Of a stretch of DNA of 64,000 bases, positions 1 to 64,000 are shown one piece after another. Location of the stretch: positions 310,001-374,000 of the forward strand of contig NZ_SRHV01000005.1 of NCBI RefSeq assembly GCF_004698125.1, written 5' to 3'. The stretch comes from Halosimplex halophilum (lineage in GTDB: Archaea > Halobacteriota > Halobacteria > Halobacteriales > Haloarculaceae). Made by a program: the position numbers and the translations under genes. The first letter of the stretch is position 1. The number at the start of each line of letters is the position of its first letter. The notes beneath the pieces are model-generated. The model saw only the letters and a program-made list of their open reading frames with translations, made no database searches and was not told the DNA's origin.

Positions 1-409
1 ACATCGCCAGGAGGAACCCGTAGCCCGTCGCGGCCATCTGCCGGTCGTAGCGGGTGTCCGACCCGGTCCGGCGGTGGCGGCGGGCGACGAACAGCACCGG
101 CGCCACCAGCGGCGCGACGACCAGCAGCATGAGAAACAGGAAGAAGGCCCGGGAGAAGGTGAACGAGCCGCCGGGCGCCTCGGCGGTCGACCCCAGCAGC
201 GTCACGACCGCGAAGGTGAACAGCAGGACGATCCCGGCGCCGAACAGCGCGCTGGTGCCCGCGTAGATCCGGAACGCCAGCGAGTCGCTCGCGCGGACGG
301 CGTAGGGGTAGGCCGTGAGGATCCCCTTGTACGTCTCCGCGGCGCCCCCGTCGCTCGACGCCGACGCGACCTCCCCGTCAGCGCCCACCTCGTCCGTGGC
401 GTCGCTCAT
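1..409 (-). CDS. Membrane protein, C-terminus beyond window
   Basis: The frame opens at an ATG (complement 407-409) and runs off the left edge, giving 136 visible codons. The N-terminus is acidic and soluble (MSDATDEVGADGEV). It is followed by a hydrophobic segment (about residues 52-72, around FGAGIVLLFTFAVVTLLG) and a second one (about 83-106, FFLFLMLLVVAPLVAP), then a basic RRHRRTG stretch, so the basic stretch probably lies on the cytoplasmic side. It is divergent from the glucose-6-phosphate isomerase gene. I do not recognise the family. The overlapping plus-strand frames here are low-complexity shadows. Confidence 0.7.
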   Translation of the reverse strand, partial: MSDATDEVGADGEVASASSDGGAAETYKGILTAYPYAVRASDSLAFRIYAGTSALFGAGIVLLFTFAVVTLLGSTAEAPGGSFTFSRAFFLFLMLLVVAPLVAPVLFVARRHRRTGSDTRYDRQMAATGYGFLLAM

Positions 410-548
410 CCCCGGAGGGTTCGGCGCGGTCAGGAATAAACCACCCGTTCGACGGTCAGGGGCCGTCCGGGAGCCGTCCGGTCGCGCCGTGACGGCCGGC
501 CGGCGCGACCCGAAAAGGACTATCCCCTCTCCGGGCGACCACCCGGCC

Positions 549-1844
549 ATGAAGATCGACATCGGGAACGCGCTGGCGAGCGAGGCCGACCCCGGCATCG
601 AGCGGGCGGCCCTCGACGACCTCGACGAGCGCGTCGCCGACGCCCACGACCGGATCGCCCGCGGCATGGCCGACGACGAGTTCGGCTACGCCGCACTCAA
701 CCTGCCCGAACGCGCCGACGCGGCCGAGATCGAGGCCGCCGTCGACGGCTTCGATCCCGAGGCCGTCCTCACCGTCGGCATCGGCGGGTCGGCGCTGGGC
801 GCGGTGACGATCACCGAGGCGCTGGCCGGCGACTCGCCGGTCGACCACCACGCGCTGGACAACGTCGACCCCGCCCACGTGAACCGGCTGCTCGACGAGT
901 TGCCGCTCGGCGAGACGGTCGTCCACGTCGTCTCGCGGTCGGGGACCACCGCCGAGACGCTGGCGAACTTCCTCGTCGTCCGCGAGGCGATGGCATCGGC
1001 GGACGTCGACTGGACCGAGCGGACCGTCGTCACGACCGGCGAGTCCGGCCCGCTCCGCGAGCTGGCCGAGCGCGAGGGCCTGCCGGCGCTGGACGTGCCC
1101 GACGGCGTCCCCGGCCGCTTCTCGGCGCTGTCGACGGTCGGGCTGGTGCCCGCCGCGCTGATGGGCGTCGACCTGGAGGGGCTGCTCGCCGGGGGTCGCG
1201 CGGGCGCCGACGCGCTCGCGGGCTCGCTGTACGACTGCCCGGCCTACGCCTACGGCGCGGTCGCCTACGCGCTCGACGAGCGCGGCGCGACGATCAACGC
1301 GATGATGCCCTACGCCGAGGGGCTGGAGTCGTTCGCCGAGTGGTTCGCCCAGCTGTGGGCCGAGAGCCTCGGGAAGGACGGTGGGGGCCAGACGCCCGCT
1401 CGCGCGCTCGGCGCGACAGACCAGCACTCCCAGCTGCAGCTCTACCGGGCGGGACCCCGGGACAAGCTCGTCACCGTCGTCCGCCCGCGCGAGCGCCCGG
1501 ACTGCCGGATTCCGGAGACGGACGTGGAATCCCTCGAATACCTCGGCGGGCAGGACCTGGGGACGCTGCTGGACGCGGAGTTCGAGGCCACCGAGGCGAG
1601 CCTCGCCGCCGCCGAGCGCCCCTCGGTGCGGGTCGAGATCGACGGCGTAGACGCCGAGAGCGTCGGCCGGCTCCTCTTCGACATGGAGGCCGCCTGCGTG
1701 CTGGCGGGCGAACTCTACGGCGTCGAGACGTTCACCCAGCCCGCGGTCGAGTGGGGCAAAAAGGCCGCCCGCGGCCTGCTCGGCGGCGGCGACTTCGAGG
1801 AGGCCGACGCCGTACGCGAGAAGACGGAACTCGTCGTCGAGTAG
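549..1844 (+). CDS. pgi: Glucose-6-phosphate isomerase
   Basis: This 431-residue cytoplasmic enzyme would interconvert glucose 6-phosphate and fructose 6-phosphate. Haloarchaea use it in gluconeogenesis and in feeding fructose 6-phosphate into the semi-phosphorylated Entner-Doudoroff route. It shows the two SIS-like sugar-phosphate binding halves: GIGGSALGAVT near residue 78, SRSGTTAETLANF near 130, and the C-terminal QPAVEWGKKAARGLL with the conserved lysine region. The open frame extends upstream to 315, but the ATG at 549 begins the conserved protein (MKIDIGNAL) and lies just after an AT-richer stretch (aaaaggactatcc), so I chose it. The length is typical of archaeal/bacterial PGI of the short type. 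It is monocistronic, with a 500-base non-coding stretch after it. Confidence 0.93.
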   Translation: MKIDIGNALASEADPGIERAALDDLDERVADAHDRIARGMADDEFGYAALNLPERADAAEIEAAVDGFDPEAVLTVGIGGSALGAVTITEALAGDSPVDHHALDNVDPAHVNRLLDELPLGETVVHVVSRSGTTAETLANFLVVREAMASADVDWTERTVVTTGESGPLRELAEREGLPALDVPDGVPGRFSALSTVGLVPAALMGVDLEGLLAGGRAGADALAGSLYDCPAYAYGAVAYALDERGATINAMMPYAEGLESFAEWFAQLWAESLGKDGGGQTPARALGATDQHSQLQLYRAGPRDKLVTVVRPRERPDCRIPETDVESLEYLGGQDLGTLLDAEFEATEASLAAAERPSVRVEIDGVDAESVGRLLFDMEAACVLAGELYGVETFTQPAVEWGKKAARGLLGGGDFEEADAVREKTELVVE

Positions 1845-2374
1845 CCGGCGAGCGACAGAGTCCCAACCAGCGTCACTGCTGGCGTACAGGCAGGAGCCGT
1901 TTCGGTAAGCGGTCGCGGTGCGGTCGGCGCGCGCTGGAGCGCGCGTTCATGCGCGCGACGGTAGCCGCGCGAGGGATTCGCGACTCGTGTGTCGCGAATC
2001 GGCTGGGGAGGCTCGTGGCCGTCTGCGGTGCTGTGCGAGGCGGTTGCGGTCCTGGTGGACTGAAAGGGCGAGGCGCGCTCGCGTCCAGTTGAGTCGTCTG
2101 AGCGGGCACTATCCGCGCGGGCGGTGCCGAGAGCGCGGGTATCCCGCTCAGCGACCGCGAGCGCGGCGAGGGCTTTCATCGCTCGCTGTCCCCTGCGGCC
2201 GATCCTGAAGCTAGCGAGCGCGCCGAGGGCTTTCGTCGCCTGCTGTCGACTGCGGTCGCTGTCGCGCTCATTTCACCCGCACCAGAACCAACTACTCAAC
2301 GAATATTGTGAACTGAACGGCTCCGCGGGACCGGTGCAGTCAAACCCGTGGACTCCCTACCGGCGGCCACGCAG
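1845..2374. repeat. Gene-free spacer with imperfect internal repeat
   Basis: No convincing gene lies between pgi and the CPBP protease gene. The stretch holds many short GC-rich palindromes and an imperfect direct repeat of about 42 bases, at 2161-2202 and 2218-2259, both containing the core cgagggcttt; about 34 of the 42 positions agree. The phrase gactgaaagggcgaggc at about 2059-2075 resembles dispersed intergenic repeats I associate with haloarchaeal genomes, but I could not check this. An AT-rich patch at 2296-2309 (aacgaatattgtg) is the likely promoter of the next gene. Confidence 0.5.
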
Positions 2375-3139
2375 ATGGGTACGGAGTACTACCGCGTCGC
2401 CGACATGGAGACTCGCGTCGAGAGCCTGTTCCACTCGATCGCGCTGGTGGTCTCGGCGTTCATCCTCGGGACCTTCCTGATCGCCGGTGCCGGGTCGGTC
2501 CTGAGCGCGCTCGGCTTCGACGTCACGTCGACGGCGACGCTGCCGCCGCTGGCCTACGCCGCGCTGACGGCCACGCAGTTCGTCGGCTTCTTCGCCGTCG
2601 TCGCGGCCTATCTCACGTGGCGCTCCGACGAGCAGTTCTTCCAGGTCGCCGTCCCGTCGCTCCGGGACCTGGGCTGGGTCGTCGCCGGCTTCGTCGCCCT
2701 GTTCGCCGTCGCGTCGGCGCTGTCGGCGGTCATCCAGGCCGCCGGCGTCGACAGCGCGACCAACCAGGTGATCACGCAGGGCCAGCAGGACCCCGTTCGC
2801 TTCCTCTACCTGATCCCCGTGACCTTCCTGTTCGTCGCGCCCGCCGAGGAGCTGCTGTTCCGCGGGATCGTCCAGGGACTCTTCCGCCGGGCCTACGGCG
2901 TCGTCCCCGCGGTCGTGCTGGCCAGCGCCGTCTTCGGCGCGATGCACTACTTCGCGCTGTTGGGCTCGGAGGGCAGCGTCGTCTCGACGCTCGCCGTGGC
3001 CGCCGCGCTCGGGCTCGTCCTCGGGACGCTGTACGAGCTCTCCGAGAACATCGCCGTCCCCGTCGTCGTCCACGGGCTGTGGAACACGATGAGCTTCCTC
3101 CTGCAGTACCTGCAGGCGACCGGCGCCGTCGGCGGGTGA
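2375..3139 (+). CDS. CPBP-family intramembrane metalloprotease
   Basis: This 254-residue polytopic membrane protein belongs to the CPBP/Abi (CaaX protease and bacteriocin-processing) family. The family signatures are present: APAEELLFRG (motif 1, Glu-Glu-x3-Arg), then FGAMHYF (motif 2, with His), then VVHGLWNTM (motif 3, His-x3-Asn). About six to eight hydrophobic segments can be seen. In this family the Glu and His residues coordinate a catalytic metal; the substrate here is unknown. Possible starts are GTG 2348, ATG 2375 and ATG 2405. I prefer 2375 because it gives a short polar N-terminus before the first membrane helix. There is no operon partner; the next gene is 119 bases away. Confidence 0.88.
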   Translation: MGTEYYRVADMETRVESLFHSIALVVSAFILGTFLIAGAGSVLSALGFDVTSTATLPPLAYAALTATQFVGFFAVVAAYLTWRSDEQFFQVAVPSLRDLGWVVAGFVALFAVASALSAVIQAAGVDSATNQVITQGQQDPVRFLYLIPVTFLFVAPAEELLFRGIVQGLFRRAYGVVPAVVLASAVFGAMHYFALLGSEGSVVSTLAVAAALGLVLGTLYELSENIAVPVVVHGLWNTMSFLLQYLQATGAVGG

Positions 3140-3258
3140 GCGGCCGGCCCCGTCGGCGCCGAACCCGACTCCGCGACTCCCCGACTCGACTGCCAGGAAT
3201 CGCAGTCTGACGGCCGTCTGACGGGTAGTTAAGCCGAGCGGGCGAAAATACGGGGTGT

Positions 3259-3405
3259 ATGCCGACCCGCTACACGGTCGTCTGTGACGACGACCGCGCC
3301 CGGGAGATCGAGGCGATCGCCCGGCAGTACGACCTCACGGAGGAGGAAGTACTCCGGCAGCTCGTCGACACCGGGCTCGAACAGCTCGACGAACAGACCC
3401 AGTAG
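3259..3405 (+). CDS. Small ribbon-helix-helix-like (CopG-type) protein
   Basis: A 48-residue frame begins MPTRYTVVCDDDRAREIEAI and ends LEQLDEQTQ. An N-terminal beta-like stretch (RYTVVC) is followed by two predicted helices (ARAREIEAIARQY and TEEEVLRQLVDTGLEQL), the layout of a CopG/MetJ-like DNA-binding fold. That fold assignment is inferred from pattern, not from a match. Codon composition is typical for the genome and an AT-rich stretch (gcgaaaatacg) lies 10-20 bases upstream. It is convergent with the Nob1 gene, so it is probably a stand-alone regulator and not an antitoxin of that PIN-domain protein. Confidence 0.6.
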   Translation: MPTRYTVVCDDDRAREIEAIARQYDLTEEEVLRQLVDTGLEQLDEQTQ

Positions 3406-3483
3406 CGGGTGGGCGGGACTGGGGCAGTCGCCGAGGGCGGATGGCTGGCCAACGGCGGCTCGGGCGGACTCGCGAGCGGCGGC

Positions 3484-3942
3484 TCAGGCGGGGTTCTTCC
3501 GCGTGAGGTCGCTCCCGCAGACGGGACAGCGGTCGTGGTTCTCGTCGAACTCGCGGCCGCAGCCGGAACACTGGAAGCGCCAGTCGCGCTGCTCGGTGAT
3601 CCCCTCGCGGGCGATGAGCTCGACCGCCACCTCCAGCTTCTCGGCGACGTTCTGCATGGCGTAGTCGTCGGTGACGAGCCGGCCGTCGAGCTCGAACGCG
3701 GCGGCGACCAGCCGGATGTCCGTCTCCGAGAGGGTCTCGAGGTCGCCCGTCTCGCGGGCGGCGCGCTCGATCCGCTCGACGGTCTCCTCCTCGGGGATGT
3801 GGATGTGCATGCCCGACCCCTCCATGGCGTCGTAGCGGTAGGCGCTCTCGTCCTCCAGCTCCTCGCGGACGAGCGGGATCGTGGCCTGCTGTTCGGTCGT
3901 GTGATACTCGTTGATAAAAGCCGAGGCGTCGAGGACGTACAT
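3484..3942 (-). CDS. nob1: Nob1-like rRNA maturation endonuclease (PIN domain plus zinc ribbon)
   Basis: This 152-residue protein has an N-terminal PIN nuclease domain: MYVLDASAFI carries the first acidic residue (Asp5), SETDIRLV the central Asp75, and TDDYAMQNVA the Asp92/Asp93 pair. A C-terminal zinc ribbon follows, with Cys125-x2-Cys128 and Cys139-x2-Cys142. This domain order is that of archaeal Nob1, which cleaves the 3' end of 16S rRNA during small-subunit maturation. Its ATG abuts the stop codon of the upstream PRC-barrel gene (TAAATG), so the two are co-transcribed and probably translationally coupled. The zinc ribbon separates it from VapC toxins. Confidence 0.9.
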   Translation of the reverse strand: MYVLDASAFINEYHTTEQQATIPLVREELEDESAYRYDAMEGSGMHIHIPEEETVERIERAARETGDLETLSETDIRLVAAAFELDGRLVTDDYAMQNVAEKLEVAVELIAREGITEQRDWRFQCSGCGREFDENHDRCPVCGSDLTRKNPA

Positions 3943-4182
3943 TTAGCGCTGGACGATCATCTGGTCTTTGACTGCCTGGACGCGGTCGACGGGCACGAGG
4001 AGGTGGCCCTGCTCGTCGACCTCGAACTGCGAGTTGTCGAGGTGCTCGTTGGGCTCGATGATGAGGTTCTGCAACCGACCGGTCTCCAGGTCCATCGTGA
4101 TGTTGTACAGCATCCCCATCTCGGCGCCGTCCGTTCCGGTGACGGCCTTGCCGGAGAGGTTCTCGGCGAGTATCTCGGCCAT
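3943..4182 (-). CDS. PRC-barrel domain protein
   Basis: This 79-residue protein runs from MAEILAENLSGKAV to VKDQMIVQR. The sequence GKAVTGTDGAEMGMLYNITMD followed by GRLQNLIIEP matches the small beta-barrel PRC fold, which is found in the photosynthetic reaction-centre H subunit and in RimM, a ribosome maturation factor. It is the first gene of a two-gene operon with nob1, its stop directly touching the nob1 start. That linkage makes a role in rRNA processing reasonable, but it is inference. A longer upstream reading frame exists, but it runs antisense to the halocyanin gene and was rejected. Confidence 0.85.
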   Translation of the reverse strand: MAEILAENLSGKAVTGTDGAEMGMLYNITMDLETGRLQNLIIEPNEHLDNSQFEVDEQGHLLVPVDRVQAVKDQMIVQR

Positions 4183-4330
4183 ACTCCCGACTACCGAGTG
4201 AGGCCCCATAAACGCCACGGGGCCGTCTGACGACCGCGTGACGCCCGCTGTGCGGTCCGTCGGGGCCCGCCGCGGGCTCACAGTCGCCGGAACCACCGGG
4301 ATTATGCGGGTGGTCGTCCATGTCGTCGCC

Positions 4331-4870
4331 ATGGAGCGCAGACGCCTGTTGCGGACGAGCGCCGTCGCGCTCGCGGGGCTCGTCCCGGGGTGCGGGCTGG
4401 GATCGGGTGACGGCACGGCGACGCCGGACGACGATCCGGCACCGAGCGACCCGCCGGCCGCCACGACCGGCGCGCCGACCGCCGCGCCGACGGCGACGCC
4501 GACCGCGGAGCCGACGCCGACGCCGACGGCGACCCCCACTGCCACGCCGACGGCGACGCCCACGCCGGCGCCGAGCGACGCCGACCAGGTCGTCGCCGTC
4601 GCCGACGGGTCGGGGGAGTTCGACCCCGAGACCTTCGAGATAGCGACCGGCGAGACGGTCGTCTGGGTGTGGCACGCGTCCGGCCACAACGTCCGGGCGA
4701 CCGCGCGGCCGCGGGGCTCGACGTTCACCGGCACCCCCGGCGGCGACGGGACCACCTACGGCGAGGGGTACACCTTCGCCCACACCTTCGAGGTCGCCGG
4801 CCAGTACGAGTACCGCTGTTACCCCTACCGGAACCTCGGCATGACGGGCTCGTTCACCGTCGTCGAGTGA
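4331..4870 (+). CDS. Halocyanin-like lipoprotein with altered copper site
   Basis: This 179-residue protein begins with a twin-arginine-like signal (MERRRLLRTS) and a lipobox ending at Cys21, so it is probably lipid-anchored outside the membrane. Residues 30-82 are a Thr/Pro/Ala-rich low-complexity linker. Residues 85-179 form a cupredoxin domain (GETVVWVWH). Type-1 copper ligands are normally His, Cys, His, Met. Here His119, Cys163 and Met171 are in place, but the second His is Tyr166 in the motif CYPYRNLGM. It may therefore bind copper differently or not at all. The gene 91 bases downstream is a paralogue that keeps the histidine. Family: small blue-copper electron carriers. Confidence 0.87.
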   Translation: MERRRLLRTSAVALAGLVPGCGLGSGDGTATPDDDPAPSDPPAATTGAPTAAPTATPTAEPTPTPTATPTATPTATPTPAPSDADQVVAVADGSGEFDPETFEIATGETVVWVWHASGHNVRATARPRGSTFTGTPGGDGTTYGEGYTFAHTFEVAGQYEYRCYPYRNLGMTGSFTVVE

Positions 4871-4961
4871 CGGGGCGTCGCCCGCCGGGTGACGCAGCCT
4901 CGCCCACCGAGTGGTCCGGAGCGTCGCGGGGTTTATTCCGCGACGGTCCTGAGCGGGGGGC

Positions 4962-5546
4962 ATGGACCGCCGTAGCCTGCTCCGACTGGGTGGAACCGCG
5001 CTCGCCGCCGCCGTCGCCGGCTGCGGCGGGGACGACGACACCGAAACCGACGACGGCTCCGGGACCGACGGCGACGCGACGCCGACCGAGAGCCCGACGC
5101 CGACGGAAACGCCCGGGACGGATACGCTCACCCCCTCACCCACCGCCGAGGCGACGCCCACCGCGACGCCGACCGACACGCCCGACTCGGCGGGGACGCC
5201 GACCGCGAGTCCCACGCCCACCGAGACGCCGACGCCCACGGCGACACCCAGGCAGGCCGCGCAGGTCGTCGCCGTCGCCGACGGAGGACTGTCGTTCTCG
5301 CCCGAGACCTTCGAGATAGCGACCGGCGAGACGGTCGTCTGGGTGTGGCACAGCTCCGGGCACAACGTGCGTCCCGCGACGACCCCGAGCGGGTCGGCGT
5401 TCTCGGGGACGGCCGGCGGCGACGGCGACCTCTACGACGAGGGCCACGAGCTGTCGTTCACCTTCGAGACGCCCGGCGAGTACGAGTACTACTGCAGCCC
5501 CCACCGAACTGCCGGGATGACGGGCTCGTTCACCGTCACGGAGTAG
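4962..5546 (+). CDS. Halocyanin (blue-copper lipoprotein)
   Basis: This 194-residue protein starts MDRRSLLRLG, a twin-arginine-like signal, and has lipobox Cys21 (AAVAGC). A Thr/Pro-rich linker covers about residues 24-97 and a cupredoxin domain follows. All four expected copper ligands are present: His134 (SGHNVR), Cys178, His181 and Met186 (CSPHRTAGM). It probably shuttles electrons at the outer face of the membrane. It is a tandem paralogue of the preceding gene; the two share a perfect 51-base block (4625-4675 and 5301-5351), which points to a fairly recent duplication or gene conversion. Confidence 0.92.
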   Translation: MDRRSLLRLGGTALAAAVAGCGGDDDTETDDGSGTDGDATPTESPTPTETPGTDTLTPSPTAEATPTATPTDTPDSAGTPTASPTPTETPTPTATPRQAAQVVAVADGGLSFSPETFEIATGETVVWVWHSSGHNVRPATTPSGSAFSGTAGGDGDLYDEGHELSFTFETPGEYEYYCSPHRTAGMTGSFTVTE

Positions 5547-5644
5547 CCCCGTGCGAGCGACGGCGGGCGCGCGCACGGGCAGATGAGATCACTTATCCGG
5601 CCCGCGGGGCTGATCCGAGACAACCGAACTTCTGTGGTGATAGG

Positions 5645-7459
5645 ATGGCAGACTCACAACCGACAGACACCGACGACGAGTCCGAGGCGACGCTTCGGAC
5701 ACCGATAGTCGCCGTACTCGGCCACGTCGACCACGGCAAGACCAGCCTGCTCGACGAGATCCGCGGCTCCGCGGTCACCGAGGGCGAGTCCGGCGCGATC
5801 ACCCAGCACATCGGCGCGACCGCGGTCCCGCTCGACGTGATCTCCGAGATCGCCGGCGAACTCGTCGACCCCGACGACTTCGACCTGCCCGGCCTCCTCT
5901 TCATCGACACGCCCGGCCACCACTCCTTCTCGACGCTGCGCTCGCGGGGCGGGGCGCTGGCCGACATCGCGATCCTCGTCGTCGACGTGAACGACGGCTT
6001 CCAGCCCCAGACGCTCGAAGCCGTCGACATCCTCAGCCGCACGCAGACCCCCTTCATCGTCGCCGCGAACAAGATCGACACCACGCCCGGCTGGAACCCC
6101 AACCCGAACGCCCCCAGCAAGCAGACCATCGAGGCCCAGACCGACCGCGTCCAGAGCGACCTCAACGAGAACCTCTACGAGCTCATCGGCGATCTGTCCG
6201 ACAACGACTTCTCGGCGGACATGTACTGGCGCGTCCAGGACTTCCAGAACAACGTCGGCGTCGTCCCCGTCTCCGCCGAGACCGGCGAGGGCATCCCCGA
6301 CCTGCTGACCGTCATGATGGGCCTCTCCCAGCGCTACATGAAAGCGGAGATGGCCGTCGACGTGGACGGGCCCGCCGCCGGCACGGTACTGGAGGTCACC
6401 GACACCCAGGGCTTCGGGGCGACCGTCGACGCCATCATCTACGACGGCACCATCTCGGCCGACGACCAGATCGTGGTCGGCGGCGTCGAGGGCCCCATCG
6501 TCACCGAGGTCCGCGCGCTGCTGCGCCCGCGCCCGCTCGAGGAGATCCGCACCGAGGGCCAGTTCGAACAGGTCGACTCGGTCAAGGCCGCCGACGGCAT
6601 CAAGATCGCCGCGCCGGACCTCGACGACGCGATGGCCGGCGCGCCCATCCGCGTCGTCGGCGACCGCGACGTGGACGACGTGATCGAGGAGGTCCGCGCC
6701 GAACTCGCGGACATCGCCGTCCAGACCGAGGAGGAGGGCGTCGTCGTCAAGGCCGACACGCTCGGGAGCCTGGAGGCCCTGGCCTCGACGCTCGAAGAGG
6801 AGGAGATCCCCATCGTCCGCGCCGAGGTCGGCGACATCGCGCCGCGGGACGTGCGCGTCGCCGAGACGGCCAACGAGGACAAACACCGCACCATCCTCGG
6901 GTTCGGCGTCGAGGTGCTCGACGACGCGGCGGACCTGGCCGAACAGGAGGACGTGCGGGTCTTCGACCACGACGTGATCTACCGGCTGGTCGAGGAGTAC
7001 GAGGAGTTCGTCGAGGAGCGCGAGCGCGCCCAGCAGGACCAGGTCCTCGAAAATATCACCCGGCCCGCCCGCTTCCGGATCCTCGACGACCACACCTTCC
7101 GCCAGTCCGATCCCGCCGTCGTCGGCGTCGAGGTGCTCGGCGGCACGCTCAGACGCAACTCCAACGTCGCGCTGTTCGAGGGCAGCGAGCCCGAGCGCGT
7201 GGGCCTGCTCAAGTCCATCCAGGACGAGGGCGAGGACGTCGACGAACTACAGCGCGGCGAGCGCGCGGCCGTCTCCATCGACGGCCCCACCGTCGGCCGC
7301 CAGATCGAGGAAGGGGACGAACTCTGGACGGAGATCCCCGAGAAACACGCCAAGATCCTCGAACAGGAGCTCTCGGAGGACATCCCCGTCAGCGAACTCG
7401 AGACGCTCAACGCGTACCTCGAGAAGCGGCGCAACCGCGACCCCTTCTGGGGGAAGTGA
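5645..7459 (+). CDS. infB: Translation initiation factor aIF5B (IF2-like GTPase)
   Basis: This 604-residue GTPase promotes subunit joining at the end of translation initiation. Motifs: P-loop GHVDHGKT (about residues 25-32), switch II DTPGH, and NKID for guanine recognition. After the G domain come beta-barrel domain II, the alpha/beta/alpha domain III (around [14 protein letters not shown]) and domain IV with the long connecting helix region [11 protein letters not shown]. The protein lacks the long N-terminal extension of bacterial IF2, as expected for archaea. The ATG at 5645 was chosen because the upstream open frame overlaps the halocyanin gene and only from here does the protein align with the family. 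A 9-base hairpin follows the gene. Confidence 0.95.
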
Positions 7460-7490
7460 CCGACCGAGAAGGGGCCGACGCCGAACTAAC

Positions 7491-7516
7491 CGACTTCGGC
7501 GGCCGCTCCGAAGTCG
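7491..7516 (+). terminator. Hairpin downstream of infB
   Basis: A perfect 9-base inverted repeat (cgacttcgg at 7491-7499, ccgaagtcg at 7508-7516) with an 8-base loop lies 32 bases after the infB stop, in the convergent gap before a minus-strand gene. No strong T-run follows, so it may be an RNA-stabilising or bidirectional 3'-end hairpin and not a classical terminator. Confidence 0.4.
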
Positions 7517-7554
7517 TCCCGGCGCCGTTCAAATTGACGCGAGGGAACTGGCGT

Positions 7555-8088
7555 TCAGGTATCTTCACCGTAGTCGCTCAGGACGTCAGCCCGGCTGAGT
7601 ACCTCGATCACCCCCGAGTACATCTTCGCTGTCTCGGGACTCACATCTCGCACGTCTCTGTAGACGTCCAGAAACGTGAACGACTCGCCAGTGTGCATCT
7701 GTGACCTGACGTAGAGCGGTACCAAGACGTTCAATATCTCGTCGGCTGTACGGACTGCCTCTGAGCCTTCATCGTAGTCCTGTTCGAACTCATCTGCCAA
7801 CTCGTCGGGGGGCTGGACCTCCCCGTCCGGATCTTCGAGACTATCGAAGGTCTCTGCCAACCGCCCGGTGGTCGCCTGCAGTATGTCGCCCGATAAGTCG
7901 GCAGCAGGCCGGACTATCCGATTGTACGCGGCCGCTTGAGTGCGGATCTCCTCGGCGATCTCTTGGGGGGGTCGATCGAAATCGCCCGCTCGTAGCGTGC
8001 CGGTGTCAAACAGTCGCAGCAGCTCGCGCTCGACCTCCGCTGGAGCGATACGTTCGGTATTCGCGTCGTCACTGGCGTCTTCGGTCAT
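7555..8088 (-). CDS. Uncharacterised acidic protein
   Basis: A 177-residue soluble, strongly acidic protein that I do not recognise. It is predicted mostly helical: VERELLRLFDTGTL, EIAEEIRTQAAAYNRIV, GRLAETFDSLED, then RTADEILNVLVPLYVRSQ. The C-terminal half, with VLVPLYVRSQMHTGESFTFLDVYRDV and MYSGVIEVLSRADVLSDYG, resembles a small helical or winged-helix domain, but I see no catalytic motif. The frame is open up to 8430, yet the ATG at 8088 sits about 27 bases after a TATA-like box (8115-8120 on the complement), supporting this start. Base composition is somewhat AT-richer than its neighbours, so it may be accessory. Convergent with infB. Confidence 0.65.
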   Translation of the reverse strand: MTEDASDDANTERIAPAEVERELLRLFDTGTLRAGDFDRPPQEIAEEIRTQAAAYNRIVRPAADLSGDILQATTGRLAETFDSLEDPDGEVQPPDELADEFEQDYDEGSEAVRTADEILNVLVPLYVRSQMHTGESFTFLDVYRDVRDVSPETAKMYSGVIEVLSRADVLSDYGEDT

Positions 8089-8110
8089 CGATAACCCATA
8101 GAGCTCCGAA

Positions 8111-8120
8111 TATGTATAAT
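8111..8120 (-). promoter_or_regulatory. TATA-like promoter for 7555-8088
   Basis: An AT-rich run (tatgtataat on the plus strand) centres about 27 bases before the ATG at 8088, which would give a nearly leaderless transcript. Confidence 0.5.
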
Positions 8121-8352
8121 TGATGTATATTTTCGGGACTCGATGGAGGGCGGGGTTCTCGGGAGCGCCACTGGCGCAGCGTAATGTATCTACCCTTCGA
8201 GGCCTGTCACGGCGTCCGGTGAACGTCGGAGTTTTTACTCCGTCTTCGATCTGCGATCTCGGCCGGGGGAGTGGGACCTCCTCGGGGAGCGTGCCCGTGT
8301 GAACGTAGACAACCGCCTCTCGATCCCCCTCACTGCACACGCAGTAATAACA

Positions 8353-8358
8353 TTTAAT
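8353..8358 (+). promoter_or_regulatory. TATA-like promoter for 8383-8598
   Basis: The box tttaat in catttaattag is centred 27 bases before the GTG at 8383. This fits a leaderless transcript and supports the GTG start. The 294-base gap 8089-8382 otherwise holds only the divergent promoter at 8111-8120 and a short hairpin (cggag/ctccg, 8227-8242). Confidence 0.55.
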
Positions 8359-8382
8359 TAGGTCACGCTCGACGGTTGACAC

Positions 8383-8598
8383 GTGCTTCGACCAGCAGCG
8401 AGCGACGCGCGCGGTGTGGTGTCGGTCCACGACGCGGTTCTGGCGCTGATCCCGGCGCTGCTCGCGCTCGCGGCGCTCGCCGGCGTCGTGCTGTCGTGGT
8501 CGTGGGGGACCGCGATGGCCGTGGGGAGCGTCCCGGCCAGCGGGACCATCGGCTACGCGCTGTTCTACAACCCGCCAGAAGCGGCCGTCGAGAACTGA
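8383..8598 (+). CDS. Small membrane protein
   Basis: A 71-residue protein of unknown function. After about 16 polar residues it has a long hydrophobic segment (VLALIPALLALAALAGVVLS) and a second weaker one (GTAMAVGSVPASGTIGYALF), so it probably spans the membrane twice. It starts at GTG 8383, matched to a TATA-like box 27 bases upstream. It ends 13 bases before the convergent gene at 8612-8965. Small two-helix proteins with this pattern are common in haloarchaeal genomes, but no role is known to me. Confidence 0.6.
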   Translation: MLRPAASDARGVVSVHDAVLALIPALLALAALAGVVLSWSWGTAMAVGSVPASGTIGYALFYNPPEAAVEN

Positions 8599-8611
8599 CT
8601 GGGGCCCTCCG

Positions 8612-8965
8612 CTATCGCGCGGCCGGGCTGTCGTTGTTGGAGAGGGCCTGTTTGACCTGGAGGGCGGCGCTGGCGGCCAGCCCCTGTGCGAGGTCGGCCT
8701 GTTCGTCTTCGTCGATCGTGGCGTCGGCGTCCTCGGGGGTGTACCCGGCCGAGACGACGGGGCCGACGGGCGGGCGGACGGCGACGGTGGCCTCGGGGCC
8801 GTCGGAGCCGGCCGTCAGGTCCGACCCGACGACGAACTCCTCGGGGAGGAGTCTCCGCGTCTGGTGGGCGACCTGCGAGAGGTCCCGCTCCAGCCGGCGG
8901 CGCTGGTCGGGCGTGAGCGTCTCGGGATCCAACCCGTCGTCGCCGAGCGGCGAGTTTCCGTACAT
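8612..8965 (-). CDS. Conserved haloarchaeal protein, possibly DUF5811
   Basis: A 117-residue soluble protein beginning MYGNSPLGDDGLDPETLTPDQ. It has a helical segment (RRRLERDLSQVAHQTRRLLPEEF), then a beta-like core with the striking phrase VAVRPPVGPVVSAGYTPEDAD, an acidic stretch (TIDEDEQ) and a C-terminal helix (LAASAALQVKQAL). I associate this pattern with a small haloarchaea-restricted family (DUF5811), but I cannot confirm the match here. No function is known and no catalytic residues stand out. Confidence 0.65.
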   Translation of the reverse strand: MYGNSPLGDDGLDPETLTPDQRRRLERDLSQVAHQTRRLLPEEFVVGSDLTAGSDGPEATVAVRPPVGPVVSAGYTPEDADATIDEDEQADLAQGLAASAALQVKQALSNNDSPAAR

Positions 8966-9082
8966 TGGGCTCTTCCGCGGCCGTATGCGGCCCAGGGTCT
9001 TAACCCCTGGGAGAGGCGTACACCTTGCCGTTCTACACGATCGATCGTGGCCGCGCGGGCCGCGCGCTCCCGCCGTTCGCGG

Positions 9083-9568
9083 TCAGTCGAGCAGCGGTTC
9101 GCTCCCGCCGTAGGCCGCGACGACGACCGCGGTGGCGTGGTCGGCCGGGTCGGCGGGGGTCGACTCGACGACGACCTCCGGTTCCTCGCGGAAGGTCCAC
9201 TCGCGCAGTTCCATCCCGCGGCGCAGGCCCGCCTCGACCGCCTCGGCGACCGCGTCGGGGTCGGTCCCGCTGGCCTCGTAGAACAGCCCGCGGCCGGACT
9301 CGCTGCGGACCCACCCGAGGCCCGCGCAAGCCTCGCCGTCGGCGCCCGGGGGAAGCGTCTCGCGGCCGACGACGGCGTACAGCGCCTCGCCGGCCGGTCC
9401 CAGGTCCGGCGCCGTGCCGACGCGCTCCACCCGGGCCGCCGCGGGGATCACCGAGGAGAGCGTCACGAGATTATAATTGTGGACGCCCGCCTCGGCCAGC
9501 GCCGCGTCGAACGACGACATCGCGGTCGGGCCGGCGGCCGACCCCCACGCGACCCGGATGGTGCTCAT
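9083..9568 (-). CDS. pdaD: Pyruvoyl-dependent arginine decarboxylase
   Basis: This 161-residue enzyme converts arginine to agmatine, the first step of archaeal polyamine synthesis (agmatine also modifies tRNA-Ile2). The self-cleavage site is visible as LSSVIP at residues 37-42; the Ser next to the cut becomes the pyruvoyl cofactor. Other family features are HNYNLVTLSSVIP, EGCAG-like GEACAGLGW and the FYEASG stretch. The length is typical of the family. The start at 9568 (MSTIRVAWG) agrees with homologues. It is a stand-alone gene, divergent from the lipoprotein gene at 9678. Confidence 0.9.
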   Translation of the reverse strand: MSTIRVAWGSAAGPTAMSSFDAALAEAGVHNYNLVTLSSVIPAAARVERVGTAPDLGPAGEALYAVVGRETLPPGADGEACAGLGWVRSESGRGLFYEASGTDPDAVAEAVEAGLRRGMELREWTFREEPEVVVESTPADPADHATAVVVAAYGGSEPLLD

Positions 9569-9647
9569 ACCTCCGCCTCGTCGACTCGCGCGCTAAGGGG
9601 TTTCGCTTCCGGGCGAACGGCACCGCCCACGCCTGTCGGCGAGAAAG

Positions 9648-9653
9648 TATTTA
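9648..9653 (+). promoter_or_regulatory. TATA-like promoter for 9678-10256
   Basis: The box tattta is centred about 27 bases before the GTG at 9678, which supports a leaderless transcript and that start codon. Confidence 0.5.
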
Positions 9654-9677
9654 CCGGCGGGCGCGCCCGTCTGTCCC

Positions 9678-10256
9678 GTGACGCCGACACGCCGCTCGGT
9701 CCTCAGGACGGTCGGTACGGCGAGTGCGCTCGCGCTGGCCGGCTGTCAGACGGGAGGCCCAAGCGACTCGGGCACCGACAGCGCGCCGCCGCGGGCGCCG
9801 ACCGATTCACCGACGCCGGAGCCGACGCCGTCGGAGACGCCAGAACTACCCGCTCGGCGGGCGCTCCCGGAAGCGGGCGATGATTGGGAACTCATCGGGA
9901 TCGACCGGATCAGCGCGACGAACCTCGGCGGGAAGGCCGGCTTCACCGGCGGGTACCGGGATCCGGAGGGTACTCGCTTTCGCGTCGTCGCCCTGGAGAT
10001 GAGCGAGGGGTACGACGCCGCCGACAAGGCCGAGCGGTGGGCCTGCATCGGCTGGGACATGGCGGTCGCCTACGAGGGCTTCGCGCTCGCCGCCGGGACC
10101 GGGACCGAGCAGCGGAACTACACGCCGGAGACGCCACCGAACATGGACCGGACGGCGATCCCCGGCAGCGCGGACCGGTCCCGGGAACTGCTCACGCGGT
10201 CGCCGCTGCTCTCCGCGGAACGCGTCGACGCCAACGAAGTCGCCTGTGAGGAGTGA
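9678..10256 (+). CDS. Secreted lipoprotein of unknown function
   Basis: A 192-residue protein with a twin-arginine-like signal (MTPTRRSVLRTVG), hydrophobic core and lipobox Cys23 (ALAGC). A Pro/Thr/Ser-rich linker covers about residues 27-56. The folded part (about residues 60-192) contains WELIGIDRISATNLGG and FRVVALEMSEGYDAADKAERWACIGWDMAVAYEGFALAAG, which recalls small haloarchaeal periplasm-facing domains, but I cannot name it. Cys residues near 122 and 190 could pair. The GTG start is supported by the TATA-like box at 9648. It is convergent with nadE, with a 16-base gap. Confidence 0.7.
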   Translation: MTPTRRSVLRTVGTASALALAGCQTGGPSDSGTDSAPPRAPTDSPTPEPTPSETPELPARRALPEAGDDWELIGIDRISATNLGGKAGFTGGYRDPEGTRFRVVALEMSEGYDAADKAERWACIGWDMAVAYEGFALAAGTGTEQRNYTPETPPNMDRTAIPGSADRSRELLTRSPLLSAERVDANEVACEE

Positions 10257-10272
10257 GCGGCTCGCCGACCCC

Positions 10273-11181
10273 TCACAGTCCGTTCGCCATCGGCGCGAGG
10301 TGCAGCGGGTGGGAGCCGCCCGACCCGTCCCCGCGGTCGTCGATGCCGGGCGTGGGCGGCACCGCGCGCTTGTGGAGCGAGTCGACATACATCCGTGCGA
10401 CGGTCTCGGCGGTCTCCGGGCTCACGTCCAGATCGTCGATAACGTCCTCGACGCGCTCGCTGCGGTCGACGACCCGCCGGAGCACGGGGTCGATCTCCGA
10501 GTAGCGAGCGCCGAGGTCCCCGGCGTCGGTCTGACCGGCCCACAGGTCCGCGGTCGGCTCCTTGGCGACGATCCGCCGCGGGACGCCGACCTGCTGGGCG
10601 AGCGCCTGTACCTCCGTCTTGTAGAGGTCACCGAGCGGGAACAGGTCGGCGCCGCCGTCGCCGTACTTCGTGAAATAGCCCAGCAGTAGTTCCGAGCGGT
10701 TCGCCGTCCCGCAGACGAGATACGACCGCGCGTTGGCCGCGTAGTACAGCGCGCACATCCGCAGGCGCGCGGTGAGGTTCCCGATGGCCCGCCGGCCCCC
10801 GTCCGGCGCGACCTCGGGCGCGACGTGGTCCTCGAACAGGTCGAGTAGCGGCCGCAGGTCGACCTCGCGGAACTCGATGCCCAGCCCCTCGGCCATGGTC
10901 TGTGCCTCCTGGGCGTTGTCCTCGTCGGTGTGGGCGGGCAGTCCCAGCCCCAGCACGCGGTCGCTTCCGAGCGCCTGGACGGCCAGGTTCGCCGTCAGTG
11001 TCGAGTCGACCCCGCCGCTCAGCCCGACGACGACGCCCCGCGCACCCGCCGCGGTCACTCTGTCCTTGATGAACGCCACCGCCTCCTCCCGGACCGCCGC
11101 CAGGTCGTCGCGGTCTGTCAGGAAGCCCGGACCGTCAGTCCGGACCGACGTTACCCCCTCGTCGGCGTCACTGGATACCAT
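10273..11181 (-). CDS. nadE: NAD+ synthase, ammonia-dependent type
   Basis: This 302-residue ATP-pyrophosphatase amidates deamido-NAD+ in the last step of NAD+ synthesis. The P-loop GLSGGVDSTLTANLAV lies near residues 50-65. Further family motifs are GLGLPAH, RLRMCALYYAANA, GTANRSELLLGYFTKYGDGGADLFPLGDLYKTEV and KEPTADLWAGQTD. There is no N-terminal glutaminase domain, so ammonia is the expected donor. The start at ATG 11181 is chosen because the open frame beyond it crosses an AT-rich promoter-like stretch (11200-11260). It is divergent from a methyltransferase gene. Confidence 0.93.
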   Translation of the reverse strand: MVSSDADEGVTSVRTDGPGFLTDRDDLAAVREEAVAFIKDRVTAAGARGVVVGLSGGVDSTLTANLAVQALGSDRVLGLGLPAHTDEDNAQEAQTMAEGLGIEFREVDLRPLLDLFEDHVAPEVAPDGGRRAIGNLTARLRMCALYYAANARSYLVCGTANRSELLLGYFTKYGDGGADLFPLGDLYKTEVQALAQQVGVPRRIVAKEPTADLWAGQTDAGDLGARYSEIDPVLRRVVDRSERVEDVIDDLDVSPETAETVARMYVDSLHKRAVPPTPGIDDRGDGSGGSHPLHLAPMANGL

Positions 11182-11347
11182 GTGTTCGGTCACCGTAATA
11201 CGTTTTCTCTGGTCGAACGTCTCGTATTTAGTTTTGATCCTTAAACAAGTTCTAAGGATCGGCCTAAACAGTGATCGGAAGCGTTCGAGTAAGTCGGTGG
11301 TCGCGGGGCCGCCGGATATTTCGTCTGGGGAGTACAGCGACGCACAC

Positions 11348-11983
11348 ATGGCCGGGGATCGGTGGAACGAGTTCTACGCCGGCGGCGAGTACGAGCGGTG
11401 CGCGTACCTCGCGGGGGAGGAGATGGACGAGTACGTCGACCGGTTCCTCGACGGATCGGGAGCGGACCCCGAGTCGTTCGCCTCGGTCGGGTGCGGCCCG
11501 GCGGTCACCGAGTTCGCGCTCGCCGAGCGCCATCCCGACATCGAATTCTACTGCTGTGACCTTTCGGAGGACGTGATCCGGGACGACCGCGAGGTGGCCG
11601 ACCGACGCGACCTACCGAACATCTCCTTTCACGTCCGTTCGCTGCCGGACCTCGACCTGGGTCGGGAGTTCGACATCGTGTACTGCATGGCGACGCTGTA
11701 CTTCGTCGAAGCCATCGAGGACGCTATCGAGGCGCTCTACGACCACGTGAAACCCGGCGGCTACCTGATCTTCAACTATCCGAACGAGGCGACCCGGGAG
11801 TGGCTGCGGGACGAACCCGAGGGGAAGCGGGAGTTTTTCGCGCCCGTCGCCGCGGGAGCGAACCTGCTCACTCGGGAGGCGATCGAACAACTGCTCGGCA
11901 CGGATGTCGACGATTACTGGGAGTTCGTCGGGGCGGCCGAGTTACAATCCGGGGATAGTCCTGCGGTCTTCGTGCAACGATAG
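11348..11983 (+). CDS. Class I SAM-dependent methyltransferase
   Basis: A 211-residue protein with a Rossmann-like methyltransferase core. Motif I is read as FASVGCGPAVTEFALAERHPD (SAM-binding glycine loop), followed by EFYCCDLSEDVI (motif II acidic residue) and FDIVYCMATLYFVEAIEDAI, then the typical HVKPGGYLIFNYP motif. The substrate is unknown; the fold fits small-molecule methyltransferases of the UbiE/Methyltransf_11 kind. The ATG at 11348 follows an AT-rich, nadE-facing promoter region. A repeat-rich spacer follows the gene. Confidence 0.82.
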   Translation: MAGDRWNEFYAGGEYERCAYLAGEEMDEYVDRFLDGSGADPESFASVGCGPAVTEFALAERHPDIEFYCCDLSEDVIRDDREVADRRDLPNISFHVRSLPDLDLGREFDIVYCMATLYFVEAIEDAIEALYDHVKPGGYLIFNYPNEATREWLRDEPEGKREFFAPVAAGANLLTREAIEQLLGTDVDDYWEFVGAAELQSGDSPAVFVQR

Positions 11984-12206
11984 CTCGTCAGACTGTATCG
12001 AGCATCCGCGCCGCAGGCGCGGTCCGCCGTCAGAGCAAGCTCTGACGAGCCTGCGGTCGTTCGCGGTGCTCACTCCCGCAGACACCGGACGCAAGCGAGC
12101 GAAGCGAGCGCGCCGTCCGGCCTTTTTCCCCAAGTTTTTGCGACGGAGGATCCCCGCAGCGAGGCCGAAGGCCGAGCGAGGAGCTCTCCGTCGCAAAAAG
12201 TGGGCC
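11984..12206. repeat. Intergenic palindrome cluster between convergent genes
   Basis: This spacer between the methyltransferase and PAN genes contains a perfect 14-base inverted repeat: tttttgcgacggag (12135-12148) and ctccgtcgcaaaaa (12186-12199), enclosing 37 bases that themselves contain ggccgaaggcc. Further upstream are a palindrome cagagcaagctctg (about 12035-12048) and the run gcaagcgagcgaagcgagcgc. Because the flanking genes are convergent, the large hairpin could act as a 3' end for both. Similar GC-rich palindromic spacers occur in other haloarchaea as far as I recall. Confidence 0.6.
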
Positions 12207-13427
<1,221 letters not shown>

Positions 13428-13620
13428 CGGGTTAGTGGGTGGTAACGAGCGAAAGAAAAAGTGCCTTTGGGTGTCCCGGCTCGCGTTCGCGCCCGTTCCG
13501 TCGGCCACTCGTGTCGTCGAGCGGTCGTTCTGGCCGGGATCCGCGGTCGCTCCCGGTCGGCCCCGTCGCCTGCCGGCGCAATGGAGAAGGCTTATCGGCC
13601 GGCGTCGCACACCGACGGGC

Positions 13621-14475
13621 ATGGTCGAGTTCGTAGTACCGGAACCCGATTACGACCGGTACTCAAACCGTCAGCTGGCGGCCGTCCCGCTGGCCGTGCT
13701 GGCGATCGCGTTGCTGGTCCTCGCGGGGTGGTACCTGATGACCGGGGCGCCGGTCACACCGGGGATCGCCTTCACCGGCGGGACCGAGGTTCAGATAGCG
13801 ACAGACGACTCGCGCGCGCAGGTCAGGCAGACGCTCGACTTCGCCGAGAGCGTCCAGCCGATCGCCGGCTCGAACGAGTTCATCGTCGCGACGCAGTCGA
13901 CCGACACCGACGCCATCCGTTCGGGCGTCCAGTCGGCCGACTACGAGATCGTCTCCATCCAGTCGCGCTCGGCGAGCTTCGGCGCCGACGCCCAGCGGCT
14001 CGCGCTGATCGGCGTCGCCGTCGCCTTCGTCGGGATGAGCCTGCTCGTGTTCGCCCTCTTCCGGACGTTCGTGCCCTCCATCGCGGTCGTCGTCTCGGCG
14101 TTCTCGGACATCATCATCCCGCTCGCGCTGATGAACGTCTTCCAGATCAAGCTCTCGCTGGGGTCGGTGGCGGCGCTGCTGATGCTGATCGGGTACTCCG
14201 TCGACTCGGACATCCTGCTGAACAACCACATCCTCCGGCGGCGCGGGAGCTTCTACGAGAGCACCTACCGCGCGATGCAGACCGGTGTGACGATGACCGT
14301 CACGTCCATCTCGGCGATGGTCGTCATGTGGATCGTCTCGTCGCTGTTCGGCATCCCGCTGTTGCCGGATCTCGCGATCGTGCTCGTGTTCGGACTGACC
14401 GCAGACCTGCTCAACACCTACATGCTGAACCTGAGCCTGCTCCGCTGGTACAAGTACGAGGGGGTGGCCCGATGA
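13621..14475 (+). CDS. secF: Protein-export membrane protein SecF
   Basis: This 284-residue membrane protein has six hydrophobic segments and an external loop between the first two. It forms the SecDF accessory complex of the Sec translocase, which is thought to aid protein release using an ion gradient. Family signatures are GIAFTGGTEVQI in the loop, SASFGADAQRLALIGVAVAF, the TM4-5 region FSDIIIPLALMNVFQIKLSLGSVAALLMLIGYSVDSDILLNN cut here as YSVDSDILLNN, and the end VFGLTADLLNTYMLNLSLL. The ATG at 13621 follows directly on the divergent PAN promoter. A 20-codon frame bridges it to secD. Confidence 0.93.
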   Translation: MVEFVVPEPDYDRYSNRQLAAVPLAVLAIALLVLAGWYLMTGAPVTPGIAFTGGTEVQIATDDSRAQVRQTLDFAESVQPIAGSNEFIVATQSTDTDAIRSGVQSADYEIVSIQSRSASFGADAQRLALIGVAVAFVGMSLLVFALFRTFVPSIAVVVSAFSDIIIPLALMNVFQIKLSLGSVAALLMLIGYSVDSDILLNNHILRRRGSFYESTYRAMQTGVTMTVTSISAMVVMWIVSSLFGIPLLPDLAIVLVFGLTADLLNTYMLNLSLLRWYKYEGVAR

Positions 14476-14534
14476 ACGCCGTCACACGCAGGGCGCGTGA
14501 CGAGCTCGCGCGAACCCAGGGGGGATTCGCGTGA
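14472..14534 (+). CDS. Possible bridging micro-ORF between secF and secD
   Basis: A 20-codon frame (MNAVTRRARDELARTQGGFA) fits exactly between the two genes. Its ATG overlaps the secF stop (ATGA) and its stop overlaps the secD GTG (GTGA). It could be a coupling peptide that carries ribosomes from secF to secD, or a chance frame. Coding is not shown by composition at this length. Confidence 0.3.
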   Translation: MNAVTRRARDELARTQGGFA

Positions 14535-16126
14535 ACCTCCGCGAGAACTGGCGGATCGTCATGCTGGTCGTGTTCGTCCTCGCGTCGACGTTCGCGCTGT
14601 TCGGGCCGGCCGGCGCGATCGACGCCGGCGCGAACAACAGCTCCGCCTACAGTTCGGCGGACGGGCCGACGAACCTCAAGTTCGGCCTCGAACTGGCGGG
14701 CGGGTCGCGCATCCGCGCGCCGCTGGTCGGGACGACCGCCGAGAACCTCGACATCGGACAGGACGACCAAGCGAGCGTCCGCCAGACCGTCGCCGCCCAG
14801 CTGGACGTCTCGACCGGCGACGTGTCCGTCGTGTCGAACACCGGCAACGGCGACGCCGTCGAGGTGCTCGTCGAGAACGTCAGCGAGCAGCGGTTCCGCG
14901 ACGCGCTCGCGGAGGCGGGGCTCGACGCCGACGCGGCGACGATACGCGACGGCGTGACCGCACAGACCCGCCAGCAGACCGTCGAGACGATCACCGCGAA
15001 GATCAACCGCGGCGGCCTGAGCGGCGGGCAGGTGGCCACCCAGCGCTCGGCGACGGGCGAACAGTACGTCGTCGTCGACGTGCCCAACGCCAACACGACC
15101 GAGGTGCTCAACCTCATCGGCGACGAGGGCGAGGTCAGCATCGTCGCGCACTACCCCGTCGAGTCCGGCAACGGCACCGCCTACCGCAACCAGACGGTGC
15201 TGACGAACGACCAGCTCGAACAGTCCCAGGTCGGCGTCGCCGAGACCTCCGAGAGCGGCGAGCCGTTCGTCCCGATCACGCTGACCGAGGACGCCGCACA
15301 GAGCTACGCCGGCGACCTCGTCGACCTCGGGTTCACGTCGAGTCAGGCGACCAGCCCGTCGAGCTGTCGCTGGCGGGAGAACCCCCAGGACGCGGGCTGG
15401 TGTCTGTACACGGTCGTCGACGGCGAGGTCGTCTACGCCGCGTTCATGAGCGACGGGCTCGCCCAGTCGATCGAATCGGGCGAGTTCGAGAAGGCGCCGA
15501 CCTTCCGGATGTTGACCACCTCGACCGACGAGGCCCAGCGCCTGCAGGTCAACCTCCGGGCGGGCGCGCTGCCGACGCGGCTGGCCGTCGAGGACGGGAC
15601 CGTCCTGTTCCTCCAGCAGAGCCTCGGTGACCGCTTCAAGTGGCAGGCGCTGCTGACGGGCCTGATCGCGTGGCTCGCCGTCAGCGGGATGGTCTTCCTG
15701 CGCTACCGGAACCCCCGCGTCGCCCTCCCGATGCTGGCGACCGCCGCCGCCGAGGTGTACCTGCTGCTCGGGTTCGCCGCGGCCATCGGCCTCCCCCTCA
15801 ATCTCTCGTACATCGCCGGGTTCATCGCCGTCATCGGGACCGGGGTCGACGACCTGCTGATCATCGCCGACGAGATCCTCAACGAGGGTGAGATCGCGAC
15901 CGGTAGGGTGTTCCAGAACCGCTTCCGCAAGGCGTTCTGGGTCATCGGCGCCGCCGCCGTGACGACCATCATCGCCATGAGCCCGCTCGCCTTCCTCTCG
16001 CTGGGCGACCTGCAGGGCTTCGCCATCGTCACCATCGTCGGCGTCCTCATCGGCGTGCTCGTCACCCGCCCGGCCTACGGTGACGTGCTCCGGAACCTGA
16101 TGCTCAGCGAGGAACAGCGCGAGTAG
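14531..16126 (+). CDS. secD: Protein-export membrane protein SecD
   Basis: This 531-residue partner of SecF has an N-terminal membrane anchor (residues about 7-27), a large external domain (about 30-360) and five further hydrophobic segments. Signatures are FGLELAGGSRIRAPL (the D1-type LGLDLxGG motif), the conserved end of the external domain LRAGALPTRL and the membrane part IAGFIAVIGTGVDDLLIIADEIL. It starts at GTG 14531, which overlaps the stop of a 20-codon micro-ORF; MNLRENWRIVMLVVF is the expected SecD beginning. The pair secF-secD in this order is common in haloarchaea. Confidence 0.93.
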   Translation: MNLRENWRIVMLVVFVLASTFALFGPAGAIDAGANNSSAYSSADGPTNLKFGLELAGGSRIRAPLVGTTAENLDIGQDDQASVRQTVAAQLDVSTGDVSVVSNTGNGDAVEVLVENVSEQRFRDALAEAGLDADAATIRDGVTAQTRQQTVETITAKINRGGLSGGQVATQRSATGEQYVVVDVPNANTTEVLNLIGDEGEVSIVAHYPVESGNGTAYRNQTVLTNDQLEQSQVGVAETSESGEPFVPITLTEDAAQSYAGDLVDLGFTSSQATSPSSCRWRENPQDAGWCLYTVVDGEVVYAAFMSDGLAQSIESGEFEKAPTFRMLTTSTDEAQRLQVNLRAGALPTRLAVEDGTVLFLQQSLGDRFKWQALLTGLIAWLAVSGMVFLRYRNPRVALPMLATAAAEVYLLLGFAAAIGLPLNLSYIAGFIAVIGTGVDDLLIIADEILNEGEIATGRVFQNRFRKAFWVIGAAAVTTIIAMSPLAFLSLGDLQGFAIVTIVGVLIGVLVTRPAYGDVLRNLMLSEEQRE

Positions 16127-16163
16127 GGACCCCTCGCCGGATCCCTCGGCTACCGAGCCCCGT

Positions 16164-18056
16164 TCAGCAGTCGGAGCGAGCGGTGCCGGAGGCGTTGTCG
16201 TAGACGTTCGCGTCCGCGATGTCGCTGAAGGTCACGTTCGAGCAGTCGAGGTCGGGGTTGTACGTGCTGATCCCGTGTTTCGCGCTCTCCCGGATCGTCG
16301 CGTCGTGGAGGTCCAGCGCCCAGCCGTCGTTGCCGAACCACCCGACGACGAGACACGCCTTCGTATTGTCGCCCCCGGCGGCTCCGGACCCGCCACCGGC
16401 GTACTCCACGACGACGTTTCGCAGGCGGTTCCGCGAGTTCGAGGTCTGGATGCTGAGTCCGGTCCAGTGGCCCGGCGTCTCCTCGACGCCGGTGAACACG
16501 ACCGGGTCCCCACCGCCGGCGTCCGCGCGGAGGTACCCGTTCTCGACGCGGATCGTCCTGTTCTTCCCGACCGTGAGGGTGGTCCCGGGCTCGATCTCGA
16601 GCGGCGCTCTGACGTGGAGGTTCCGACTCAGCCGGTAGGGGACCTCCAGACTCGCCCAGGTCGCGTCCGTGGTCGTCGACATCTCCGTTCCGTCGTACCC
16701 GACGTAGACGTGGCTCTCGTCGTTCCCGAGGAAGCTGTTCGATCCGGCGACGTGTCGAACGAGGTCCGGGGGGAGTCGCATGGGGCGGTCGTTCGCGCCG
16801 AACTCCGTGTCCTCGACGGCGAAGTCGAACCCGGCAGCGTCGGCGGTCAGACCGCACACCGCGTTGTCGAGGAAGACGCAGCCCTCGACGGTGACCGCGT
16901 CCTGCACGAACAGTCCCGCCTTCGACGCGGGGTTGCCGGTCCACGCGCCGCCGCCGGCGTTCATGATGTGGGCGTGTTTCAACGTGGTCGTCGCGGAGCC
17001 GGCGTCGGCGACGCGGATCCCCTGCCAGGCCCCGGCCCCGCTGTCGACGCCCCGGAACTTGACCATGCCGTTCGACGTTCCCTCGACGGACAGTTCGCCG
17101 CCGTCGACGCTGAGTCCCGTCCCGTCGCGGAACTCGAACTCCACGCTCGCTTCGACGGTCAGCGCGCCGGTGAGCGAGAGGTCCGTCGCCACCTCGTAGG
17201 GCTCGCCGGTGTCCACGCAGGTCTGGTCCGTCGAGATCTCGGCCCCCGTCCCCGTCGAATCGAGGCGTATCCTGTCGGTGTCGTTCCCGGTGACGAGCAC
17301 GTCCGAGGCGAACGACCCGAGGTGATCCGGGTGGACGCGGACGGGCAGGGGGTTCGACTCGAAGGTGCTGTTCGCGACCGAGAGCACCGAACTGCGCTCC
17401 CTGGCCACGAGCCCGGCGCTGTCGGACGCTCGCACGGTCGCCTCCGAGAGCGCCACCTCGGCGTCCCGAACGAACAGCGCCGCCGCCGACGCGGCGTCGC
17501 CCGTCCAGGGCTCGCCGCCCGCGTGGGCGACGACCAGCCCGCGGAGATCGTTCCTCCCCGCGCCGGCCCCGCTGGACCCGTCGTCGAAGCGGATCCCCTT
17601 CCAGAACCCCCGCTCGGCTCGCCGCCCTCTGAGCACCACCGGATCGCTTCCGCTGGCGTCGGTCTCGAGCCGCGGCGGGTCCGCTCCGTCGTCGGTGGCG
17701 ACGAACTCCAGGCCGGCGCCGGCGGCGAACTCGACGACGGCACCGGCCTCGAGCGTGAGCGTCCCCTCGTCGATACGGTGGAGCGAGTCGACCCGATAAC
17801 ACCCCGGCCCGACCGTCGCGCCACCGTTGAGGTCGCTCCGGGCGAGCGTCGTGTACCTGGAACAGTTCGCCGGGACCGGCGTGCCCGTCGGTTCGTCCGT
17901 GGTCCCGAAGTCGTCCTCGCAGCCTGCCAGCCCGGCCGCCCCGACGGTCGCGCCGAGCGTCCGCAACAACTGCCGCCGATCTGTCGCGCCGAGTGCTCCG
18001 TCCGCGATACGCGCTCCGCGTTCGTCCCGACTCGCCGCCCCCGTGCGTTCGCTCAT
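16164..18056 (-). CDS. Lipoprotein with three beta-helix-like modules
   Basis: A 630-residue secreted protein. Residues 27-46 form a signal (DRRQLLRTLG, then AGLAGC with lipobox Cys46). The rest reads as three related modules of about 160-190 residues, starting near 86, 285 and 473. Each repeats the order: a line like PYEVATDLSLTGALTVE, then a gain-of-glycine stretch (GAGLEF, GTGLSV), then PVVLRG/MVKFRG/PVVFTG, then G-W-x-G-[IL], then an AGG-containing line. This is typical of parallel right-handed beta-helix or adhesin-like proteins. The function is unknown; surface binding is the most likely role. ATG 18056 is placed by the TATA-like box at 18075-18084. Confidence 0.78.
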   Translation of the reverse strand: MSERTGAASRDERGARIADGALGATDRRQLLRTLGATVGAAGLAGCEDDFGTTDEPTGTPVPANCSRYTTLARSDLNGGATVGPGCYRVDSLHRIDEGTLTLEAGAVVEFAAGAGLEFVATDDGADPPRLETDASGSDPVVLRGRRAERGFWKGIRFDDGSSGAGAGRNDLRGLVVAHAGGEPWTGDAASAAALFVRDAEVALSEATVRASDSAGLVARERSSVLSVANSTFESNPLPVRVHPDHLGSFASDVLVTGNDTDRIRLDSTGTGAEISTDQTCVDTGEPYEVATDLSLTGALTVEASVEFEFRDGTGLSVDGGELSVEGTSNGMVKFRGVDSGAGAWQGIRVADAGSATTTLKHAHIMNAGGGAWTGNPASKAGLFVQDAVTVEGCVFLDNAVCGLTADAAGFDFAVEDTEFGANDRPMRLPPDLVRHVAGSNSFLGNDESHVYVGYDGTEMSTTTDATWASLEVPYRLSRNLHVRAPLEIEPGTTLTVGKNRTIRVENGYLRADAGGGDPVVFTGVEETPGHWTGLSIQTSNSRNRLRNVVVEYAGGGSGAAGGDNTKACLVVGWFGNDGWALDLHDATIRESAKHGISTYNPDLDCSNVTFSDIADANVYDNASGTARSDC

Positions 18057-18074
18057 GCAAATTGATGAGAACGA

Positions 18075-18084
18075 GATATAATAA
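18075..18084 (-). promoter_or_regulatory. TATA-like promoter for 16164-18056
   Basis: The plus-strand run gatataataa reads ttattatatc on the coding strand. It lies about 25-28 bases before ATG 18056 and so supports that start over an upstream in-frame ATG at 18092. Confidence 0.5.
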
Positions 18085-18162
18085 GTTGACATGATCGTTC
18101 GAGTGAACTTACGAACTCGTAAGTGGTCGTCGGTCCACTGCCGCTCCGATGGACTGCCGGTC

Positions 18163-18921
18163 TCAGAAGTCGTCGAGCGTCGTCCGCCGGAGGCCGCTGC
18201 CGTCGGAGCGCACTTCGGTCTCCTCGGGACTCTCGTCGACCGCACGGCCGCCGTCGGGTTCGAACTCGCCGAGCGAGGACTGCGAGACCGCGGCGAGGGC
18301 GTCCTTGCTGGTCTGCCAGGACGCGCGGGCGCAGGCGGGCAGCTCCTCGTGGTCGGCGACGTAGGCTTCGAGGAACTCCCGGGTCGTGTCGTCACCGGGG
18401 TAGCCGCTGCCCACCTCGCCGTACTCCTCGGCCAGCCGTTCGACGTGGGCGTCGCGGGCCACCTTCGCGACGATGCTGGCCGCGCCGACCACGGTGTAGG
18501 TCTCGTCGGCGCCGTGCTCGGCGCGGGCGTCGACCGCGGCGTCCGCGGCGTCCTCGACGCGGCGCTCGAAGCGGACGGCGTTGGTGTCGCCGGCGTCGAC
18601 GTAGCCCTCCAGCGGGTCGTCGTCGGTCGGCGTCTCCTCGACGGCGTCGGCGAGCGCGTCGACCGCCTCGGCGTGGGCGGCGACGGTCAGCGAGTTCATG
18701 TCGGTCTCCTCGTCGTCGATGCGCTCGACGGGGATCTCGGCGACGCCGACCGACCCGACCTCGCGGATCCGTTCGGCGAGCTCCGCCCGGCGCTCCGGGG
18801 CGATCCCCTTCGAGTCGCCCACGTCGCCGGGCAACTCGGCGGGGTCGACCGCGACCGCCGCCGCGAACATCGAGCCCAGCACCGGCCCCTTGCCGGCCTC
18901 GTCGACGCCGAACTCCTGCAT
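18163..18921 (-). CDS. rnhB: Ribonuclease HII
   Basis: This 252-residue enzyme cuts RNA in RNA-DNA hybrids and removes single ribonucleotides. The catalytic motif GVDEAGKGPVLG at residues 5-16 supplies Asp7 and Glu8. Later conserved parts are GDSKGIAPERR, ASIVAKVARDAHVERLAEEYGEVGSGYPGD (with further acidic/His residues) and the C-terminal helix region. The C-terminal 35 residues are an acidic extension (PDGGRAVDESPEETEV), probably a haloadaptive tail. The start at MQEFGVDEAGKG matches family N-termini exactly. Confidence 0.93.
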   Translation of the reverse strand: MQEFGVDEAGKGPVLGSMFAAAVAVDPAELPGDVGDSKGIAPERRAELAERIREVGSVGVAEIPVERIDDEETDMNSLTVAAHAEAVDALADAVEETPTDDDPLEGYVDAGDTNAVRFERRVEDAADAAVDARAEHGADETYTVVGAASIVAKVARDAHVERLAEEYGEVGSGYPGDDTTREFLEAYVADHEELPACARASWQTSKDALAAVSQSSLGEFEPDGGRAVDESPEETEVRSDGSGLRRTTLDDF

Positions 18922-19130
18922 GGCCGCGGCTTGTGTCCCCTCGTATTTAAACCGTCGCGGTCGAGACGCCGACCGTCTGACGCGCGTCTGCCGTCTCGGG
19001 GTCGCTCCCGGCGGTTCTCCCCGCTCGAACCGGGCTATCGGCCGGTCCGAACGGCGTCGGCGACCTGAAAAAGCGGGGCGGGTACGTTCGCGCGCGGTCG
19101 GGACGGGTCAGGCCCCGCCGGTCGGCGTCG

Positions 19131-20147
19131 TCACTCGACCCGCTCGTCGAGTTCCCGGGCGAGGCTGCGGCCGATGGTCTCCATGCCGGCGTCGCCGGGG
19201 TGGAGGATGTCGGCGGTGTAGCCGGACACGTCGGTCAGCTCGCGGCCCTCGACCACGGAGATGTCGGGGTGGTCGGTGTCGGCGACGATCTCCCGGAGCG
19301 TCTCGCGGTAGGCTTCGGCGCGCTCGGCGTCGCCGCCCGCGACCACGTCGGGGTAGTAGGGGAACAGCGTGATACAGAAGATCGGCTCGTCGGGGTGGGC
19401 CTCGGCGACCGTCTCGACGAACGCTCTGGCCTTCGCCTCGAACTCGTCGACCGGAAAGTCCTGGTTAGCCATGTTGATCGACAGCGCGAGCGTGGCCACG
19501 TCCCAGTCGTCGCGTTCGGCGATGTACTCGCCCATCGGCAGGTCGGCGTACGCCGAGCCCGAACAGCCGAAGTTCAGGGGGTCCCAGCCCAGTTCGCGGG
19601 CGGCCCGCGAGACGTAGTTGAGGTGGTCCGCGGAGGCCGCGGCGCCCTCAGTGATCGAGGTGCCGTAGGCGAGATAGCGGGTGTCGGGCAGCTCTTCCGG
19701 TTCGGGCGGTCGGCAGTCGCCGCGCACGTCGTGGACGGCGACCGCGGGGACGCGCTCGAAGCAGATGCGACAGACCCGTGGGTCGTATCGTCCGTCCAGA
19801 TCGGCGTCGAGTTTTCGCAGCCGTTCGGGCACCGAGAGCGTGAGCGTCGTCGGCTCCGGACCGATGTCCGTGGGCTTCCAGGGCTGGAACCCGCCCCAGA
19901 ACACGTGGAGTTCGCCCGGCTCGTCGGCCGAGAGGGTGACCTCGACCTCCGCGTCGTCGCTCCCGGGGACGAACCGGAGTTCGCTCCCGGTCGGGTGGCG
20001 CACCCGGTCGTCGGCCATCTCGTTGAGTTCGGCGGCCACGTCCGCCGGGAGCCGGTGCAGCCGGTCGCCGTCGTCCGTCCAGTCGGCGGGCACCGTCTCC
20101 GCGACGTTGTGCAGCGACACCGAGGGGTACTCGTCGAGCGTCGTCAT
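19131..20147 (-). CDS. SGNH/GDSL-type hydrolase with N-terminal beta domain
   Basis: A 338-residue protein in two parts. Residues about 30-150 look like a beta-sandwich (GELHVFWGGFQPWKPTDI). Residues about 160-338 form an SGNH hydrolase: block I YLAYGTSITEGAAAS with the nucleophile Ser, block II NFGCSGSAYAD with the oxyanion Gly, block III LSINMAN with the Asn, and block V DILHPGDAG with the Asp-x2-His pair. Such enzymes are esterases or deacetylases acting on acylated sugars or lipids. No signal peptide is seen, so it is probably cytoplasmic. ATG 20147 (MTTLDEYPSV) is preferred; an in-frame start four codons upstream is also possible. Confidence 0.83.
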   Translation of the reverse strand: MTTLDEYPSVSLHNVAETVPADWTDDGDRLHRLPADVAAELNEMADDRVRHPTGSELRFVPGSDDAEVEVTLSADEPGELHVFWGGFQPWKPTDIGPEPTTLTLSVPERLRKLDADLDGRYDPRVCRICFERVPAVAVHDVRGDCRPPEPEELPDTRYLAYGTSITEGAAASADHLNYVSRAARELGWDPLNFGCSGSAYADLPMGEYIAERDDWDVATLALSINMANQDFPVDEFEAKARAFVETVAEAHPDEPIFCITLFPYYPDVVAGGDAERAEAYRETLREIVADTDHPDISVVEGRELTDVSGYTADILHPGDAGMETIGRSLARELDERVE

Positions 20148-21046
20148 TCGGCCTGACAACTCGCAGCCGCCCCCTTGGCTCCGTCGGTGTCGGCGCTCCC
20201 CTCCGGCATCCGCCGACGGCGCGAGGCCCGACCACGCGACTCGCCGGTGGCCGCGACCGGCGACCCGAAACGGGGCGGTCCGAGCCCGACCGCTCCCCGT
20301 CTTTCGTCACGCTCCCGCAGAAATATCGATTTCACATATTGTATTCTAATTTGTTATACACGATCTGACAGAGTTCCGAACCCGTCAGGCGAGGCGGCGT
20401 CCGCTCGAACGCCGCGGCCTCGTCTCCGTCCGGTTCCCGCCCGGCCCGAACGACGCTCCCCGGGAACGTGATACTCCGATAGCAAGCCGTTAGACCGCTG
20501 TAATCGCGATACGACGGTCTCTCGGCCGGTTCGACGCTCCCGCCGGGACCCACGAGTGTCGACCGTCGACCGGTCGGCGTTCGCCTCGCGACCCCGCGGG
20601 TCACTCACGCCGAATTCGCGCCAGACATGGGGCGAGCGTCGTATCGAATCGGATCCTGAATCACCGGATTCGGGCCGTGACACCCCACGACAGACCGATG
20701 CGCGGCCCCCTCTACGAACCGACCCTGATCGACCGCGGACCGGAGCCGCTCGGGCCCATCGCGCGCTCGGCTACCGGCGGGTCGGACCCGACAGCGAACT
20801 GCGCTTCGGTCGGCGCTCTCCGCGCACGGATCGGCCGGACGGCGGGCCGGCGCTCGCCCCGGCCACACCGCGAAAGTCTATAATATCTCTTAGGTTATAG
20901 AGTAACGATAGGAAAACTATCAGTATCCGATCGGGGGTGCGACGAGTCGAGCGCCGTCGCGAACCGATCCCTCCGGGACCGCGCCACCGGGGTCGGCGGT
21001 GTCGAGGCGGGCGTAGCCGGGTCCCGCCGGTGGGACCCGGATCGGA
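20148..21046. other. Gene-free stretch of about 900 bases
   Basis: Between the SGNH hydrolase and HAD genes neither strand has a frame whose composition looks like a haloarchaeal protein. All the frames there are Arg/Pro/Ser-rich shadows. Two AT-rich patches stand out, at 20320-20362 (around cacatattgtattctaattt) and 20874-20925 (around tataatatctcttaggttat); they look like promoters but do not lead into an open frame. Degenerate genes or an unrecognised RNA cannot be excluded. Confidence 0.5.
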
Positions 21047-22366
21047 TCAGGCGGTCTCGGCGAACCGGTTGAGCGCGTAGACCGTCGCGAGCGGGTCGCT
21101 CGCGCCGCCGGCCGGGAACACGAGGTCGTCCGTCGACCGGACGTGGTCGAGGACCGCGGGCGAGGCGTGCTCGGGCGCGGCGGCGATCCCGGCGTCGTGG
21201 TCGTCGACCCACTCCATCACCCGCAGGTCGGTCTTGCTGTCTCCCAGGACGAGCGCGAACGGGTCGTCGACGCCCAGCACGTCGAACGCCGCTCGGACGC
21301 CGACGACCTTGTTCAGGTCGCGGCTGGCGACCTCGGCGGCGTCGCCCTCGTAGTAGGCCACGTCGAACTGGTCGAGGTACGCCTCGACGCGGTCCGGGAC
21401 CGTCGTTCCCTCGGGCAGCGCGTCGCTCGTGGTCAACACCTCCCGGATCTCCCCGTCGGCGCCGGCGTAGTACGCGCGGGTCCAGTCGACCGCGGCGGCC
21501 ACTGCGGCCGGGGCCGCGTCGACCGCAGCGGCGATCGGTTCGTAGTGATCCGGCGGGAAACCGCCGTCGTGCCCGCCGGGATCGACGTTGAGTTCGGTCG
21601 CCACGACCCCGCCGAGGAGGTCAAGCAGCGTCACCAGCGCGGTGTCGATGACCGCGACCGCGTCCTCGCTGCCGGTCTCGAAGTTCGGCTTGACGGTGAC
21701 GTTGAACTCGTTGCCCTGGAGGTGACACCCCCGCCGAACGGAGTCGGGGGCGACGGCGAACACCTCCCGGCGCAGTCGGTCGAACACCGCGCGCACGTCC
21801 TCGTCGAGGTCCTCGTACAGCAGGCGCTTGGTGTCGGGCCCGTGACCGGGCGTGAACACGCCGTTGCCGCTCTCGTAGACGACGCTCAGGTCGCCCGAGT
21901 GGACGATCTCGTTGCCGAGGCCCTGTATCAGGAAGCCCTTGACGTTCTCGAGGGTCTGGCCGGTGCAGACGACGATCGGGACGCCCGCGTGGTGGAACTC
22001 GGTGAGCGCGTGGAGGGTCTCGCGGGGGATCTCGTTGTCGGTCGTCCCCGCCGAGCGCAGCGTCTCGTCCACGTCGAGGACGAGCACCGAGACGGCGCGG
22101 CCGTACTCGTTGTAGAGGTCGAGGCCGGTAAAGGCCTGGTCGCGGGTCGCGCGGGCCGCGATGTCCGCGTACGTCTCGCCCGTCGCCGGGAACGCCTCGC
22201 GGATCTCCTCGCGGTGGGCTTCCAGTTCGTCGCTCGCGTCCTCCCAGTACGACAGGGCGACCGGCGAGTCGACCGGCGGGAACAGGTCGACCATCTCGCG
22301 GTAGGCCCGGAGCGACGCCGTGTCGAACTCGTCGTACAGGTGGTACAGCTGCTCGTAGCGGTCCAT
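21047..22366 (-). CDS. HAD-superfamily hydrolase
   Basis: A 439-residue protein. The first ~90 residues are helical (EQLYHLYDEFDTASLRAYREM). The HAD core begins with LVLDVDETLR (motif I Asp-x-Asp-x-Thr, near residue 95), continues with IVVCTGQTLENVKGFL (motif II Thr) and ends with VLGDSKTDLRVM (motif IV, near 375). A large insert between motifs resembles the cap of Cof-type or sucrose/mannosylglycerate phosphatases (type IIB), so a sugar-phosphate substrate is likely. The open frame continues upstream to 24019, but this only reflects antisense overlap with the next genes. It is divergent from gfcR, so a role near sugar metabolism is possible. Confidence 0.8.
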   Translation of the reverse strand: MDRYEQLYHLYDEFDTASLRAYREMVDLFPPVDSPVALSYWEDASDELEAHREEIREAFPATGETYADIAARATRDQAFTGLDLYNEYGRAVSVLVLDVDETLRSAGTTDNEIPRETLHALTEFHHAGVPIVVCTGQTLENVKGFLIQGLGNEIVHSGDLSVVYESGNGVFTPGHGPDTKRLLYEDLDEDVRAVFDRLRREVFAVAPDSVRRGCHLQGNEFNVTVKPNFETGSEDAVAVIDTALVTLLDLLGGVVATELNVDPGGHDGGFPPDHYEPIAAAVDAAPAAVAAAVDWTRAYYAGADGEIREVLTTSDALPEGTTVPDRVEAYLDQFDVAYYEGDAAEVASRDLNKVVGVRAAFDVLGVDDPFALVLGDSKTDLRVMEWVDDHDAGIAAAPEHASPAVLDHVRSTDDLVFPAGGASDPLATVYALNRFAETA

Positions 22367-22501
22367 ACTCTCCGACACGGGGACACGGGTGAAACTGGTT
22401 TCGGTGGTCGCTCCGGCGCCCGATGCGGGACGGGTCCCCGCCGGCACCCGGGGGCGACACAGCGGAACGGCTAACACCCACCGGTCTGAACGACGAGAGG
22501 G

Positions 22502-23134
22502 ATGAAGAACATCGACGACCTCATCAGCAGCGCGACCGCCCTCGCCGAGGACGGCCTCGCGAAGGGCGAGATCGCCGACGAACTCAACGTCTCGAAGGAG
22601 ACGGCCGCCTGGCTGGTCCAGCGAGGGGACGCCCAGTCGCCTCCCCCGGCCGGGTCGACGACCGAACCGGAGGACATCCACGTGGACTGGTCGGCGATCG
22701 GCCGGGACAGCGCCCGGCTGACACACGTGGGCCGCGCGGTCGCGGACCTGCTGTCGAAACAGGGCGAGGAAGTGGATCTCACGATCGGCGTCGAGAAGGC
22801 CGGCGCGCCCATCGCGACGACGGTCGCCCGCGAACTCGACACGGATCTGGGCACCTACGCGCCGAGCAAACACCAGTGGGACGACGGCGAGAGCGAGGAG
22901 CTGTCGGGCTCGTTTTCCCGCAACTTCGCGGGGATCCGCGACCGGGAGTGCTACGTCGTCGACGACACCATCACCAGCGGGACGACGATGACCGAGACGG
23001 TCGAGGCGGTCCGCGACCGCGGCGGCGAACCCGTGGCCTGCGCCGTGCTCACCGACAAGCGCGGCGTCGAGGAGATCGAGGGCGTCCCCGTCTACTCGCT
23101 GGTGCAGGTCCTGCGCGTCGGCCAGTCCGAGTGA
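22502..23134 (+). CDS. gfcR: Transcriptional regulator GfcR (phosphoribosyltransferase-like)
   Basis: This 210-residue protein has an N-terminal helix-turn-helix (KGEIADELNVSKETAAWLV, about residues 22-40) joined to a type I phosphoribosyltransferase-like domain. The PRPP loop is YVVDDTITSGTTMTETV (about 152-168). This architecture matches GfcR, known in Haloferax volcanii as an activator of glucose and fructose catabolism genes; it was formerly annotated as a second orotate phosphoribosyltransferase. It sits next to a fructokinase and GH32 gene, which fits a regulatory role over the sugar cluster here. The neighbour relation is observed; target genes are inferred. Confidence 0.88.
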   Translation: MKNIDDLISSATALAEDGLAKGEIADELNVSKETAAWLVQRGDAQSPPPAGSTTEPEDIHVDWSAIGRDSARLTHVGRAVADLLSKQGEEVDLTIGVEKAGAPIATTVARELDTDLGTYAPSKHQWDDGESEELSGSFSRNFAGIRDRECYVVDDTITSGTTMTETVEAVRDRGGEPVACAVLTDKRGVEEIEGVPVYSLVQVLRVGQSE

Positions 23135-23245
23135 CCGGCCGGCTCGCGCGCGGCCGGCGGTCGAGCGGCGTCGCCCGTGCCGTCGGGACGGAACCGCCGG
23201 TGGGGAACCCCCGAACTTTTGTCGGACGGTTCGGTGGTGGGTCAC

Positions 23246-24202
23246 ATGGACCCGTCCGTGCTCGTCGCCGGGGAGACGCTCGTCGACTTCCTCCCCGACG
23301 CCGACCGGCCACTCGCATCGACCGAGCGGTTCGCCCGCCAGCCGGGGGGCGCGCCGGCGAACGTCGCCGTCCGGCTCGCCCAGCTCGACCACATACCCTG
23401 GTTCTGGACGCGCGTCGGGGCCGACCCGTTCGGCGAGTTCCTCGCGGGCGTGCTCGCCGACCGGGGGCTCCCCGACCGCTTCGTCGAGCGCGACCCGTCG
23501 GCCAAGACGACGCTCGCCTTCGTCAGCGGCGACCCGACGAGCGGCCCCCGGTTCACGTTCTACCGCGACGGGACGGCCGACACGCGCTTCCAGCCCGGGC
23601 GCGTCCCCGACGAGACGCTCGACGCCGTCGAGTGGGTCGTCGTCGGGAGCGTCCTCCTGGCGAGTTCCCCCTCCCGGGAGGCCGTCCACGACCTCGTCGA
23701 GCGCGCCGAGGCCCGCGACTGCACGGTCGTCTTCGACCTGAACGCCCGGCCGGAGCTGTGGCCGGACGCCGACTTCGCGGCGGAGACCCGGCGGCTCCTC
23801 CCCTCGGTCGACGTGGTGAAGGCCTCGCCCGAGGACCTGGGGCCCGCGGGGTTCGACGCGGACGCCGCCGACGATGCGGCGCTGCTCGACGCCGTCGCAC
23901 CCGAGCTCCACGACCTGGGACCGCACACCGTCTTCCTGACGCTGGGCGACCGGGGCGCCGCCGCGTCGGCGACGGCCGCCGCGCCCTGGGGCGCCGACGA
24001 CGCGACCCACGACGGCCACCGCGTCGACGCCGTCGACACGACCGGCGCGGGCGACGCGTTCACCGCCGGCGCCGTCGCGGCGCTCGTCGAGGGTGAAGAC
24101 GACCTCGACTCCGTCCTCGCCCGCGCCAACGCCGTCGCCGCGGCGTCGACGACGCGGGCGGGCGGGATGGCCGAACTGCCCGACCCCGAGTCGGTCAGGT
24201 GA
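23246..24202 (+). CDS. PfkB-family sugar kinase, probable fructokinase
   Basis: A 318-residue ribokinase-family enzyme. The N-terminal pattern ETLVDFLPD with RQPGGAPANVAVRLAQLD (di-glycine hinge, residues 31-48) and the C-terminal DTTGAGDAFTAG (residues 264-275, catalytic Asp270) are both clear. The N-terminus and the ATG at 23246 fit bacterial-type fructokinases that make fructose 6-phosphate; fructose 1-phosphate formation cannot be excluded. It follows gfcR by 111 bases on the same strand and converges with a GH32 gene, so fructose from fructosyl sugars is the likely substrate. Confidence 0.88.
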   Translation: MDPSVLVAGETLVDFLPDADRPLASTERFARQPGGAPANVAVRLAQLDHIPWFWTRVGADPFGEFLAGVLADRGLPDRFVERDPSAKTTLAFVSGDPTSGPRFTFYRDGTADTRFQPGRVPDETLDAVEWVVVGSVLLASSPSREAVHDLVERAEARDCTVVFDLNARPELWPDADFAAETRRLLPSVDVVKASPEDLGPAGFDADAADDAALLDAVAPELHDLGPHTVFLTLGDRGAAASATAAAPWGADDATHDGHRVDAVDTTGAGDAFTAGAVAALVEGEDDLDSVLARANAVAAASTTRAGGMAELPDPESVR

Positions 24203-24260
24203 GTTCCGGGGCCGGGCGGGGACGGCGGGAAACCAGTCGAACGAGTTCCGGGGCCGGGCG
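24201..24260. repeat. Two 18-base direct repeats in convergent spacer
   Basis: GAGTTCCGGGGCCGGGCG occurs perfectly at 24201-24218 and 24243-24260, 42 bases apart. The first copy overlaps the stop of the kinase gene. The copies contain the palindromic core ccggggccgg. Confidence 0.7.
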
Positions 24261-24298
24261 AGTCCCGCGTCGGGGGACGGACAGTCCGCGACGGCGGT

Positions 24299-25777
24299 CT
24301 AGGACCAGATGCTCTCCATGTCCCACACGTCGAGCGATTCGAGGCGGGCGGCGCCGCGGCGGGCCGAGAGCGAGAGGCCGACGCTGTCGTCGCGGTCGGG
24401 GTAGACCCGCGTCGTGAGCGTCCGGCGGCCGTTGGCGAACACCTCGACGATGCTCCGGTCGACGAACACGCGCAGGTCCAGCCGCTCGTCGTCGGCCAGC
24501 GACAGCGAGCCGACCTCCGGCGGCCGGCTCCGCGCCGCCGGGTTCTCGCTCGACTGTCCGAGCTCGATCCCCAGCGCGTCCGCGTCGTCCCAGTAGGTGA
24601 CCGTCGTCGCCTCGTCGCCGTCGGGCGAACGGAGGACCGAGAGACCGACCTCCGCGGCGTCGCCGACGTCGATCTCCGCCCGGAGTTCGAGGCTCGCCCC
24701 GCCGATGTCGGGGACGACCCACTCCTCGTCGGCCGCGAGCGGCCGGTCGTCGACCCGGCGGTGGTTCGTCCGGAGCGCGGTCAGTTCCTCGACCGGCTCG
24801 ACGCGGAGGTCGTCGCCGTCGAGCGAGAGCGCACGCGGGAGGCTGACGACGCCGGCCCACCCCTCCTCGGGGTCGGCCCGCCAGTCGCGGCGGCCCTCGA
24901 CGACGTTGAAGAAGGCGATCGACCGGTCCTCGGCGTGGAGGACCGACGGCGCGTGGAGGTTGCCGTGGTCGACCGGGCCGAAGTTCAGCCGGCCGTGCGA
25001 CCGGATGTCGAAGTCGGTGCCGCCGTGGTAGTCGCCGACGTAGTACTGCGGGCCGTGGCTGTGACTGAAAAACAGGAGGACGTGCTTCCCGTCGAGCTCG
25101 AAGAAGTTGGGGACGGCACCGTCTTCCTCTGGGTTCGTGTGGTAGCCGTCCTTGACGAGCGTGCCGCGGTAGTCCCAGTCGGTCAGGTCCCCGGAGGTGA
25201 AGTGGAACTCGGCCGTGCGGCCGTCGCGCTTCCAGCCCGACAGCGAGTGGTACGTGTCGCCGTCGCGCCAGAGACACGGGTCGAAGATCTCGTACGGAGC
25301 GTCCTCGTCGATCGGGATGACGGGGTTCTCCTCGGCGCGCTCGAAGTCCGTGAGGTACTCGTCGTCCGCGGCGGCGATGCAGTTGCCCGCCTCCGTCCCG
25401 AAGTACATCACGAGCGCGCGGTCGTCCTCGACGAGCGCCTGGCCGCTGAAACAGCCGGCCTCGGGGCCGTTCTCCGGTGACAGGGCGATCGGGAGGTCTC
25501 GCCAGTGGACCAGGTCCTCGCTGACCGCGTGGCCCCAGTGCATGGCCTCCTCCCAGGGCCGGTCGTCGGTCACGTGGGGTGGCCAGAACTGGTAGAAGAG
25601 GTGATACCGGCCGTTCCAGTAACACGCGCCGTTCGGGTCGTGGAGGATCCCGCCGGGCGGCACGAAGTGGTAGTCGGGTCGATACGGATCGCTCCTGAAC
25701 TCCCGCCGTCGGTCGACCAATCGGTCCAGATCCGACGACATAGCGATCTCTGCGGGGAGCTCACCGTCGAGGCTCAT
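24299..25777 (-). CDS. GH32 beta-fructosidase-like enzyme
   Basis: A 492-residue glycoside hydrolase family 32 protein: five-bladed propeller (about 30-330) and C-terminal beta-sandwich (about 350-492, with VDRSIVEVFANGRRTLTTRVYP). The nucleophile motif is ILHDPNG (Asp47). The RDP box is altered to FDP (Asp166 kept, preceding Arg lost). The usual ECP acid/base box is absent; the matching stretch reads EEDGAVPNFF (217-226). No signal peptide, so cytoplasmic. Sucrose, inulin- or levan-type fructosides are likely substrates, in line with the fructokinase next to it. ATG 25777 sits about 27 bases after a TATA-like ttaaat (25802-25807). Confidence 0.87.
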   Translation of the reverse strand: MSLDGELPAEIAMSSDLDRLVDRRREFRSDPYRPDYHFVPPGGILHDPNGACYWNGRYHLFYQFWPPHVTDDRPWEEAMHWGHAVSEDLVHWRDLPIALSPENGPEAGCFSGQALVEDDRALVMYFGTEAGNCIAAADDEYLTDFERAEENPVIPIDEDAPYEIFDPCLWRDGDTYHSLSGWKRDGRTAEFHFTSGDLTDWDYRGTLVKDGYHTNPEEDGAVPNFFELDGKHVLLFFSHSHGPQYYVGDYHGGTDFDIRSHGRLNFGPVDHGNLHAPSVLHAEDRSIAFFNVVEGRRDWRADPEEGWAGVVSLPRALSLDGDDLRVEPVEELTALRTNHRRVDDRPLAADEEWVVPDIGGASLELRAEIDVGDAAEVGLSVLRSPDGDEATTVTYWDDADALGIELGQSSENPAARSRPPEVGSLSLADDERLDLRVFVDRSIVEVFANGRRTLTTRVYPDRDDSVGLSLSARRGAARLESLDVWDMESIWS

Positions 25778-25801
25778 ACGTGTCCGTTCCCGGGAATCGA
25801 C

Positions 25802-25807
25802 TTAAAT
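25802..25807 (-). promoter_or_regulatory. TATA-like promoter for GH32 gene
   Basis: The plus-strand run ttaaat (coding strand atttaa) is centred about 27 bases before ATG 25777, matching a leaderless transcript. Confidence 0.45.
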
Positions 25808-25993
25808 GTGTACGTTGAACGAGCCGCGGGCCGGCCGCTTCATCACCGGATGGCAGGGGGACGGACCGATCGCGGGTCGGTAGCACCACGTCGCAGGTCG
25901 GTGACGGAACCGCCCGCCCGAGCCACCCACCGTCGGTACCCGGAGCAGTACCCGACGCTGCAGTACCGCCCAGGCCCGCGGTGCGTGTCGCGG

Positions 25994-26452
25994 TCACTCC
26001 CCTTCGCCGGCGCGCTCCTTGACGAACGTGACCGGGCAGTCGGCCTCCAGGAGGACGGTCTGCGCCGTCGACCCGAACAGCGCCTTCCCGCTTGGCGAGC
26101 GCTTGCGCCCGCCGATCACCACCATGTCCGCCGCGACCGCCTCGCTCACGTCGAGGATCGAGTCGCTCTCGTCGCCGACCGCGCCCCGGACGACCACGTC
26201 GACGCCGGCGCCGTCGAGGTGGTCGGCGACCGAGGCGGCGACGCCGTGGCGCTCGGCGAGCGCATCGGCCGCCCCTTCGGCGTCCGGAGACATGTTCAGC
26301 TGGTCCAGGAGCTCGTCGTAGCGGTCGGCGTCGAACGCGTGGAACACGACCACGGTACCGCCGTCGTCGACCACGTCGGCGGCCGTCTCGGCGAGACGCT
26401 TCTGGCGCCGGTCGTCGGTACTACTGACAGCGAGGACTACCGTCTCGATCAT
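25994..26452 (-). CDS. Universal stress protein, UspA family
   Basis: A 152-residue UspA-domain protein starting MIETVVLAVSSTDD. The ATP-binding loop is seen as GGRKRSPSGKALFGSTAQTVL (Gly-x2-Gly-like start and Gly-Ser near the C-terminus), and the last strand reads CPVTFVKE. Such proteins bind ATP and respond to stress or energy state. The ATG at 26452 was chosen over one 20 codons upstream because the family starts here. It is divergent from the GH68 gene, sharing a 183-base intergenic region. Confidence 0.88.
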   Translation of the reverse strand: MIETVVLAVSSTDDRRQKRLAETAADVVDDGGTVVVFHAFDADRYDELLDQLNMSPDAEGAADALAERHGVAASVADHLDGAGVDVVVRGAVGDESDSILDVSEAVAADMVVIGGRKRSPSGKALFGSTAQTVLLEADCPVTFVKERAGEGE

Positions 26453-26607
26453 GCCAACGTATCGCACTATCACGGCGCTACTAAAGCTTTGGTACTGTTC
26501 CGCGCGATTCACCGCGCTGGGCGGCCGGCCGACGCCTCCCGGGATCGGTCGGGGGCGACCCCGTGACTGCGACCGCCCGTTCGTGTCTGATATCGTATGA
26601 GAAACCT

Positions 26608-26613
26608 TTTATA
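26608..26613 (+). promoter_or_regulatory. TATA-like promoter for GH68 gene
   Basis: The box tttata in ccttttatattag is centred 25-27 bases before ATG 26636. An in-frame TAG at 26615-26617 stops any N-terminal extension of the gene. Confidence 0.6.
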
Positions 26614-26635
26614 TTAGTATAATCCCATCAGGCAT

Positions 26636-27988
26636 ATGGTCGAACGCTTCGCGGACGAGGAGTCTGCGGTGTCGGGGGTCTCGCCCCGGTCGAGATGGAC
26701 GCGCGAGCAGGCCGCGCACATCCGGCGGATGCCCGAGACGGTCGCTCCGGTCGTCTACCCGCCCGAGGGGGTCCCGAACGAGGACGTGCACGTCTGGGAC
26801 ACGTGGCTGCTCCGGGACCGCCACGGGCGGGTCGCGACGGTCGACGGCTGGCAGGTCGCCTTCTCGCTGACGGCGGCTGCGGATCTGTTGCCGGGGACGC
26901 GCCACGACGTGGCGACCATCCGCTATTTCTACTCCCGCGACGGCCGGACCTGGCACAGCGGCGGGCGGGTCTTCGCCGAGGGCCGGGCGTTCGGGCAGCG
27001 CCAGTGGGCCGGGTCGGCGCTGTACGACGACGGCGACGTCTACCTCTACTACACGGCCGCCGGCGAGGCCGACGCCGACGAACTGCGCTACAGCCAGCGG
27101 ATCGCCGCCGCCTCCGGCGCGACGGTCCGGACGGGCGACGAGCGCGTCGCGTTCGACGGCGAGTGGGACCACCGGCTCCTCCTGCGGCCCGACGGCGAGC
27201 TGTACGAGACAGAGGCCCAGTCGCGGGCGATGACCTACACGTTCCGGGACCCCTGGTTCTACGAGAACCCCGAGACGGGCGAGACGTGCCTGCTCTTCGA
27301 AGCGAACGTCCCGGTGCCCGAGGGCAGCGACGCTTGCGGCGGTGACGACGCTCAGCAGGTGTACAACGGCTGCGTCGGCGTCGCAGTGTCGGAGTCGGGC
27401 GACCCGCTGGAGTGGGACCTGCGGCCGCCGATCCTCGACGGCGTCTGCGTCAACCAGGAGCTCGAACGTCCGCACGTCGTCCGCCGCGACGGTCGGTACT
27501 ACCTCTTCGTCTCGAGCCACGACCACACGTTCGCGCCGGGGATCGACGGCTACGACGGGCTCTACGGCTTCGTCGCCGACTCGCTGGGCGGCCCCTACCG
27601 CCCGCTCAACGACTCCGGCCTGGTCGTGACGAACCCCGCGAACGCGCCGTTCCAGGCCTACTCGTGGATGGTCCTGCCCCACGACGAGGAGCTGCTCGTC
27701 CAGTCGTTTTTCAACTTCTACGACTTCGCCGGCGACTCGGTCGACCTGATCGGCGAGCTGCCCGAGTCCGAGCAGCTGCGACGGTTCGGCGGGACGCTCG
27801 GCCCGACGCTCAGGCTCGCACTGGACGGCGACCGGACGCGGATCCGCGGGACGCTCGACGCGTGGCACCTCCCGACGGCCGATGCGGCGCTGCCCGACCT
27901 CGCACCGGACGAACCGGGGTCGACGCGCGCGTTCGAGGGCGGACGCGGTTCGTACGGCGCCGACGAGTCGAGCGCCGACGGGAACTGA
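26636..27988 (+). CDS. GH68 fructosyltransferase (levansucrase/inulosucrase type)
   Basis: A 450-residue glycoside hydrolase family 68 protein. The three catalytic residues are recognisable: nucleophile Asp55 in VWDTW, transition-state stabiliser Asp205 in TFRDP, and acid/base Glu277 in QELERPHVV. Other family phrases are GWQVAFSLTA, QWAGSALYDDGDVYLYYTA and FQAYSWMVLP. Members transfer fructose from sucrose to growing fructan or to water. There is no signal peptide, and an in-frame stop at 26615 rules out an extension, so the enzyme as read is cytoplasmic. It is followed by a convergent sugar ABC operon, which supports a role in fructosyl sugar use. Confidence 0.9.
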   Translation: MVERFADEESAVSGVSPRSRWTREQAAHIRRMPETVAPVVYPPEGVPNEDVHVWDTWLLRDRHGRVATVDGWQVAFSLTAAADLLPGTRHDVATIRYFYSRDGRTWHSGGRVFAEGRAFGQRQWAGSALYDDGDVYLYYTAAGEADADELRYSQRIAAASGATVRTGDERVAFDGEWDHRLLLRPDGELYETEAQSRAMTYTFRDPWFYENPETGETCLLFEANVPVPEGSDACGGDDAQQVYNGCVGVAVSESGDPLEWDLRPPILDGVCVNQELERPHVVRRDGRYYLFVSSHDHTFAPGIDGYDGLYGFVADSLGGPYRPLNDSGLVVTNPANAPFQAYSWMVLPHDEELLVQSFFNFYDFAGDSVDLIGELPESEQLRRFGGTLGPTLRLALDGDRTRIRGTLDAWHLPTADAALPDLAPDEPGSTRAFEGGRGSYGADESSADGN

Positions 27989-28125
27989 CTGCTCGCGGCC
28001 CGGACGCGGCATCCGCCGTCCGCGTCGCCACTGCGTCCGCCGGGACGCTCGAACGCGGAGTCCGGACCATCGAAAGAACGAGCGACGGCGGGCGTCGCCG
28101 GTCGGCCAGCGCGGCGCCGCTGGCG

Positions 28126-29310
<1,185 letters not shown>

Positions 29311-29312
29311 GG

Positions 29313-30290
29313 TTACTCCTTGAGCGCCCCCTGCGTGAGGCCGCTGATGATCTTGTCCTGTGCGACGACGACGAGGATCGCGACCGGGACGATCGCCACG
29401 AGGCTCGCTGCCGCCTGGAGGTCGTAGCGGGTGGTGTACTGCGTCTGGAACGCGAGCACGCCGTCGACCACCGGCGCCCACTCCGCGGCGCTGTTACCCG
29501 TCATCAGATACGAGAAGAAGAACTCGGTGTACACCGTGATGAAGGTGAGAATGCCGGCGGTCGCGACGCCCGGCGCCGAGAGCGGCATGATCACGCGGAA
29601 CAGCGCGCCGACCCGGGTCGTCCCTTCGACTCGCGCCGCCTCTTCGAGTCCGTCCGGGATCTGGCCGTAGAACGTGGTCAGGATGAAGATCGCCAGCGGC
29701 ATCGTGAACGCGCTGAGCGGCGCGACGACCGCACCGGGTGTCCCGTACACCTCCACCGGGAGCGTGAACAGGCCGAGCATCGGGACCTGCTGGTTGAACG
29801 CCCGGAACAGCGGGATGAACAGCGTCGCCGGCGGGAAGAAACTGAACACCAGAAGCGAGAACAGCAGCGGCGTCTTCCCGCGGAACTCCAGGCGACCGAA
29901 CGCGTACCCGGCGAGGCTTCCGACGAGGAGCACGAACAGCGTCACCGTGAACGCGTAGAAGAGGCTGTTGAACATGAACCGCGCGAACGGGACCTGCTGG
30001 AAGACCTGGATGAACGCCGACATGTCGATCGTGGTCGGGACGAGCGGGATGTCGGTCTGTCCGGGGGGCGCCATCGCAACGTTGAACAGCCAGTACAGCG
30101 GGAACAGCGAGGTTGTCAACAGGGCCCCGCCGAGGAACACCAACATGACGGCGTACGCCTTCTCCGGGTGCCGGATCCAGTCGTCCGCCCACCGCCCGAT
30201 GGGGGATTTGTCCTCCCCGTCGCCGTCCGTTTCGTCGTCCGATCCGTCGAACGTCTCCGCGTCTTCGTGGTTGCGTGCGTCGATACTCAT
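29313..30290 (-). CDS. Carbohydrate ABC transporter permease (MalG type)
   Basis: A 325-residue permease with a long acidic cytoplasmic N-terminus (about 45 residues) and six hydrophobic segments. The EAA loop that contacts the ATPase reads LEEAARVEGTTRVGALFRVIMPL. It ends GLTQGALKE, like other MalG-family proteins. Its start is one base after the stop of the upstream permease gene, so the two are tightly coupled. Confidence 0.92.
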   Translation of the reverse strand: MSIDARNHEDAETFDGSDDETDGDGEDKSPIGRWADDWIRHPEKAYAVMLVFLGGALLTTSLFPLYWLFNVAMAPPGQTDIPLVPTTIDMSAFIQVFQQVPFARFMFNSLFYAFTVTLFVLLVGSLAGYAFGRLEFRGKTPLLFSLLVFSFFPPATLFIPLFRAFNQQVPMLGLFTLPVEVYGTPGAVVAPLSAFTMPLAIFILTTFYGQIPDGLEEAARVEGTTRVGALFRVIMPLSAPGVATAGILTFITVYTEFFFSYLMTGNSAAEWAPVVDGVLAFQTQYTTRYDLQAAASLVAIVPVAILVVVAQDKIISGLTQGALKE

Positions 30291-30291
30291 G

Positions 30292-31287
30292 TTATGCGAA
30301 CCCCAGGTTCTGATTGCTTCGGCGGATGAATCCGAGGTATATCGTGATGAACAACCCGACGACGATCGCGATCAGTACGCTCACGGCGGCCGCAGAGCCG
30401 TACAGCGTCGCCGACCCGAACATCATCTGGGTGACCAGACAGGTCATCGACGGGACGGTCGAACACCCGACGCCGGTCGACTCGATGATGCCGTACACCC
30501 GGAGCGCGCCCATCGTCCGGAACAGCATCGCGACCATCAACACCGGGAAGACCAGCGGGAACGTGATGTGGCGGAACCGCTGCCACCGGGAGGCGCCCAT
30601 CACGTCGGCCACTTCGTAGAGATCCTGGTTGACGCTCTCCAGGCCCGCCAGGATCAGCAAGGCCATGAACGCCGAGGTCTTCCAGATGTCCGCGACCGTC
30701 ACGATGACGAACCCGTCGAAGGTCGTGTTGAGGGGGAGACTCGAGAAGAGCCCGATCTGTTGGAGCGGCTCGGTCAACAGGCCGTAGCCGGGCCGGAACA
30801 GCAGGAAGAAGATCATCCCCTGGATGACGATCGGGATCGCCCACGGCAGGATGATGAGCAGCCGGACGAGCCGTCGGCCCCTGTACTCGGCTCTCATCAG
30901 CATGGCGTAGAGGAATCCGAGCAGCGTCTCGCCGGCGACGCTCAACACGGCGAAAAGGACCGTCATGAACAGCGCCTGTTCCAGGATCGGCGTCTGGAAC
31001 GACGGGTCGACGAACGCCGCCGGAGCCAGCGCATTGTCGTTCGTGAGCAGCGCAACGTAGTTGCTGAACCCGACGAACTCCCCCAGGTTGCCGCCGGTGA
31101 TCACGTCGGCGAAAAACGACATCCTGACGGCCGACGCCAGCGGCCAGAACGCGAACAACAGCAACACGAGGAACCCCGGGGCCAACAACAGGTACGCGTA
31201 CGCTTGCTCGCTTAGATTCTCCGTCCACGTCGCGATCCGAGTCAGTATCCCGTCGGACACCTCCGGGCCCGCCTGTTCAGTTGCCAT
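30292..31287 (-). CDS. Carbohydrate ABC transporter permease (MalF type)
   Basis: A 331-residue permease with six or seven hydrophobic segments. The EAA loop reads LYEVADVMGASRWQRFRHITFPL. The ATG at 31287 is preferred over a GTG four codons earlier because the complement carries GGAGGTGA 8 bases before it, one of the few clear Shine-Dalgarno sequences in this window. It is the second gene in the operon, 158 bases after the binding-protein gene; that gap could allow processing or attenuation so that the binding protein is made in excess. Confidence 0.92.
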   Translation of the reverse strand: MATEQAGPEVSDGILTRIATWTENLSEQAYAYLLLAPGFLVLLLFAFWPLASAVRMSFFADVITGGNLGEFVGFSNYVALLTNDNALAPAAFVDPSFQTPILEQALFMTVLFAVLSVAGETLLGFLYAMLMRAEYRGRRLVRLLIILPWAIPIVIQGMIFFLLFRPGYGLLTEPLQQIGLFSSLPLNTTFDGFVIVTVADIWKTSAFMALLILAGLESVNQDLYEVADVMGASRWQRFRHITFPLVFPVLMVAMLFRTMGALRVYGIIESTGVGCSTVPSMTCLVTQMMFGSATLYGSAAAVSVLIAIVVGLFITIYLGFIRRSNQNLGFA

Positions 31288-31445
31288 GGCGGCTGTCACC
31301 TCCCTGTGCGATTGCCCGCCCTTGTGGTACGAGCATCGACCGCACGTTTTTCTTGCGGATAGTTATCATTATCGTTCGTTTTAGCTGTGGGTTAACTCCT
31401 GTGGGCCCGACCGCCGTCGGGACAGAGTCGGTCGGTCGGACGCGG

Positions 31446-32912
31446 TCACCCCGACTGCTCCTCGATCGCGGCGATCTGCTCTTGCATCGCCGTCGCCGCC
31501 TCCTGGGGCGTCTGCTCCTGACGGAGCGCCGCGTTGACCTCCTCGGCAACGATGCTCCGCTGGTTCGGCCACACCGACGTCGTCGGGCGGGGGATCAGGT
31601 TCTCCGTCGAGTACTGGAGCGCCTCGAAGTACGGCCCGTACGTGTCGCTCTGCTCGACGTAGCTGTACAGCTCGGGCTTCGGCGGCATGAAGTTCGCCGT
31701 ATCGAACTGGTACTTGAGGACTGAGTCCTCCCACCACGCCTTGATAACTTCCTTCGCGGACGCCATGTTGTCGGTGTAGGGGTTCATCGACATGATCCAG
31801 CCGCCCTGGGCGTGCCAAGACCCGTTCGGCCCTCGCGGCAGCGGCATCACGCCGAGTTCCATGTCCGTCCCCTCGAAGGCGGTCACGGCCCCGCCGATGG
31901 AGTACGTCCAGTTGCGCTGGGTGACTGCGCTCCCGTCCTCGAAGAGGCTCTTCGTGTCCGGTTCGCTCCAGCCGGCCACCTCCACGGGCGAGACGCCCTC
32001 GATATCCATCGGCGCGCTGCCCGTGCCGTGAATGATGTCGACTGCGGCCTCGATCCCGTCGATGGACTTCTCGGAGTCGAGGGTGACGGGACGGTCGCCG
32101 ATCGGACCGAAGAGGTTGTCCCGCCCGCCGAAGAAGGCGCCACCCATGCTCGTGAGGAACTCGTTGAACGTACAACACGCCAGCCCGGCGTAGTTGTTCC
32201 CCTGCCAGAGGTGCCCGTAGTCGACGTCGGCTCCGTCCACGGCCTCGGAGACGATCTGGGAGAACGTCCCCCACGTCGGCGGGTCCCCGCGCCACGTGTC
32301 GAAGTCCGAGTCGCCGTAGCCCGCCTCCCGAAGCAGGTCCTTCCGGTACGTGATGGTCGGGAAGTCGGGGAAGACCGGAACCGAGTACAGGTCGCCGGTC
32401 TCGGGGTGGGTCCCCGTGTTGATCATCGACTGGACGCCCTCCTCTCTGACCCGGGAGATGAACTCGTCGTCCATCTCCTCTTCGAGGTTGACCAGGTCGC
32501 CGCGGACGATGAACGGGATCGTCCACCCGTTGTCGGTCAACACCAGGTCCGGATCGGACTCCTCCGCGTTGATCGCGGTCCGGAGCTGCTGCTGTTTGCT
32601 GCCGGTGTCCTGGGGCGGCCGAGTCATCTCGATCGTGATCGAGTCGGGCACGCCCGCTTCGTGCAGGACCTCGGGGAACCCGGCGTCCACGAACTGCGGC
32701 CCCGAGAAGACGGTGACCGTGCCGCCGATATCGTCGCCGCTCGTTCCCATCGGCGTCGCGGTGCCGTCGCCGCCGTCGCCACCGTCGCCACCGCCGCCAC
32801 CGCTACAGCCGGCGAGCCCGGCGGCCCCCGTCGCACCGATCGCCTTCACCATCCGGCGCCGCGAGATGCTGGTTCCTCGGCTCTCCGTTTCGGTTGAGTC
32901 ACTATCGACCAT
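31446..32912 (-). CDS. Carbohydrate ABC transporter substrate-binding lipoprotein
   Basis: A 488-residue extracellular solute-binding protein of family 1. The N-terminus has a twin-arginine signal (ISRRRMVKAIG) and lipobox Cys36 (AGLAGC), followed by a Gly/Asp-rich linker. The binding domain shows typical phrases: VPVFPDFPTITYRKDLLREAGYG, GNNYAGLACC and WSEPDTKSLFEDGSAVTQRNW. First gene of the operon SBP-MalF-MalG-ATPase. The bound sugar is unknown; the GH68, GH32 and fructokinase genes nearby suggest a fructosyl sugar. A TATA-like ctatttaaat (32936-32945) centres about 28 bases before the ATG. Confidence 0.92.
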   Translation of the reverse strand: MVDSDSTETESRGTSISRRRMVKAIGATGAAGLAGCSGGGGGDGGDGGDGTATPMGTSGDDIGGTVTVFSGPQFVDAGFPEVLHEAGVPDSITIEMTRPPQDTGSKQQQLRTAINAEESDPDLVLTDNGWTIPFIVRGDLVNLEEEMDDEFISRVREEGVQSMINTGTHPETGDLYSVPVFPDFPTITYRKDLLREAGYGDSDFDTWRGDPPTWGTFSQIVSEAVDGADVDYGHLWQGNNYAGLACCTFNEFLTSMGGAFFGGRDNLFGPIGDRPVTLDSEKSIDGIEAAVDIIHGTGSAPMDIEGVSPVEVAGWSEPDTKSLFEDGSAVTQRNWTYSIGGAVTAFEGTDMELGVMPLPRGPNGSWHAQGGWIMSMNPYTDNMASAKEVIKAWWEDSVLKYQFDTANFMPPKPELYSYVEQSDTYGPYFEALQYSTENLIPRPTTSVWPNQRSIVAEEVNAALRQEQTPQEAATAMQEQIAAIEEQSG

Positions 32913-32935
32913 GCACTTCCCACGTATTCCCTATA

Positions 32936-32945
32936 CTATTTAAAT
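32936..32945 (-). promoter_or_regulatory. TATA-like promoter of the sugar ABC operon
   Basis: Coding-strand atttaaatag lies about 27 bases upstream of the start at 32912, giving a leader of about two bases. Confidence 0.55.
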
Positions 32946-33080
32946 TCTTGGACAGCGTTCTGACACGGTACGTGCCGGTTGGCTACACGAGCGGTCGGGA
33001 CCGACGGGAGTGGGCCGGGGCGGCCCGTCCCGCGGGGCCCGTTCACTGGTCGGTTCGGGTGGTCGCCCACATCGTCTGCG

Positions 33081-34148
33081 TCACTTGATGTCCGTGATCG
33101 TCATCTGGATCGCCCGGATGTCCTCCAACACGGCGCCGTACCCGCCGATGGTATACTCCTCGTCGCCGGATCGGACCCGGAGCGCGGCCTGGATGAACTG
33201 CTGTGCGAACGTCACGTCGCGGTCCTCGTAGATGTCCGTGTAGATCACGTCGACGACCTCGCCCTCGATCTCGACGGCCTCTCTGCTCTCGGTATCGACC
33301 CCCTCAACGCGGACGGTGACGGTCTCGTCGTCGGTTCGGACCGACTCGATCTCCCGGATGAGCTCGCGGATGCTCACGAAGGTCGTCGGCGTCCCCATCG
33401 AGGCCGAATACAGCGTGTCCCAGGGCTCCCACAGCTGGATCTGGTAGTACCAGTGGAGGATCGAGCCGAGCGTGTTGTCGTCGACGACGAGTCCGTACTG
33501 CCCGTCCCACTCGTTGTCGACGGCGAGCGCGGCGAACGAGCCGTCGACCAGCGCGATGAAGTGGGCGGCCGCCTCGCACTGGCGAACCTCGAACGCCACG
33601 TCGGGAAAGAGGTGCGGCAGGTCCGTGTCCGCGCCGGTCTCCCCCGTCTGTACCGCGATCCGGATCACGACATCACGGTCGATCGCGTCCCGGAGCGGGT
33701 CCGCCAGTTCGAGGAGTTCGTCGGGGGTCACGCAGAGATGCACCGTGTGTTCCGCCGCATCGATCCGCGCGGTCGCTTCCCTGACCGTCGCCGCGTGGGT
33801 CTGGAAGACGCTGATGTCGGTCTGCTCGAAGCGCGGCCGCTCCCAGACCGCTTCGAGGCGGTCGGCGCCGTCTTCCAGCTCCGTCGCGCGGTCGCGGAGC
33901 TCTTCGGCCGCCGCCGAGACGTTGGCGATGCGGCCCCGGAGCGACTCCCGCTCGTAGGTCTCGACGTACCCCTCGTCTTCCAGGTCTCTGAGCACGTCGT
34001 AGAGCCGTGACCGCGGCACGGAACAGACACTCGCGAGCTCCGCGACCGATGCATCACGCAACTGGAGCAATCCGAGGTACGCCTCCGCCTCGTACCCGGA
34101 GAACCCTGCGTCGGCGAGCACCCCCTCCAGTTCGTCGAGGTCGTCCAT
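33081..34148 (-). CDS. TrmB-family sugar-responsive transcriptional regulator
   Basis: A 355-residue protein. The N-terminal winged helix is clear (YEAEAYLGLLQLRDASVAELASVCSVPRSRLYDVLRDLEDEGYVE, about residues 18-62; only the pattern is quoted as ASVAELASVCSVPRSRLYDV). A coiled-coil linker follows (AAAEELRDRATELEDGADRL), then an effector domain around DELLELADPLRDAIDRDV. The C-terminal part (about 240-355) resembles the TrmB sugar-binding region. In haloarchaea TrmB controls sugar uptake and gluconeogenic genes. It lies just upstream of the ABC operon in the same direction and is divergent from an IclR gene. Confidence 0.9.
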   Translation of the reverse strand: MDDLDELEGVLADAGFSGYEAEAYLGLLQLRDASVAELASVCSVPRSRLYDVLRDLEDEGYVETYERESLRGRIANVSAAAEELRDRATELEDGADRLEAVWERPRFEQTDISVFQTHAATVREATARIDAAEHTVHLCVTPDELLELADPLRDAIDRDVVIRIAVQTGETGADTDLPHLFPDVAFEVRQCEAAAHFIALVDGSFAALAVDNEWDGQYGLVVDDNTLGSILHWYYQIQLWEPWDTLYSASMGTPTTFVSIRELIREIESVRTDDETVTVRVEGVDTESREAVEIEGEVVDVIYTDIYEDRDVTFAQQFIQAALRVRSGDEEYTIGGYGAVLEDIRAIQMTITDIK

Positions 34149-34220
34149 AGCCTAACAGCGGGGTCGACCCTCAAAAACTTCTCTGCCGATCCCGTCGCCC
34201 GAGTGATCCGTCGGGCGGGC

Positions 34221-34256
34221 CGTTCGAATATGGCGAACGCTTTTGACGGATCCGTC
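34221..34256. promoter_or_regulatory. Candidate operator palindromes between TrmB and IclR genes
   Basis: Two palindromes lie in the 120-base divergent region. CGTTCG-7-CGAACG spans 34221-34239, and the perfect 12-base GACGGATCCGTC spans 34245-34256, ending 12 bases before the IclR start. They are in a good position for autoregulation by either flanking regulator. Confidence 0.4.
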
Positions 34257-34268
34257 CGTGGACCAGGT

Positions 34269-35009
34269 ATGGATACGGACCGCGTCAGCGCGACCGCTAC
34301 CTCCCTGGAGATACTCGAGTCCCTCCGGCGGCAGGGTAGCGCGGGCGTCACGGCGATAGCGGAGGACATCGGTGGGTCGAAAGCGAACGTCCACAAACAC
34401 CTCGCGACCCTCGAAGACGCGCGTTTCGTCCGATCGACGGACGGGCAGTACGAACTCGGACACCGGTTTCTCGGGTTCGCCGTCGCGGGGAAACAGCGGG
34501 AACCGGTCTACATCGAGGGGCTCAACAACCTGGCAAAGCTCGCGGACGTGACCGGCGCGACGGCGATACTCGTCGTCCGGGAGGGGCTCGAAGCGGTCTA
34601 TCTCCACACGGTCACTCCGGTCGGTCGGGTCGGGACGGATCCGCTCGAAGGCCGTCGGGGGCCGCTCACCGAGATCCCCGGCGGACTCGCTATCCTCTCG
34701 TGTTACTCCCCGGAGCAGCGCCGATCGCTCGTCGAGGAGGCCGTCGGCGAGACGGACCGCGTCGAGCCGATCCTCGACAGACTCCGGACCGCAGCACAGG
34801 AGTCGGTCCTCGTCGAACGGGCCGAGCCCGCCGGTAGACCGGAGGAGATCGTCGCACCAGTCACCGGACCTGACGGCGATCCCGCCGGCGCCGTCGGCCT
34901 CGAACAACCGACGACCAGCGACGAGAGCGAGCGTGTCGAGGCGGATCTCCGGAAACTCGTCCGGAACACCGCCGGGACAATATCCAACCGATTGTCGCTG
35001 ACGCAGTGA
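34269..35009 (+). CDS. IclR-family transcriptional regulator
   Basis: A 246-residue regulator with an N-terminal winged helix (SLEILESLRRQGSAGVTAIA, then GSKANVHKHLATLEDARFV) and a GAF-like IclR effector domain (LANLA-like NNLAKLADVTGATAILVV and VGTDPLEGRRGPLTEIPGGLAIL). IclR proteins bind small metabolites and usually regulate adjacent catabolic genes. ATG 34269 begins at MDTDRVSATATSLEIL; an upstream in-frame ATG at 34203 lies inside the palindromic operator region and is less likely. Divergent from the TrmB gene at the edge of the sugar cluster. Confidence 0.9.
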   Translation: MDTDRVSATATSLEILESLRRQGSAGVTAIAEDIGGSKANVHKHLATLEDARFVRSTDGQYELGHRFLGFAVAGKQREPVYIEGLNNLAKLADVTGATAILVVREGLEAVYLHTVTPVGRVGTDPLEGRRGPLTEIPGGLAILSCYSPEQRRSLVEEAVGETDRVEPILDRLRTAAQESVLVERAEPAGRPEEIVAPVTGPDGDPAGAVGLEQPTTSDESERVEADLRKLVRNTAGTISNRLSLTQ

Positions 35010-36150
35010 CCCCCATCCGTTCGCTGACTTCGAACGAAGCTGCGCACCTCCCGGGTCGGGTGAGTTATTGCTGATGTTTGCAGCGGATCGCGGCGACGAT
35101 TCCGGCTCGGCGCCGTTCTTGACACCGATCCAATTCTGTTGCGATCCACTTCACAACAGACTCGCGTCCTCGGTAGTACCACCGCGTGTAGATTACACTG
35201 GTAATATTGTAATCGGTTCGGGGTCCGACCGGCAAGTCGCACGGTTGTACATCCGGGTCTCCCCCGGTCGGATCGACGCCGATGCGAGTCCCGGAGGCTC
35301 CGATCGCGGTTCTGTTGAAGACGGATCCGACGACAAATTATAAAATACGAATATATCTACTATATCTATCACTATATCTATCCTGTACCGTCGTCGGCCG
35401 AGATCTGACGCCGGTCCGGAGCGATGCCACCGCTCGGTCGATCGATACCGTACCGAGACGGGTGGTACCGTGCGGATGCCCTCCGGACCGGAACGTGACG
35501 GCCGGCGGCGACTCCCTCAGTATCGAACGCATCGACGGTCGACCCCGCCACGGCGTTCACGCCACGGATCCCGCGAGATTCCGGGCCACACCGGCGACAC
35601 AGCTCCGAAACGCGTCCGGCCGCTCGCCGATACACGAGCTCGGTCGCAGCGCGATACGCCGCCGACGTGTGGCGAGGGATCACCGTCGGGACGGGATATC
35701 GACCGCTTCGACCACCTGCCGAGTATGCGCGCGGCGATTCGCAAATGTCCGCCCGCGCAATCGATGGGACCTGACCCCGTCGACTCGTTCGATCGCGGAT
35801 GCCCCGGCGCCCTCTGACATCGGCAGGGAGTTTCAGCGCGGAGTGGTCGGCAATTCGCCGGGAATCACGGCATGTGCCGTGGACGGTGTATCCCACGGGC
35901 GGTCGCCGCATTCCCCGGGACTCCGCCCGCACTCACACTCCCGGACCGGCGCGTGACTGTGGACTCCGTCCTGCGGAGCGGCCGCACCCGCGAGGCTCGG
36001 GGGATCGTCGTCGGTGCGAACCCCGACTCCTCACCGATCTATCTCGGCCGATATTTGTATTTGGAATATGGTACGAATCCGGATTAATAACGAAGTAAAT
36101 ACTTCATTAGCTGAGTCAGCAGCCGCTCGCGGTCACTCGCGAGGGGTGGC
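35010..36150. other. Gene-free stretch with AT-rich tracts
   Basis: No frame here has haloarchaeal protein composition; those present are Arg/Ser/Pro-rich. AT-rich tracts occur at 35195-35216, 35335-35385 and 36050-36110. Within the second there is a perfect tandem duplication of 12 bases. The phrase tgttgcgatccacttcacaacag (35137-35159) holds a short inverted repeat and may be a mobile-element scar. It lies between the sugar cluster and a decayed TnpB-type element, so it may be accumulated debris. Confidence 0.5.
35359..35382. repeat. Tandem 12-base duplication
   Basis: The unit actatatctatc occurs twice in direct succession (35359-35370 and 35371-35382) inside an AT-rich tract. Confidence 0.8.
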
Positions 36151-36160
36151 TTGACATCCT

Positions 36161-36180
36161 CCTCCGCGTAAACGCGGAGG
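36161..36180 (-). ncRNA. Right-end hairpin, possible omega-RNA 3' remnant
   Basis: The perfect stem cctccgcg/cgcggagg encloses the loop taaa. In intact TnpB elements the guide (omega) RNA covers the 3' part of the gene and the right end, ending at a similar structure. Here only the remnant sequence is seen; expression is not shown. Confidence 0.4.
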
Positions 36181-36200
36181 AATCCCGAGCGGTGGGAGTT

Positions 36201-36440
36201 TCAGGTGTGCAGTCCAATCATCGGACTACCAGTCCTTTCGGGTACGGGTAGTCCCACAGCATCGGACTGGTGGACTGCTGGCGGTGCCAAACCGCCGTTA
36301 CCCCTATCTTCGACCACTGTTTGGCGTCCCGATGTTGTTTTGGCCACAGGGACACCAGCAGGCGTCAGCAGAGTTGGGGGTATCGTGATGCTCGCTTTGA
36401 GCAGTCGGCACAGACACACTCCTCTGGAATGTGCGTTCAC
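36201..36440 (-). pseudogene. TnpB C-terminal fragment
   Basis: A 79-codon open stretch ending PMIGLHT. Its last 35 residues (VVEDRGNGGLAPPAVHQSDA and on) look like the C-terminal tail of haloarchaeal TnpB/OrfB proteins. The expected zinc ribbon upstream is only partly traceable and shifts frame: a neighbouring frame reads ECVCADC. The RuvC catalytic parts are missing. A decayed, non-functional fragment. Confidence 0.55.
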
Positions 36441-36786
36441 CGACTGGTCTTTCGGATACTGCCTCGTTACGCGGGCGGACGGACCGCCTCCGTAGGACGG
36501 TTCGGAATCCGCTCCGTTCCGACCGATTCCTACTCCTCGGTACAGCGGCCTGTCACTTAAACATCAGCGTGGGAAACTCGGGGCAGCGTTTGAACGAGGG
36601 TTCGTTACCACAACTGACGGCGCGTATCCACGGCCTGAAGGCCATGGTATTGCGCCTGTTCAGTCTATAACCCGGTCGGCGAGTCGCGATGTCGGCGGGG
36701 GTCAGGAGAACCGATTCGGGTCAGAGCGAAAGGACACCGGTCGACCGCATCCCGGCCCGAGCGCCCGTGTCGGGCGTCACTCGAAG

Positions 36787-38115
36787 TCAGTTCGCGTTTC
36801 GGTCGCGGAAGAACTCCTCTTTCGCGAACGGTTCGTCCTCGCCCTGGACGTCGAGCACGTCCAGCGCCGTCACCTCGGCGTCGACGCCGAGCAGGCCCGC
36901 GAGGCTCGGCTCCGTGCGGCCCTCGTCGCTGGAGACGAGTTCCTTCACGTAGAGGCCGCCCTCGCCGTGGAGTTCGACGGTCGCGTGGCGGTCGTCCTCC
37001 AGTTCGCCCTCGATGTCGTACACGTCGCGGGTCCGCTCGATGTCCGCGCGGCGGTGGTCGACCCGCTGGGGCGTCCGCTGCTCGACCGTCACACCGTCGA
37101 GTTCGTCGAGCGCGGCCTCGAAATCGGTGGGGTCGACGGCCTCGCCGAACTCGATCTCCATGCGGTAGGTCTTGCTGGCGTCGAGCTCCTTGACGCGCTC
37201 GACCATCTCGTGGGTGGCCTGCCGGAGGTCCGTCACCTCGACCTTGCCGTCGGCGAACTCGTTGATCTCGGGCTGGAGGGTCGCGGCGTCGACGGTCCGC
37301 TCGCGGGGCTCGTCGATCTCGATGACGAACGGGCGGCCGCCTTCGAGCATCAGGGCGTCCACGTCCTCGCGGCCGGCGCCGTGGAAGGTCGCCGACTCGC
37401 CGTCCATGGCCTCCAGCACGACGGGGGCGGTGAGCTGTTCGACGCTCTCGTCGTAGCGGTACCCCGAGCCGTCGCAGCCCTCGCAGATCTCGCCGCGGAT
37501 CAGGCCGGTGCCGTTGCAGTCGTTGCAGGGCCACTTCGTCTGGGGGATGTCCCGTTCGAGCTTGCGGTAGCGGCCGTAGACGAACGCGGAGTTGACCTGC
37601 GCGTCGACGGTGTCGTCGCCCAGGTTCAGCGTGATCTGCACGTCCGGGCGGCCGAACTCCACCTCGGCGCCCGTCTCGCGGCCGAACCGCTTGCCCACTT
37701 CCCTGTTGAGTTCGGCCTTCAGCGCCTCGCCGGTGTCGTCGGCGAGGCCCAGGTCCTCCCGGAGGAGCGCGTCGTTCTCCTCGAACAGCGGCGGGACGCG
37801 CGTCCCGACCTGGAAGGTCTCGAAGTCGTAGTCGTCGACGGCGTAGGCGGCGCGCTCGGCCCACTCCTGCACCCGCTCCTCGGTGGACTCGCCCTCGCAG
37901 ACCCAGCAGGACTCGTCGGGTTCGAGGTCGGCGACGGGGCGGTCGTCGGCGAGTGCGACGGCGACGCGGAGGCTCCGGCCCCGCTCGCGGTTGGTGAGGC
38001 CGAAGCTCCGCTCGGCGAACAGGCGGCCGAGACAGGGGTCACAGAGCGGCCCCGTCTCGACGGCCCGCCGCGCCAGGTCGAGCACGTCGTCGGTCGGGCG
38101 CGCGTCGTCGGTCAT
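36787..38115 (-). CDS. pus10: tRNA pseudouridine synthase Pus10
   Basis: A 442-residue enzyme that makes pseudouridine 54/55 in archaeal tRNAs. The N-terminal zinc-binding region shows LCDPCLGRLF and CWVC. A THUMP-like part follows. The catalytic segment reads GREDVDALMLEGGRPF, where the Asp after GREDV is the expected nucleophile. An additional CNDCNGTGLIRGEICEGC cluster (about residue 220) may bind a second metal. ATG 38115 is chosen because the longer frame overlaps the next gene and adds Arg/Pro-rich sequence. The standard motif has Arg-Met-Leu-Gly where this protein has Leu-Met-Leu-Glu. Confidence 0.9.
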   Translation of the reverse strand: MTDDARPTDDVLDLARRAVETGPLCDPCLGRLFAERSFGLTNRERGRSLRVAVALADDRPVADLEPDESCWVCEGESTEERVQEWAERAAYAVDDYDFETFQVGTRVPPLFEENDALLREDLGLADDTGEALKAELNREVGKRFGRETGAEVEFGRPDVQITLNLGDDTVDAQVNSAFVYGRYRKLERDIPQTKWPCNDCNGTGLIRGEICEGCDGSGYRYDESVEQLTAPVVLEAMDGESATFHGAGREDVDALMLEGGRPFVIEIDEPRERTVDAATLQPEINEFADGKVEVTDLRQATHEMVERVKELDASKTYRMEIEFGEAVDPTDFEAALDELDGVTVEQRTPQRVDHRRADIERTRDVYDIEGELEDDRHATVELHGEGGLYVKELVSSDEGRTEPSLAGLLGVDAEVTALDVLDVQGEDEPFAKEEFFRDRNAN

Positions 38116-38209
38116 GGGAGAGGGTGGGCGACCGGGCCGTAATTCCCTTTCGACATCCGCGGACGCGCTCGTCTCCCGGCGATACCGTCCGTTCGGGACC
38201 CGGCGCCGC

Positions 38210-39166
38210 TCAGGCGTCGGGGTCGGTCGGCGAGTACTCGCTGCAGTCCCGGCCATCGACCGTCGAGTCGGTGCAGTCGAACCCCGAGGGATCGACGTAC
38301 ACGTCGCCGCCGACGGTCGCGCCGTCGAGCTTGACCCCCTCGTCGGCGGTTACCGACCCGTCGACGCTGCTGTCGAGGACCTTCACCGATTTCTCGTCGC
38401 TCTCGGCGTCGCCGCCGACCGACCCGCCGTCGATGACCTCGACGGTCTTCTCTGCCCGCACAGCGCCGCCGACCGTCGCGCCGTCGACCTTCGCGGTCTC
38501 GGTCCGTGCCCGCACCGAGCCGCCGACGGTCCCGTCCTGGACGTTGGCGTCCTTCTCGACGGTCACGTCGCCGTAGACCCGCGAGTCGTCGAGGTCGAGG
38601 AGCTTCGCGTGGCTGACCGCGTCGCCGACGACCGCGCCGCCGTTCTGGAGCTCGATCACCTTGTCGGTCTCCACGTCGCAGGCGACGACGATCCCGTCGA
38701 CTTTCGCGTCGTCGGTCCCGCCGCTGGTCTCGGTGTCGACCCAGTCGCAGCCCTCGTCCGGCGGCGGCACCGTCGCGTCGGCGTCGACGGTGAACTCCCG
38801 GAGGACGTAGCTGGTGTCGTGGTCGCCGAACCAGACGACCTCGACCGTCTCGTCGGTCGCGTACACGCGCCGGCTGTCGGCCGCGGCGAAGTCCGCGCCG
38901 GCCAGCGCCTCGTCGTTCGCGACCCCGCGGAGGCGAACGTCGTCGCCGTCGAGTGCCTCGCCGTGGTCGTGGACGAGTGCGTGTTCGCCCCGGAGGTCGC
39001 CGGTCGACTCCAGCGACAGCCGCACCTCCGGCGCGGGCTCGCGTTCCTCGGTCAGCCCGAGGACGACCCCGCCCGCGACGACCGCCAGCACCACCACGAT
39101 CGCGACGAGCAGCGCGCCCCCGATCACCGGGGAGAGTCCCCTGTCCCGTCGGTCGAGCCGCGACAC
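38210..39166 (-). CDS. Type IV pilin-like protein with seven 18-residue repeats
   Basis: A 318-residue protein. The N-terminus RDRGLSPVIGGALLVAIVVVLAVV (quoted key: RGLSPVIGG) is the class III signal of archaeal pilins: charged end, cleavage region and a hydrophobic helix of about 25 residues. Residues 180-292 contain seven repeats that begin with G-[DSA]-[VA] at 181, 199, 216, 234, 252, 270 and 287, a period of 17-18. This spacing fits a beta-solenoid like bactofilin. Cys140, 163, 298 and 308 could form disulfides. It is probably a surface or pilus-associated protein. The pilin-solenoid combination is unusual to me. Confidence 0.8.
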   Translation of the reverse strand: MSRLDRRDRGLSPVIGGALLVAIVVVLAVVAGGVVLGLTEEREPAPEVRLSLESTGDLRGEHALVHDHGEALDGDDVRLRGVANDEALAGADFAAADSRRVYATDETVEVVWFGDHDTSYVLREFTVDADATVPPPDEGCDWVDTETSGGTDDAKVDGIVVACDVETDKVIELQNGGAVVGDAVSHAKLLDLDDSRVYGDVTVEKDANVQDGTVGGSVRARTETAKVDGATVGGAVRAEKTVEVIDGGSVGGDAESDEKSVKVLDSSVDGSVTADEGVKLDGATVGGDVYVDPSGFDCTDSTVDGRDCSEYSPTDPDA

Positions 39167-39255
39167 TGTGTCGGAACCCAGGAGCGGACCGACTTGACCG
39201 TTTCCGGTGGTTTCAATTCGTGAAACCGCTTCCCCGACGAGACCGGCTGTCGGGA

Positions 39256-39618
39256 TTACACGTCTCGAAGGCCGAGACTGTACTCCAGGGCGCGATCGAC
39301 CTCGTCGAGACGCTCGTCCGGTATCGATCCGATCACCTCGGTGACCCGTTCCTCGATCGATACCGTCCGGATCTGGCTACATAGAGCGACCGAATCCTCG
39401 CGGAGGGCACACTCCTCGGCGGGCACGAGCACCTCGAAGGGGTACAGCTGGTCGCCGAACGAGGTGGTGAACGGGACGACGACCGTGGTCGGGGCGTTCT
39501 CGTTGCCGACGTCGTTCTGGACGACGAGACAGGGGCGGGTGCCCCGCTGTTCCGACCCGCGCGTCGGGTCGAGGTCGACGACGACGATGTCGCCGCGACG
39601 GACGTGTGTCCCCGCCAT
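39256..39618 (-). CDS. MazF/PemK-like toxin
   Basis: A 120-residue protein with the PemK/MazF fold pattern: RRGDIVVVDLDPTRGSEQRGTRPCLVVQND, where the Arg-Gly-Asp-Ile start and the G-x-E-Q-x-G-x-R-P-x-[LV]-V-[VI]-x-N line are family hallmarks. A later pattern, VVVPFTTSF, plus SQIRTVS, supplies the catalytic Thr/Ser-like region. Members are sequence-specific mRNA endonucleases. Its ATG directly touches the stop of the upstream AbrB-type gene (TAG-ATG), as in toxin-antitoxin pairs. Confidence 0.88.
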   Translation of the reverse strand: MAGTHVRRGDIVVVDLDPTRGSEQRGTRPCLVVQNDVGNENAPTTVVVPFTTSFGDQLYPFEVLVPAEECALREDSVALCSQIRTVSIEERVTEVIGSIPDERLDEVDRALEYSLGLRDV

Positions 39619-39885
39619 CTACCAATCCGGCGCGTCTCCGAGGTACTCGTCGGCTTCACTGGACGTGTGTTCCATCTTCTCGGCGATCTCGCGGGCGCGC
39701 TCGGCGGTGGCACGATAGCCCGCTGCGAGTTCCTCGCGCGTGACGGGCTTCTCGATGACGACCTTCCCCTCGTCCTCCCGGACGACGACCTCGTCACCGC
39801 CCTCGATACCCAGCCGCTCCCGGATCCCCTTCGGGAGCGTCACCTGCCCGCGCTCGCCGACCGTTCGCTCTTCCTCGTTCGACAT
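39619..39885 (-). CDS. AbrB/MazE-like antitoxin
   Basis: An 88-residue protein with an N-terminal AbrB-type swapped-hairpin DNA-binding domain (TVGERGQVTLPKGIRERLGIEGGDEVVVREDEGKVVIEK pattern, residues about 8-46). The C-terminal half is helical and acidic and would bind the toxin. It is translated just before the MazF-like gene. An AT-rich near-palindromic stretch upstream (39886-39912, around gatcatatcatattcg) is a likely autoregulated promoter. Confidence 0.87.
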   Translation of the reverse strand: MSNEEERTVGERGQVTLPKGIRERLGIEGGDEVVVREDEGKVVIEKPVTREELAAGYRATAERAREIAEKMEHTSSEADEYLGDAPDW

Positions 39886-40026
39886 ACGCGATCATATCAT
39901 ATTCGTACTTTTGGCTGTTTCGTTCGCCGCGCTCTCGTGGGCCGTGACCGGCGACGACCTCCCGTCGCGGCCGGTCTGTCGGTGTGGCCCCGTTCGCCGC
40001 CGATGAGCCCGGTTTACTGACCGGTG

Positions 40027-41112
40027 CTACGCCGGGGTCGCACCGGGCTCGTCGGTCACCGGCGTCTCACCGGGGGCGTCCGTCGGCGTCGGTTCCGGCG
40101 TCTCGACGGGCGCGGCCGTCTCGATGGACAGCCGCTCCGCCTCGATCGACTCGATGGTCGCGCTCTCGACCGTGACGTTCTCGACGACCCGGACGGTGAC
40201 GTTCTCCGCGTCGGCGGGCGTCTCCGGCGTGGCCTCGGTCGGCGTCGCGGTCGCCGTCGGGGTCTCGGTCGCGGCCTCGGCCGGGGTCCCGGCCGCCGTC
40301 TCCGTCGGCGTGTCCGTGGCGGGCGCCTCGGTGGTGGCGAGCGTCTCCACGTCCATCTCCTCGACGTCGAGGTCGTCGACGGAGACGTTCTCCACCACGA
40401 GGTGCGTCTCGGCCGTCTCCTCGTCCGCCGTCGGCGTCGCCGTCTCGTCGCCCTCGGCCGGGGTCTCGTCGTCGGTCGGCGTGTCCGTGGCGGACGCCGG
40501 GGCGCCGTCGGTCGGCGTCGGGGTCGCGTCGCCCGCGTCGGCGGGCGTCGCGGTCTCGTTGGCGTCGTCGTCATCGCCGCCGAATAACCCTCTGATGAAG
40601 TCGAGGATACCACCGATCACGCCGCCGCCCGCGCGGTCCTCGACATCCAGTTGCTCGATGGTCACGCTGTCGACGCTCATCTGTTCGATCGTCGCGTTGG
40701 ACACCGGCCCGACCTCGGGGTCGGTCGCGCCGGCGTCAGCGGCGTCCCCGACCCCGACCGAGAGACCGTCGGCCGACGCGTTCTCCAGCGCGAGTTCCTC
40801 GAAGGACACGTTACGCAGCACGACGACGTCGTTCTCGACGCCCAGCGTCTGATTGAGGTCGTCGATACCCGTCTGGTTCTCCACCGTGAGCCGGTCGATC
40901 CGGAGTTCCCGGATCGTGACGTTCTCGACCGTGGCGTTGTCGAGCGTGAGTTCGTCGACCTGTGCGTTCGCGACCGTGACCGACTGCGCTGTCCCGTCTG
41001 CCGGCTGTGTCGTCTCGCCGGCGACGCCGGCGTTTCCGGCGAGGACCGGCGCCGACAGCGCCGATACGGCGATAGCAGTCGCTACCAGTGCGGCTGTGAC
41101 TTTCCGTCTCAT
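40027..41112 (-). CDS. Secreted Thr/Glu-rich repeat protein
   Basis: A 361-residue protein with a Sec-type signal (MRRKVTAALVATAIAVSALSAPVLAG). Two similar repeat regions (about 40-160 and 255-340) carry short lines such as NATVENVTIRELRIDRLTVEN and VVENVSVDDLDVEEMDVE, a pattern of alternating hydrophobics that suggests a beta-solenoid. Many N-x-[ST] sites favour N-glycosylation. Between and after them are long PTETAAG/TPT-rich linkers. A hydrophobic patch GGGVIGGILDFIRGLFGG lies near residue 170. No enzyme motif is seen. ATG 41112 is preferred as it starts the signal peptide. Confidence 0.75.
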   Translation of the reverse strand: MRRKVTAALVATAIAVSALSAPVLAGNAGVAGETTQPADGTAQSVTVANAQVDELTLDNATVENVTIRELRIDRLTVENQTGIDDLNQTLGVENDVVVLRNVSFEELALENASADGLSVGVGDAADAGATDPEVGPVSNATIEQMSVDSVTIEQLDVEDRAGGGVIGGILDFIRGLFGGDDDDANETATPADAGDATPTPTDGAPASATDTPTDDETPAEGDETATPTADEETAETHLVVENVSVDDLDVEEMDVETLATTEAPATDTPTETAAGTPAEAATETPTATATPTEATPETPADAENVTVRVVENVTVESATIESIEAERLSIETAAPVETPEPTPTDAPGETPVTDEPGATPA

Positions 41113-41489
41113 TACGCTCGGATCTGGCGGCGGAGCGCCGATAAAGGCCGAGAGCCGTTTTCGCGACAAACGCGAGCGTACTCGCTCGCCCGCACCGCTA
41201 GGGCGGCCCTGTCGACCGATCGGTCCGGGGTACTCGACGCGGGATGGACCGTCCCGTCGCTAACGCCACCTTTCGACCGGGAGCGAACCCGGCCCGGCCG
41301 CCGGTAGTCCGGTCGTCCGTTCGCGCCGGGCCGCTGAAAGGCGATCTTACGGCGCGAGTGTGCGGTGTTGCGGTGACGGCGAGACCGGCTGGTCCCCTGT
41401 CACGCGACGCGACCCTGTGGGTCGTCTCGACGACGCCGCGACCGGTCGAGATCCGAACGCCTTTACTCGCGAGGCACGCCCCTGCCGCC

Positions 41490-42362
41490 ATGGATCCGCG
41501 GGCGACGCTGCTCGCACTGCTGGTCGGGCTCGTGCAGGGCGTCCTGGAGTGGCTGCCGGTCTCCAGCGAGGGCGGCGTCGCGCTCGTCGTCGCGCTGCTG
41601 ACGGGCGAGTCCGCGTTCGACGCGACGCAGTTCGCCCTCTTTCTACACGCGGGGACGGCCGTCGCCGCGCTGGCCTTCTACCCCGAGGAAGCGGCCGGCG
41701 TCCTCGAATCCGTGCCGGCGTGGCGCCCCCGCGACGCCTTCGGGGCCGACCGCGCGGACCTGACGTTCTACGGGGTCGCGACGCTCGTCTCGGGGGTCGT
41801 CGGGCTCTCGATCTACGCCGCGCTCTCGGAGGCCGCCACGGAGCTGGCGGGCGGCGCGTTCGTCGCCGCCGTCGGCGTCCTGCTCGTCGGCACAGGTCTC
41901 ATCCAGCGGGCCGCCGACCGCTGGGGGCTGGGCGAGCGCGAGACGCCCGGCGCCGCCGACGCCGTGCTCGTGGGCGTCTGCCAGGGCCTCGCCCTGCTCC
42001 CCGGCGTCTCCCGGTCGGGAACCACCGTCAGCGCGCTGCTCCTGCGGGGCCACGAGGGCGAGCGCGCGCTGCAACTGTCCTTCCTCCTCTCGATCCCCGC
42101 CTCGCTCGGCGCGGGCCTGCTGGTCGTCCTCGACGAAGGGGTGCCGACGATCCCGGTCCCGCAGGCAGTGCTGGCGCTCGCGGTCAGCGCCGTCGTCGGC
42201 TACCTGACCGTCGGTGCGCTGGTGGCGCTGGTCCGCCGCGTCGCCTTCTGGGGCGTCTGCGTCGGCTTCGGCGCGCTGGCGGTCGCCGGCGGCGGACTGC
42301 TCGTGCTCGCCGAACACGGCTGGCTCGCCGGCGTCCAGGACTGGCTGCTTGCCGCCGTGTGA
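41490..42362 (+). CDS. uppP: Undecaprenyl-diphosphatase-like protein (UppP/BacA)
   Basis: A 290-residue membrane protein with about eight hydrophobic segments. Signatures are VGLVQGVLEWLPVSSEGG (first conserved Glu-rich region and Pro-Val-Ser-Ser) and GLALLPGVSRSGTTVSALLLRG (second motif with the Arg and Ser). In bacteria it recycles undecaprenyl pyrophosphate; in archaea the likely substrate is a dolichyl or other polyprenyl diphosphate used for glycan export or N-glycosylation. ATG 41490 (MDPRATLLALLVG) is preferred to upstream frames with Arg/Pro-rich sequence. Confidence 0.9.
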   Translation: MDPRATLLALLVGLVQGVLEWLPVSSEGGVALVVALLTGESAFDATQFALFLHAGTAVAALAFYPEEAAGVLESVPAWRPRDAFGADRADLTFYGVATLVSGVVGLSIYAALSEAATELAGGAFVAAVGVLLVGTGLIQRAADRWGLGERETPGAADAVLVGVCQGLALLPGVSRSGTTVSALLLRGHEGERALQLSFLLSIPASLGAGLLVVLDEGVPTIPVPQAVLALAVSAVVGYLTVGALVALVRRVAFWGVCVGFGALAVAGGGLLVLAEHGWLAGVQDWLLAAV

Positions 42363-42462
42363 CTAATTGCCGTGGTGTACGTGGTTACCGCGACCCCGGT
42401 ACCGCAGCGGGGGCGTGGGGAGGGCCGAAGCGAGGTCTCGGGAGTCGTTCAGTTCGCTCGCG

Positions 42463-42720
42463 TCACTTCGCCGCCGGGCGGCCGCGCTCGGCGCTCAGCC
42501 GCTCGTGGGCGCGCCGCGCCACCGGAACGGTGACGACGCGCCGGAAGCGGACGGCCGCCGCGACGGCCGCGACGCCGACGGCGACCGCGGGCTGGGCGAC
42601 GACCGCCACCATGGCGACCGCCACCGCCATCGCGACCGCGCTGACTGCGACGACCCGGGCGACCGATTGGGACGCGACGGAAGCCGATACCGCGGCCGAA
42701 CCGTGGACAGGTTGGCTCAT
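42463..42720 (-). CDS. Small membrane protein
   Basis: An 85-residue protein with a very hydrophobic Ala/Val middle (VARVVAVSAVAMAVAVAMVAVVAQPAVAVGVAAVAAAV, about residues 20-57), enough for one long or two short membrane helices, then a basic end (RFRRVVTVPVARRAHERL). I know no function. The start ATG 42720 (MSQPVHGSAAV) is favoured; an ATG 11 codons upstream is also possible. It is convergent with uppP. Confidence 0.55.
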   Translation of the reverse strand: MSQPVHGSAAVSASVASQSVARVVAVSAVAMAVAVAMVAVVAQPAVAVGVAAVAAAVRFRRVVTVPVARRAHERLSAERGRPAAK

Positions 42721-42919
42721 ATCTGATCGAAGGGCCGGGTTCACCATAAGCATAATCTGAAATACATTTCTGTAGGGCGAGATACTGAAACGCAGTCCGG
42801 TAAGCAGTCTGTCACGACGCGGCCGACGGGGTCACCGAGGGACGAACGGTGGAGCGGGATACCGGCGTGTCCGTGGCCGCCCCGGGATATTTGTGCCGCG
42901 GGGTCCCGAGTATCGAGAT

Positions 42920-43858
42920 ATGGCCGACGGCGGAGACTCCGGGGCGGAGAGCGAGCCAGGCGGTGACGATGCGGAGAGCGAGCCGGGCGGTGACGAGCCC
43001 GAGGGCGGGATCGTCGAGCGAGTGTCCGCGGAGGGCGCCTTCGAGTTGCTGGGCAACGAGACGCGTCTGGCCACCGTGCGGGCGCTGTTCGAGGCCGACG
43101 ACCCGCTGTCGTTCTCGGCGTTGCGCGACGCGGTCGGGGTCCGCGACAGCGGGCAGTTCAACTACCACCTCGACAAGCTCCGCGGGTCGTTCGTCCGGGA
43201 GACCGACGGGGGGTACGCGCTGACCGCGGCGGGAGCCTACGTCGTCGGGTCGGTGCTCGCGGGCCAGTACACGAAGACCGTCACGGGCGACCCGGTCCCG
43301 GTCGACGCCGACTGCCCGTACTGCGAGGGGTCGCTCGCGGCGCTGTTCGACGAGGAGTACGTCCGCGTCGCCTGTGCCGACTGCGACCGGAACGTCATCA
43401 GTCTGTTCGTCCCGCCGGGCGCGTTCGAGGACCACCCCCGCGAGGAGTGGCCCGCCGTCGCCGAGCGCTGGACCCGCCGGACGTTCGAGAACTACCAGCA
43501 CGGGTTCTGCGGAATCTGTCACGGTCCCGTCGACCCGCACCTGGAGCTGGACCCGCCCGACGTACACGACGTGTACGACGCCGGTGTCCGGTACGCTTGC
43601 GGGCGGTGCGGCGACGATATGTTCGCCAACGTCGAGGCGACCGTCCTCTCGCACCCGTCGGTGGTCGCCTTCTACTACGAGCGGGGGATCGATGTCGCCG
43701 AGACCCCGATCTGGGCGTTCGACTGGGCGGTCCAGCCGACGGCCTCGGTCGTCGCCGAGGACCCGCCGCGGGTCGAGGTCCCCGTCGAACACGAGGGCGA
43801 CCGCCTCGTACTCACGCTGGACGAACACGCCGACGTGGTCGAAGAGCGTCGCGCCTGA
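42920..43858 (+). CDS. Winged-helix regulator with zinc-binding C-terminal part
   Basis: A 312-residue protein. Residues 1-30 are acidic low-complexity. A winged helix follows (ELLGNETRLATVRALFEADDPLSFSALRDAVGVRDSGQFNYHLDKL pattern), an ArsR-like domain. The rest has two zinc-ribbon-like parts: CPYCEG...CADC (about 135-163) and CGICHG...CGRC (about 200-235), with TPIWAFDWAV near the end. I associate the C-terminal arrangement with a haloarchaeal domain of unknown function (DUF7351). It is probably a transcription regulator. ATG 42920 starts after an AT-rich tract (gatattt). Confidence 0.8.
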   Translation: MADGGDSGAESEPGGDDAESEPGGDEPEGGIVERVSAEGAFELLGNETRLATVRALFEADDPLSFSALRDAVGVRDSGQFNYHLDKLRGSFVRETDGGYALTAAGAYVVGSVLAGQYTKTVTGDPVPVDADCPYCEGSLAALFDEEYVRVACADCDRNVISLFVPPGAFEDHPREEWPAVAERWTRRTFENYQHGFCGICHGPVDPHLELDPPDVHDVYDAGVRYACGRCGDDMFANVEATVLSHPSVVAFYYERGIDVAETPIWAFDWAVQPTASVVAEDPPRVEVPVEHEGDRLVLTLDEHADVVEERRA

Positions 43859-43943
43859 CCGCGGTGCGTGTCGCGGTCGGACAGCGCGAGGTCGCCCAGA
43901 CGAATTTATATGCGTCGGGCTGTCATCCTTCGATAGCTGCGAC

Positions 43944-44813
43944 ATGAGCGGGGACGAAGCCAAACTCGTGGACGCCTCGGGCGACTACGCGTTCGTCGTC
44001 AGGGACGGCGAACCGGTCGACCAGCCGCGCTGGCGCTCCTCGCGTGTCGTCCTCACCAGCGAGCGGGTCGTCCTCGCCGACGCCGACGGCAACCGGTCGT
44101 TCCCCCACGGCGCCGTCGAACTCGTCGACGACCCCGACGGCGTGGTCCCGGAGGGGTTCCCCGCCGACGGCGCCACCGCGCTCCGGGCCGGCAACCACAC
44201 CCTCCTCGTCGACGCCCCCGAGGTCGAGGCCCTCGACCGGGAGTACTGCCGCGCGGCGCTGGACGCGGAGGTCATCCTCGTCAAACACCCCGCGGTCGTC
44301 GGCGGCGTCGTTCAGGACACCGAGTGGTCGAAGGCCCGGTTCCGCTTCGCCGACGACACCGTCAGGCTCGCGCTCCCCGGCGGCCGGAGCACGTCCTTCC
44401 CCGTCGAGGACGTGGGCACCGTCGAGACGGCCACCCAGGAGGTCATGGGCAGCCGGCGGCAGGTCGTCCGGCTCGAACACACCGACGAGGAGGACCGCAG
44501 CGTCGAGACGCACTTCTCGGGCACCGACGCCCACTGCCGCGCGCTCGCTCACCTGTTCGAGGCCGTCGTCTCCGAGCGGGGCAGCGAGGAACACGAACTC
44601 ACCGAGACCGAACGCCAGGTCCTGATGGCGCTGTACTCGGGCGTTTCCCCCTTCGAGATGAGCGACTTCGTCGGCATCAGCGTCGAGGAGGTCGAGGAGA
44701 TCTACGGGAAGTTGCTGGAGATGGACGCCGTCGACGAGGTCCGCACCCGGACCGAGGTGTCGCTCAACGCCCACGGGCGGAACCTGGCGAGTGAAGCGAT
44801 GAGCGAGCAGTGA
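43944..44813 (+). CDS. CheF-family taxis protein, copy 1
   Basis: A 289-residue member of the archaeal CheF family (DUF439). CheF links the chemotaxis proteins CheY, CheC and CheD to the archaellum. The pattern SSRVVLTSERVVLADADG, GVVQDTEWSKARFRFADDTVRLALPGG and the C-terminal helical end QVLMALYSGVSPFEMSDFVG match the paralogue at 47153. A TATA-like box (atttatatg, 43901-43909) precedes the ATG by about 37 bases. No other che or arl gene is in this window, so pairing with a remote cluster is inferred. Confidence 0.85.
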   Translation: MSGDEAKLVDASGDYAFVVRDGEPVDQPRWRSSRVVLTSERVVLADADGNRSFPHGAVELVDDPDGVVPEGFPADGATALRAGNHTLLVDAPEVEALDREYCRAALDAEVILVKHPAVVGGVVQDTEWSKARFRFADDTVRLALPGGRSTSFPVEDVGTVETATQEVMGSRRQVVRLEHTDEEDRSVETHFSGTDAHCRALAHLFEAVVSERGSEEHELTETERQVLMALYSGVSPFEMSDFVGISVEEVEEIYGKLLEMDAVDEVRTRTEVSLNAHGRNLASEAMSEQ

Positions 44814-44847
44814 GATTCCGTCACGAAACCGGACGGAGCACTACAAT

Positions 44848-44854
44848 TATTTAT
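44848..44854 (+). promoter_or_regulatory. TATA-like promoter for mntA-hepT
   Basis: The box ttattta is centred 26-27 bases before ATG 44877, fitting a leaderless transcript. Confidence 0.55.
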
Positions 44855-44876
44855 TCGCGTGGCTGCATGATCAACT

Positions 44877-45311
44877 ATGCCGAAGTCGGGTAGCCCGGAA
44901 CTGCCGGGTGTCGATGTCGACCGGATGCGCGAGTGCCTCGCGCAGACGGATGTGGTATTCGCCATCGTATTCGGCTCTCACGCGCGTGGAGCGGCGACGG
45001 AATCCTCGGATGTCGATATCGCTCTCCGGTTCTCCGATGAGATGGACGATTATGAACGGTTCAAACGGCGAAACCGGATCGATGCGACCCTCCAGCAGTA
45101 CGCTTCGGGGTTCGTCGACGTAAGTGACATAGAAGACCTACCGACTCACGTAGCACACGCCGCGCTGCGCGACGGAATTCCAATTGTCGGTGACGAACAG
45201 GCGATAGCGGACTACGAGGAACGAGTCGCGGCCGAATACGAACGCGATCGGTCGGAGCGAGAACGGGAACGGCGGGCATTCATCGACCGGTTAGCCCGAG
45301 GCGATGTTTGA
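44877..45311 (+). CDS. mntA: MntA-type nucleotidyltransferase antitoxin
   Basis: A 144-residue minimal nucleotidyltransferase. The motif is complete: Gly33-Ser34, Arg37-Gly38, then Asp45-x-Asp47, read as GSHARGAATESSDVDIA. In characterised MntA-HepT systems this enzyme silences the HEPN toxin by attaching AMP groups to a Tyr. The last 30 residues are highly charged (RSERERERRAFI). The stop codon directly precedes the hepT ATG. Confidence 0.92.
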   Translation: MPKSGSPELPGVDVDRMRECLAQTDVVFAIVFGSHARGAATESSDVDIALRFSDEMDDYERFKRRNRIDATLQQYASGFVDVSDIEDLPTHVAHAALRDGIPIVGDEQAIADYEERVAAEYERDRSERERERRAFIDRLARGDV

Positions 45312-45740
45312 ATGGTCGACGAATCGGTCGTCACCGATAAACTCCAGTACGTCAACGAGTACACGTCCGATCTGGAGGAGATGCGGGGGATGTCGAAAGA
45401 CGAGTATACGTCCGATGTTGTCGTTCAACGCGCTGTCGAACGCACTTTTATGAATCTGATCCAGTCCTGTATCGATCTTGCCCAGCACATCCGGGCATCG
45501 GAGAACCTCGAACCGAGTGGGACAGCCAAACAGGAGATCGAAGCGCTCGGGAACGGCGATATCATCTCACGCGAGACGCAGGAAAAACTGGAAGAGGCTG
45601 TCGGGTTTCGGAACGTCCTCGCTCACCGCTACGGGGATGTCGACCACGATGTCGTTTACCGAACGCTCCACGACGATCTGGTGTGGTTCGAACGGTTCCA
45701 GCAGGAAGTCGCGCAGTGGTTCCAGCAGCATCGAAACTGA
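45312..45740 (+). CDS. hepT: HepT-type HEPN ribonuclease toxin
   Basis: A 142-residue all-helical HEPN protein. The active-site motif Arg100-x4-His105-x-Tyr107 is present in GFRNVLAHRYGDV, with the Tyr that MntA modifies. The preceding helix RTFMNLIQSCIDLAQHI is typical. It starts at the base following the mntA stop, so the two are translated together. The pair sits between two CheF genes, an unlikely conserved site, which suggests insertion. Confidence 0.92.
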   Translation: MVDESVVTDKLQYVNEYTSDLEEMRGMSKDEYTSDVVVQRAVERTFMNLIQSCIDLAQHIRASENLEPSGTAKQEIEALGNGDIISRETQEKLEEAVGFRNVLAHRYGDVDHDVVYRTLHDDLVWFERFQQEVAQWFQQHRN

Positions 45741-45855
45741 CGTTTCGTCGTCCGTTTGGTCGACCCCGAGTGATCCCTGAGCCCCTACGTCGGAACCTCA
45801 TCAGCGGCGCGATGAGCAAACGAGGCTGTAGGCCGGTCTTCAGTTTGCCTCGCTT

Positions 45856-46941
45856 TCACTCGTCGTCGACACTCACGCACGTCCCGGCCTCGGCCGACCG
45901 GTAGATCGCGTCCATGACGCGCTGGACGGTCAGCGCCTCCTCGACCGTACTCTCCGCGGGCGGCTGGCCGCTGGCGACGGCCTCCAGGAACCGTCTGTCG
46001 TTGCCCTCCCAGCCGGTGTGGTCGAGCGACCCGTCGGCCAGCTCGGCCTCCATCACGTGATCGGTGCCCTGACGACCGGACTCGATCAGGTGCAACTCCT
46101 CGCCGCCGAGGTCGAGGCGCGCCCCGGCGTCGGTCCCGCGGACGACGAACTCCTGTGAGGGCTGCTGGTTGGCCGCCCAGGCGACCTCCAGGGAGACCGT
46201 GCGGTCGTCGGCACAGCGGATCATCGCCGTCGCCGAGTCCTCCACGTCGAAGACGGCCTCCTCCGTCTCGTCGTACCAGTCGCCGGGGTCGGCGTAGTCC
46301 TCCCGGTTCCCGAACTCCGTGCGGGTGACGGCGAACACCTCCTCGACGGGCGGGAAGTCCATCAGGTACAGCGCGAAGTCGATGGCGTGGACGCCGATGT
46401 CGACGACCGCGCCGCCGCCCGACAGCTCCTCGTTGGTGAACCACGAGCCGACGCCGGGGATGCCCCGCGAGCGGACGTAGTCGGCCTGGACGTGGGTCAC
46501 GTCGCCGAACCGGCCGTCGTCGCGGTAGCCGGTGAACACCTCCGCCGCGGTCGAGACCCGGTTGTGGAAGTTGACCATGCAGAAGCCCTCGGCCTCGCGG
46601 GCGGCCGCGGCGATGCGCTCGGCGGCGTCGAGGTCGTCGGCCAGCGGCTTCTCGCAGAGCACGTCGTAGCCGCGTTCGAGCGCGCCGACGACCGACTCCT
46701 CGTGGAAGGCGTTGGGCGTCGAGACGACGACCGCGTCCAGATTCTCGCGTTCGTACATCTCGTCGGCGTCCTCGTATGTCGTCGCGCCGAACTCGCGGGC
46801 GAACTCGTCGCGGCTGTCGGCCACCACGTCCGTCCCCGCGACGACCTCGTGGCCGAACTCCGCGGCGTTGGTCGCGTGTGTCTGGCCCATGAAGCCGAGT
46901 CCGACGACGCCGAGGCGCACCGTCTGCTGTCCGTCTGTCAT
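45856..46941 (-). CDS. Gfo/Idh/MocA-family oxidoreductase
   Basis: A 361-residue NAD(P)-dependent dehydrogenase. The Rossmann loop reads LGVVGLGFMGQTHA (about residues 9-22). The hallmark Glu-Lys-Pro motif occurs in DVLCEKPLADD (about 94-104), and the catalytic-domain pattern GGGAVVDIGVHAIDFALYLM (about 173-192) is conserved. Substrates in this family are sugars, inositols or sugar acids; the exact one cannot be read from the sequence. Convergent with the HepT gene and divergent from CheF copy 2. Confidence 0.9.
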   Translation of the reverse strand: MTDGQQTVRLGVVGLGFMGQTHATNAAEFGHEVVAGTDVVADSRDEFAREFGATTYEDADEMYERENLDAVVVSTPNAFHEESVVGALERGYDVLCEKPLADDLDAAERIAAAAREAEGFCMVNFHNRVSTAAEVFTGYRDDGRFGDVTHVQADYVRSRGIPGVGSWFTNEELSGGGAVVDIGVHAIDFALYLMDFPPVEEVFAVTRTEFGNREDYADPGDWYDETEEAVFDVEDSATAMIRCADDRTVSLEVAWAANQQPSQEFVVRGTDAGARLDLGGEELHLIESGRQGTDHVMEAELADGSLDHTGWEGNDRRFLEAVASGQPPAESTVEEALTVQRVMDAIYRSAEAGTCVSVDDE

Positions 46942-47152
46942 AGCTGTGATCCCGTCTGGACGGCGGATGAGCCTTTGGGCCGCGGTGGCCTGCTCCGGCT
47001 GTCACTCCGCGCGAGCGCGACGCCGACTCCGCTGTGGGGTCGGAGGCCGCTGGCGGGTTCGGGTGCCAGCCGGGCCGACCGATTTCGGGAGGCGATAATC
47101 GGCCCGCAACGCCTATGGCGGGCGACCGGGAAGCGCCGACAACTGCGGTCCC

Positions 47153-48013
47153 ATGAGCAACTCGGAGAAGAAGGTGACGGACATGCAGGGGCGGTACATG
47201 CAGGCCGTCGCCGACGGGCGCGAGCGCGACGACGCCGACTGGCAGTCCTGTCGGATCGTCCTGACCACGGAGCGGCTGGTGCTCGTCGCCGAGGAGAAGC
47301 TAACCGTCCCGCTCGCGGAGATCGACGAGATCGGGCAGCGCTACGACGTGAACCAGCGGGCCGCGAGCGTCGCAAGCTACCTCGGTCTCCACGTCGGCGA
47401 GGACGTGGTGCTGGTCTCGGGCGCCGACCACGACGAGTTCGAGACGGACTTCTACCACGCCTGTCTCAACGGCGAGGTCCTCTACGTCGACCACCCGGCC
47501 GTCGAGGGCGGCGTCGTCCAGGGCACCGACTGGACGAAAGCGCGCATCCGCATCACCGACGACGACATCCGGCTGGCGCTGGCCGACGGCGAGCGCGTCG
47601 TCATCGAGCGCGACGACATCGGCGAGGTCGAGGAGGACGAACGCCAGGCCGCCGGCGAGCAGCGCCGCGTCATCGAGGTCGAACACAGCCAGGGGGAGAT
47701 CAGCGTCGAGACCCACGTCACCGGCGACCCGTACGACCTGTCGGTCCTCTCGCAGGTGCTCGAGGAGGGCGTCGAGCGCAACCGCGCCGACCTCGACCTG
47801 GGCCCCGTCGAGAAACAGGTCGTCATGGCGCTGCACTCGGGCGTCTCGCCGTTCGAGATCCCCGAGTTCGTCGACAGCGAGGTCGAGGAGATCGAGGAGA
47901 TCTACGACCGACTCATCGAACTCGACGTGATCGAGGTGGTCCGCGAGCGCACCGAGGTCGAGATGACCGCCCGCGGGCGGTCAGTCGCCGGCGACACGAT
48001 GGGCGAGCAGTAG
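47153..48013 (+). CDS. CheF-family taxis protein, copy 2
   Basis: A 286-residue paralogue of the protein at 43944: KVTDMQGRYMQAVADGRERDDADWQSCRIVLTTERLVL pattern at the N-terminus, GVVQGTDWTKARIRITDDDIRLALADG in the middle, VEKQVVMALHSGVSPFEIPEF and MTARGRSVAGDTMGEQ at the end. Haloarchaea commonly carry two cheF genes; one is essential for taxis in Halobacterium. Here they are 2.3 kb apart in the same orientation, separated by MntA-HepT and a dehydrogenase. Which is CheF1 cannot be decided from this window. Confidence 0.87.
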   Translation: MSNSEKKVTDMQGRYMQAVADGRERDDADWQSCRIVLTTERLVLVAEEKLTVPLAEIDEIGQRYDVNQRAASVASYLGLHVGEDVVLVSGADHDEFETDFYHACLNGEVLYVDHPAVEGGVVQGTDWTKARIRITDDDIRLALADGERVVIERDDIGEVEEDERQAAGEQRRVIEVEHSQGEISVETHVTGDPYDLSVLSQVLEEGVERNRADLDLGPVEKQVVMALHSGVSPFEIPEFVDSEVEEIEEIYDRLIELDVIEVVRERTEVEMTARGRSVAGDTMGEQ

Positions 48014-48068
48014 CGATTACCGAGAGCGGCAGTAGTGTTTCGTGTGTGTGCGTCCGACGTACGCTCGT

Positions 48069-48344
48069 ATGTCGAAAACCGGTTCGGACGGGAACGATCC
48101 CGAGATCGACCGGATTAACCTCCGAATCTCGCGTTCGTTTCTCGATGTGGTCGACGAGACGTGGCGCGAGCGTGGATTCAACAGCCGAAGCGAATTCATC
48201 CGATACGCGCTACGTGACTCGGTGAACCATCCCGAGGGTGCAGGTGTCTGGAAGGATCTGGCGATCAGTGAAGCACAGTTCGACGAAGGTGAGGGGACTC
48301 CGAGCGACGAGATGCGGGAGATGTATGGAATAGACGCAAGGTGA
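48069..48344 (+). CDS. Ribbon-helix-helix (CopG-like) protein, orphan
   Basis: A 91-residue protein with the ribbon RINLRISRSFLDVVDE, a turn and a second helix SRSEFIRYALRDSV (residues about 18-57), the classic antitoxin/CopG fold. Its C-terminal half (about 58-91) is acidic, as in antitoxins that bind a toxin, but the next 125 bases contain no toxin frame. It may be an orphan antitoxin or a stand-alone regulator. ATG 48069 starts at MSKTGSDGN; the frame is open 9 codons upstream. Confidence 0.78.
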   Translation: MSKTGSDGNDPEIDRINLRISRSFLDVVDETWRERGFNSRSEFIRYALRDSVNHPEGAGVWKDLAISEAQFDEGEGTPSDEMREMYGIDAR

Positions 48345-48473
48345 CGACTGAACAGGTCGGTCACGGGAATCCGGACGCGGGGATCGGCCGATTCTGAACG
48401 AGGCGACTCTACCAGACTACGCGTCGTATCCGCCGCCCAGAAAGTTGAAAGTGGCAGGCGACGACGAACACGT

Positions 48474-49673
48474 ATGAGCATCGATACGGCGGTGGTCCTC
48501 GCGGCGGGTGAGGGGACGCGGCTGCGGCCGCTGACCCGCAACCGGCCCAAGCCGATGTTGCCGGCGGCCAACCGGCCGATCCTGGAGTACGTCTTCGACG
48601 CCTTGGTCGCGGCCGACGTGCGGCAGATCGTGGTCGTGGTGGGGTACAGGCGCGGGCGGGTGCAGGACCACTTCGGGCCGACCTACGACGGGGTCGACCT
48701 GAAGTACGTCACCCAGCGCAAGCAGCTCGGCAGCGGGCACGCCCTCCTGCAGGCCCGCGAGGCCGTCGACGGGCCGGCGCTGGTCGTCAACGGCGACCGC
48801 GTCATCGACGCCAACATCGTCCGCGACGTGGTCCGGGAGTTCGAGGACAGCGGCGAGCCCTCGATGGCCGTCCTCGAACGGCCCGAGACCAGCCAGTACG
48901 GCGCGGTCGTCCTCCACGAGGGCGACGTGGCCGAACTCGTCGAGAAGCCCGACACCGACGAGTACCGGCTGATCAACGCCGGCGTCTACGCCTTCGAGCC
49001 CTCGGTGTTCGACGCGATCGACGCGACCGACCGCTCGGACGGCGAGCTCGCGCTGACCGACACGATCGGTCGGCTGATGGACGAGGGACGGGTTCGCGGG
49101 GTGCGGACCGAGGGGATGTGGGTCGACGCGACCTACCCCTGGGACCTGCTGGCGGTGGCCGACGAGGTGCTCGCCCGCGGCCACGTCGACGAGCCCGCTC
49201 GCGGCGACCGCAACGCCGACGTGTGGGTCGACCCCGCGGCGACCGTCCACGACGCCGCCGTCCTGCAGGGTCCGGTCGTGGTCGGCCCCGACTGCGAGGT
49301 CGGCCCCGGTGCAGTGGTCGGCCCCGGCGCGGCACTGGGCCAGAACGTGACCGTGGGCGCGAACGCGACCGTCCGGAGTTCCGTCCTCGACACGGACACG
49401 CGCGTCGAGTCGGGCTCGACGCTCATCGACGCCGTCACCGGCCAGGACGTAACTCTCGGCGCGGGGACGGTCGTCCCGGGCGGCCCCGCCGACGTGCGCG
49501 TCGGCCGCGAGGTGTTCGAGGACCAGCGGCTGGGCGCGGTCGTCGCCGACCGCGTGACCGCCGAGGGCGACGCGAGTTTCGCCCCAGGGACGCTCGTCGG
49601 CCCCGACGCGCACATCGGGACCAGCGTCCGCGCGAGCGGCACGATCGCCGGCGACGCGGAGGTGGTTCGATGA
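48474..49673 (+). CDS. GlmU-like sugar nucleotidyltransferase with left-handed beta-helix
   Basis: A 399-residue enzyme. The nucleotidyltransferase domain shows LAAGEGTRLRPLTRNRPKPMLP (signature, residues 9-30), GDRVID (metal-binding Asp) and EKPDTDEYRLINAGVYAF. Residues about 250-399 form hexapeptide repeats (AVLQGPVVVGPDCEVGPGAVVGPGA), ending a likely acetyltransferase-type beta-helix. It belongs with archaeal glucose/glucosamine-1-phosphate nucleotidyltransferases. With glmS just downstream it probably makes UDP-N-acetylglucosamine for glycans. A 21-codon micro-ORF separates the two genes. Confidence 0.87.
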   Translation: MSIDTAVVLAAGEGTRLRPLTRNRPKPMLPAANRPILEYVFDALVAADVRQIVVVVGYRRGRVQDHFGPTYDGVDLKYVTQRKQLGSGHALLQAREAVDGPALVVNGDRVIDANIVRDVVREFEDSGEPSMAVLERPETSQYGAVVLHEGDVAELVEKPDTDEYRLINAGVYAFEPSVFDAIDATDRSDGELALTDTIGRLMDEGRVRGVRTEGMWVDATYPWDLLAVADEVLARGHVDEPARGDRNADVWVDPAATVHDAAVLQGPVVVGPDCEVGPGAVVGPGAALGQNVTVGANATVRSSVLDTDTRVESGSTLIDAVTGQDVTLGAGTVVPGGPADVRVGREVFEDQRLGAVVADRVTAEGDASFAPGTLVGPDAHIGTSVRASGTIAGDAEVVR

Positions 49674-49734
49674 ACGGACGCGGTGGACCTGCGGCGGACG
49701 GGCGTGAAACCGAACGGAACGAGGTGACTCGCTA

Positions 49735-49735
<1 letters not shown>
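49670..49735 (+). CDS. Possible bridging micro-ORF between glmU-like gene and glmS
   Basis: A 21-codon frame (MNGRGGPAADGRETERNEVTR plus stop) starts on the stop of the upstream gene (ATGA) and its TAA overlaps the glmS ATG (TAATG). The layout is like the frame at 14472-14534. It may serve translational coupling or may be accidental. Confidence 0.3.
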
Positions 49736-51543
<1,808 letters not shown>

Positions 51544-51631
51544 CTATCATAATTAATACCAGATCGTGGTGGTTTTATAGCTCCATCGTCGAATTTCAGG
51601 AAAGCCGCGGGTACCGGCCTGAATCCGAACG

Positions 51632-53425
51632 ATGACTGAGAAGCTTTCTCGGCGAGCAAAGCTGCGAGCCATCTATCGCGTCGCTCAGTTCCGACCCCTA
51701 ACTACAGCCGCGATCGTCGCTCTGAGTGTGTTTGCGGCAGTGTTCGAAGGGATCGGCCTGAGTTTCCTGTTGCCTATCATTGAACTCGCCCGTGGCGATG
51801 CCGAGGGTAGGGGCCAGTACTTGGAGTGGTTCATCACCGGATACGAGACGCTGGGGATCCCGTTCACGCTGGAGTACGTGGTCGTCGGGGTTGCTCTAGT
51901 CATGACCGCTCGGTACACGTCGAGTTTCCTGGTGTCGTGGCTGCAAGCGGCGCTTCGGACGAAATATGTCCGGTATCTCAAAGTCGAATCATTCGACCAC
52001 GCTCTGGACGCCGAAGCAGCGTACTTCGACGACGAAGGTTCCGACGAGATTTTAAACGCGATCGTCACCCAGTCGGAGTACGCCGGTCGGTCGATCACCC
52101 GGCTGGTCAAACTGGTCCAGCAGGGCTTTTTGACCGCAATGTACGGCGCAGTTGCGCTCGCGATGGCGCCGCTGTTGACCTTCGGGTCGGTGCTGGTGCT
52201 CGGGGTAGTCGCGCTCGTCTCGCGGTACGCGGTTGAATCGGGCTACGCGGTCGGCGACCGGGTCGCTGAGGCTAATGAGCGGATCCAGGCAGCCGCACAG
52301 GCCGGGACCCAAGGCATCAGGGATGTCAAGCTGTTCGGTCTGGAGCCAGAACTGTTCGAGCGGTTTTGCGAGGCTGCCGACAGTCTGACCCTCGAACGGG
52401 TCACGCTGCGGCGCAACGAGGCCGCGCTCGATAACATCTACCAGCTAGCTATCGCGATCACGGTCTTTCTCCTCATCTATGTCGCGCTTGAGCTCGTGGA
52501 ACTCTCGTTTGCGGCGCTGGGCGTGTTCTTGTTCGCGATGTTCCGTCTTGCACCCCGAGCGAGCACGCTGAACAATCTGGTATATCAAATCGAGAGTGAC
52601 CTCCCCCATCTCGTCCGGACCCAATCGTTCATCGACGAACTCGCCGTGCGGGCAGAACCGCGGGACGAGGCTGAACTGGTGCCCGACCGGATCGACGCGA
52701 TCGCGTTCGAGGACGTTACGTTCGGCTACGAAAGTGACGAAACGGTCGTCCGGGGCCTTTCCTTCGAGGTCCAGCACAGTGAATTCGTCGCCTTCGTCGG
52801 TCCGTCTGGTGCGGGAAAATCGACAATTGTCTCGCTGTTGTCGCGCCTCTATGAACCGGATTCGGGGATAATCACTGCAAACGGGACGCCCATCGACACC
52901 TTTGACGTGCGCGAGTGGCGTGAACACGTTGCTGTGGTTCGACAGCAGCCGTTCATTTTCAACGAGACGCTACGGTACAACGTGACCGTCGGTGACCGAG
53001 ACGCCTCGCAGGCCGAGATCGAACGCGCCTGTGAGATAGCACAGGTGACGAAGTTCTTAGATGAGTTACCTAACGGTTATGACACGGTGTTAGGGGACGA
53101 CGGTGTCCGTCTCTCGGGGGGTCAGCGTCAGCGGATCGCTATCGCCCGTGCGGTGCTGAAAGACGCCGACATACTCATACTTGACGAGGGGACCAGCGAT
53201 CTGGACACCACGCTTGAGGAACGGGTTCACGACGGCATTGAGTCTATGGGCCGGGACTGTCTGTTGGTCGTCGTGGCCCACCGGCTCTCTACGGTCCGGA
53301 ATGCTGATCGGATCTACGCGATGGAAGACGGTGAGATCTTGGAGGCGGGTCGTCACGAGAAACTGATCAAGTCTGGCGGGAAATACGCCGACCTCTATGA
53401 GTCTCAGACCCGGAGTGCCCAATAG
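51632..53425 (+). CDS. ABC exporter/flippase with fused membrane and ATPase domains
   Basis: A 597-residue half-transporter. Six membrane segments occupy about residues 20-320. The ATPase follows: Walker A GPSGAGKST (about 390), signature LSGGQRQRIAIARA (about 494), Walker B ILILDEGTSDLD and the switch His in VVAHRLSTV. The type matches PglK/MsbA-like flippases. At the head of a glycan locus the likely job is turning a lipid-linked oligosaccharide across the membrane. AT-rich DNA before the start (51541-51590) holds its promoter. The gene itself is GC-rich compared with the next few genes. Confidence 0.87.
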   Translation: MTEKLSRRAKLRAIYRVAQFRPLTTAAIVALSVFAAVFEGIGLSFLLPIIELARGDAEGRGQYLEWFITGYETLGIPFTLEYVVVGVALVMTARYTSSFLVSWLQAALRTKYVRYLKVESFDHALDAEAAYFDDEGSDEILNAIVTQSEYAGRSITRLVKLVQQGFLTAMYGAVALAMAPLLTFGSVLVLGVVALVSRYAVESGYAVGDRVAEANERIQAAAQAGTQGIRDVKLFGLEPELFERFCEAADSLTLERVTLRRNEAALDNIYQLAIAITVFLLIYVALELVELSFAALGVFLFAMFRLAPRASTLNNLVYQIESDLPHLVRTQSFIDELAVRAEPRDEAELVPDRIDAIAFEDVTFGYESDETVVRGLSFEVQHSEFVAFVGPSGAGKSTIVSLLSRLYEPDSGIITANGTPIDTFDVREWREHVAVVRQQPFIFNETLRYNVTVGDRDASQAEIERACEIAQVTKFLDELPNGYDTVLGDDGVRLSGGQRQRIAIARAVLKDADILILDEGTSDLDTTLEERVHDGIESMGRDCLLVVVAHRLSTVRNADRIYAMEDGEILEAGRHEKLIKSGGKYADLYESQTRSAQ

Positions 53426-53624
53426 CCCGTATTCGGCACCGTATTGTCGGTAAAATCGGTTAACGCGCTACTATAATTTTCGTACGTTTCGAATCCAGAA
53501 TTCGATAGTGTTATCTCAATCTTGCGGTCGTCAAGTGGAACGTGTAGTCGTTACTCGGGAGTCAGAGGACTGCATAAAATCCCATCCCTATGTTTCAAAT
53601 ACACACAAGCAAATACACACAACG

Positions 53625-54629
53625 ATGGATCTTCTGGGACGGGTCAGATCTATGAATAGTAATGGATGTATTCTATCATCAGACAAAAATATATTATCAA
53701 GCTCACTCCGTCGTTTGGAGCACGGTCCTATTCGCCACTCGTACAATTTTTATTGGAACATCCGGCACGGTTCAGGAACTTCAATCCTTGACAAAGAGTG
53801 GGATAATCTTTTGCTATTAGATGCATGTCGCTATGATGAGTTCCGCCGTATCTCCCCTTTCCAACCTTCTATTATAGATAAGCGGATAACACTCGGCTCA
53901 AAGACACCTGAGTTCTTACAACGTACGTTTAGAAATATCCGCTTACACGATGTGGTGTATGTAACTGCAAACCCCCAAGTTCTGAAATTTTTGGCCAAAA
54001 ACGAAGAAGGCGCACCGATTTTCTACGATACTATTTCCTTACTTGATGAGTGGGAGGCTGAAACACAGACAATCCCTCCAGAAACGGTTCGCAAAGCAGC
54101 TTTAGAAGCGGCCGAAACGTATCCCGACAAGCGGCTATTGATCCATTTTCTCCAGCCGCATGCACCGTTTCTCGGGAGAACAGCAAACGCAATCAAGCGC
54201 CGAACCGGAAAGACGATAGGTGGATTAGACCCAGGACGCGACTATACAGAGGTCAAACCCAGAGATATCGAGACGGCGTCATACCGGGACATGTTGCGGG
54301 AAGGTGTTACTCGTGAGGAGATCCGGTGTGCTTATCGGGAGACGCTTCAACTTGTAATTAATGAATGTCTTCCACTCATAGATACGCTCCCGGGGAAAAC
54401 AGCCATCACGTCTGATCATGGAGAACTATTAGGTGACCCAATTTATCCTTTCGGCCGTGAGCGTTGGGAACACCCGAGCGGCTATCGAACAACTGAGTTA
54501 TGTGTCGTTCCGTGGCTTAAATTCGGTGGTGAGAATCGGAAGCAGGTGATCTCAGAAGCGCCTAAACAGAGCAGTCCAGCTGACCGAGAAAAGATCGAGA
54601 AGCGACTCCGTTCTCTTGGATATAAATGA
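53625..54629 (+). CDS. Alkaline-phosphatase-superfamily protein (sulfatase-like), copy 1
   Basis: A 334-residue protein. Metal-site phrases are LLLLDACRYDEF (about residue 62) and TSDHGELLG (about 261), with VVYVTANPQ and AAETYPDKRLLIHFLQPHAPFLG in between. These match the paralogue at 61789-62709. The fold is that of sulfatases, phosphoglycerol and phosphoethanolamine transferases. The substrate may be a glycan modification, which is inferred from the surroundings. The gene is markedly AT-richer than the rest of the window. ATG 53625 follows an AT-rich promoter; the longer frame from 53508 is less likely. Confidence 0.78.
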   Translation: MDLLGRVRSMNSNGCILSSDKNILSSSLRRLEHGPIRHSYNFYWNIRHGSGTSILDKEWDNLLLLDACRYDEFRRISPFQPSIIDKRITLGSKTPEFLQRTFRNIRLHDVVYVTANPQVLKFLAKNEEGAPIFYDTISLLDEWEAETQTIPPETVRKAALEAAETYPDKRLLIHFLQPHAPFLGRTANAIKRRTGKTIGGLDPGRDYTEVKPRDIETASYRDMLREGVTREEIRCAYRETLQLVINECLPLIDTLPGKTAITSDHGELLGDPIYPFGRERWEHPSGYRTTELCVVPWLKFGGENRKQVISEAPKQSSPADREKIEKRLRSLGYK

Positions 54630-54648
54630 GTTGTGAAGAATTGCTATG

Positions 54649-55416
54649 TTAATTTTGACATTGATCTGTATCAGAGTTTGACTGTTTAAACACGAACACG
54701 TTTTCGGGTATTTCGGTTGTGACCTCTAGAGACAACTCATCGCGGATCGTCCGTACAGTCGCTTCGTCATACTCGTAGCCACGCTGATTGAATTTCTCGA
54801 TCCAGTAGGATCGGGGTTGTTCATTAACGTGGTGTCTTCCACTTTGTCCTGGCGTAGCCGCGGTGAAAAACACGACAGGTGCCGCATCGGTAACTGTATC
54901 AACGAGTGTTTCGGAGTACGGCTCTGCAAGGTGTTCAGCGACTTCGATGCAAAGTGCCAAATCATACTCTTGAGCCGATGAATACGGATCGCGAAGATCA
55001 AACTGCTCAAGATGTTCTCGGGGCACGACCGCGTGCTCGAGTGCCTTTTCGCTACCTTCGACGCCGTAGATCGTCATGTCCTGATCGTGAAAATACTCTA
55101 GATGTTGGCCGATCGCACAACCGAAGTCTATCACTGAGTCCGGCTCGAATAATTCATCGAGTGTTACCGCGATTTGCTCGGCATCGGCATGCCACTCGTC
55201 GCTTTTCCGTTTAGCATAGTACTCCTCGCTGTAGACAGTATCTGGTGAAGTGATCCGGGACTTATCAGTATAAGTATAAAATCGGTTTTTTATTGCGCGA
55301 AGAACTTCTCGAAAAACCGATTGTAATCGCCACCGGATGAAGTTGAACGTTCCTTTCAGGAGAGATGTGATTCCTCCCATACGATATCGTTTCAATGCGC
55401 GCGTTAGCAATCTCAT
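54649..55416 (-). CDS. Class I SAM-dependent methyltransferase
   Basis: A 255-residue protein. Residues about 1-60 are basic and helical (MRLLTRALKRYRMGG). The methyltransferase core shows SVIDFGCAIGQHLEYF (motif I), DMTIYGVEGSEKAL (motif II) and YDLALCIEVAEHLAEPYSE, then a methyl-site region APVVFFTAATPGQSGRHHVN. The pattern fits methyltransferases that act on sugars. ATG 55416 is preferred over 55467 because a TATA-like box (55441-55447) is centred 27-28 bases before it. AT-rich, opposite in strand to the neighbours. Confidence 0.8.
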   Translation of the reverse strand: MRLLTRALKRYRMGGITSLLKGTFNFIRWRLQSVFREVLRAIKNRFYTYTDKSRITSPDTVYSEEYYAKRKSDEWHADAEQIAVTLDELFEPDSVIDFGCAIGQHLEYFHDQDMTIYGVEGSEKALEHAVVPREHLEQFDLRDPYSSAQEYDLALCIEVAEHLAEPYSETLVDTVTDAAPVVFFTAATPGQSGRHHVNEQPRSYWIEKFNQRGYEYDEATVRTIRDELSLEVTTEIPENVFVFKQSNSDTDQCQN

Positions 55417-55944
55417 TGGAAATACTTCTTTGAATCTATTATTTATATCCAAGGGCTCGCAGTCCATGTTGAGTCGTGTGCTAGACCGGCGGAATTTGTT
55501 CTACGGGTGAGTGATCTGAGTCTGATCACGGACTGCGGGATGAGAGATCCGGGGTACAATACAGAGTTGCGGCGTCCAGACGCCCGATGAAGACCCCAAC
55601 GGGGATAACCCACAGAACGAGTCGTCTATCCCAGAATTCACCGTGATCGGTCGTCAGGATGTCGTACCTTCTAGCGCATTGAACAGTTGCGCACACTCCT
55701 AACATACTATTTGGTGGGTTTACGGTAACTTGACGGATCGTCTTCGGTCTACACTAGTATCCTAGACGGATGGCTCAACGGAGTCTGAATTCTGGGAACA
55801 GCTTTGAGCGATGGGATACTACTAATACGTACGACACTCATTAGTTCGATGACGGAGGCGCTGGTTCGGTAACGGACGAAGTTCACCACTCGCTAGAACA
55901 GTATCCCGAGGAGTTGACTTCGGGTCGTTTCCGGTCGTACATAC
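55417..55944. other. Intergenic region with a TATA-like box
   Basis: The complement has tataaat at 55441-55447, the likely promoter for the methyltransferase gene. The remaining 500 bases have stop codons in all frames and an intermediate composition. I see no gene. AT-rich spots at 55700-55715 and 55815-55850 may be promoters for the FkbM gene. Confidence 0.45.
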
Positions 55945-56796
55945 ATGACGGCTATCACTAACACTGCTGGACAGATACTCCCTGACTGGGTGAAACCATT
56001 CCTCGTTCCGGTCTATAAACAAATTAGACACCTCTACTGGGCTGGCAGGTGTGTCTCTGGCATCAATTACTATACGTATCGTTTCGGAGATCGGACGGTT
56101 CAGGTGTACTATACCGTCGAATCAGCTGGTGCCTTTTCAGGATTGGTGCCGGATGGTATTGTCACAACGGAACAGATACCGCTTGACCTGTTGGAAGTGA
56201 ACGAGCGGGTCAACGCGGTGATCGATGTCGGTGCACACTTCGGTACGTACACCGTTCTTTTTGAGCTGTTGAACAGGAAGATCGACGTATACGCTTTCGA
56301 ACCGGACGATTACAACCGAGACGTGCTGAAACGCGTTGTTGAGGAAAACGAGTTCGACACTCATGTTCGGCCAGAGGTGGTCGCCGAAGAAACCAGCGTC
56401 GTCGACCTCTACACGAGTAACCGTGATGGATCTGAACGAAACTCCATATCAGCAATCGACGGGTTCGAAACTGTTGAAAAGCAAAGTGTTTCGCTGTCGG
56501 ATTTTATCGAAGAACGCGGACTATCGTCCGTATTCGTCAAAATCGATGCCGAAGGAGCGGAACTCGATATCCTCCGCGATCTGCTGTCTGCCCCCAATGA
56601 ATACGTAGCGGGTATAGTCGAAGTTCACCCTGAAAAGCTCTCGGAACCGCCAGAAGAGGTGATCCGGTTACTCGAATCAGCGTGTGATGACTACCAGTAT
56701 ATCGCCGAAACCTCCCCGAGTCATGTCGATAGCGATTCGATCGAGTTTGAACACAATCGGCCGATGTACTACTTCGTCCAGGGGGATACACAATGA
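55945..56796 (+). CDS. FkbM-family methyltransferase
   Basis: A 283-residue protein with the FkbM pattern: VIDVGAHFGTYTVLF (SAM loop, about residue 93), VYAFEPDDYNRDVLKR (about 115), then SLSDFIEERGLSSVFVKIDAEGAELDILRDL (family hallmark KIDAEGAELDIL, about 192-203). Members O-methylate sugars or polyketides. In the present locus a glycan sugar is the likely target. Its stop overlaps the start of the next gene (ATGA), so they are coupled. Confidence 0.88.
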   Translation: MTAITNTAGQILPDWVKPFLVPVYKQIRHLYWAGRCVSGINYYTYRFGDRTVQVYYTVESAGAFSGLVPDGIVTTEQIPLDLLEVNERVNAVIDVGAHFGTYTVLFELLNRKIDVYAFEPDDYNRDVLKRVVEENEFDTHVRPEVVAEETSVVDLYTSNRDGSERNSISAIDGFETVEKQSVSLSDFIEERGLSSVFVKIDAEGAELDILRDLLSAPNEYVAGIVEVHPEKLSEPPEEVIRLLESACDDYQYIAETSPSHVDSDSIEFEHNRPMYYFVQGDTQ

Positions 56797-57632
56797 GTCG
56801 TGGCGTACTCTACATGGCGGTCGGAGAACAATTCGTTCGGGAAGCGGTCCAATCGGCGGCGTCAGTCCGCAAACAGATGCCGACAGTCGATATCACACTG
56901 GCAACCGATTCAGAGGACTACGACCTGGATCCGTTCGATCGAGTGATCGAACTTGACCAGGCTAGCCAGGAAACTATCGAGGACCGCACGTGGTTGATAG
57001 ACTCCACAATAGGTCCAGATCTGAGTCCGTACGAGAAGACGTTGTATCTGGATAGTGACACATACGTGTGCAACGATATCTCTGAATTGTTTGACCTGCT
57101 TGAACAGTACGACTTGGCGATAGCGAGAACTCCGGCCAAACCGCAGCTTTCGGATCTGCCAGAGCCGTGGCACCTCTATAATTGCGGTGTCATTGCTTAT
57201 CGTGACACTACTGAGACGCGTGAACTGCTGAACGACTGGCAGCAACGTTACAGAGCGGAGTTGGCTGAACAGGACCGTCCGGTCGATCAGCCTGCGTTCG
57301 TTCGCGCACTATGGGACAGCGATGTCAGGTGGTTCACTCTACCACAGGAGTACAACGTACGGATCCCGAACAGAGGTGCTGTCGCAAACGAAGTCAAGAT
57401 CGTCCACGGCCGCCATCCCGCCGGCCTTGAACAGGCGGCGGACGAACTGAACCGCCATTCTCGGCTCCGAACGTATCGGGAACACTCGTACAGCGGCAAA
57501 CCGATATTCACCGTCAGAAACGTAGCAACGCTTCGGTATCGGATCGAGCGAAAGATCAGGCAAGAAGGGATCGTGGCAACACTTCGACGGGCACCGGGGT
57601 TTCTCGTCGAACGCCTACTTGGAACCGACTGA
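56793..57632 (+). CDS. GT-A glycosyltransferase (GT8-like)
   Basis: A 279-residue protein. The nucleotide-sugar binding motif reads KTLYLDSDTYVCNDI (Asp-x-Asp, about residues 86-100). The N-terminus (YMAVGEQFVREAVQSAASVRKQMP) is like the GT8 start. Later, WHLYNCGVIAYRD and DQPAFVRALW match the acceptor/metal site region. Starts on the FkbM stop (ATGA). Confidence 0.82.
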   Translation: MSRGVLYMAVGEQFVREAVQSAASVRKQMPTVDITLATDSEDYDLDPFDRVIELDQASQETIEDRTWLIDSTIGPDLSPYEKTLYLDSDTYVCNDISELFDLLEQYDLAIARTPAKPQLSDLPEPWHLYNCGVIAYRDTTETRELLNDWQQRYRAELAEQDRPVDQPAFVRALWDSDVRWFTLPQEYNVRIPNRGAVANEVKIVHGRHPAGLEQAADELNRHSRLRTYREHSYSGKPIFTVRNVATLRYRIERKIRQEGIVATLRRAPGFLVERLLGTD

Positions 57633-57765
57633 TTACCGATCAGGGGCCGCTTCATGTGGATCACAGCCTCTGTGGATCCAGTTGATCGGACGAAGTATCC
57701 TGCCTATATCCGGATGATCTTTAATTAATCGTGAAACGGTCATGGGAAAGCTATTATTGGTGGCG

Positions 57766-58586
57766 TCATAGCACGGTTTCGAGCATCGTTTTGAGTACTT
57801 CTTCGCTGGGTTTACGGCGGACGTGTTGACGAAGTTGAACCGCTCTGAAGTAAGTGTGAGCTTGCCTTTTGAGACTTCTTGATGCGGCGAGAGCCACCGC
57901 CGTGCCAGCGACGCGTGGCTCTCGCAGGTGTTGACGTGAACATGTCCATCAACGTATTCCCCGTCGCCGTGGCGACAAATCGCGGTCAAACTCGTCGTTG
58001 ACCTCTAGCGGGTCGTATGCCCGAAATTCGTATAGATCGTCATCGACTCCTGCTCAGTGTTGGTGAACAGGAACGAATAGTCGATTCCTCGGTGGATTTC
58101 GCTGGCAACACGTAGCAGTCGTTCGTTTCCCAATCAACCAGAACGAACACAGGCGGCTTGTCATCTATATTTTCCACGTCCGCGTGTCGACAGCCCACGC
58201 GAGCGCGACTGTCCGTCGCCCTCGCGGCCCTTGAGTCTGGTTTGACGTACAGTTCGTCAAGCTCAACCGGGCCATCTAACTGTGGCTTAGGCGCGTTCAG
58301 CGCTCGCAAGAAGCGCTGGACGCGCCGGTTCATCTCTTGGAGGAGATATCGGTTTCCACGTCCAGTTGCCAAAGACTGGTGTTGAACTGGATGTAGACAG
58401 CGAGAAACCACTTTCTGAGCGCGACCGAGGAATGCTTGAAGACCGTGCCAGTCTTGTCGTTGAATGTGCGGTCGCAATTCTTACAGCGATACCATTGAAA
58501 CACCCGATAGCTTCGTCATGCCAGCGGATCTGTACCAGCAGATTTGTGGCGCGACGCTCCGAGACGAACAGCTTGAGTGGAATCAT
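57766..58586 (-). pseudogene. Decayed IS1595-family (ISH4-like) transposase
   Basis: The complement begins MIPLKLFVSERRATNLLVQIRW and, across several frameshifts, gives recognisable parts: a CKNCDRTFNDKTGTVF zinc-ribbon half, ALNAPKPQLDGPVELDELYV (first acidic residue of the DDE/N active site), DDKPPVFVLVDWETNDCYVLPAKST, HGDGEYVDGHVHVNTCESHASLARRWLSPHQEVSKGKL and the end SEEVLKTMLETVL. The first Cys pair of the zinc ribbon is deleted. An intact copy would be near 290 codons. Non-functional. No clear terminal inverted repeats were found. It sits within the glycan locus. Confidence 0.8.
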
Positions 58587-58714
58587 GCTTCGTCGGGTGG
58601 CGCGAACCCGTCACCCTTGTCCGCTACGACTTTCAGCTACTGCAAGCTGACCAACAATCTTCTACCCAAGTGCGCATCAGAACTATCATGGTGATATGAG
58701 ACCAACCGAGATGC

Positions 58715-59500
58715 GTGTCGTCGGAACGGGACTTCGAGTCGTTCCATGAGGCCCTCGTTGAACAGGGGATCGTTGACCCAAACCCGTCGTCGATAGCGGG
58801 CCGTCTGGTCCAGCCGGTGTCGACGACGTGTGACCGTTTGCAAACGCGACTAAACATCTTGTTCGATACCGTCGACTTCGAGTCTAACCGGGTTCTGGAT
58901 GTCGGCGCCGGGAGTGGTCTCTACAGCGCGTACGCGGCACACCGAGGGGCTAGCGAGGTGATCGCACTTGAACCCGAATTGGATGGGAGTGCCCAGGGGA
59001 TGTTTGAGACGCTGCAGGCGGTTGCGGCCGAGTATCCGTCCATAGAGCCGGAGAAGACGACCTTTCAGGAATACAACGTGCCCGAAGATCGGTTTGATGT
59101 CGTCGTTCTACACAACGTGATCAATCACCTTGACGAGGAAGCGTGTGTCGACCTTCACCGGTCACAAGTGGCTAGAGAAACCTACCACGGAATCTTCGCT
59201 GAACTGCGGTCGGCGACGGCGCCGTCAGGAGACCTCGTCGTCGCCGATGTCACGCGCCGAAACGCGTGGGCAGATGTTGGACTCACGAATCCGTTCGCGG
59301 AGACGATCGAGTGGGAGAAACATCAGTCGCCGGCCCTCTGGAATCAGCTGCTTGCCGAGCACGGGTTCGTCAGACGGGATTTGAAGTGGGTATCTTATCT
59401 CTCTGCGTTAGGATCCGTCGGTCGGCGACTATTCTCGAACTATCCGGCCGCGTATCTCACCGGAAGCACGTTCGTTCTCCGGATGGAACGGGAAGCGTAG
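58715..59500 (+). CDS. Class I SAM-dependent methyltransferase
   Basis: A 261-residue protein. The SAM-binding motif is RVLDVGAGSGLYSAYAAHRGASEVIALEPE (about residues 59-88), followed by RFDVVVLHNVINHLDEEA and ATAPSGDLVVADVTRRNAWAD. Methyltransf_25-like. The GTG at 58715 starts the frame; an ATG four bases earlier is in another frame. The C-terminus (RRLFSNYPAAYLTGSTFVLRM) resembles enzymes acting on glycans or lipids, but no substrate can be read. Lies just behind the transposase remnant. Confidence 0.83.
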   Translation: MSSERDFESFHEALVEQGIVDPNPSSIAGRLVQPVSTTCDRLQTRLNILFDTVDFESNRVLDVGAGSGLYSAYAAHRGASEVIALEPELDGSAQGMFETLQAVAAEYPSIEPEKTTFQEYNVPEDRFDVVVLHNVINHLDEEACVDLHRSQVARETYHGIFAELRSATAPSGDLVVADVTRRNAWADVGLTNPFAETIEWEKHQSPALWNQLLAEHGFVRRDLKWVSYLSALGSVGRRLFSNYPAAYLTGSTFVLRMEREA

Positions 59501-59533
59501 AGATATATGCTGGCTGGATCTATGCGGTGACGA

Positions 59534-60649
59534 ATGACACGGGCGGTCTGTTTCGTCTCGCTTAAATCGTACGGCTACTTTAATCCTGATTCCGGATTTC
59601 AGGGCGGAGGTGCTGAACGCCAGATCTATCTTCTCAGCAAAGCACTGTCTGAATCCTTTGTCGTTCACGTGATCGTTGGCGATTTCGATCAGCCTGAGCG
59701 TGAACGGCGTGACGGCGTGATACTGCATCGAGCGTACCCGCTGCAAGACCGACAGAGTGTTCTGCAGCCGGTCAAACATTTGCTGCTACTGTGGGACGCG
59801 ATGCGGCGGGCGGATGCCGATGTCTACGCGCACCGTGGATTCCTCCGAGCTGCTCCGTTCACATACTCCATGGCTCGGCTCCTCGGGTCGCGGTGGATGT
59901 TCAACCTCGCGAACGACTCGCATATCTCCGAGGAACCGGCGACGCTTCCTGCTCCCGTCCGGTTGCTCTACTGCCATGCAGTCCGTAACAGCGACGCGGT
60001 CGTCGCACAGACGGAGCGGCAGGCGCGCGGAATGCAGTCCGAGTACGGTGTCGAAGCGCACGTCGTTCCCAACGGCTATCCCACTGCGGAGGAGCCACCT
60101 GCTGTTGACGACCGGGACGGATTCCTGTGGGTCGGCCGTCTGGACGAGGATCAGAAGCGTCCGCATCTGCTGCTCGACATCGCCGAACGGCTCCCGTCGG
60201 AATCGTTCCGGGTCGCGGGACCTGCCGAGGGATACGGCGAGTACGCCCGGACCGTCGTCGACCGCGCGGAGTCGTTACCGAACGTAGAGTATCTCGGGGT
60301 TGTTCCGCCAGATGAGATCCACTCGGAGTACCGCCAGGCTCGCGCCGTGATCAGCACATCCGCCTACGAAGGGTTCCCCAATACGTTTCTGGAGGCGTGG
60401 CGTCAGGGAACGCCGGTGGTCAGTCTGTCCGTCGACCCGGAGAGATACTTACACACCGGCGAGGAAGCTATGACCGCGACGAACGATCTGGAGACGCTCG
60501 TCGACCGTTGTCGACGGCTCGCGTCTGACCCGGATTTCTGGTTGCGGCTCTCGCAGCACAGTCAAACTGGGTTCGAGGAGAACTACACGATAGATGCGGC
60601 CGCACGGAAGTACGCGGCCGCCATCGAGGCAGCACTGTCGACCCGATGA
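59534..60649 (+). CDS. GT-B glycosyltransferase (family 4)
   Basis: A 371-residue protein with two Rossmann-like halves. N-terminal half: FVSLKSYGYFNPDSGFQGGGAERQIYLLSKAL. C-terminal donor-binding half: GFLWVGRLDEDQKRPHLLLDIAERLP (about 200-225) and the EGFPNTFLEAWRQGTPVVSL motif (E-x7-E-like, about 297-316) typical of GT4. It is a paralogue of the truncated gene at 62967. 33 bases after the methyltransferase gene, probably the same transcript. Confidence 0.88.
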   Translation: MTRAVCFVSLKSYGYFNPDSGFQGGGAERQIYLLSKALSESFVVHVIVGDFDQPERERRDGVILHRAYPLQDRQSVLQPVKHLLLLWDAMRRADADVYAHRGFLRAAPFTYSMARLLGSRWMFNLANDSHISEEPATLPAPVRLLYCHAVRNSDAVVAQTERQARGMQSEYGVEAHVVPNGYPTAEEPPAVDDRDGFLWVGRLDEDQKRPHLLLDIAERLPSESFRVAGPAEGYGEYARTVVDRAESLPNVEYLGVVPPDEIHSEYRQARAVISTSAYEGFPNTFLEAWRQGTPVVSLSVDPERYLHTGEEAMTATNDLETLVDRCRRLASDPDFWLRLSQHSQTGFEENYTIDAAARKYAAAIEAALSTR

Positions 60650-60672
60650 CTCCTCGGCCGTTCGGCCTCTCC

Positions 60673-61785
60673 TCAGGGCCAGGTGTCGGTCTCCGAGCGA
60701 TAGATCGTCTCGAGTTGTTCGACCGTGCGACAGATCTCGTACGACGGGGCGACGCGACGAGCGTTCTCGATCAGTCGTTGAGGGTCTTCGAGACACGACC
60801 GGACCGCTTCGACGACATCGTCGATGTCCGACCGTTCACACCGAACCCCGTTGCCGCCTCGAAGGTATTCAGTGAGGCTACTCTGTTCGCTGACCAGCGC
60901 CGGTGTGGCACACGAGAGCGATTCGATGAGCGTGTTCGGGCCCATTTCGTCGGCGTACAGACAGACGAACAGGTTCGCCCGGTTGTAGTATCTCGGTAGT
61001 TCGGCCCGCGGAACGAAGCCGTGGTATCTCGCGTCTATCGTCTCGAACCGAGGTTTCCGGTCCGGCGTTCCGCCAACAATATCGACGCGAAGGGACCGCT
61101 TCCCGTCGAGTCGCTCCAGTGCATCGACGAAGATCGAGTACCCCTTTCGGTCGGAGAGATCGCCGACGTAGAGCAGATCTGTCTCGCGTGGAACGCTCGC
61201 GTCCGGGGCAAATCGGGGATGGACGCCGGGTCGGAGCACCTCGATGGGGGTCGCGGCTCGAGCGGAGCGAACCATCGTCCTGTGGTAGTCGCTGAACGCC
61301 AGCAGGCGGTCGGGATCGGTCAGCCTGATCGACGCTCGGTTCGCGAGGTAGTTGAGTCGGTTTCGGAGGCGGTCCCCGGTCGAGTCCTCCCAGAGGTGGT
61401 TCGGTCGCGCGGGGAACCACCCGCCGACGTTCGGACCGCAGACGACCGGGATATCGAGTCGCTCTGCGACCGTTCGAGTGAGGGTCGACTCGACGGGGCG
61501 CGCCGTCAGTACGTGGACGAGATCCGGTCGGTAGGACAACAGCTGACGCAGGACCTTCGGGGCGGAGACGAGCGCCTCGACGTTGTGTGTTCGACTGGCC
61601 CAGAGGTCCTCGGCGTCTAATCCGAGCGCGGAGAGTGCTACCTCTCTGTCCTCCCGGATGAGTGAAAATATCCGCCAGTCGAATCCGGGCTGACACGTCT
61701 CGAGCCCCTCGAAAACGTCGTGCATCCGTCCGTATCGTCCCTCGTCGTCTTCGAACTGGAACACCGTGAGGTAAGCGACCCGCAT
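60673..61785 (-). CDS. GT-B glycosyltransferase (family 4)
   Basis: A 370-residue protein: N-terminal MRVAYLTVFQFEDDEGRYGRMHDVFEGLE, then LVHVLTARPVESTLTRTVAERLDIPVVCGPNVGGWFP; donor half TDLLYVGDLSDRKGYSIFVDAL and MGPNTLIESLSCATPALVSE (E-x7-E-like). It is opposite in strand to the flanking genes and 3 bases downstream of the sulfatase-like copy 2 on the same strand, so those two form an operon. Confidence 0.87.
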   Translation of the reverse strand: MRVAYLTVFQFEDDEGRYGRMHDVFEGLETCQPGFDWRIFSLIREDREVALSALGLDAEDLWASRTHNVEALVSAPKVLRQLLSYRPDLVHVLTARPVESTLTRTVAERLDIPVVCGPNVGGWFPARPNHLWEDSTGDRLRNRLNYLANRASIRLTDPDRLLAFSDYHRTMVRSARAATPIEVLRPGVHPRFAPDASVPRETDLLYVGDLSDRKGYSIFVDALERLDGKRSLRVDIVGGTPDRKPRFETIDARYHGFVPRAELPRYYNRANLFVCLYADEMGPNTLIESLSCATPALVSEQSSLTEYLRGGNGVRCERSDIDDVVEAVRSCLEDPQRLIENARRVAPSYEICRTVEQLETIYRSETDTWP

Positions 61786-61788
61786 GTG

Positions 61789-62709
61789 TCAGGCGTACCC
61801 GAGCTGTTCGAGGCGGTCGGTGACCACCTCGTCGGCGACCTCGGCCCGCGTTTCGGCCGGCGCTTCGCTGACGATCGTTCTCCGGTCGCCGTCGACAACG
61901 AGCCACGGGACTTCGACCAGTTGGTCGGTGTAGATACCCCGCGGATGTCCCCACTCTCGGATCGGGAACGGACGTGCGCGCTCGCCGACCATATTCCCGT
62001 GGTCGGCGCTGACGACTGACTTTCCGTCGAGCCCCTCCAGCAGTCGTTCGACGTGTGGTAGCGTCCGGTCGAGCGTGGACTGATACGCGCGCCAGACCTC
62101 GTCCGGGTCGGCCCCGAGTTCACCCGTCATCACCCGGTTCCAGAACCCCGCCTCGTCGGGGTCGAGAAACGAGTGGTCCACCGCGAACGACTCGTCTGCG
62201 TCGGTCAGAAACGGGTAGTGTGGCTGCATGTAATGGACGAGGTACCGCTTGTTCGGATACGTCTCGGCGGCTTCGAGCGCGCGGGCGGTCGTCGTCTCGG
62301 GGAGGACGGTCCCGTACCGCTCGTCCCACCCGTCTTCCATCCAGACGTGTTCGACCGCGTGAAACGAGGCGTTCAACCAGTCACGATGCCAGTACAGCTG
62401 TGGGTTCGCGGTGACGTAGACCGTGTCGTGCAGCGTTCTGTCCTGGACGTTCCCGCGGAGGAACTCCTGCGTACTGGACCCGCGTGAGCGACGGCTCTCG
62501 AGTCGTCCGGCCAGCTCCGACTGTCCGGAGAACATGTCGTATCGGCAGGCGTCGAGGAGAACCAGCGTATCCCAGTCTTCCGCGAACACGTCGACCCCAG
62601 CGGTATTGTACGCCCTTCGGTTCAGCCGCCGGTGATAGAGACGGTTCGCTTCGCGAAAAAGTAACGACGGCGTCCGGAGCGCTCGTTCGACCTGTGCCCG
62701 GGAATACAT
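61789..62709 (-). CDS. Alkaline-phosphatase-superfamily protein (sulfatase-like), copy 2
   Basis: A 306-residue paralogue of the protein at 53625: LVLLDACRYDMF, TVYVTANPQLYWH, AAETYPNKRYLVHYMQPHYPFL, SADHGNMVGERARPFP and the end EQLGYA. It is GC-rich, unlike copy 1. The ATG at 62709 is placed by a TATA-like tttata (62734-62739) centred 27 bases upstream; a longer frame from 63015 is Arg/Ser-rich and rejected. It is the first gene of a two-gene operon with the glycosyltransferase at 60673. Confidence 0.8.
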   Translation of the reverse strand: MYSRAQVERALRTPSLLFREANRLYHRRLNRRAYNTAGVDVFAEDWDTLVLLDACRYDMFSGQSELAGRLESRRSRGSSTQEFLRGNVQDRTLHDTVYVTANPQLYWHRDWLNASFHAVEHVWMEDGWDERYGTVLPETTTARALEAAETYPNKRYLVHYMQPHYPFLTDADESFAVDHSFLDPDEAGFWNRVMTGELGADPDEVWRAYQSTLDRTLPHVERLLEGLDGKSVVSADHGNMVGERARPFPIREWGHPRGIYTDQLVEVPWLVVDGDRRTIVSEAPAETRAEVADEVVTDRLEQLGYA

Positions 62710-62733
62710 ACGCCGATAGAGTACCCTCGTCGG

Positions 62734-62739
62734 TTTATA
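62734..62739 (-). promoter_or_regulatory. TATA-like promoter for the copy-2 operon
   Basis: Plus-strand tttata (coding strand tataaa) is centred about 27 bases before ATG 62709, giving a leaderless transcript. Apart from this box I see nothing in the 257-base gap 62710-62966. Confidence 0.6.
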
Positions 62740-62966
62740 TCCAACTCCCGTTCTCGTCCCGTACCGGAGACGCCGAACGACCCGCGACGCGGCCGAGACA
62801 GTCGACAGGTGCGGCGGAAAGCTACATACGAGTCGACCGACTATCGGTGGATCGTGTGTGACTCTCCGACTGCGGGCAGTTACCGGATTGGTCATCTGTG
62901 CGACCCGGTGAACGACGACGAGATCCGTCCCGGCGCGTCGTCCGGAACAGCAACCGCGCCACGGCG

Positions 62967-64000
62967 ATGAACACGAAGGAGCCGCTGGATATCTGTTTCG
63001 TCTCGGCGCGCGCATACCGGTATCTGGATCCCGACAGCGACCGGCCTGCGGGGGGCGCCCAGCGTCAGCAGTATCTGATCGCCTCCGAACTCCGTGACCG
63101 TGGATACGAGGTCGGATTCGTCGTGGGGGATTTCGGCCAACCCGACGAGCAACTCGTCGAGGGCATACGCGTGTTCACGGGGTGCCCCCGTTCTCTCGAC
63201 GGACCGAAAGGCGTTCCGGCGGCCTGGTGGCGACTGTATCAGGCGCTCAAGCGGGCAGATGCGAGTGTCTATTACGTCCGAGGCGCGCCGCGTCTCGCGA
63301 CTGCGACCGCCCTTTGCTGTCGAATACTCGACCGTCGGTTCCTGTTTTGCGTCGCCAACGACGCCGACGTCGACCCGGACCAGCTGAAGGACCGGTATCG
63401 AGGGTTCGTTCGACGGGGGTATCGATGGGCCCTTCGGAGGGCCGATACGATCGTGGCCCAGTCGGAGGCGCAAGCTGATTCGCTCCGCGACGGCTTCGGC
63501 CGAGAGAGCTCCGTGATCCCGAACGGATACGATCTCCCGCCGGAATCGGCCGTGGTACCGCCGACGGACCGGGAGTTCGTCCTCTGGGTCGGTAGTAGCG
63601 ACCCCGATCAGAAGCGTCCGGCGGCGTTCCTCGAACTCGCCCGCACGCTGTCCGAAACGGAGTTCGTGATGATCTCCCAGCCGGTTCCCGGGGTAGCGTA
63701 CCACGACCAGCTCCGACGAGCGGCGGCCGACATCTCCAATCTCGACTTTCTCGGCGCCGTCCCGCCCGACGAGATCCATCGGTACTACCGACGCGCGTCG
63801 TTGCTCGTCAACACGTCGCGCAACGAGGGGTTTCCGAACACGTTCCTCGAAGCCTGGCGCTACGAGACTCCGATCGTCTCGCTCTCGTTCGACCTCGATG
63901 GACTGCTGTCGGCGTCCGAACCGGATCTAGGTCGGCTCGCCGGTGATGAGCGGGCGCTAGTTCGGATCGTCGAGCAACTCGTCTCGGACCCCGAAACGAG
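62967..64000 (+). CDS. GT-B glycosyltransferase (family 4), cut by window end
   Basis: The frame opens at ATG 62967 (MNTKEPLDICFVSARAYRYLD) and runs off the right edge without a stop, giving 344 codons. It has the same layout as the gene at 59534: GGAQRQQYLIASELRDRG, then FVLWVGSSDPDQKRPAAFLELAR, AVPPDEIHRYY and EGFPNTFLEAWRYETPIVSL. The C-terminal 30 or so residues are missing from the window. It is divergent from the copy-2 operon. Confidence 0.85.
   Translation, partial: MNTKEPLDICFVSARAYRYLDPDSDRPAGGAQRQQYLIASELRDRGYEVGFVVGDFGQPDEQLVEGIRVFTGCPRSLDGPKGVPAAWWRLYQALKRADASVYYVRGAPRLATATALCCRILDRRFLFCVANDADVDPDQLKDRYRGFVRRGYRWALRRADTIVAQSEAQADSLRDGFGRESSVIPNGYDLPPESAVVPPTDREFVLWVGSSDPDQKRPAAFLELARTLSETEFVMISQPVPGVAYHDQLRRAAADISNLDFLGAVPPDEIHRYYRRASLLVNTSRNEGFPNTFLEAWRYETPIVSLSFDLDGLLSASEPDLGRLAGDERALVRIVEQLVSDPET

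Follow-up and report, generated by a model that had tools for sequence, protein, structure and literature searches.

A tandem pair of putative halocyanin-type lipoproteins in Halosimplex halophilum includes one copy in which Tyr stands at the position of the second copper His, and this Tyr is shared by intact, selectively constrained genes of five Halosimplex genomes. We regard copy 1 as very probably a selected functional variant, and its site as likely to be something other than a normal blue copper site; tentatively, we read it as a neofunctionalised halocyanin that would have given up ordinary blue-copper electron transfer and that holds or passes copper. The features of the pair, numbered in the window (the whole 64,000-nucleotide stretch of DNA that was analysed), are as follows:

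4331–4870, + strand: copy 1, a putative halocyanin-type lipoprotein of 179 aa in which Tyr166 takes the place of the second copper His (five of the six orthologues, this one among them, have Tyr)
4962–5546, + strand: copy 2, a putative halocyanin-type lipoprotein of 194 aa with all four type-1 copper ligands (orthologues all CxPH)
4577–4867, + strand: cupredoxin domain of copy 1, residues 83–179 (AlphaFold2 model and PDB structural match)
4826–4828, + strand: Tyr166 codon, TAC, in place of the copper His (sequence and alignment)
4814–4816, + strand: Arg162 codon, at the plastocyanin Tyr83 position (Arg confined to the Tyr clade among 53 aligned rows)

Translations and motif comparison bear out what the sequence-only reading had said of the ligands, namely that copy 2 carries His134, Cys178, His181 and Met186, and that in copy 1 Tyr166 replaces the equivalent of His181 while the other ligands (His119, Cys163 and Met171) are kept. 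The ligand loop reads CYPYRNLGM in copy 1 versus CSPHRTAGM in copy 2. Of the two His and one Cys that serve as equatorial ligands in a type-1 site, copy 2 has all, whereas copy 1 has one His and the Cys, with Tyr at the second His. PROSITE pattern PS00196, which requires the loop His and is taken here as printed in the available part of PMC517927, matches only copy 2 of the two. Both copies score above the Pfam gathering cut-off of 21.2 bits for PF00127 (Copper-bind; 47.9 bits for copy 1 and 63.9 for copy 2) and below the curated NCBIfam cut-off of 93.8 bits for TIGR03102 (halo_cynanin; 44.3 and 46.8 bits), and we assign them to a divergent halocyanin subgroup, apparently orthologous to the single-copy genes that adjoin infB across the family. 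Copy 1 opens with a twin-arginine start followed by a lipobox-like site at Cys21, read from the sequence by eye, which we take to be Tat and lipobox motifs; the protein is thus probably exported and lipid-anchored.

The fold of copy 1, a Greek-key beta sandwich, is predicted to be intact, with an AlphaFold2 mean pLDDT of 96.1 for its domain and 97.8 for that of copy 2, which lies at 5256–5543. The best PDB match of the copy 1 model was plastocyanin 2plt (Z 15.4, rmsd 1.4, 90 residues aligned, 34% identity), and the copy 1 sequence matched plastocyanin 1bxu with E 2.7e-15. This predicted fold and the PF00127 score support the earlier description of the domain as a cupredoxin. In the model of copy 1, the ligand loop forms a helix that is slightly longer than in copy 2.

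The genome that holds the window (4.47 Mb) contains 15 matches to the halocyanin model, one of them with Tyr. We compared eight Halosimplex genomes including this one, with H. pelagicum, H. carlsbadense, H. aquaticum, H. salinum and one MAG among the relatives, and found the tandem pair in six and a single copy in two. The copy 1 loop was CYPY in five of the six pairs (G000, G002, G003, G004 and G005) and CYPH in H. aquaticum (G001), and a search of the seven relatives for the Tyr motif returned G002–G005 exactly. All six copy-2 genes and both single-copy genes carry CxPH. One of the five Tyr copies encodes the residue as TAT, not TAC, a synonymous change. A sequencing error as the source of the Tyr, which the sequence-only reading had named as what would overturn it, is ruled out, as is a one-off change, by the presence of the same Tyr in five genomes, one of them with this silent codon change.

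The wider sample covered the class evenly with 391 haloarchaeal genomes, in which the Tyr pattern (C-x-P-Y-x3-G-M-x-G, which looser variants would escape) occurred in 5 genomes and the His pattern in 366. Since the Tyr pattern run as a backward control likewise gave a few chance matches in the 391 genomes, the context of each Tyr match was read. Three of the five lie in Halosimplex; the other two, in G220 and G078, are halocyanins split over two and three reading frames, respectively, and are plausibly pseudogenes. Within the 391-genome sample, the intact Tyr form is confined to Halosimplex. The two broken genes, which belong to another haloarchaeal family, lie at about 1190–1560 of L049 (G220) and about 1100–1580 of L050 (G078) and represent decayed genes or assembly errors.

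The Tyr appears to have a single origin. In a tree of 34 domains, the five Tyr copies formed one clade (support 100/96), the His-bearing copy 1 of H. aquaticum was its sister (98/97), and the copy-2 genes formed a separate group (82/71). Because the Tyr copies form one clade within copy 1, the tree indicates that His changed to Tyr once, after the duplication. Outside the genus, a single halocyanin adjoins infB, with His in 21 of 21 loci in which the domain could be read (L081 has CSVH); since this arrangement extends across the family, a single His-bearing halocyanin beside infB would be the ancestral state, and the duplication would have occurred within Halosimplex. A protein-level tree of partial infB did not resolve the species tree; in it, H. 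salinum grouped with H. aquaticum (83/91). H. salinum may have been single-copy from the start or may have lost a copy, and the single origin of the Tyr holds in either case. One single halocyanin gene beside infB outside the genus, L072 (G023:C17:290197-290475), reads TAG in frame in place of a Trp codon (VL*VW), which is either a sequencing error or a natural nonsense mutation.

The Tyr and His copies are under equally strong purifying selection: NG86 dN/dS was 0.15–0.36 among the Tyr copies (10 pairs) versus 0.18–0.36 among copy-2 genes (10 pairs), with dS being rough in such GC-rich genes.

The pair also shares its longest identical block, which had been described as a perfect 51-base match and is exactly that:

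4625–4675, + strand: 51-base block identical to 5301–5351, a probable gene-conversion tract
5301–5351, + strand: 51-base block identical to 4625–4675

Within the block, the two copies of this genome differ at 0 of 51 positions, while those of the other five pair genomes differ at 6–13, and copy 1 here differs from the other copy-1 genes at 4–10. Outside the block, copy-to-copy differences number 68 in this genome, 38 in H. aquaticum and 65–73 in the other genomes. The block is best explained by a recent, short gene conversion; the tract stops before the ligand loop and carried no His into copy 1. Because the H. aquaticum copies are unusually alike outside the block (38 differences versus 65–73), we considered whether the His of its copy 1 had been restored by conversion from copy 2, which is not favoured, because codons of the copy-1 type lie to either side of the CAC. 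Conversion could still account for the Tyr that this gene has at the position of plastocyanin Tyr83. The H. aquaticum pair (L021/L024) is near-identical along some 60 bases ahead of the ligand loop, which points to gene conversion in that pair as well.

To place the Tyr among its accompanying changes, we used an alignment of 53 rows, five Tyr copies and 48 others. From the 15 halocyanin matches of the window's genome, it took L001–L004, both tandem copies and two more (as L034 and L042); of 22 loci fetched outside the genus, 20 entered, L072 (in-frame TAG, motif CVPH) and L082 (contig edge, domain unread) being dropped; L039, a match from the Halosimplex search, was left out of the counts. An alignment with a count of Tyr at this site had been proposed in the sequence-only reading, which had also called loss of a copper His unusual in the family. 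With Tyr in 5 of the 53 rows and His at position 166 in all 48 rows outside the Tyr clade, along with the 5 versus 366 genomes above, that description holds. The ligands His119, Cys163 and Met171 are kept in all five Tyr copies. Nine of 92 columns (94, 95, 96, 131, 141, 142, 162, 166 and 169) separate the Tyr copies from the nine other Halosimplex domains, and five of these (94, 96, 141, 142 and 169) lose their uniqueness in the 53-row alignment. Position 95 is Gly or Ala in the five Tyr copies, Arg in H. aquaticum copy 1, and L, F, M or Y in the other 47 of 47 rows, and Arg162 occurs in 5/5 Tyr copies versus 0/48 other rows.

In plastocyanin, Leu12, His87 and residue 90 are part of a hydrophobic docking patch, and Tyr83 is part of the second electron-transfer site. 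By profile alignment, columns 95, 162, 166 and 169 correspond to plastocyanin Leu12, Tyr83, His87 and residue 90, respectively. Since equivalents of these docking and transfer residues are changed, the electron-passing face appears to have been rebuilt around the lost ligand. Among the structural matches of copy 1 is a PDB entry whose title mentions low reactivity of a G8D/L12E mutant. The sequence-only reading had offered three outcomes of the ligand loss, namely a changed redox potential, a three-ligand site or abolished binding; because the electron-transfer face seems to have changed together with the ligand, the latter two are favoured over simple tuning of the potential.

Halocyanin is taken here as the one-electron carrier of haloarchaea, as described in the accessible portion of PMC8305020. 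In the history that we propose, the ancestral single halocyanin beside infB would have duplicated within Halosimplex, and copy 2 would have kept on carrying electrons through an ordinary type-1 copper site. In copy 1, the hydrophobic residue corresponding to plastocyanin Leu12 would have been lost first; later, in the common ancestor of the five species, the exposed copper His would have become Tyr and the residue before the Cys would have become Arg. The resulting protein would still be exported, lipid-anchored and cupredoxin-folded, lacking both the exposed His that is the usual electron route and the hydrophobic patch for partner docking. Its copper binding, oxidation state and role are conjectural, and we judge, by a narrow balance, that copy 1 still binds copper. 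Such copper would be held by Cys163, His119 and Met171, a soft set favouring Cu(I), with Tyr166 capping the site, and copy 1 would hold or hand over copper rather than shuttle electrons.

Copy 1 may instead carry no copper at all and use its cupredoxin scaffold in a structural, binding or regulatory role as a surface lipoprotein, a reading that comes near in likelihood to the copper-holding one. Its strong ligand was lost together with the equivalents of the hydrophobic patch and of Tyr83, and ephrins, like early nodulin-like proteins, are cupredoxin-fold proteins that serve without copper. The early nodulin-like proteins (ENODLs) described as unable to bind copper in the available text of PMC4499708 provide a precedent. 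Such a scaffold would have left Cys163, His119 and Met171 free to be lost, yet all five Tyr copies keep them; this weighs lightly in a young clade, and by a rough estimate chance is plausible at the domain's average constraint, making three kept ligands over five related species weak evidence for metal binding.

Copy 1 could also be a functioning redox protein in which an atypical fourth ligand, either the Tyr166 phenolate or a His swinging in, completes a Cys/His/Met site and produces red or green copper and an altered potential. We consider this unlikely. The candidate His is encoded as follows:

4673–4675, + strand: His115 codon of copy 1 (a His four residues before His119)

His115 occurs in 5/5 Tyr copies and in 6/9 other Halosimplex domains of the locus (11/14 in total), versus 0/39 remaining rows, which represent other genera or other halocyanin groups, and cupredoxins that differ in ligand geometry and colour do occur in nature, according to the part of PMC4059628 that could be consulted. 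However, His115 is missing from 3/6 copy-2 orthologues and is present in H. aquaticum copy 1 and several copy-2 genes in which the ligand His is intact. Because it predates the ligand loss, it is not a dedicated replacement ligand, though it could have been drafted to the copper site. The clade-specific columns show no gain of a His on the Tyr branch, and takeover of the ligand role by another His, which had been raised as a way in which the earlier interpretation might fail, is not favoured. The lost Leu12 equivalent and the Arg found at the Tyr83 position also speak against the usual electron partners, and a phenolate at neutral pH requires activation. The more specific proposal that Cys, His, Met and a tyrosinate bind copper in copy 1, a product of duplication next to a blue-copper sister gene that stayed unchanged, we hold to be improbable; we know of no such ligand set in any single-domain cupredoxin. 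Finally, a decaying gene in which the Tyr is noise, or a sequencing error, is most improbable: both Tyr cases outside Halosimplex sit in broken frames, so Tyr can accompany decay, but we reject a pseudogene for the Halosimplex copy 1, where frames are intact in all five Tyr copies, dN/dS is as low as in copy 2, and the signal peptide and a promoter-like element are conserved.

Among known proteins, halocyanin of the Natronomonas pharaonis P39442 type (TIGR03102) is a haloarchaeal lipoprotein with one cupredoxin domain, as both copies are predicted to be, and shares with copy 1 the CxPxxxxGM loop and the placement of the His, Cys and Met ligands; its second His, given as His151 in the accessible part of PMC517927, is Tyr in copy 1. 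Plastocyanin shares the fold, loop length and ligand order of copy 1, while the equivalents of its His87, Leu12 and Tyr83 are Tyr166, Gly95 and Arg162. Nitrosocyanin, AcoP and other oddly coloured cupredoxins are, as copy 1 appears to be, natural departures from the classic blue site; to our knowledge, the loop His is replaced by Tyr in none of them. By analogy, copy 1 may also be likened to the early nodulin-like proteins, a plant phytocyanin branch of cupredoxin paralogues in which copper-ligand residues were lost and the gene was kept; unlike these, copy 1 is changed at only one of four ligands. Loss of copper ligands within the cupredoxin fold is thus already known in plants (ENODL; PMC4499708, as far as its available text goes). 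The literature searched, in which subscription chemistry was sparsely covered, yielded no intact prokaryotic halocyanin with a conserved Tyr in the loop-His position, nor was a Tyr variant of azurin His117 found in the available portion of PMC12071310. The locus offers a single-origin natural experiment, with an unchanged sister gene adjacent, related His-bearing species and five Tyr species, in which one can ask what a blue-copper protein becomes once its exposed His is lost, and whether prokaryotic cupredoxins turn copper-holding or metal-free, as in plants.

Upstream and downstream of the pair, the gene order, assigned by Pfam matches and also read in relatives, is glucose-6-phosphate isomerase, CAAX-protease-like, PIN-domain, PRC-barrel, halocyanin gene(s) and aIF5B:

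3484–3942, − strand: PIN-domain protein, presumably NOB1-like, a conserved upstream neighbour (PF17146)
3943–4182, − strand: PRC-barrel protein, a conserved upstream neighbour in the opposite direction (PF05239)
4299–4307, + strand: TATA-like element (GGGATTATG type) about 28 bases before the copy 1 ATG (similar sequence at the same position in the other five pair genomes)
5645–7459, + strand: aIF5B (infB), a conserved downstream neighbour that adjoins halocyanin across the family (Pfam GTP_EFTU, IF-2)

None of the PIN protein, PRC-barrel protein and infB offered a hint of copper handling, and the same neighbours flank the His-only orthologues. The TATA-like element precedes copy 1 in 6/6 pair genomes, and one was found before copy 2 in 5/6, those in which the script located the start, which suggests separate promoters and leaderless transcripts for the two copies. 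At the otherwise conserved H. salinum locus (L054), an ORF at 6317–7516 on the − strand, which we take to be transposase/TnpB-like, lies directly downstream of infB. Further along the window, at 9678–10256 on the + strand, lies a lipoprotein-like ORF with a Thr/Pro linker and without a Pfam match.

Follow-up and report, generated by a model that had tools for sequence, protein, structure and literature searches.

A haloarchaeal pilin-like protein with a C-terminal beta-solenoid, probably a modular type IV pilin

What is the role of a protein that begins as an archaeal pilin and continues as a beta-solenoid? The question is raised by a gene located in a stretch of 64,000 nucleotides of the haloarchaeon Halosimplex halophilum (contig NZ_SRHV01000005.1, positions 310,001 to 374,000, hereafter the window). 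The original prediction, made from the sequence, was of a class III pilin N-terminus fused to a bactofilin-like solenoid, forming a pilus-linked or membrane-anchored scaffold outside the cell. We have analyzed the gene, its relatives and the predicted structure of its product.

The gene is found at positions 38210-39166 of the minus strand and codes for a protein of 318 residues, as verified in the list of open reading frames. The open reading frame, the AlphaFold models and full-length homologues with 45–53% identity, found in genera of several haloarchaeal families, lead us to describe it as a modular type IV pilin with a C-terminal beta-solenoid. The start codon is the GTG at 39166, the first one past the upstream stop, and there are no further in-frame start codons between this stop and the pilin motif. 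The plus strand carries a long antisense ORF (37883-39223) that appears to be a shadow of the GC-rich pilin gene. The protein begins with MSRLDRRDRG, followed by LSPVIGG and a hydrophobic helix (residues 13–38 in the AlphaFold model). Residues 1–10 (39137-39166, minus strand) would constitute the class III leader, with a predicted prepilin peptidase cut after G10. The match to TIGR02537 was of 32.8 bits (cut-off 20) and that of residues 9–79 to Pfam Pilin_N (PF07790) of 39.4 bits (cut-off 25.2), so that the class III pilin N-terminus of the original prediction was borne out. R9 and P13 are invariant across 12 orthologues. A simple class III pattern was detected in one of the 104 ORFs of the window with at least 200 residues, and in 45 of the 47 relatives retrieved.

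The pilin module, delimited by Pilin_N, VIA-align and the profile, comprises residues 11–132 (38771-39136, minus strand), that is, the helix mentioned above and a beta domain (residues 48–126). AlphaFold with 29 homologues modeled both modules of the protein confidently, with a mean pLDDT of 93.1 over the whole protein. When the pilin part was compared with the subunit of the Haloferax volcanii pilus solved by cryo-EM (8fj5), Foldseek gave an E of 8.7e-7 and VIA-align a Z of 11.5 (rmsd 3.8 over 118 residues, model residues 9–129). The family profile matched the same subunit at E 1.5e-17, and the values for three solved haloarchaeal-type pilins spanned from 1.5e-17 to 6e-9. The match to 8fj5 indicates a whole pilin module at the N-terminus, more than a signal, and the completeness of this module, with helix and beta domain, makes assembly into a filament likelier than a simple membrane anchor. 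The window protein has the class III signal, the conserved hydrophobic helix and the beta domain in common with 8fj5 and with PilA2 of Natrinema (8gi2). However, the solved PilA subunits have 145–165 residues and stop after the pilin domain, whereas here a solenoid of ~180 residues is added. Matches to PHROGs were confined to the pilin part, and the viral fold library gave nothing at E <= 0.001. In the model, the pilin part extends to about residue 126, followed by a linker (residues 127–139) and by the solenoid module from residue 140. This is the arrangement by which modular pilins are recognized: a short linker connects the pilin module with an additional one that is not specific to pili.

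In the full-length model the linker leads to a short helix (residues 140–146) and then to the beta-solenoid, which occupies residues 154–304 (38255-38707, minus strand) as judged by the repeat spacing, the shuffle test and the strands of the model. Seven repeats of 17–18 residues had been noticed in the sequence and they are real. They start at G181, G199, G216, G234, G252, G270 and G287, at intervals of 18, 17, 18, 18, 18 and 17, and the periodicity score peaks at 25.9 for 17.75 residues, a value reached by none of 1000 shuffles (mean 11.6, s.d. 2.3). Structure prediction, which had been proposed as a check, gave a beta-solenoid in the full-length model and also when this part was modeled alone (mean pLDDT 96.9). 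Its clean matches in VIA-align (rmsd 3–4) are beta-helices, among them adhesins, namely the tapirins of Caldicellulosiruptor (6n2b, Z 13.2, rmsd 2.9; 4wa0, Z 12.1) and the self-associating antigen 43 (Z 12.1). The two tapirin structures were deposited as tapirin and possible adhesin; they share the beta-helix with the window solenoid, but at 9–10% identity, in a larger domain and, in the solved domain, without a pilin module. Pectate lyases and other unrelated beta-helices score almost as high, and alginate lyases were also matched, so these matches indicate the fold and are no proof of adhesin function. The left-handed helices LpxD and GlmU, with high Z values at an rmsd near 10.6, were set aside as structural relatives. 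Since the clean matches are beta-helices and these left-handed ones align only at such an rmsd, the modeled solenoid would be right-handed.

Both ends of the solenoid are conserved. The N-terminal end (residues 140–163; 38678-38749, minus strand) contains the short helix together with C140 and C163, and the C-terminal end (residues 296–318; 38213-38281, minus strand) contains C298, C308, Y311 and P313. The four cysteines and Y311 are invariant in 29 sequences and P313 across 12 orthologues. In all the solenoid members examined in full (32 out of 32) there was one pair of cysteines per end whatever the length of the protein, which goes from 271 to 526 residues, with 96 to 334 residues between the second and third cysteines. 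Such conservation of cysteines in a protein predicted to be exported would point to disulfide staples, probably one at each end. Differences in length were also found among close relatives: the Halosimplex paralogues L004 and L005 are devoid of 17 consecutive residues found in L002, L003 and L009, and L067 of 16 residues found in L065, in both cases about one coil. Comparisons of this kind show, at the level of the alignments, that the length of the rod evolves by whole coils. The solenoid looks like a rod with putative caps and an adjustable length, not like the subunit of an open-ended polymer. The conserved cysteine pairs and the short end elements argue against end-to-end polymerization, and polymerization of the solenoid is not indicated.

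The solenoid has a net charge of -18. Elsewhere in these proteins lysine is avoided, the ratio of lysine to arginine being 17:65 in the pilin modules and 84:38 in the solenoids (Fisher p 9e-12, which is overstated since the sequences are related). The alignment revealed five clade-specific lysine columns, K188, K226, K240, K262 and K279 (38328-38605, minus strand), occupied by lysine in 9–12 of the 12 close orthologues and mostly by aspartate or a gap in other clades. K226, K262 and K279 are found at about equal positions within their coils. This lysine-bearing surface is a candidate ligand-binding face in the clade of the window protein.

We have searched other haloarchaea for the same fusion and found it in about 29 of 391 sampled genomes, where profile matches reached into the solenoid (a few were partial or had a stop) and several homologues showed ~50% identity over their full length. 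The window genome has a second, shorter copy (G000:C1:1639375-1640238). Neither the window protein (P0001) nor the long relative L064 was found as a plasmid copy. A profile of the solenoid alone, searched in 393 genomes at a threshold of E <= 1e-12, gave 12 matches, every one, by inspection, behind a class III-like N-terminus; half of them belong to the starting alignment, which leaves six independent matches, two of which are near copies. The carriers are of at least three pilin-like kinds (Pilin_N, DUF7289-like and DUF7261-like). Among the carriers outside Pilin_N, L141 weakly resembles DUF7289 and L143, also weakly, DUF7261; L139 and L140 match no named family. The tree of the pilin modules had support too weak to count solenoid gains. 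The same kind of pilin module was found with another C-terminal domain in the L043 group, with an FG-GAP match in L043, the member tested. In ten proteins (L043, L044, L048, L049, L050, L051, L054, L055, L069 and L070) a C-terminal domain of ~300 residues replaces the solenoid. The window genome also codes for a second pilin-like solenoid protein (L076:325-2541, in the G000:C3:75766 region), of 738 residues, with DUF7289, a weak Bactofilin match and DUF7305.

The pilin gene is solitary, located between a MazF-like pair and Pus10. Directly upstream are the MazF-like toxin (39256-39618, minus strand) and an AbrB/MazE-like antitoxin (39619-39885, minus strand). The gene at 40027-41169 (minus strand) codes for an exported-looking protein of 380 residues, with repeats such as VENVTIRELRIDRLTVEN and Thr/Pro-rich stretches, which had no match above cut-off in Pfam or NCBIfam. 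When 21 loci were compared, nothing was shared beyond genus-level synteny with the exception of the Pus10/UppP block, and there was no conserved pilus-gene neighbor. The clearest synteny outside the genus is that of the Pus10 and UppP neighbors, common to the window (36787-42362) and L117 (G030). Elsewhere in the window genome there are a single prepilin peptidase gene and four loci for pilus-platform proteins. An isolated gene position is not unusual, six PilA genes being cited in comparison.

There are precedents for such an architecture in Bacteria, where modular pilins are well described and the grafted modules serve adhesion (PMC8179133). In PilB of Streptococcus sanguinis the module is grafted through a short linker after a small pilin module, for display at the tip and adhesion (PMC8179133); it is a bacterial protein with a vWA domain as module, while ours is archaeal with a solenoid. 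ComZ of Thermus thermophilus, a DNA-binding pilin for which a position at the tip of the pilus has been argued, has a large beta-solenoid module of ~380 residues inserted into the beta-sheet of its pilin part (PMC6561018). The solenoid of the window protein differs from it in being placed after the pilin domain, regular, cysteine-flanked and strongly acidic. A DNA-receptor role like that of ComZ would be possible by analogy. A pilin with a "bactofilin motif", PilBac5 (SO_0850), is found in Shewanella oneidensis (PMC4376143). PilBac5 is bacterial and located in a pilin gene cluster, and we set it beside the window protein by description. The supposition that the architecture was undescribed is too broad in view of ComZ and PilBac5; of the archaeal pilin-solenoid family no description was found in the literature searched, whose coverage was partial.

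Bactofilins are beta-solenoids with coils of about 17–18 residues, and they usually polymerize in the cytoplasm and have no pilin module. The coil length and a weak profile similarity are what the window protein has in common with bactofilins and halofilins; it differs from bactofilins in its predicted export, in having a conserved cysteine pair at each end and in its variable number of coils. The original designation of the solenoid as bactofilin-like has to be restricted: the beta-solenoid with its spacing of 17–18 residues is genuine, but the match of the window protein to Bactofilin (PF04519) was of 17.3 bits, below the cut-off of 27.9. Longer or other relatives (L063, L064, L142, L144 and L146) passed the cut-offs of both Pilin_N and Bactofilin, and Bactofilin matches at E <= 1 were found in 25 of 29 family members. 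The family profile gave weak matches of similar strength to bactofilin A (2n3d, E 0.025) and to ice-binding proteins (E 0.15). There was no bactofilin or halofilin among the Foldseek and VIA-align matches listed for the solenoid, which is not evidence of absence. A distant kinship of the solenoid to bactofilins is possible. The window genome has two proteins with clear Bactofilin matches and different N-termini, P0002, with a Sec-type signal and later membrane helices, and P0003, without signal.

We consider it probable that the protein is a minor type IV pilin of modular build that shows a solenoid rod outside the cell, probably for adhesion. In favor are the Pilin_N and TIGR02537 matches above cut-off, the fold and profile matches to solved haloarchaeal-type pilins, the prepilin peptidase and platform loci of the genome, the class III-like N-termini ahead of all the solenoid-only matches, the rarity of the class III pattern among the window ORFs, the flanking cysteines and the whole-coil indels. 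The adhesin matches, the FG-GAP grafts and the adhesion modules of Bacteria would add to this by analogy; the solitary locus without a conserved pilus-gene neighbor counts against it. An unlikely alternative, with which a gene away from the pilus operons would fit, is a scaffold on the cell exterior: the pilin helix would remain embedded in the membrane and anchor the protein, and the solenoid, beneath or within the S-layer, would shape the cell surface somewhat as halofilin B is reported to do. HalB is reportedly at the outer cell surface in Haloferax. That halofilins give haloarchaeal cells their shape (PMC12186497) and that longer relatives exceed the Bactofilin cut-off favor such a scaffold, but the N-terminal part is a complete pilin module instead of only a helix, the putatively capped solenoid is found on several different pilin-like carriers, and the bactofilin-type proteins of the genome, P0002 and P0003, have other N-termini. 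Of the pilus-linked or membrane-anchored scaffold originally envisaged, the joining of a pilin-type N-terminus to a genuine solenoid stands; the whole pilin module makes a filament likelier than a simple membrane anchor, and the cysteine-flanked ends argue against end-to-end polymerization.

A related idea, to which we give a small chance, is an outside skeleton of pilin-borne rods that would associate mutually or with the S-layer and that the pilus machinery would assemble or put in place. It is very unlikely that the protein is a true extracellular bactofilin whose solenoids assemble through their ends or their sides into filaments attached to pili or to the membrane: the repeat length, the frequent faint Bactofilin matches within the family and the long members above the cut-off would fit, but the window protein remains under this cut-off, its solenoid is flanked by conserved cysteine pairs and end elements, and the number of coils differs among close relatives. 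More improbable still appears a secretion-like pseudopilin or membrane-tethered substrate-binding protein, in which the solenoid would recognize a polymer being secreted or taken up. Polysaccharide binding is common among beta-helices, and the fold matches include pectate and alginate lyases; against this, partner genes beside the pilin gene are not conserved and no enzyme family was found above the Pfam cut-off in the window protein.

If the protein is a modular pilin, its class III signal would put the preprotein into the membrane, where the single prepilin peptidase would cut after G10. The PilA-like helix and beta domain would then allow entry into a type IV pilus, most likely at the tip or near it given the bulky extra domain, as both the structure and the bacterial precedents suggest. 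The C-terminal solenoid would form a stiff rod exposed on the cell exterior, with ends probably stapled by disulfides between the conserved cysteines and a length that shifts by whole coils over evolution, as the comparison of close relatives shows. The outer face bearing the lysines may perhaps bind an anionic polymer, another cell or a surface. This model is open to direct test by deletion, pilus shearing and adhesion assays.

In H. volcanii 47 substrates of the prepilin peptidase have been predicted (PMC4371748). Haloarchaeal genomes have dozens of such predicted substrates, mostly without a role so far, and the pilin-solenoid family is a concrete class among them. The presence of one kind of rod on several unrelated-looking carriers, together with the FG-GAP graft on the same kind of pilin module, points to pilins serving as display platforms in archaea as they do in bacteria. 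Rather than a new cytoskeleton, the solenoid family in haloarchaea suggests a standard way to show a rod, probably sticky, on surface filaments.
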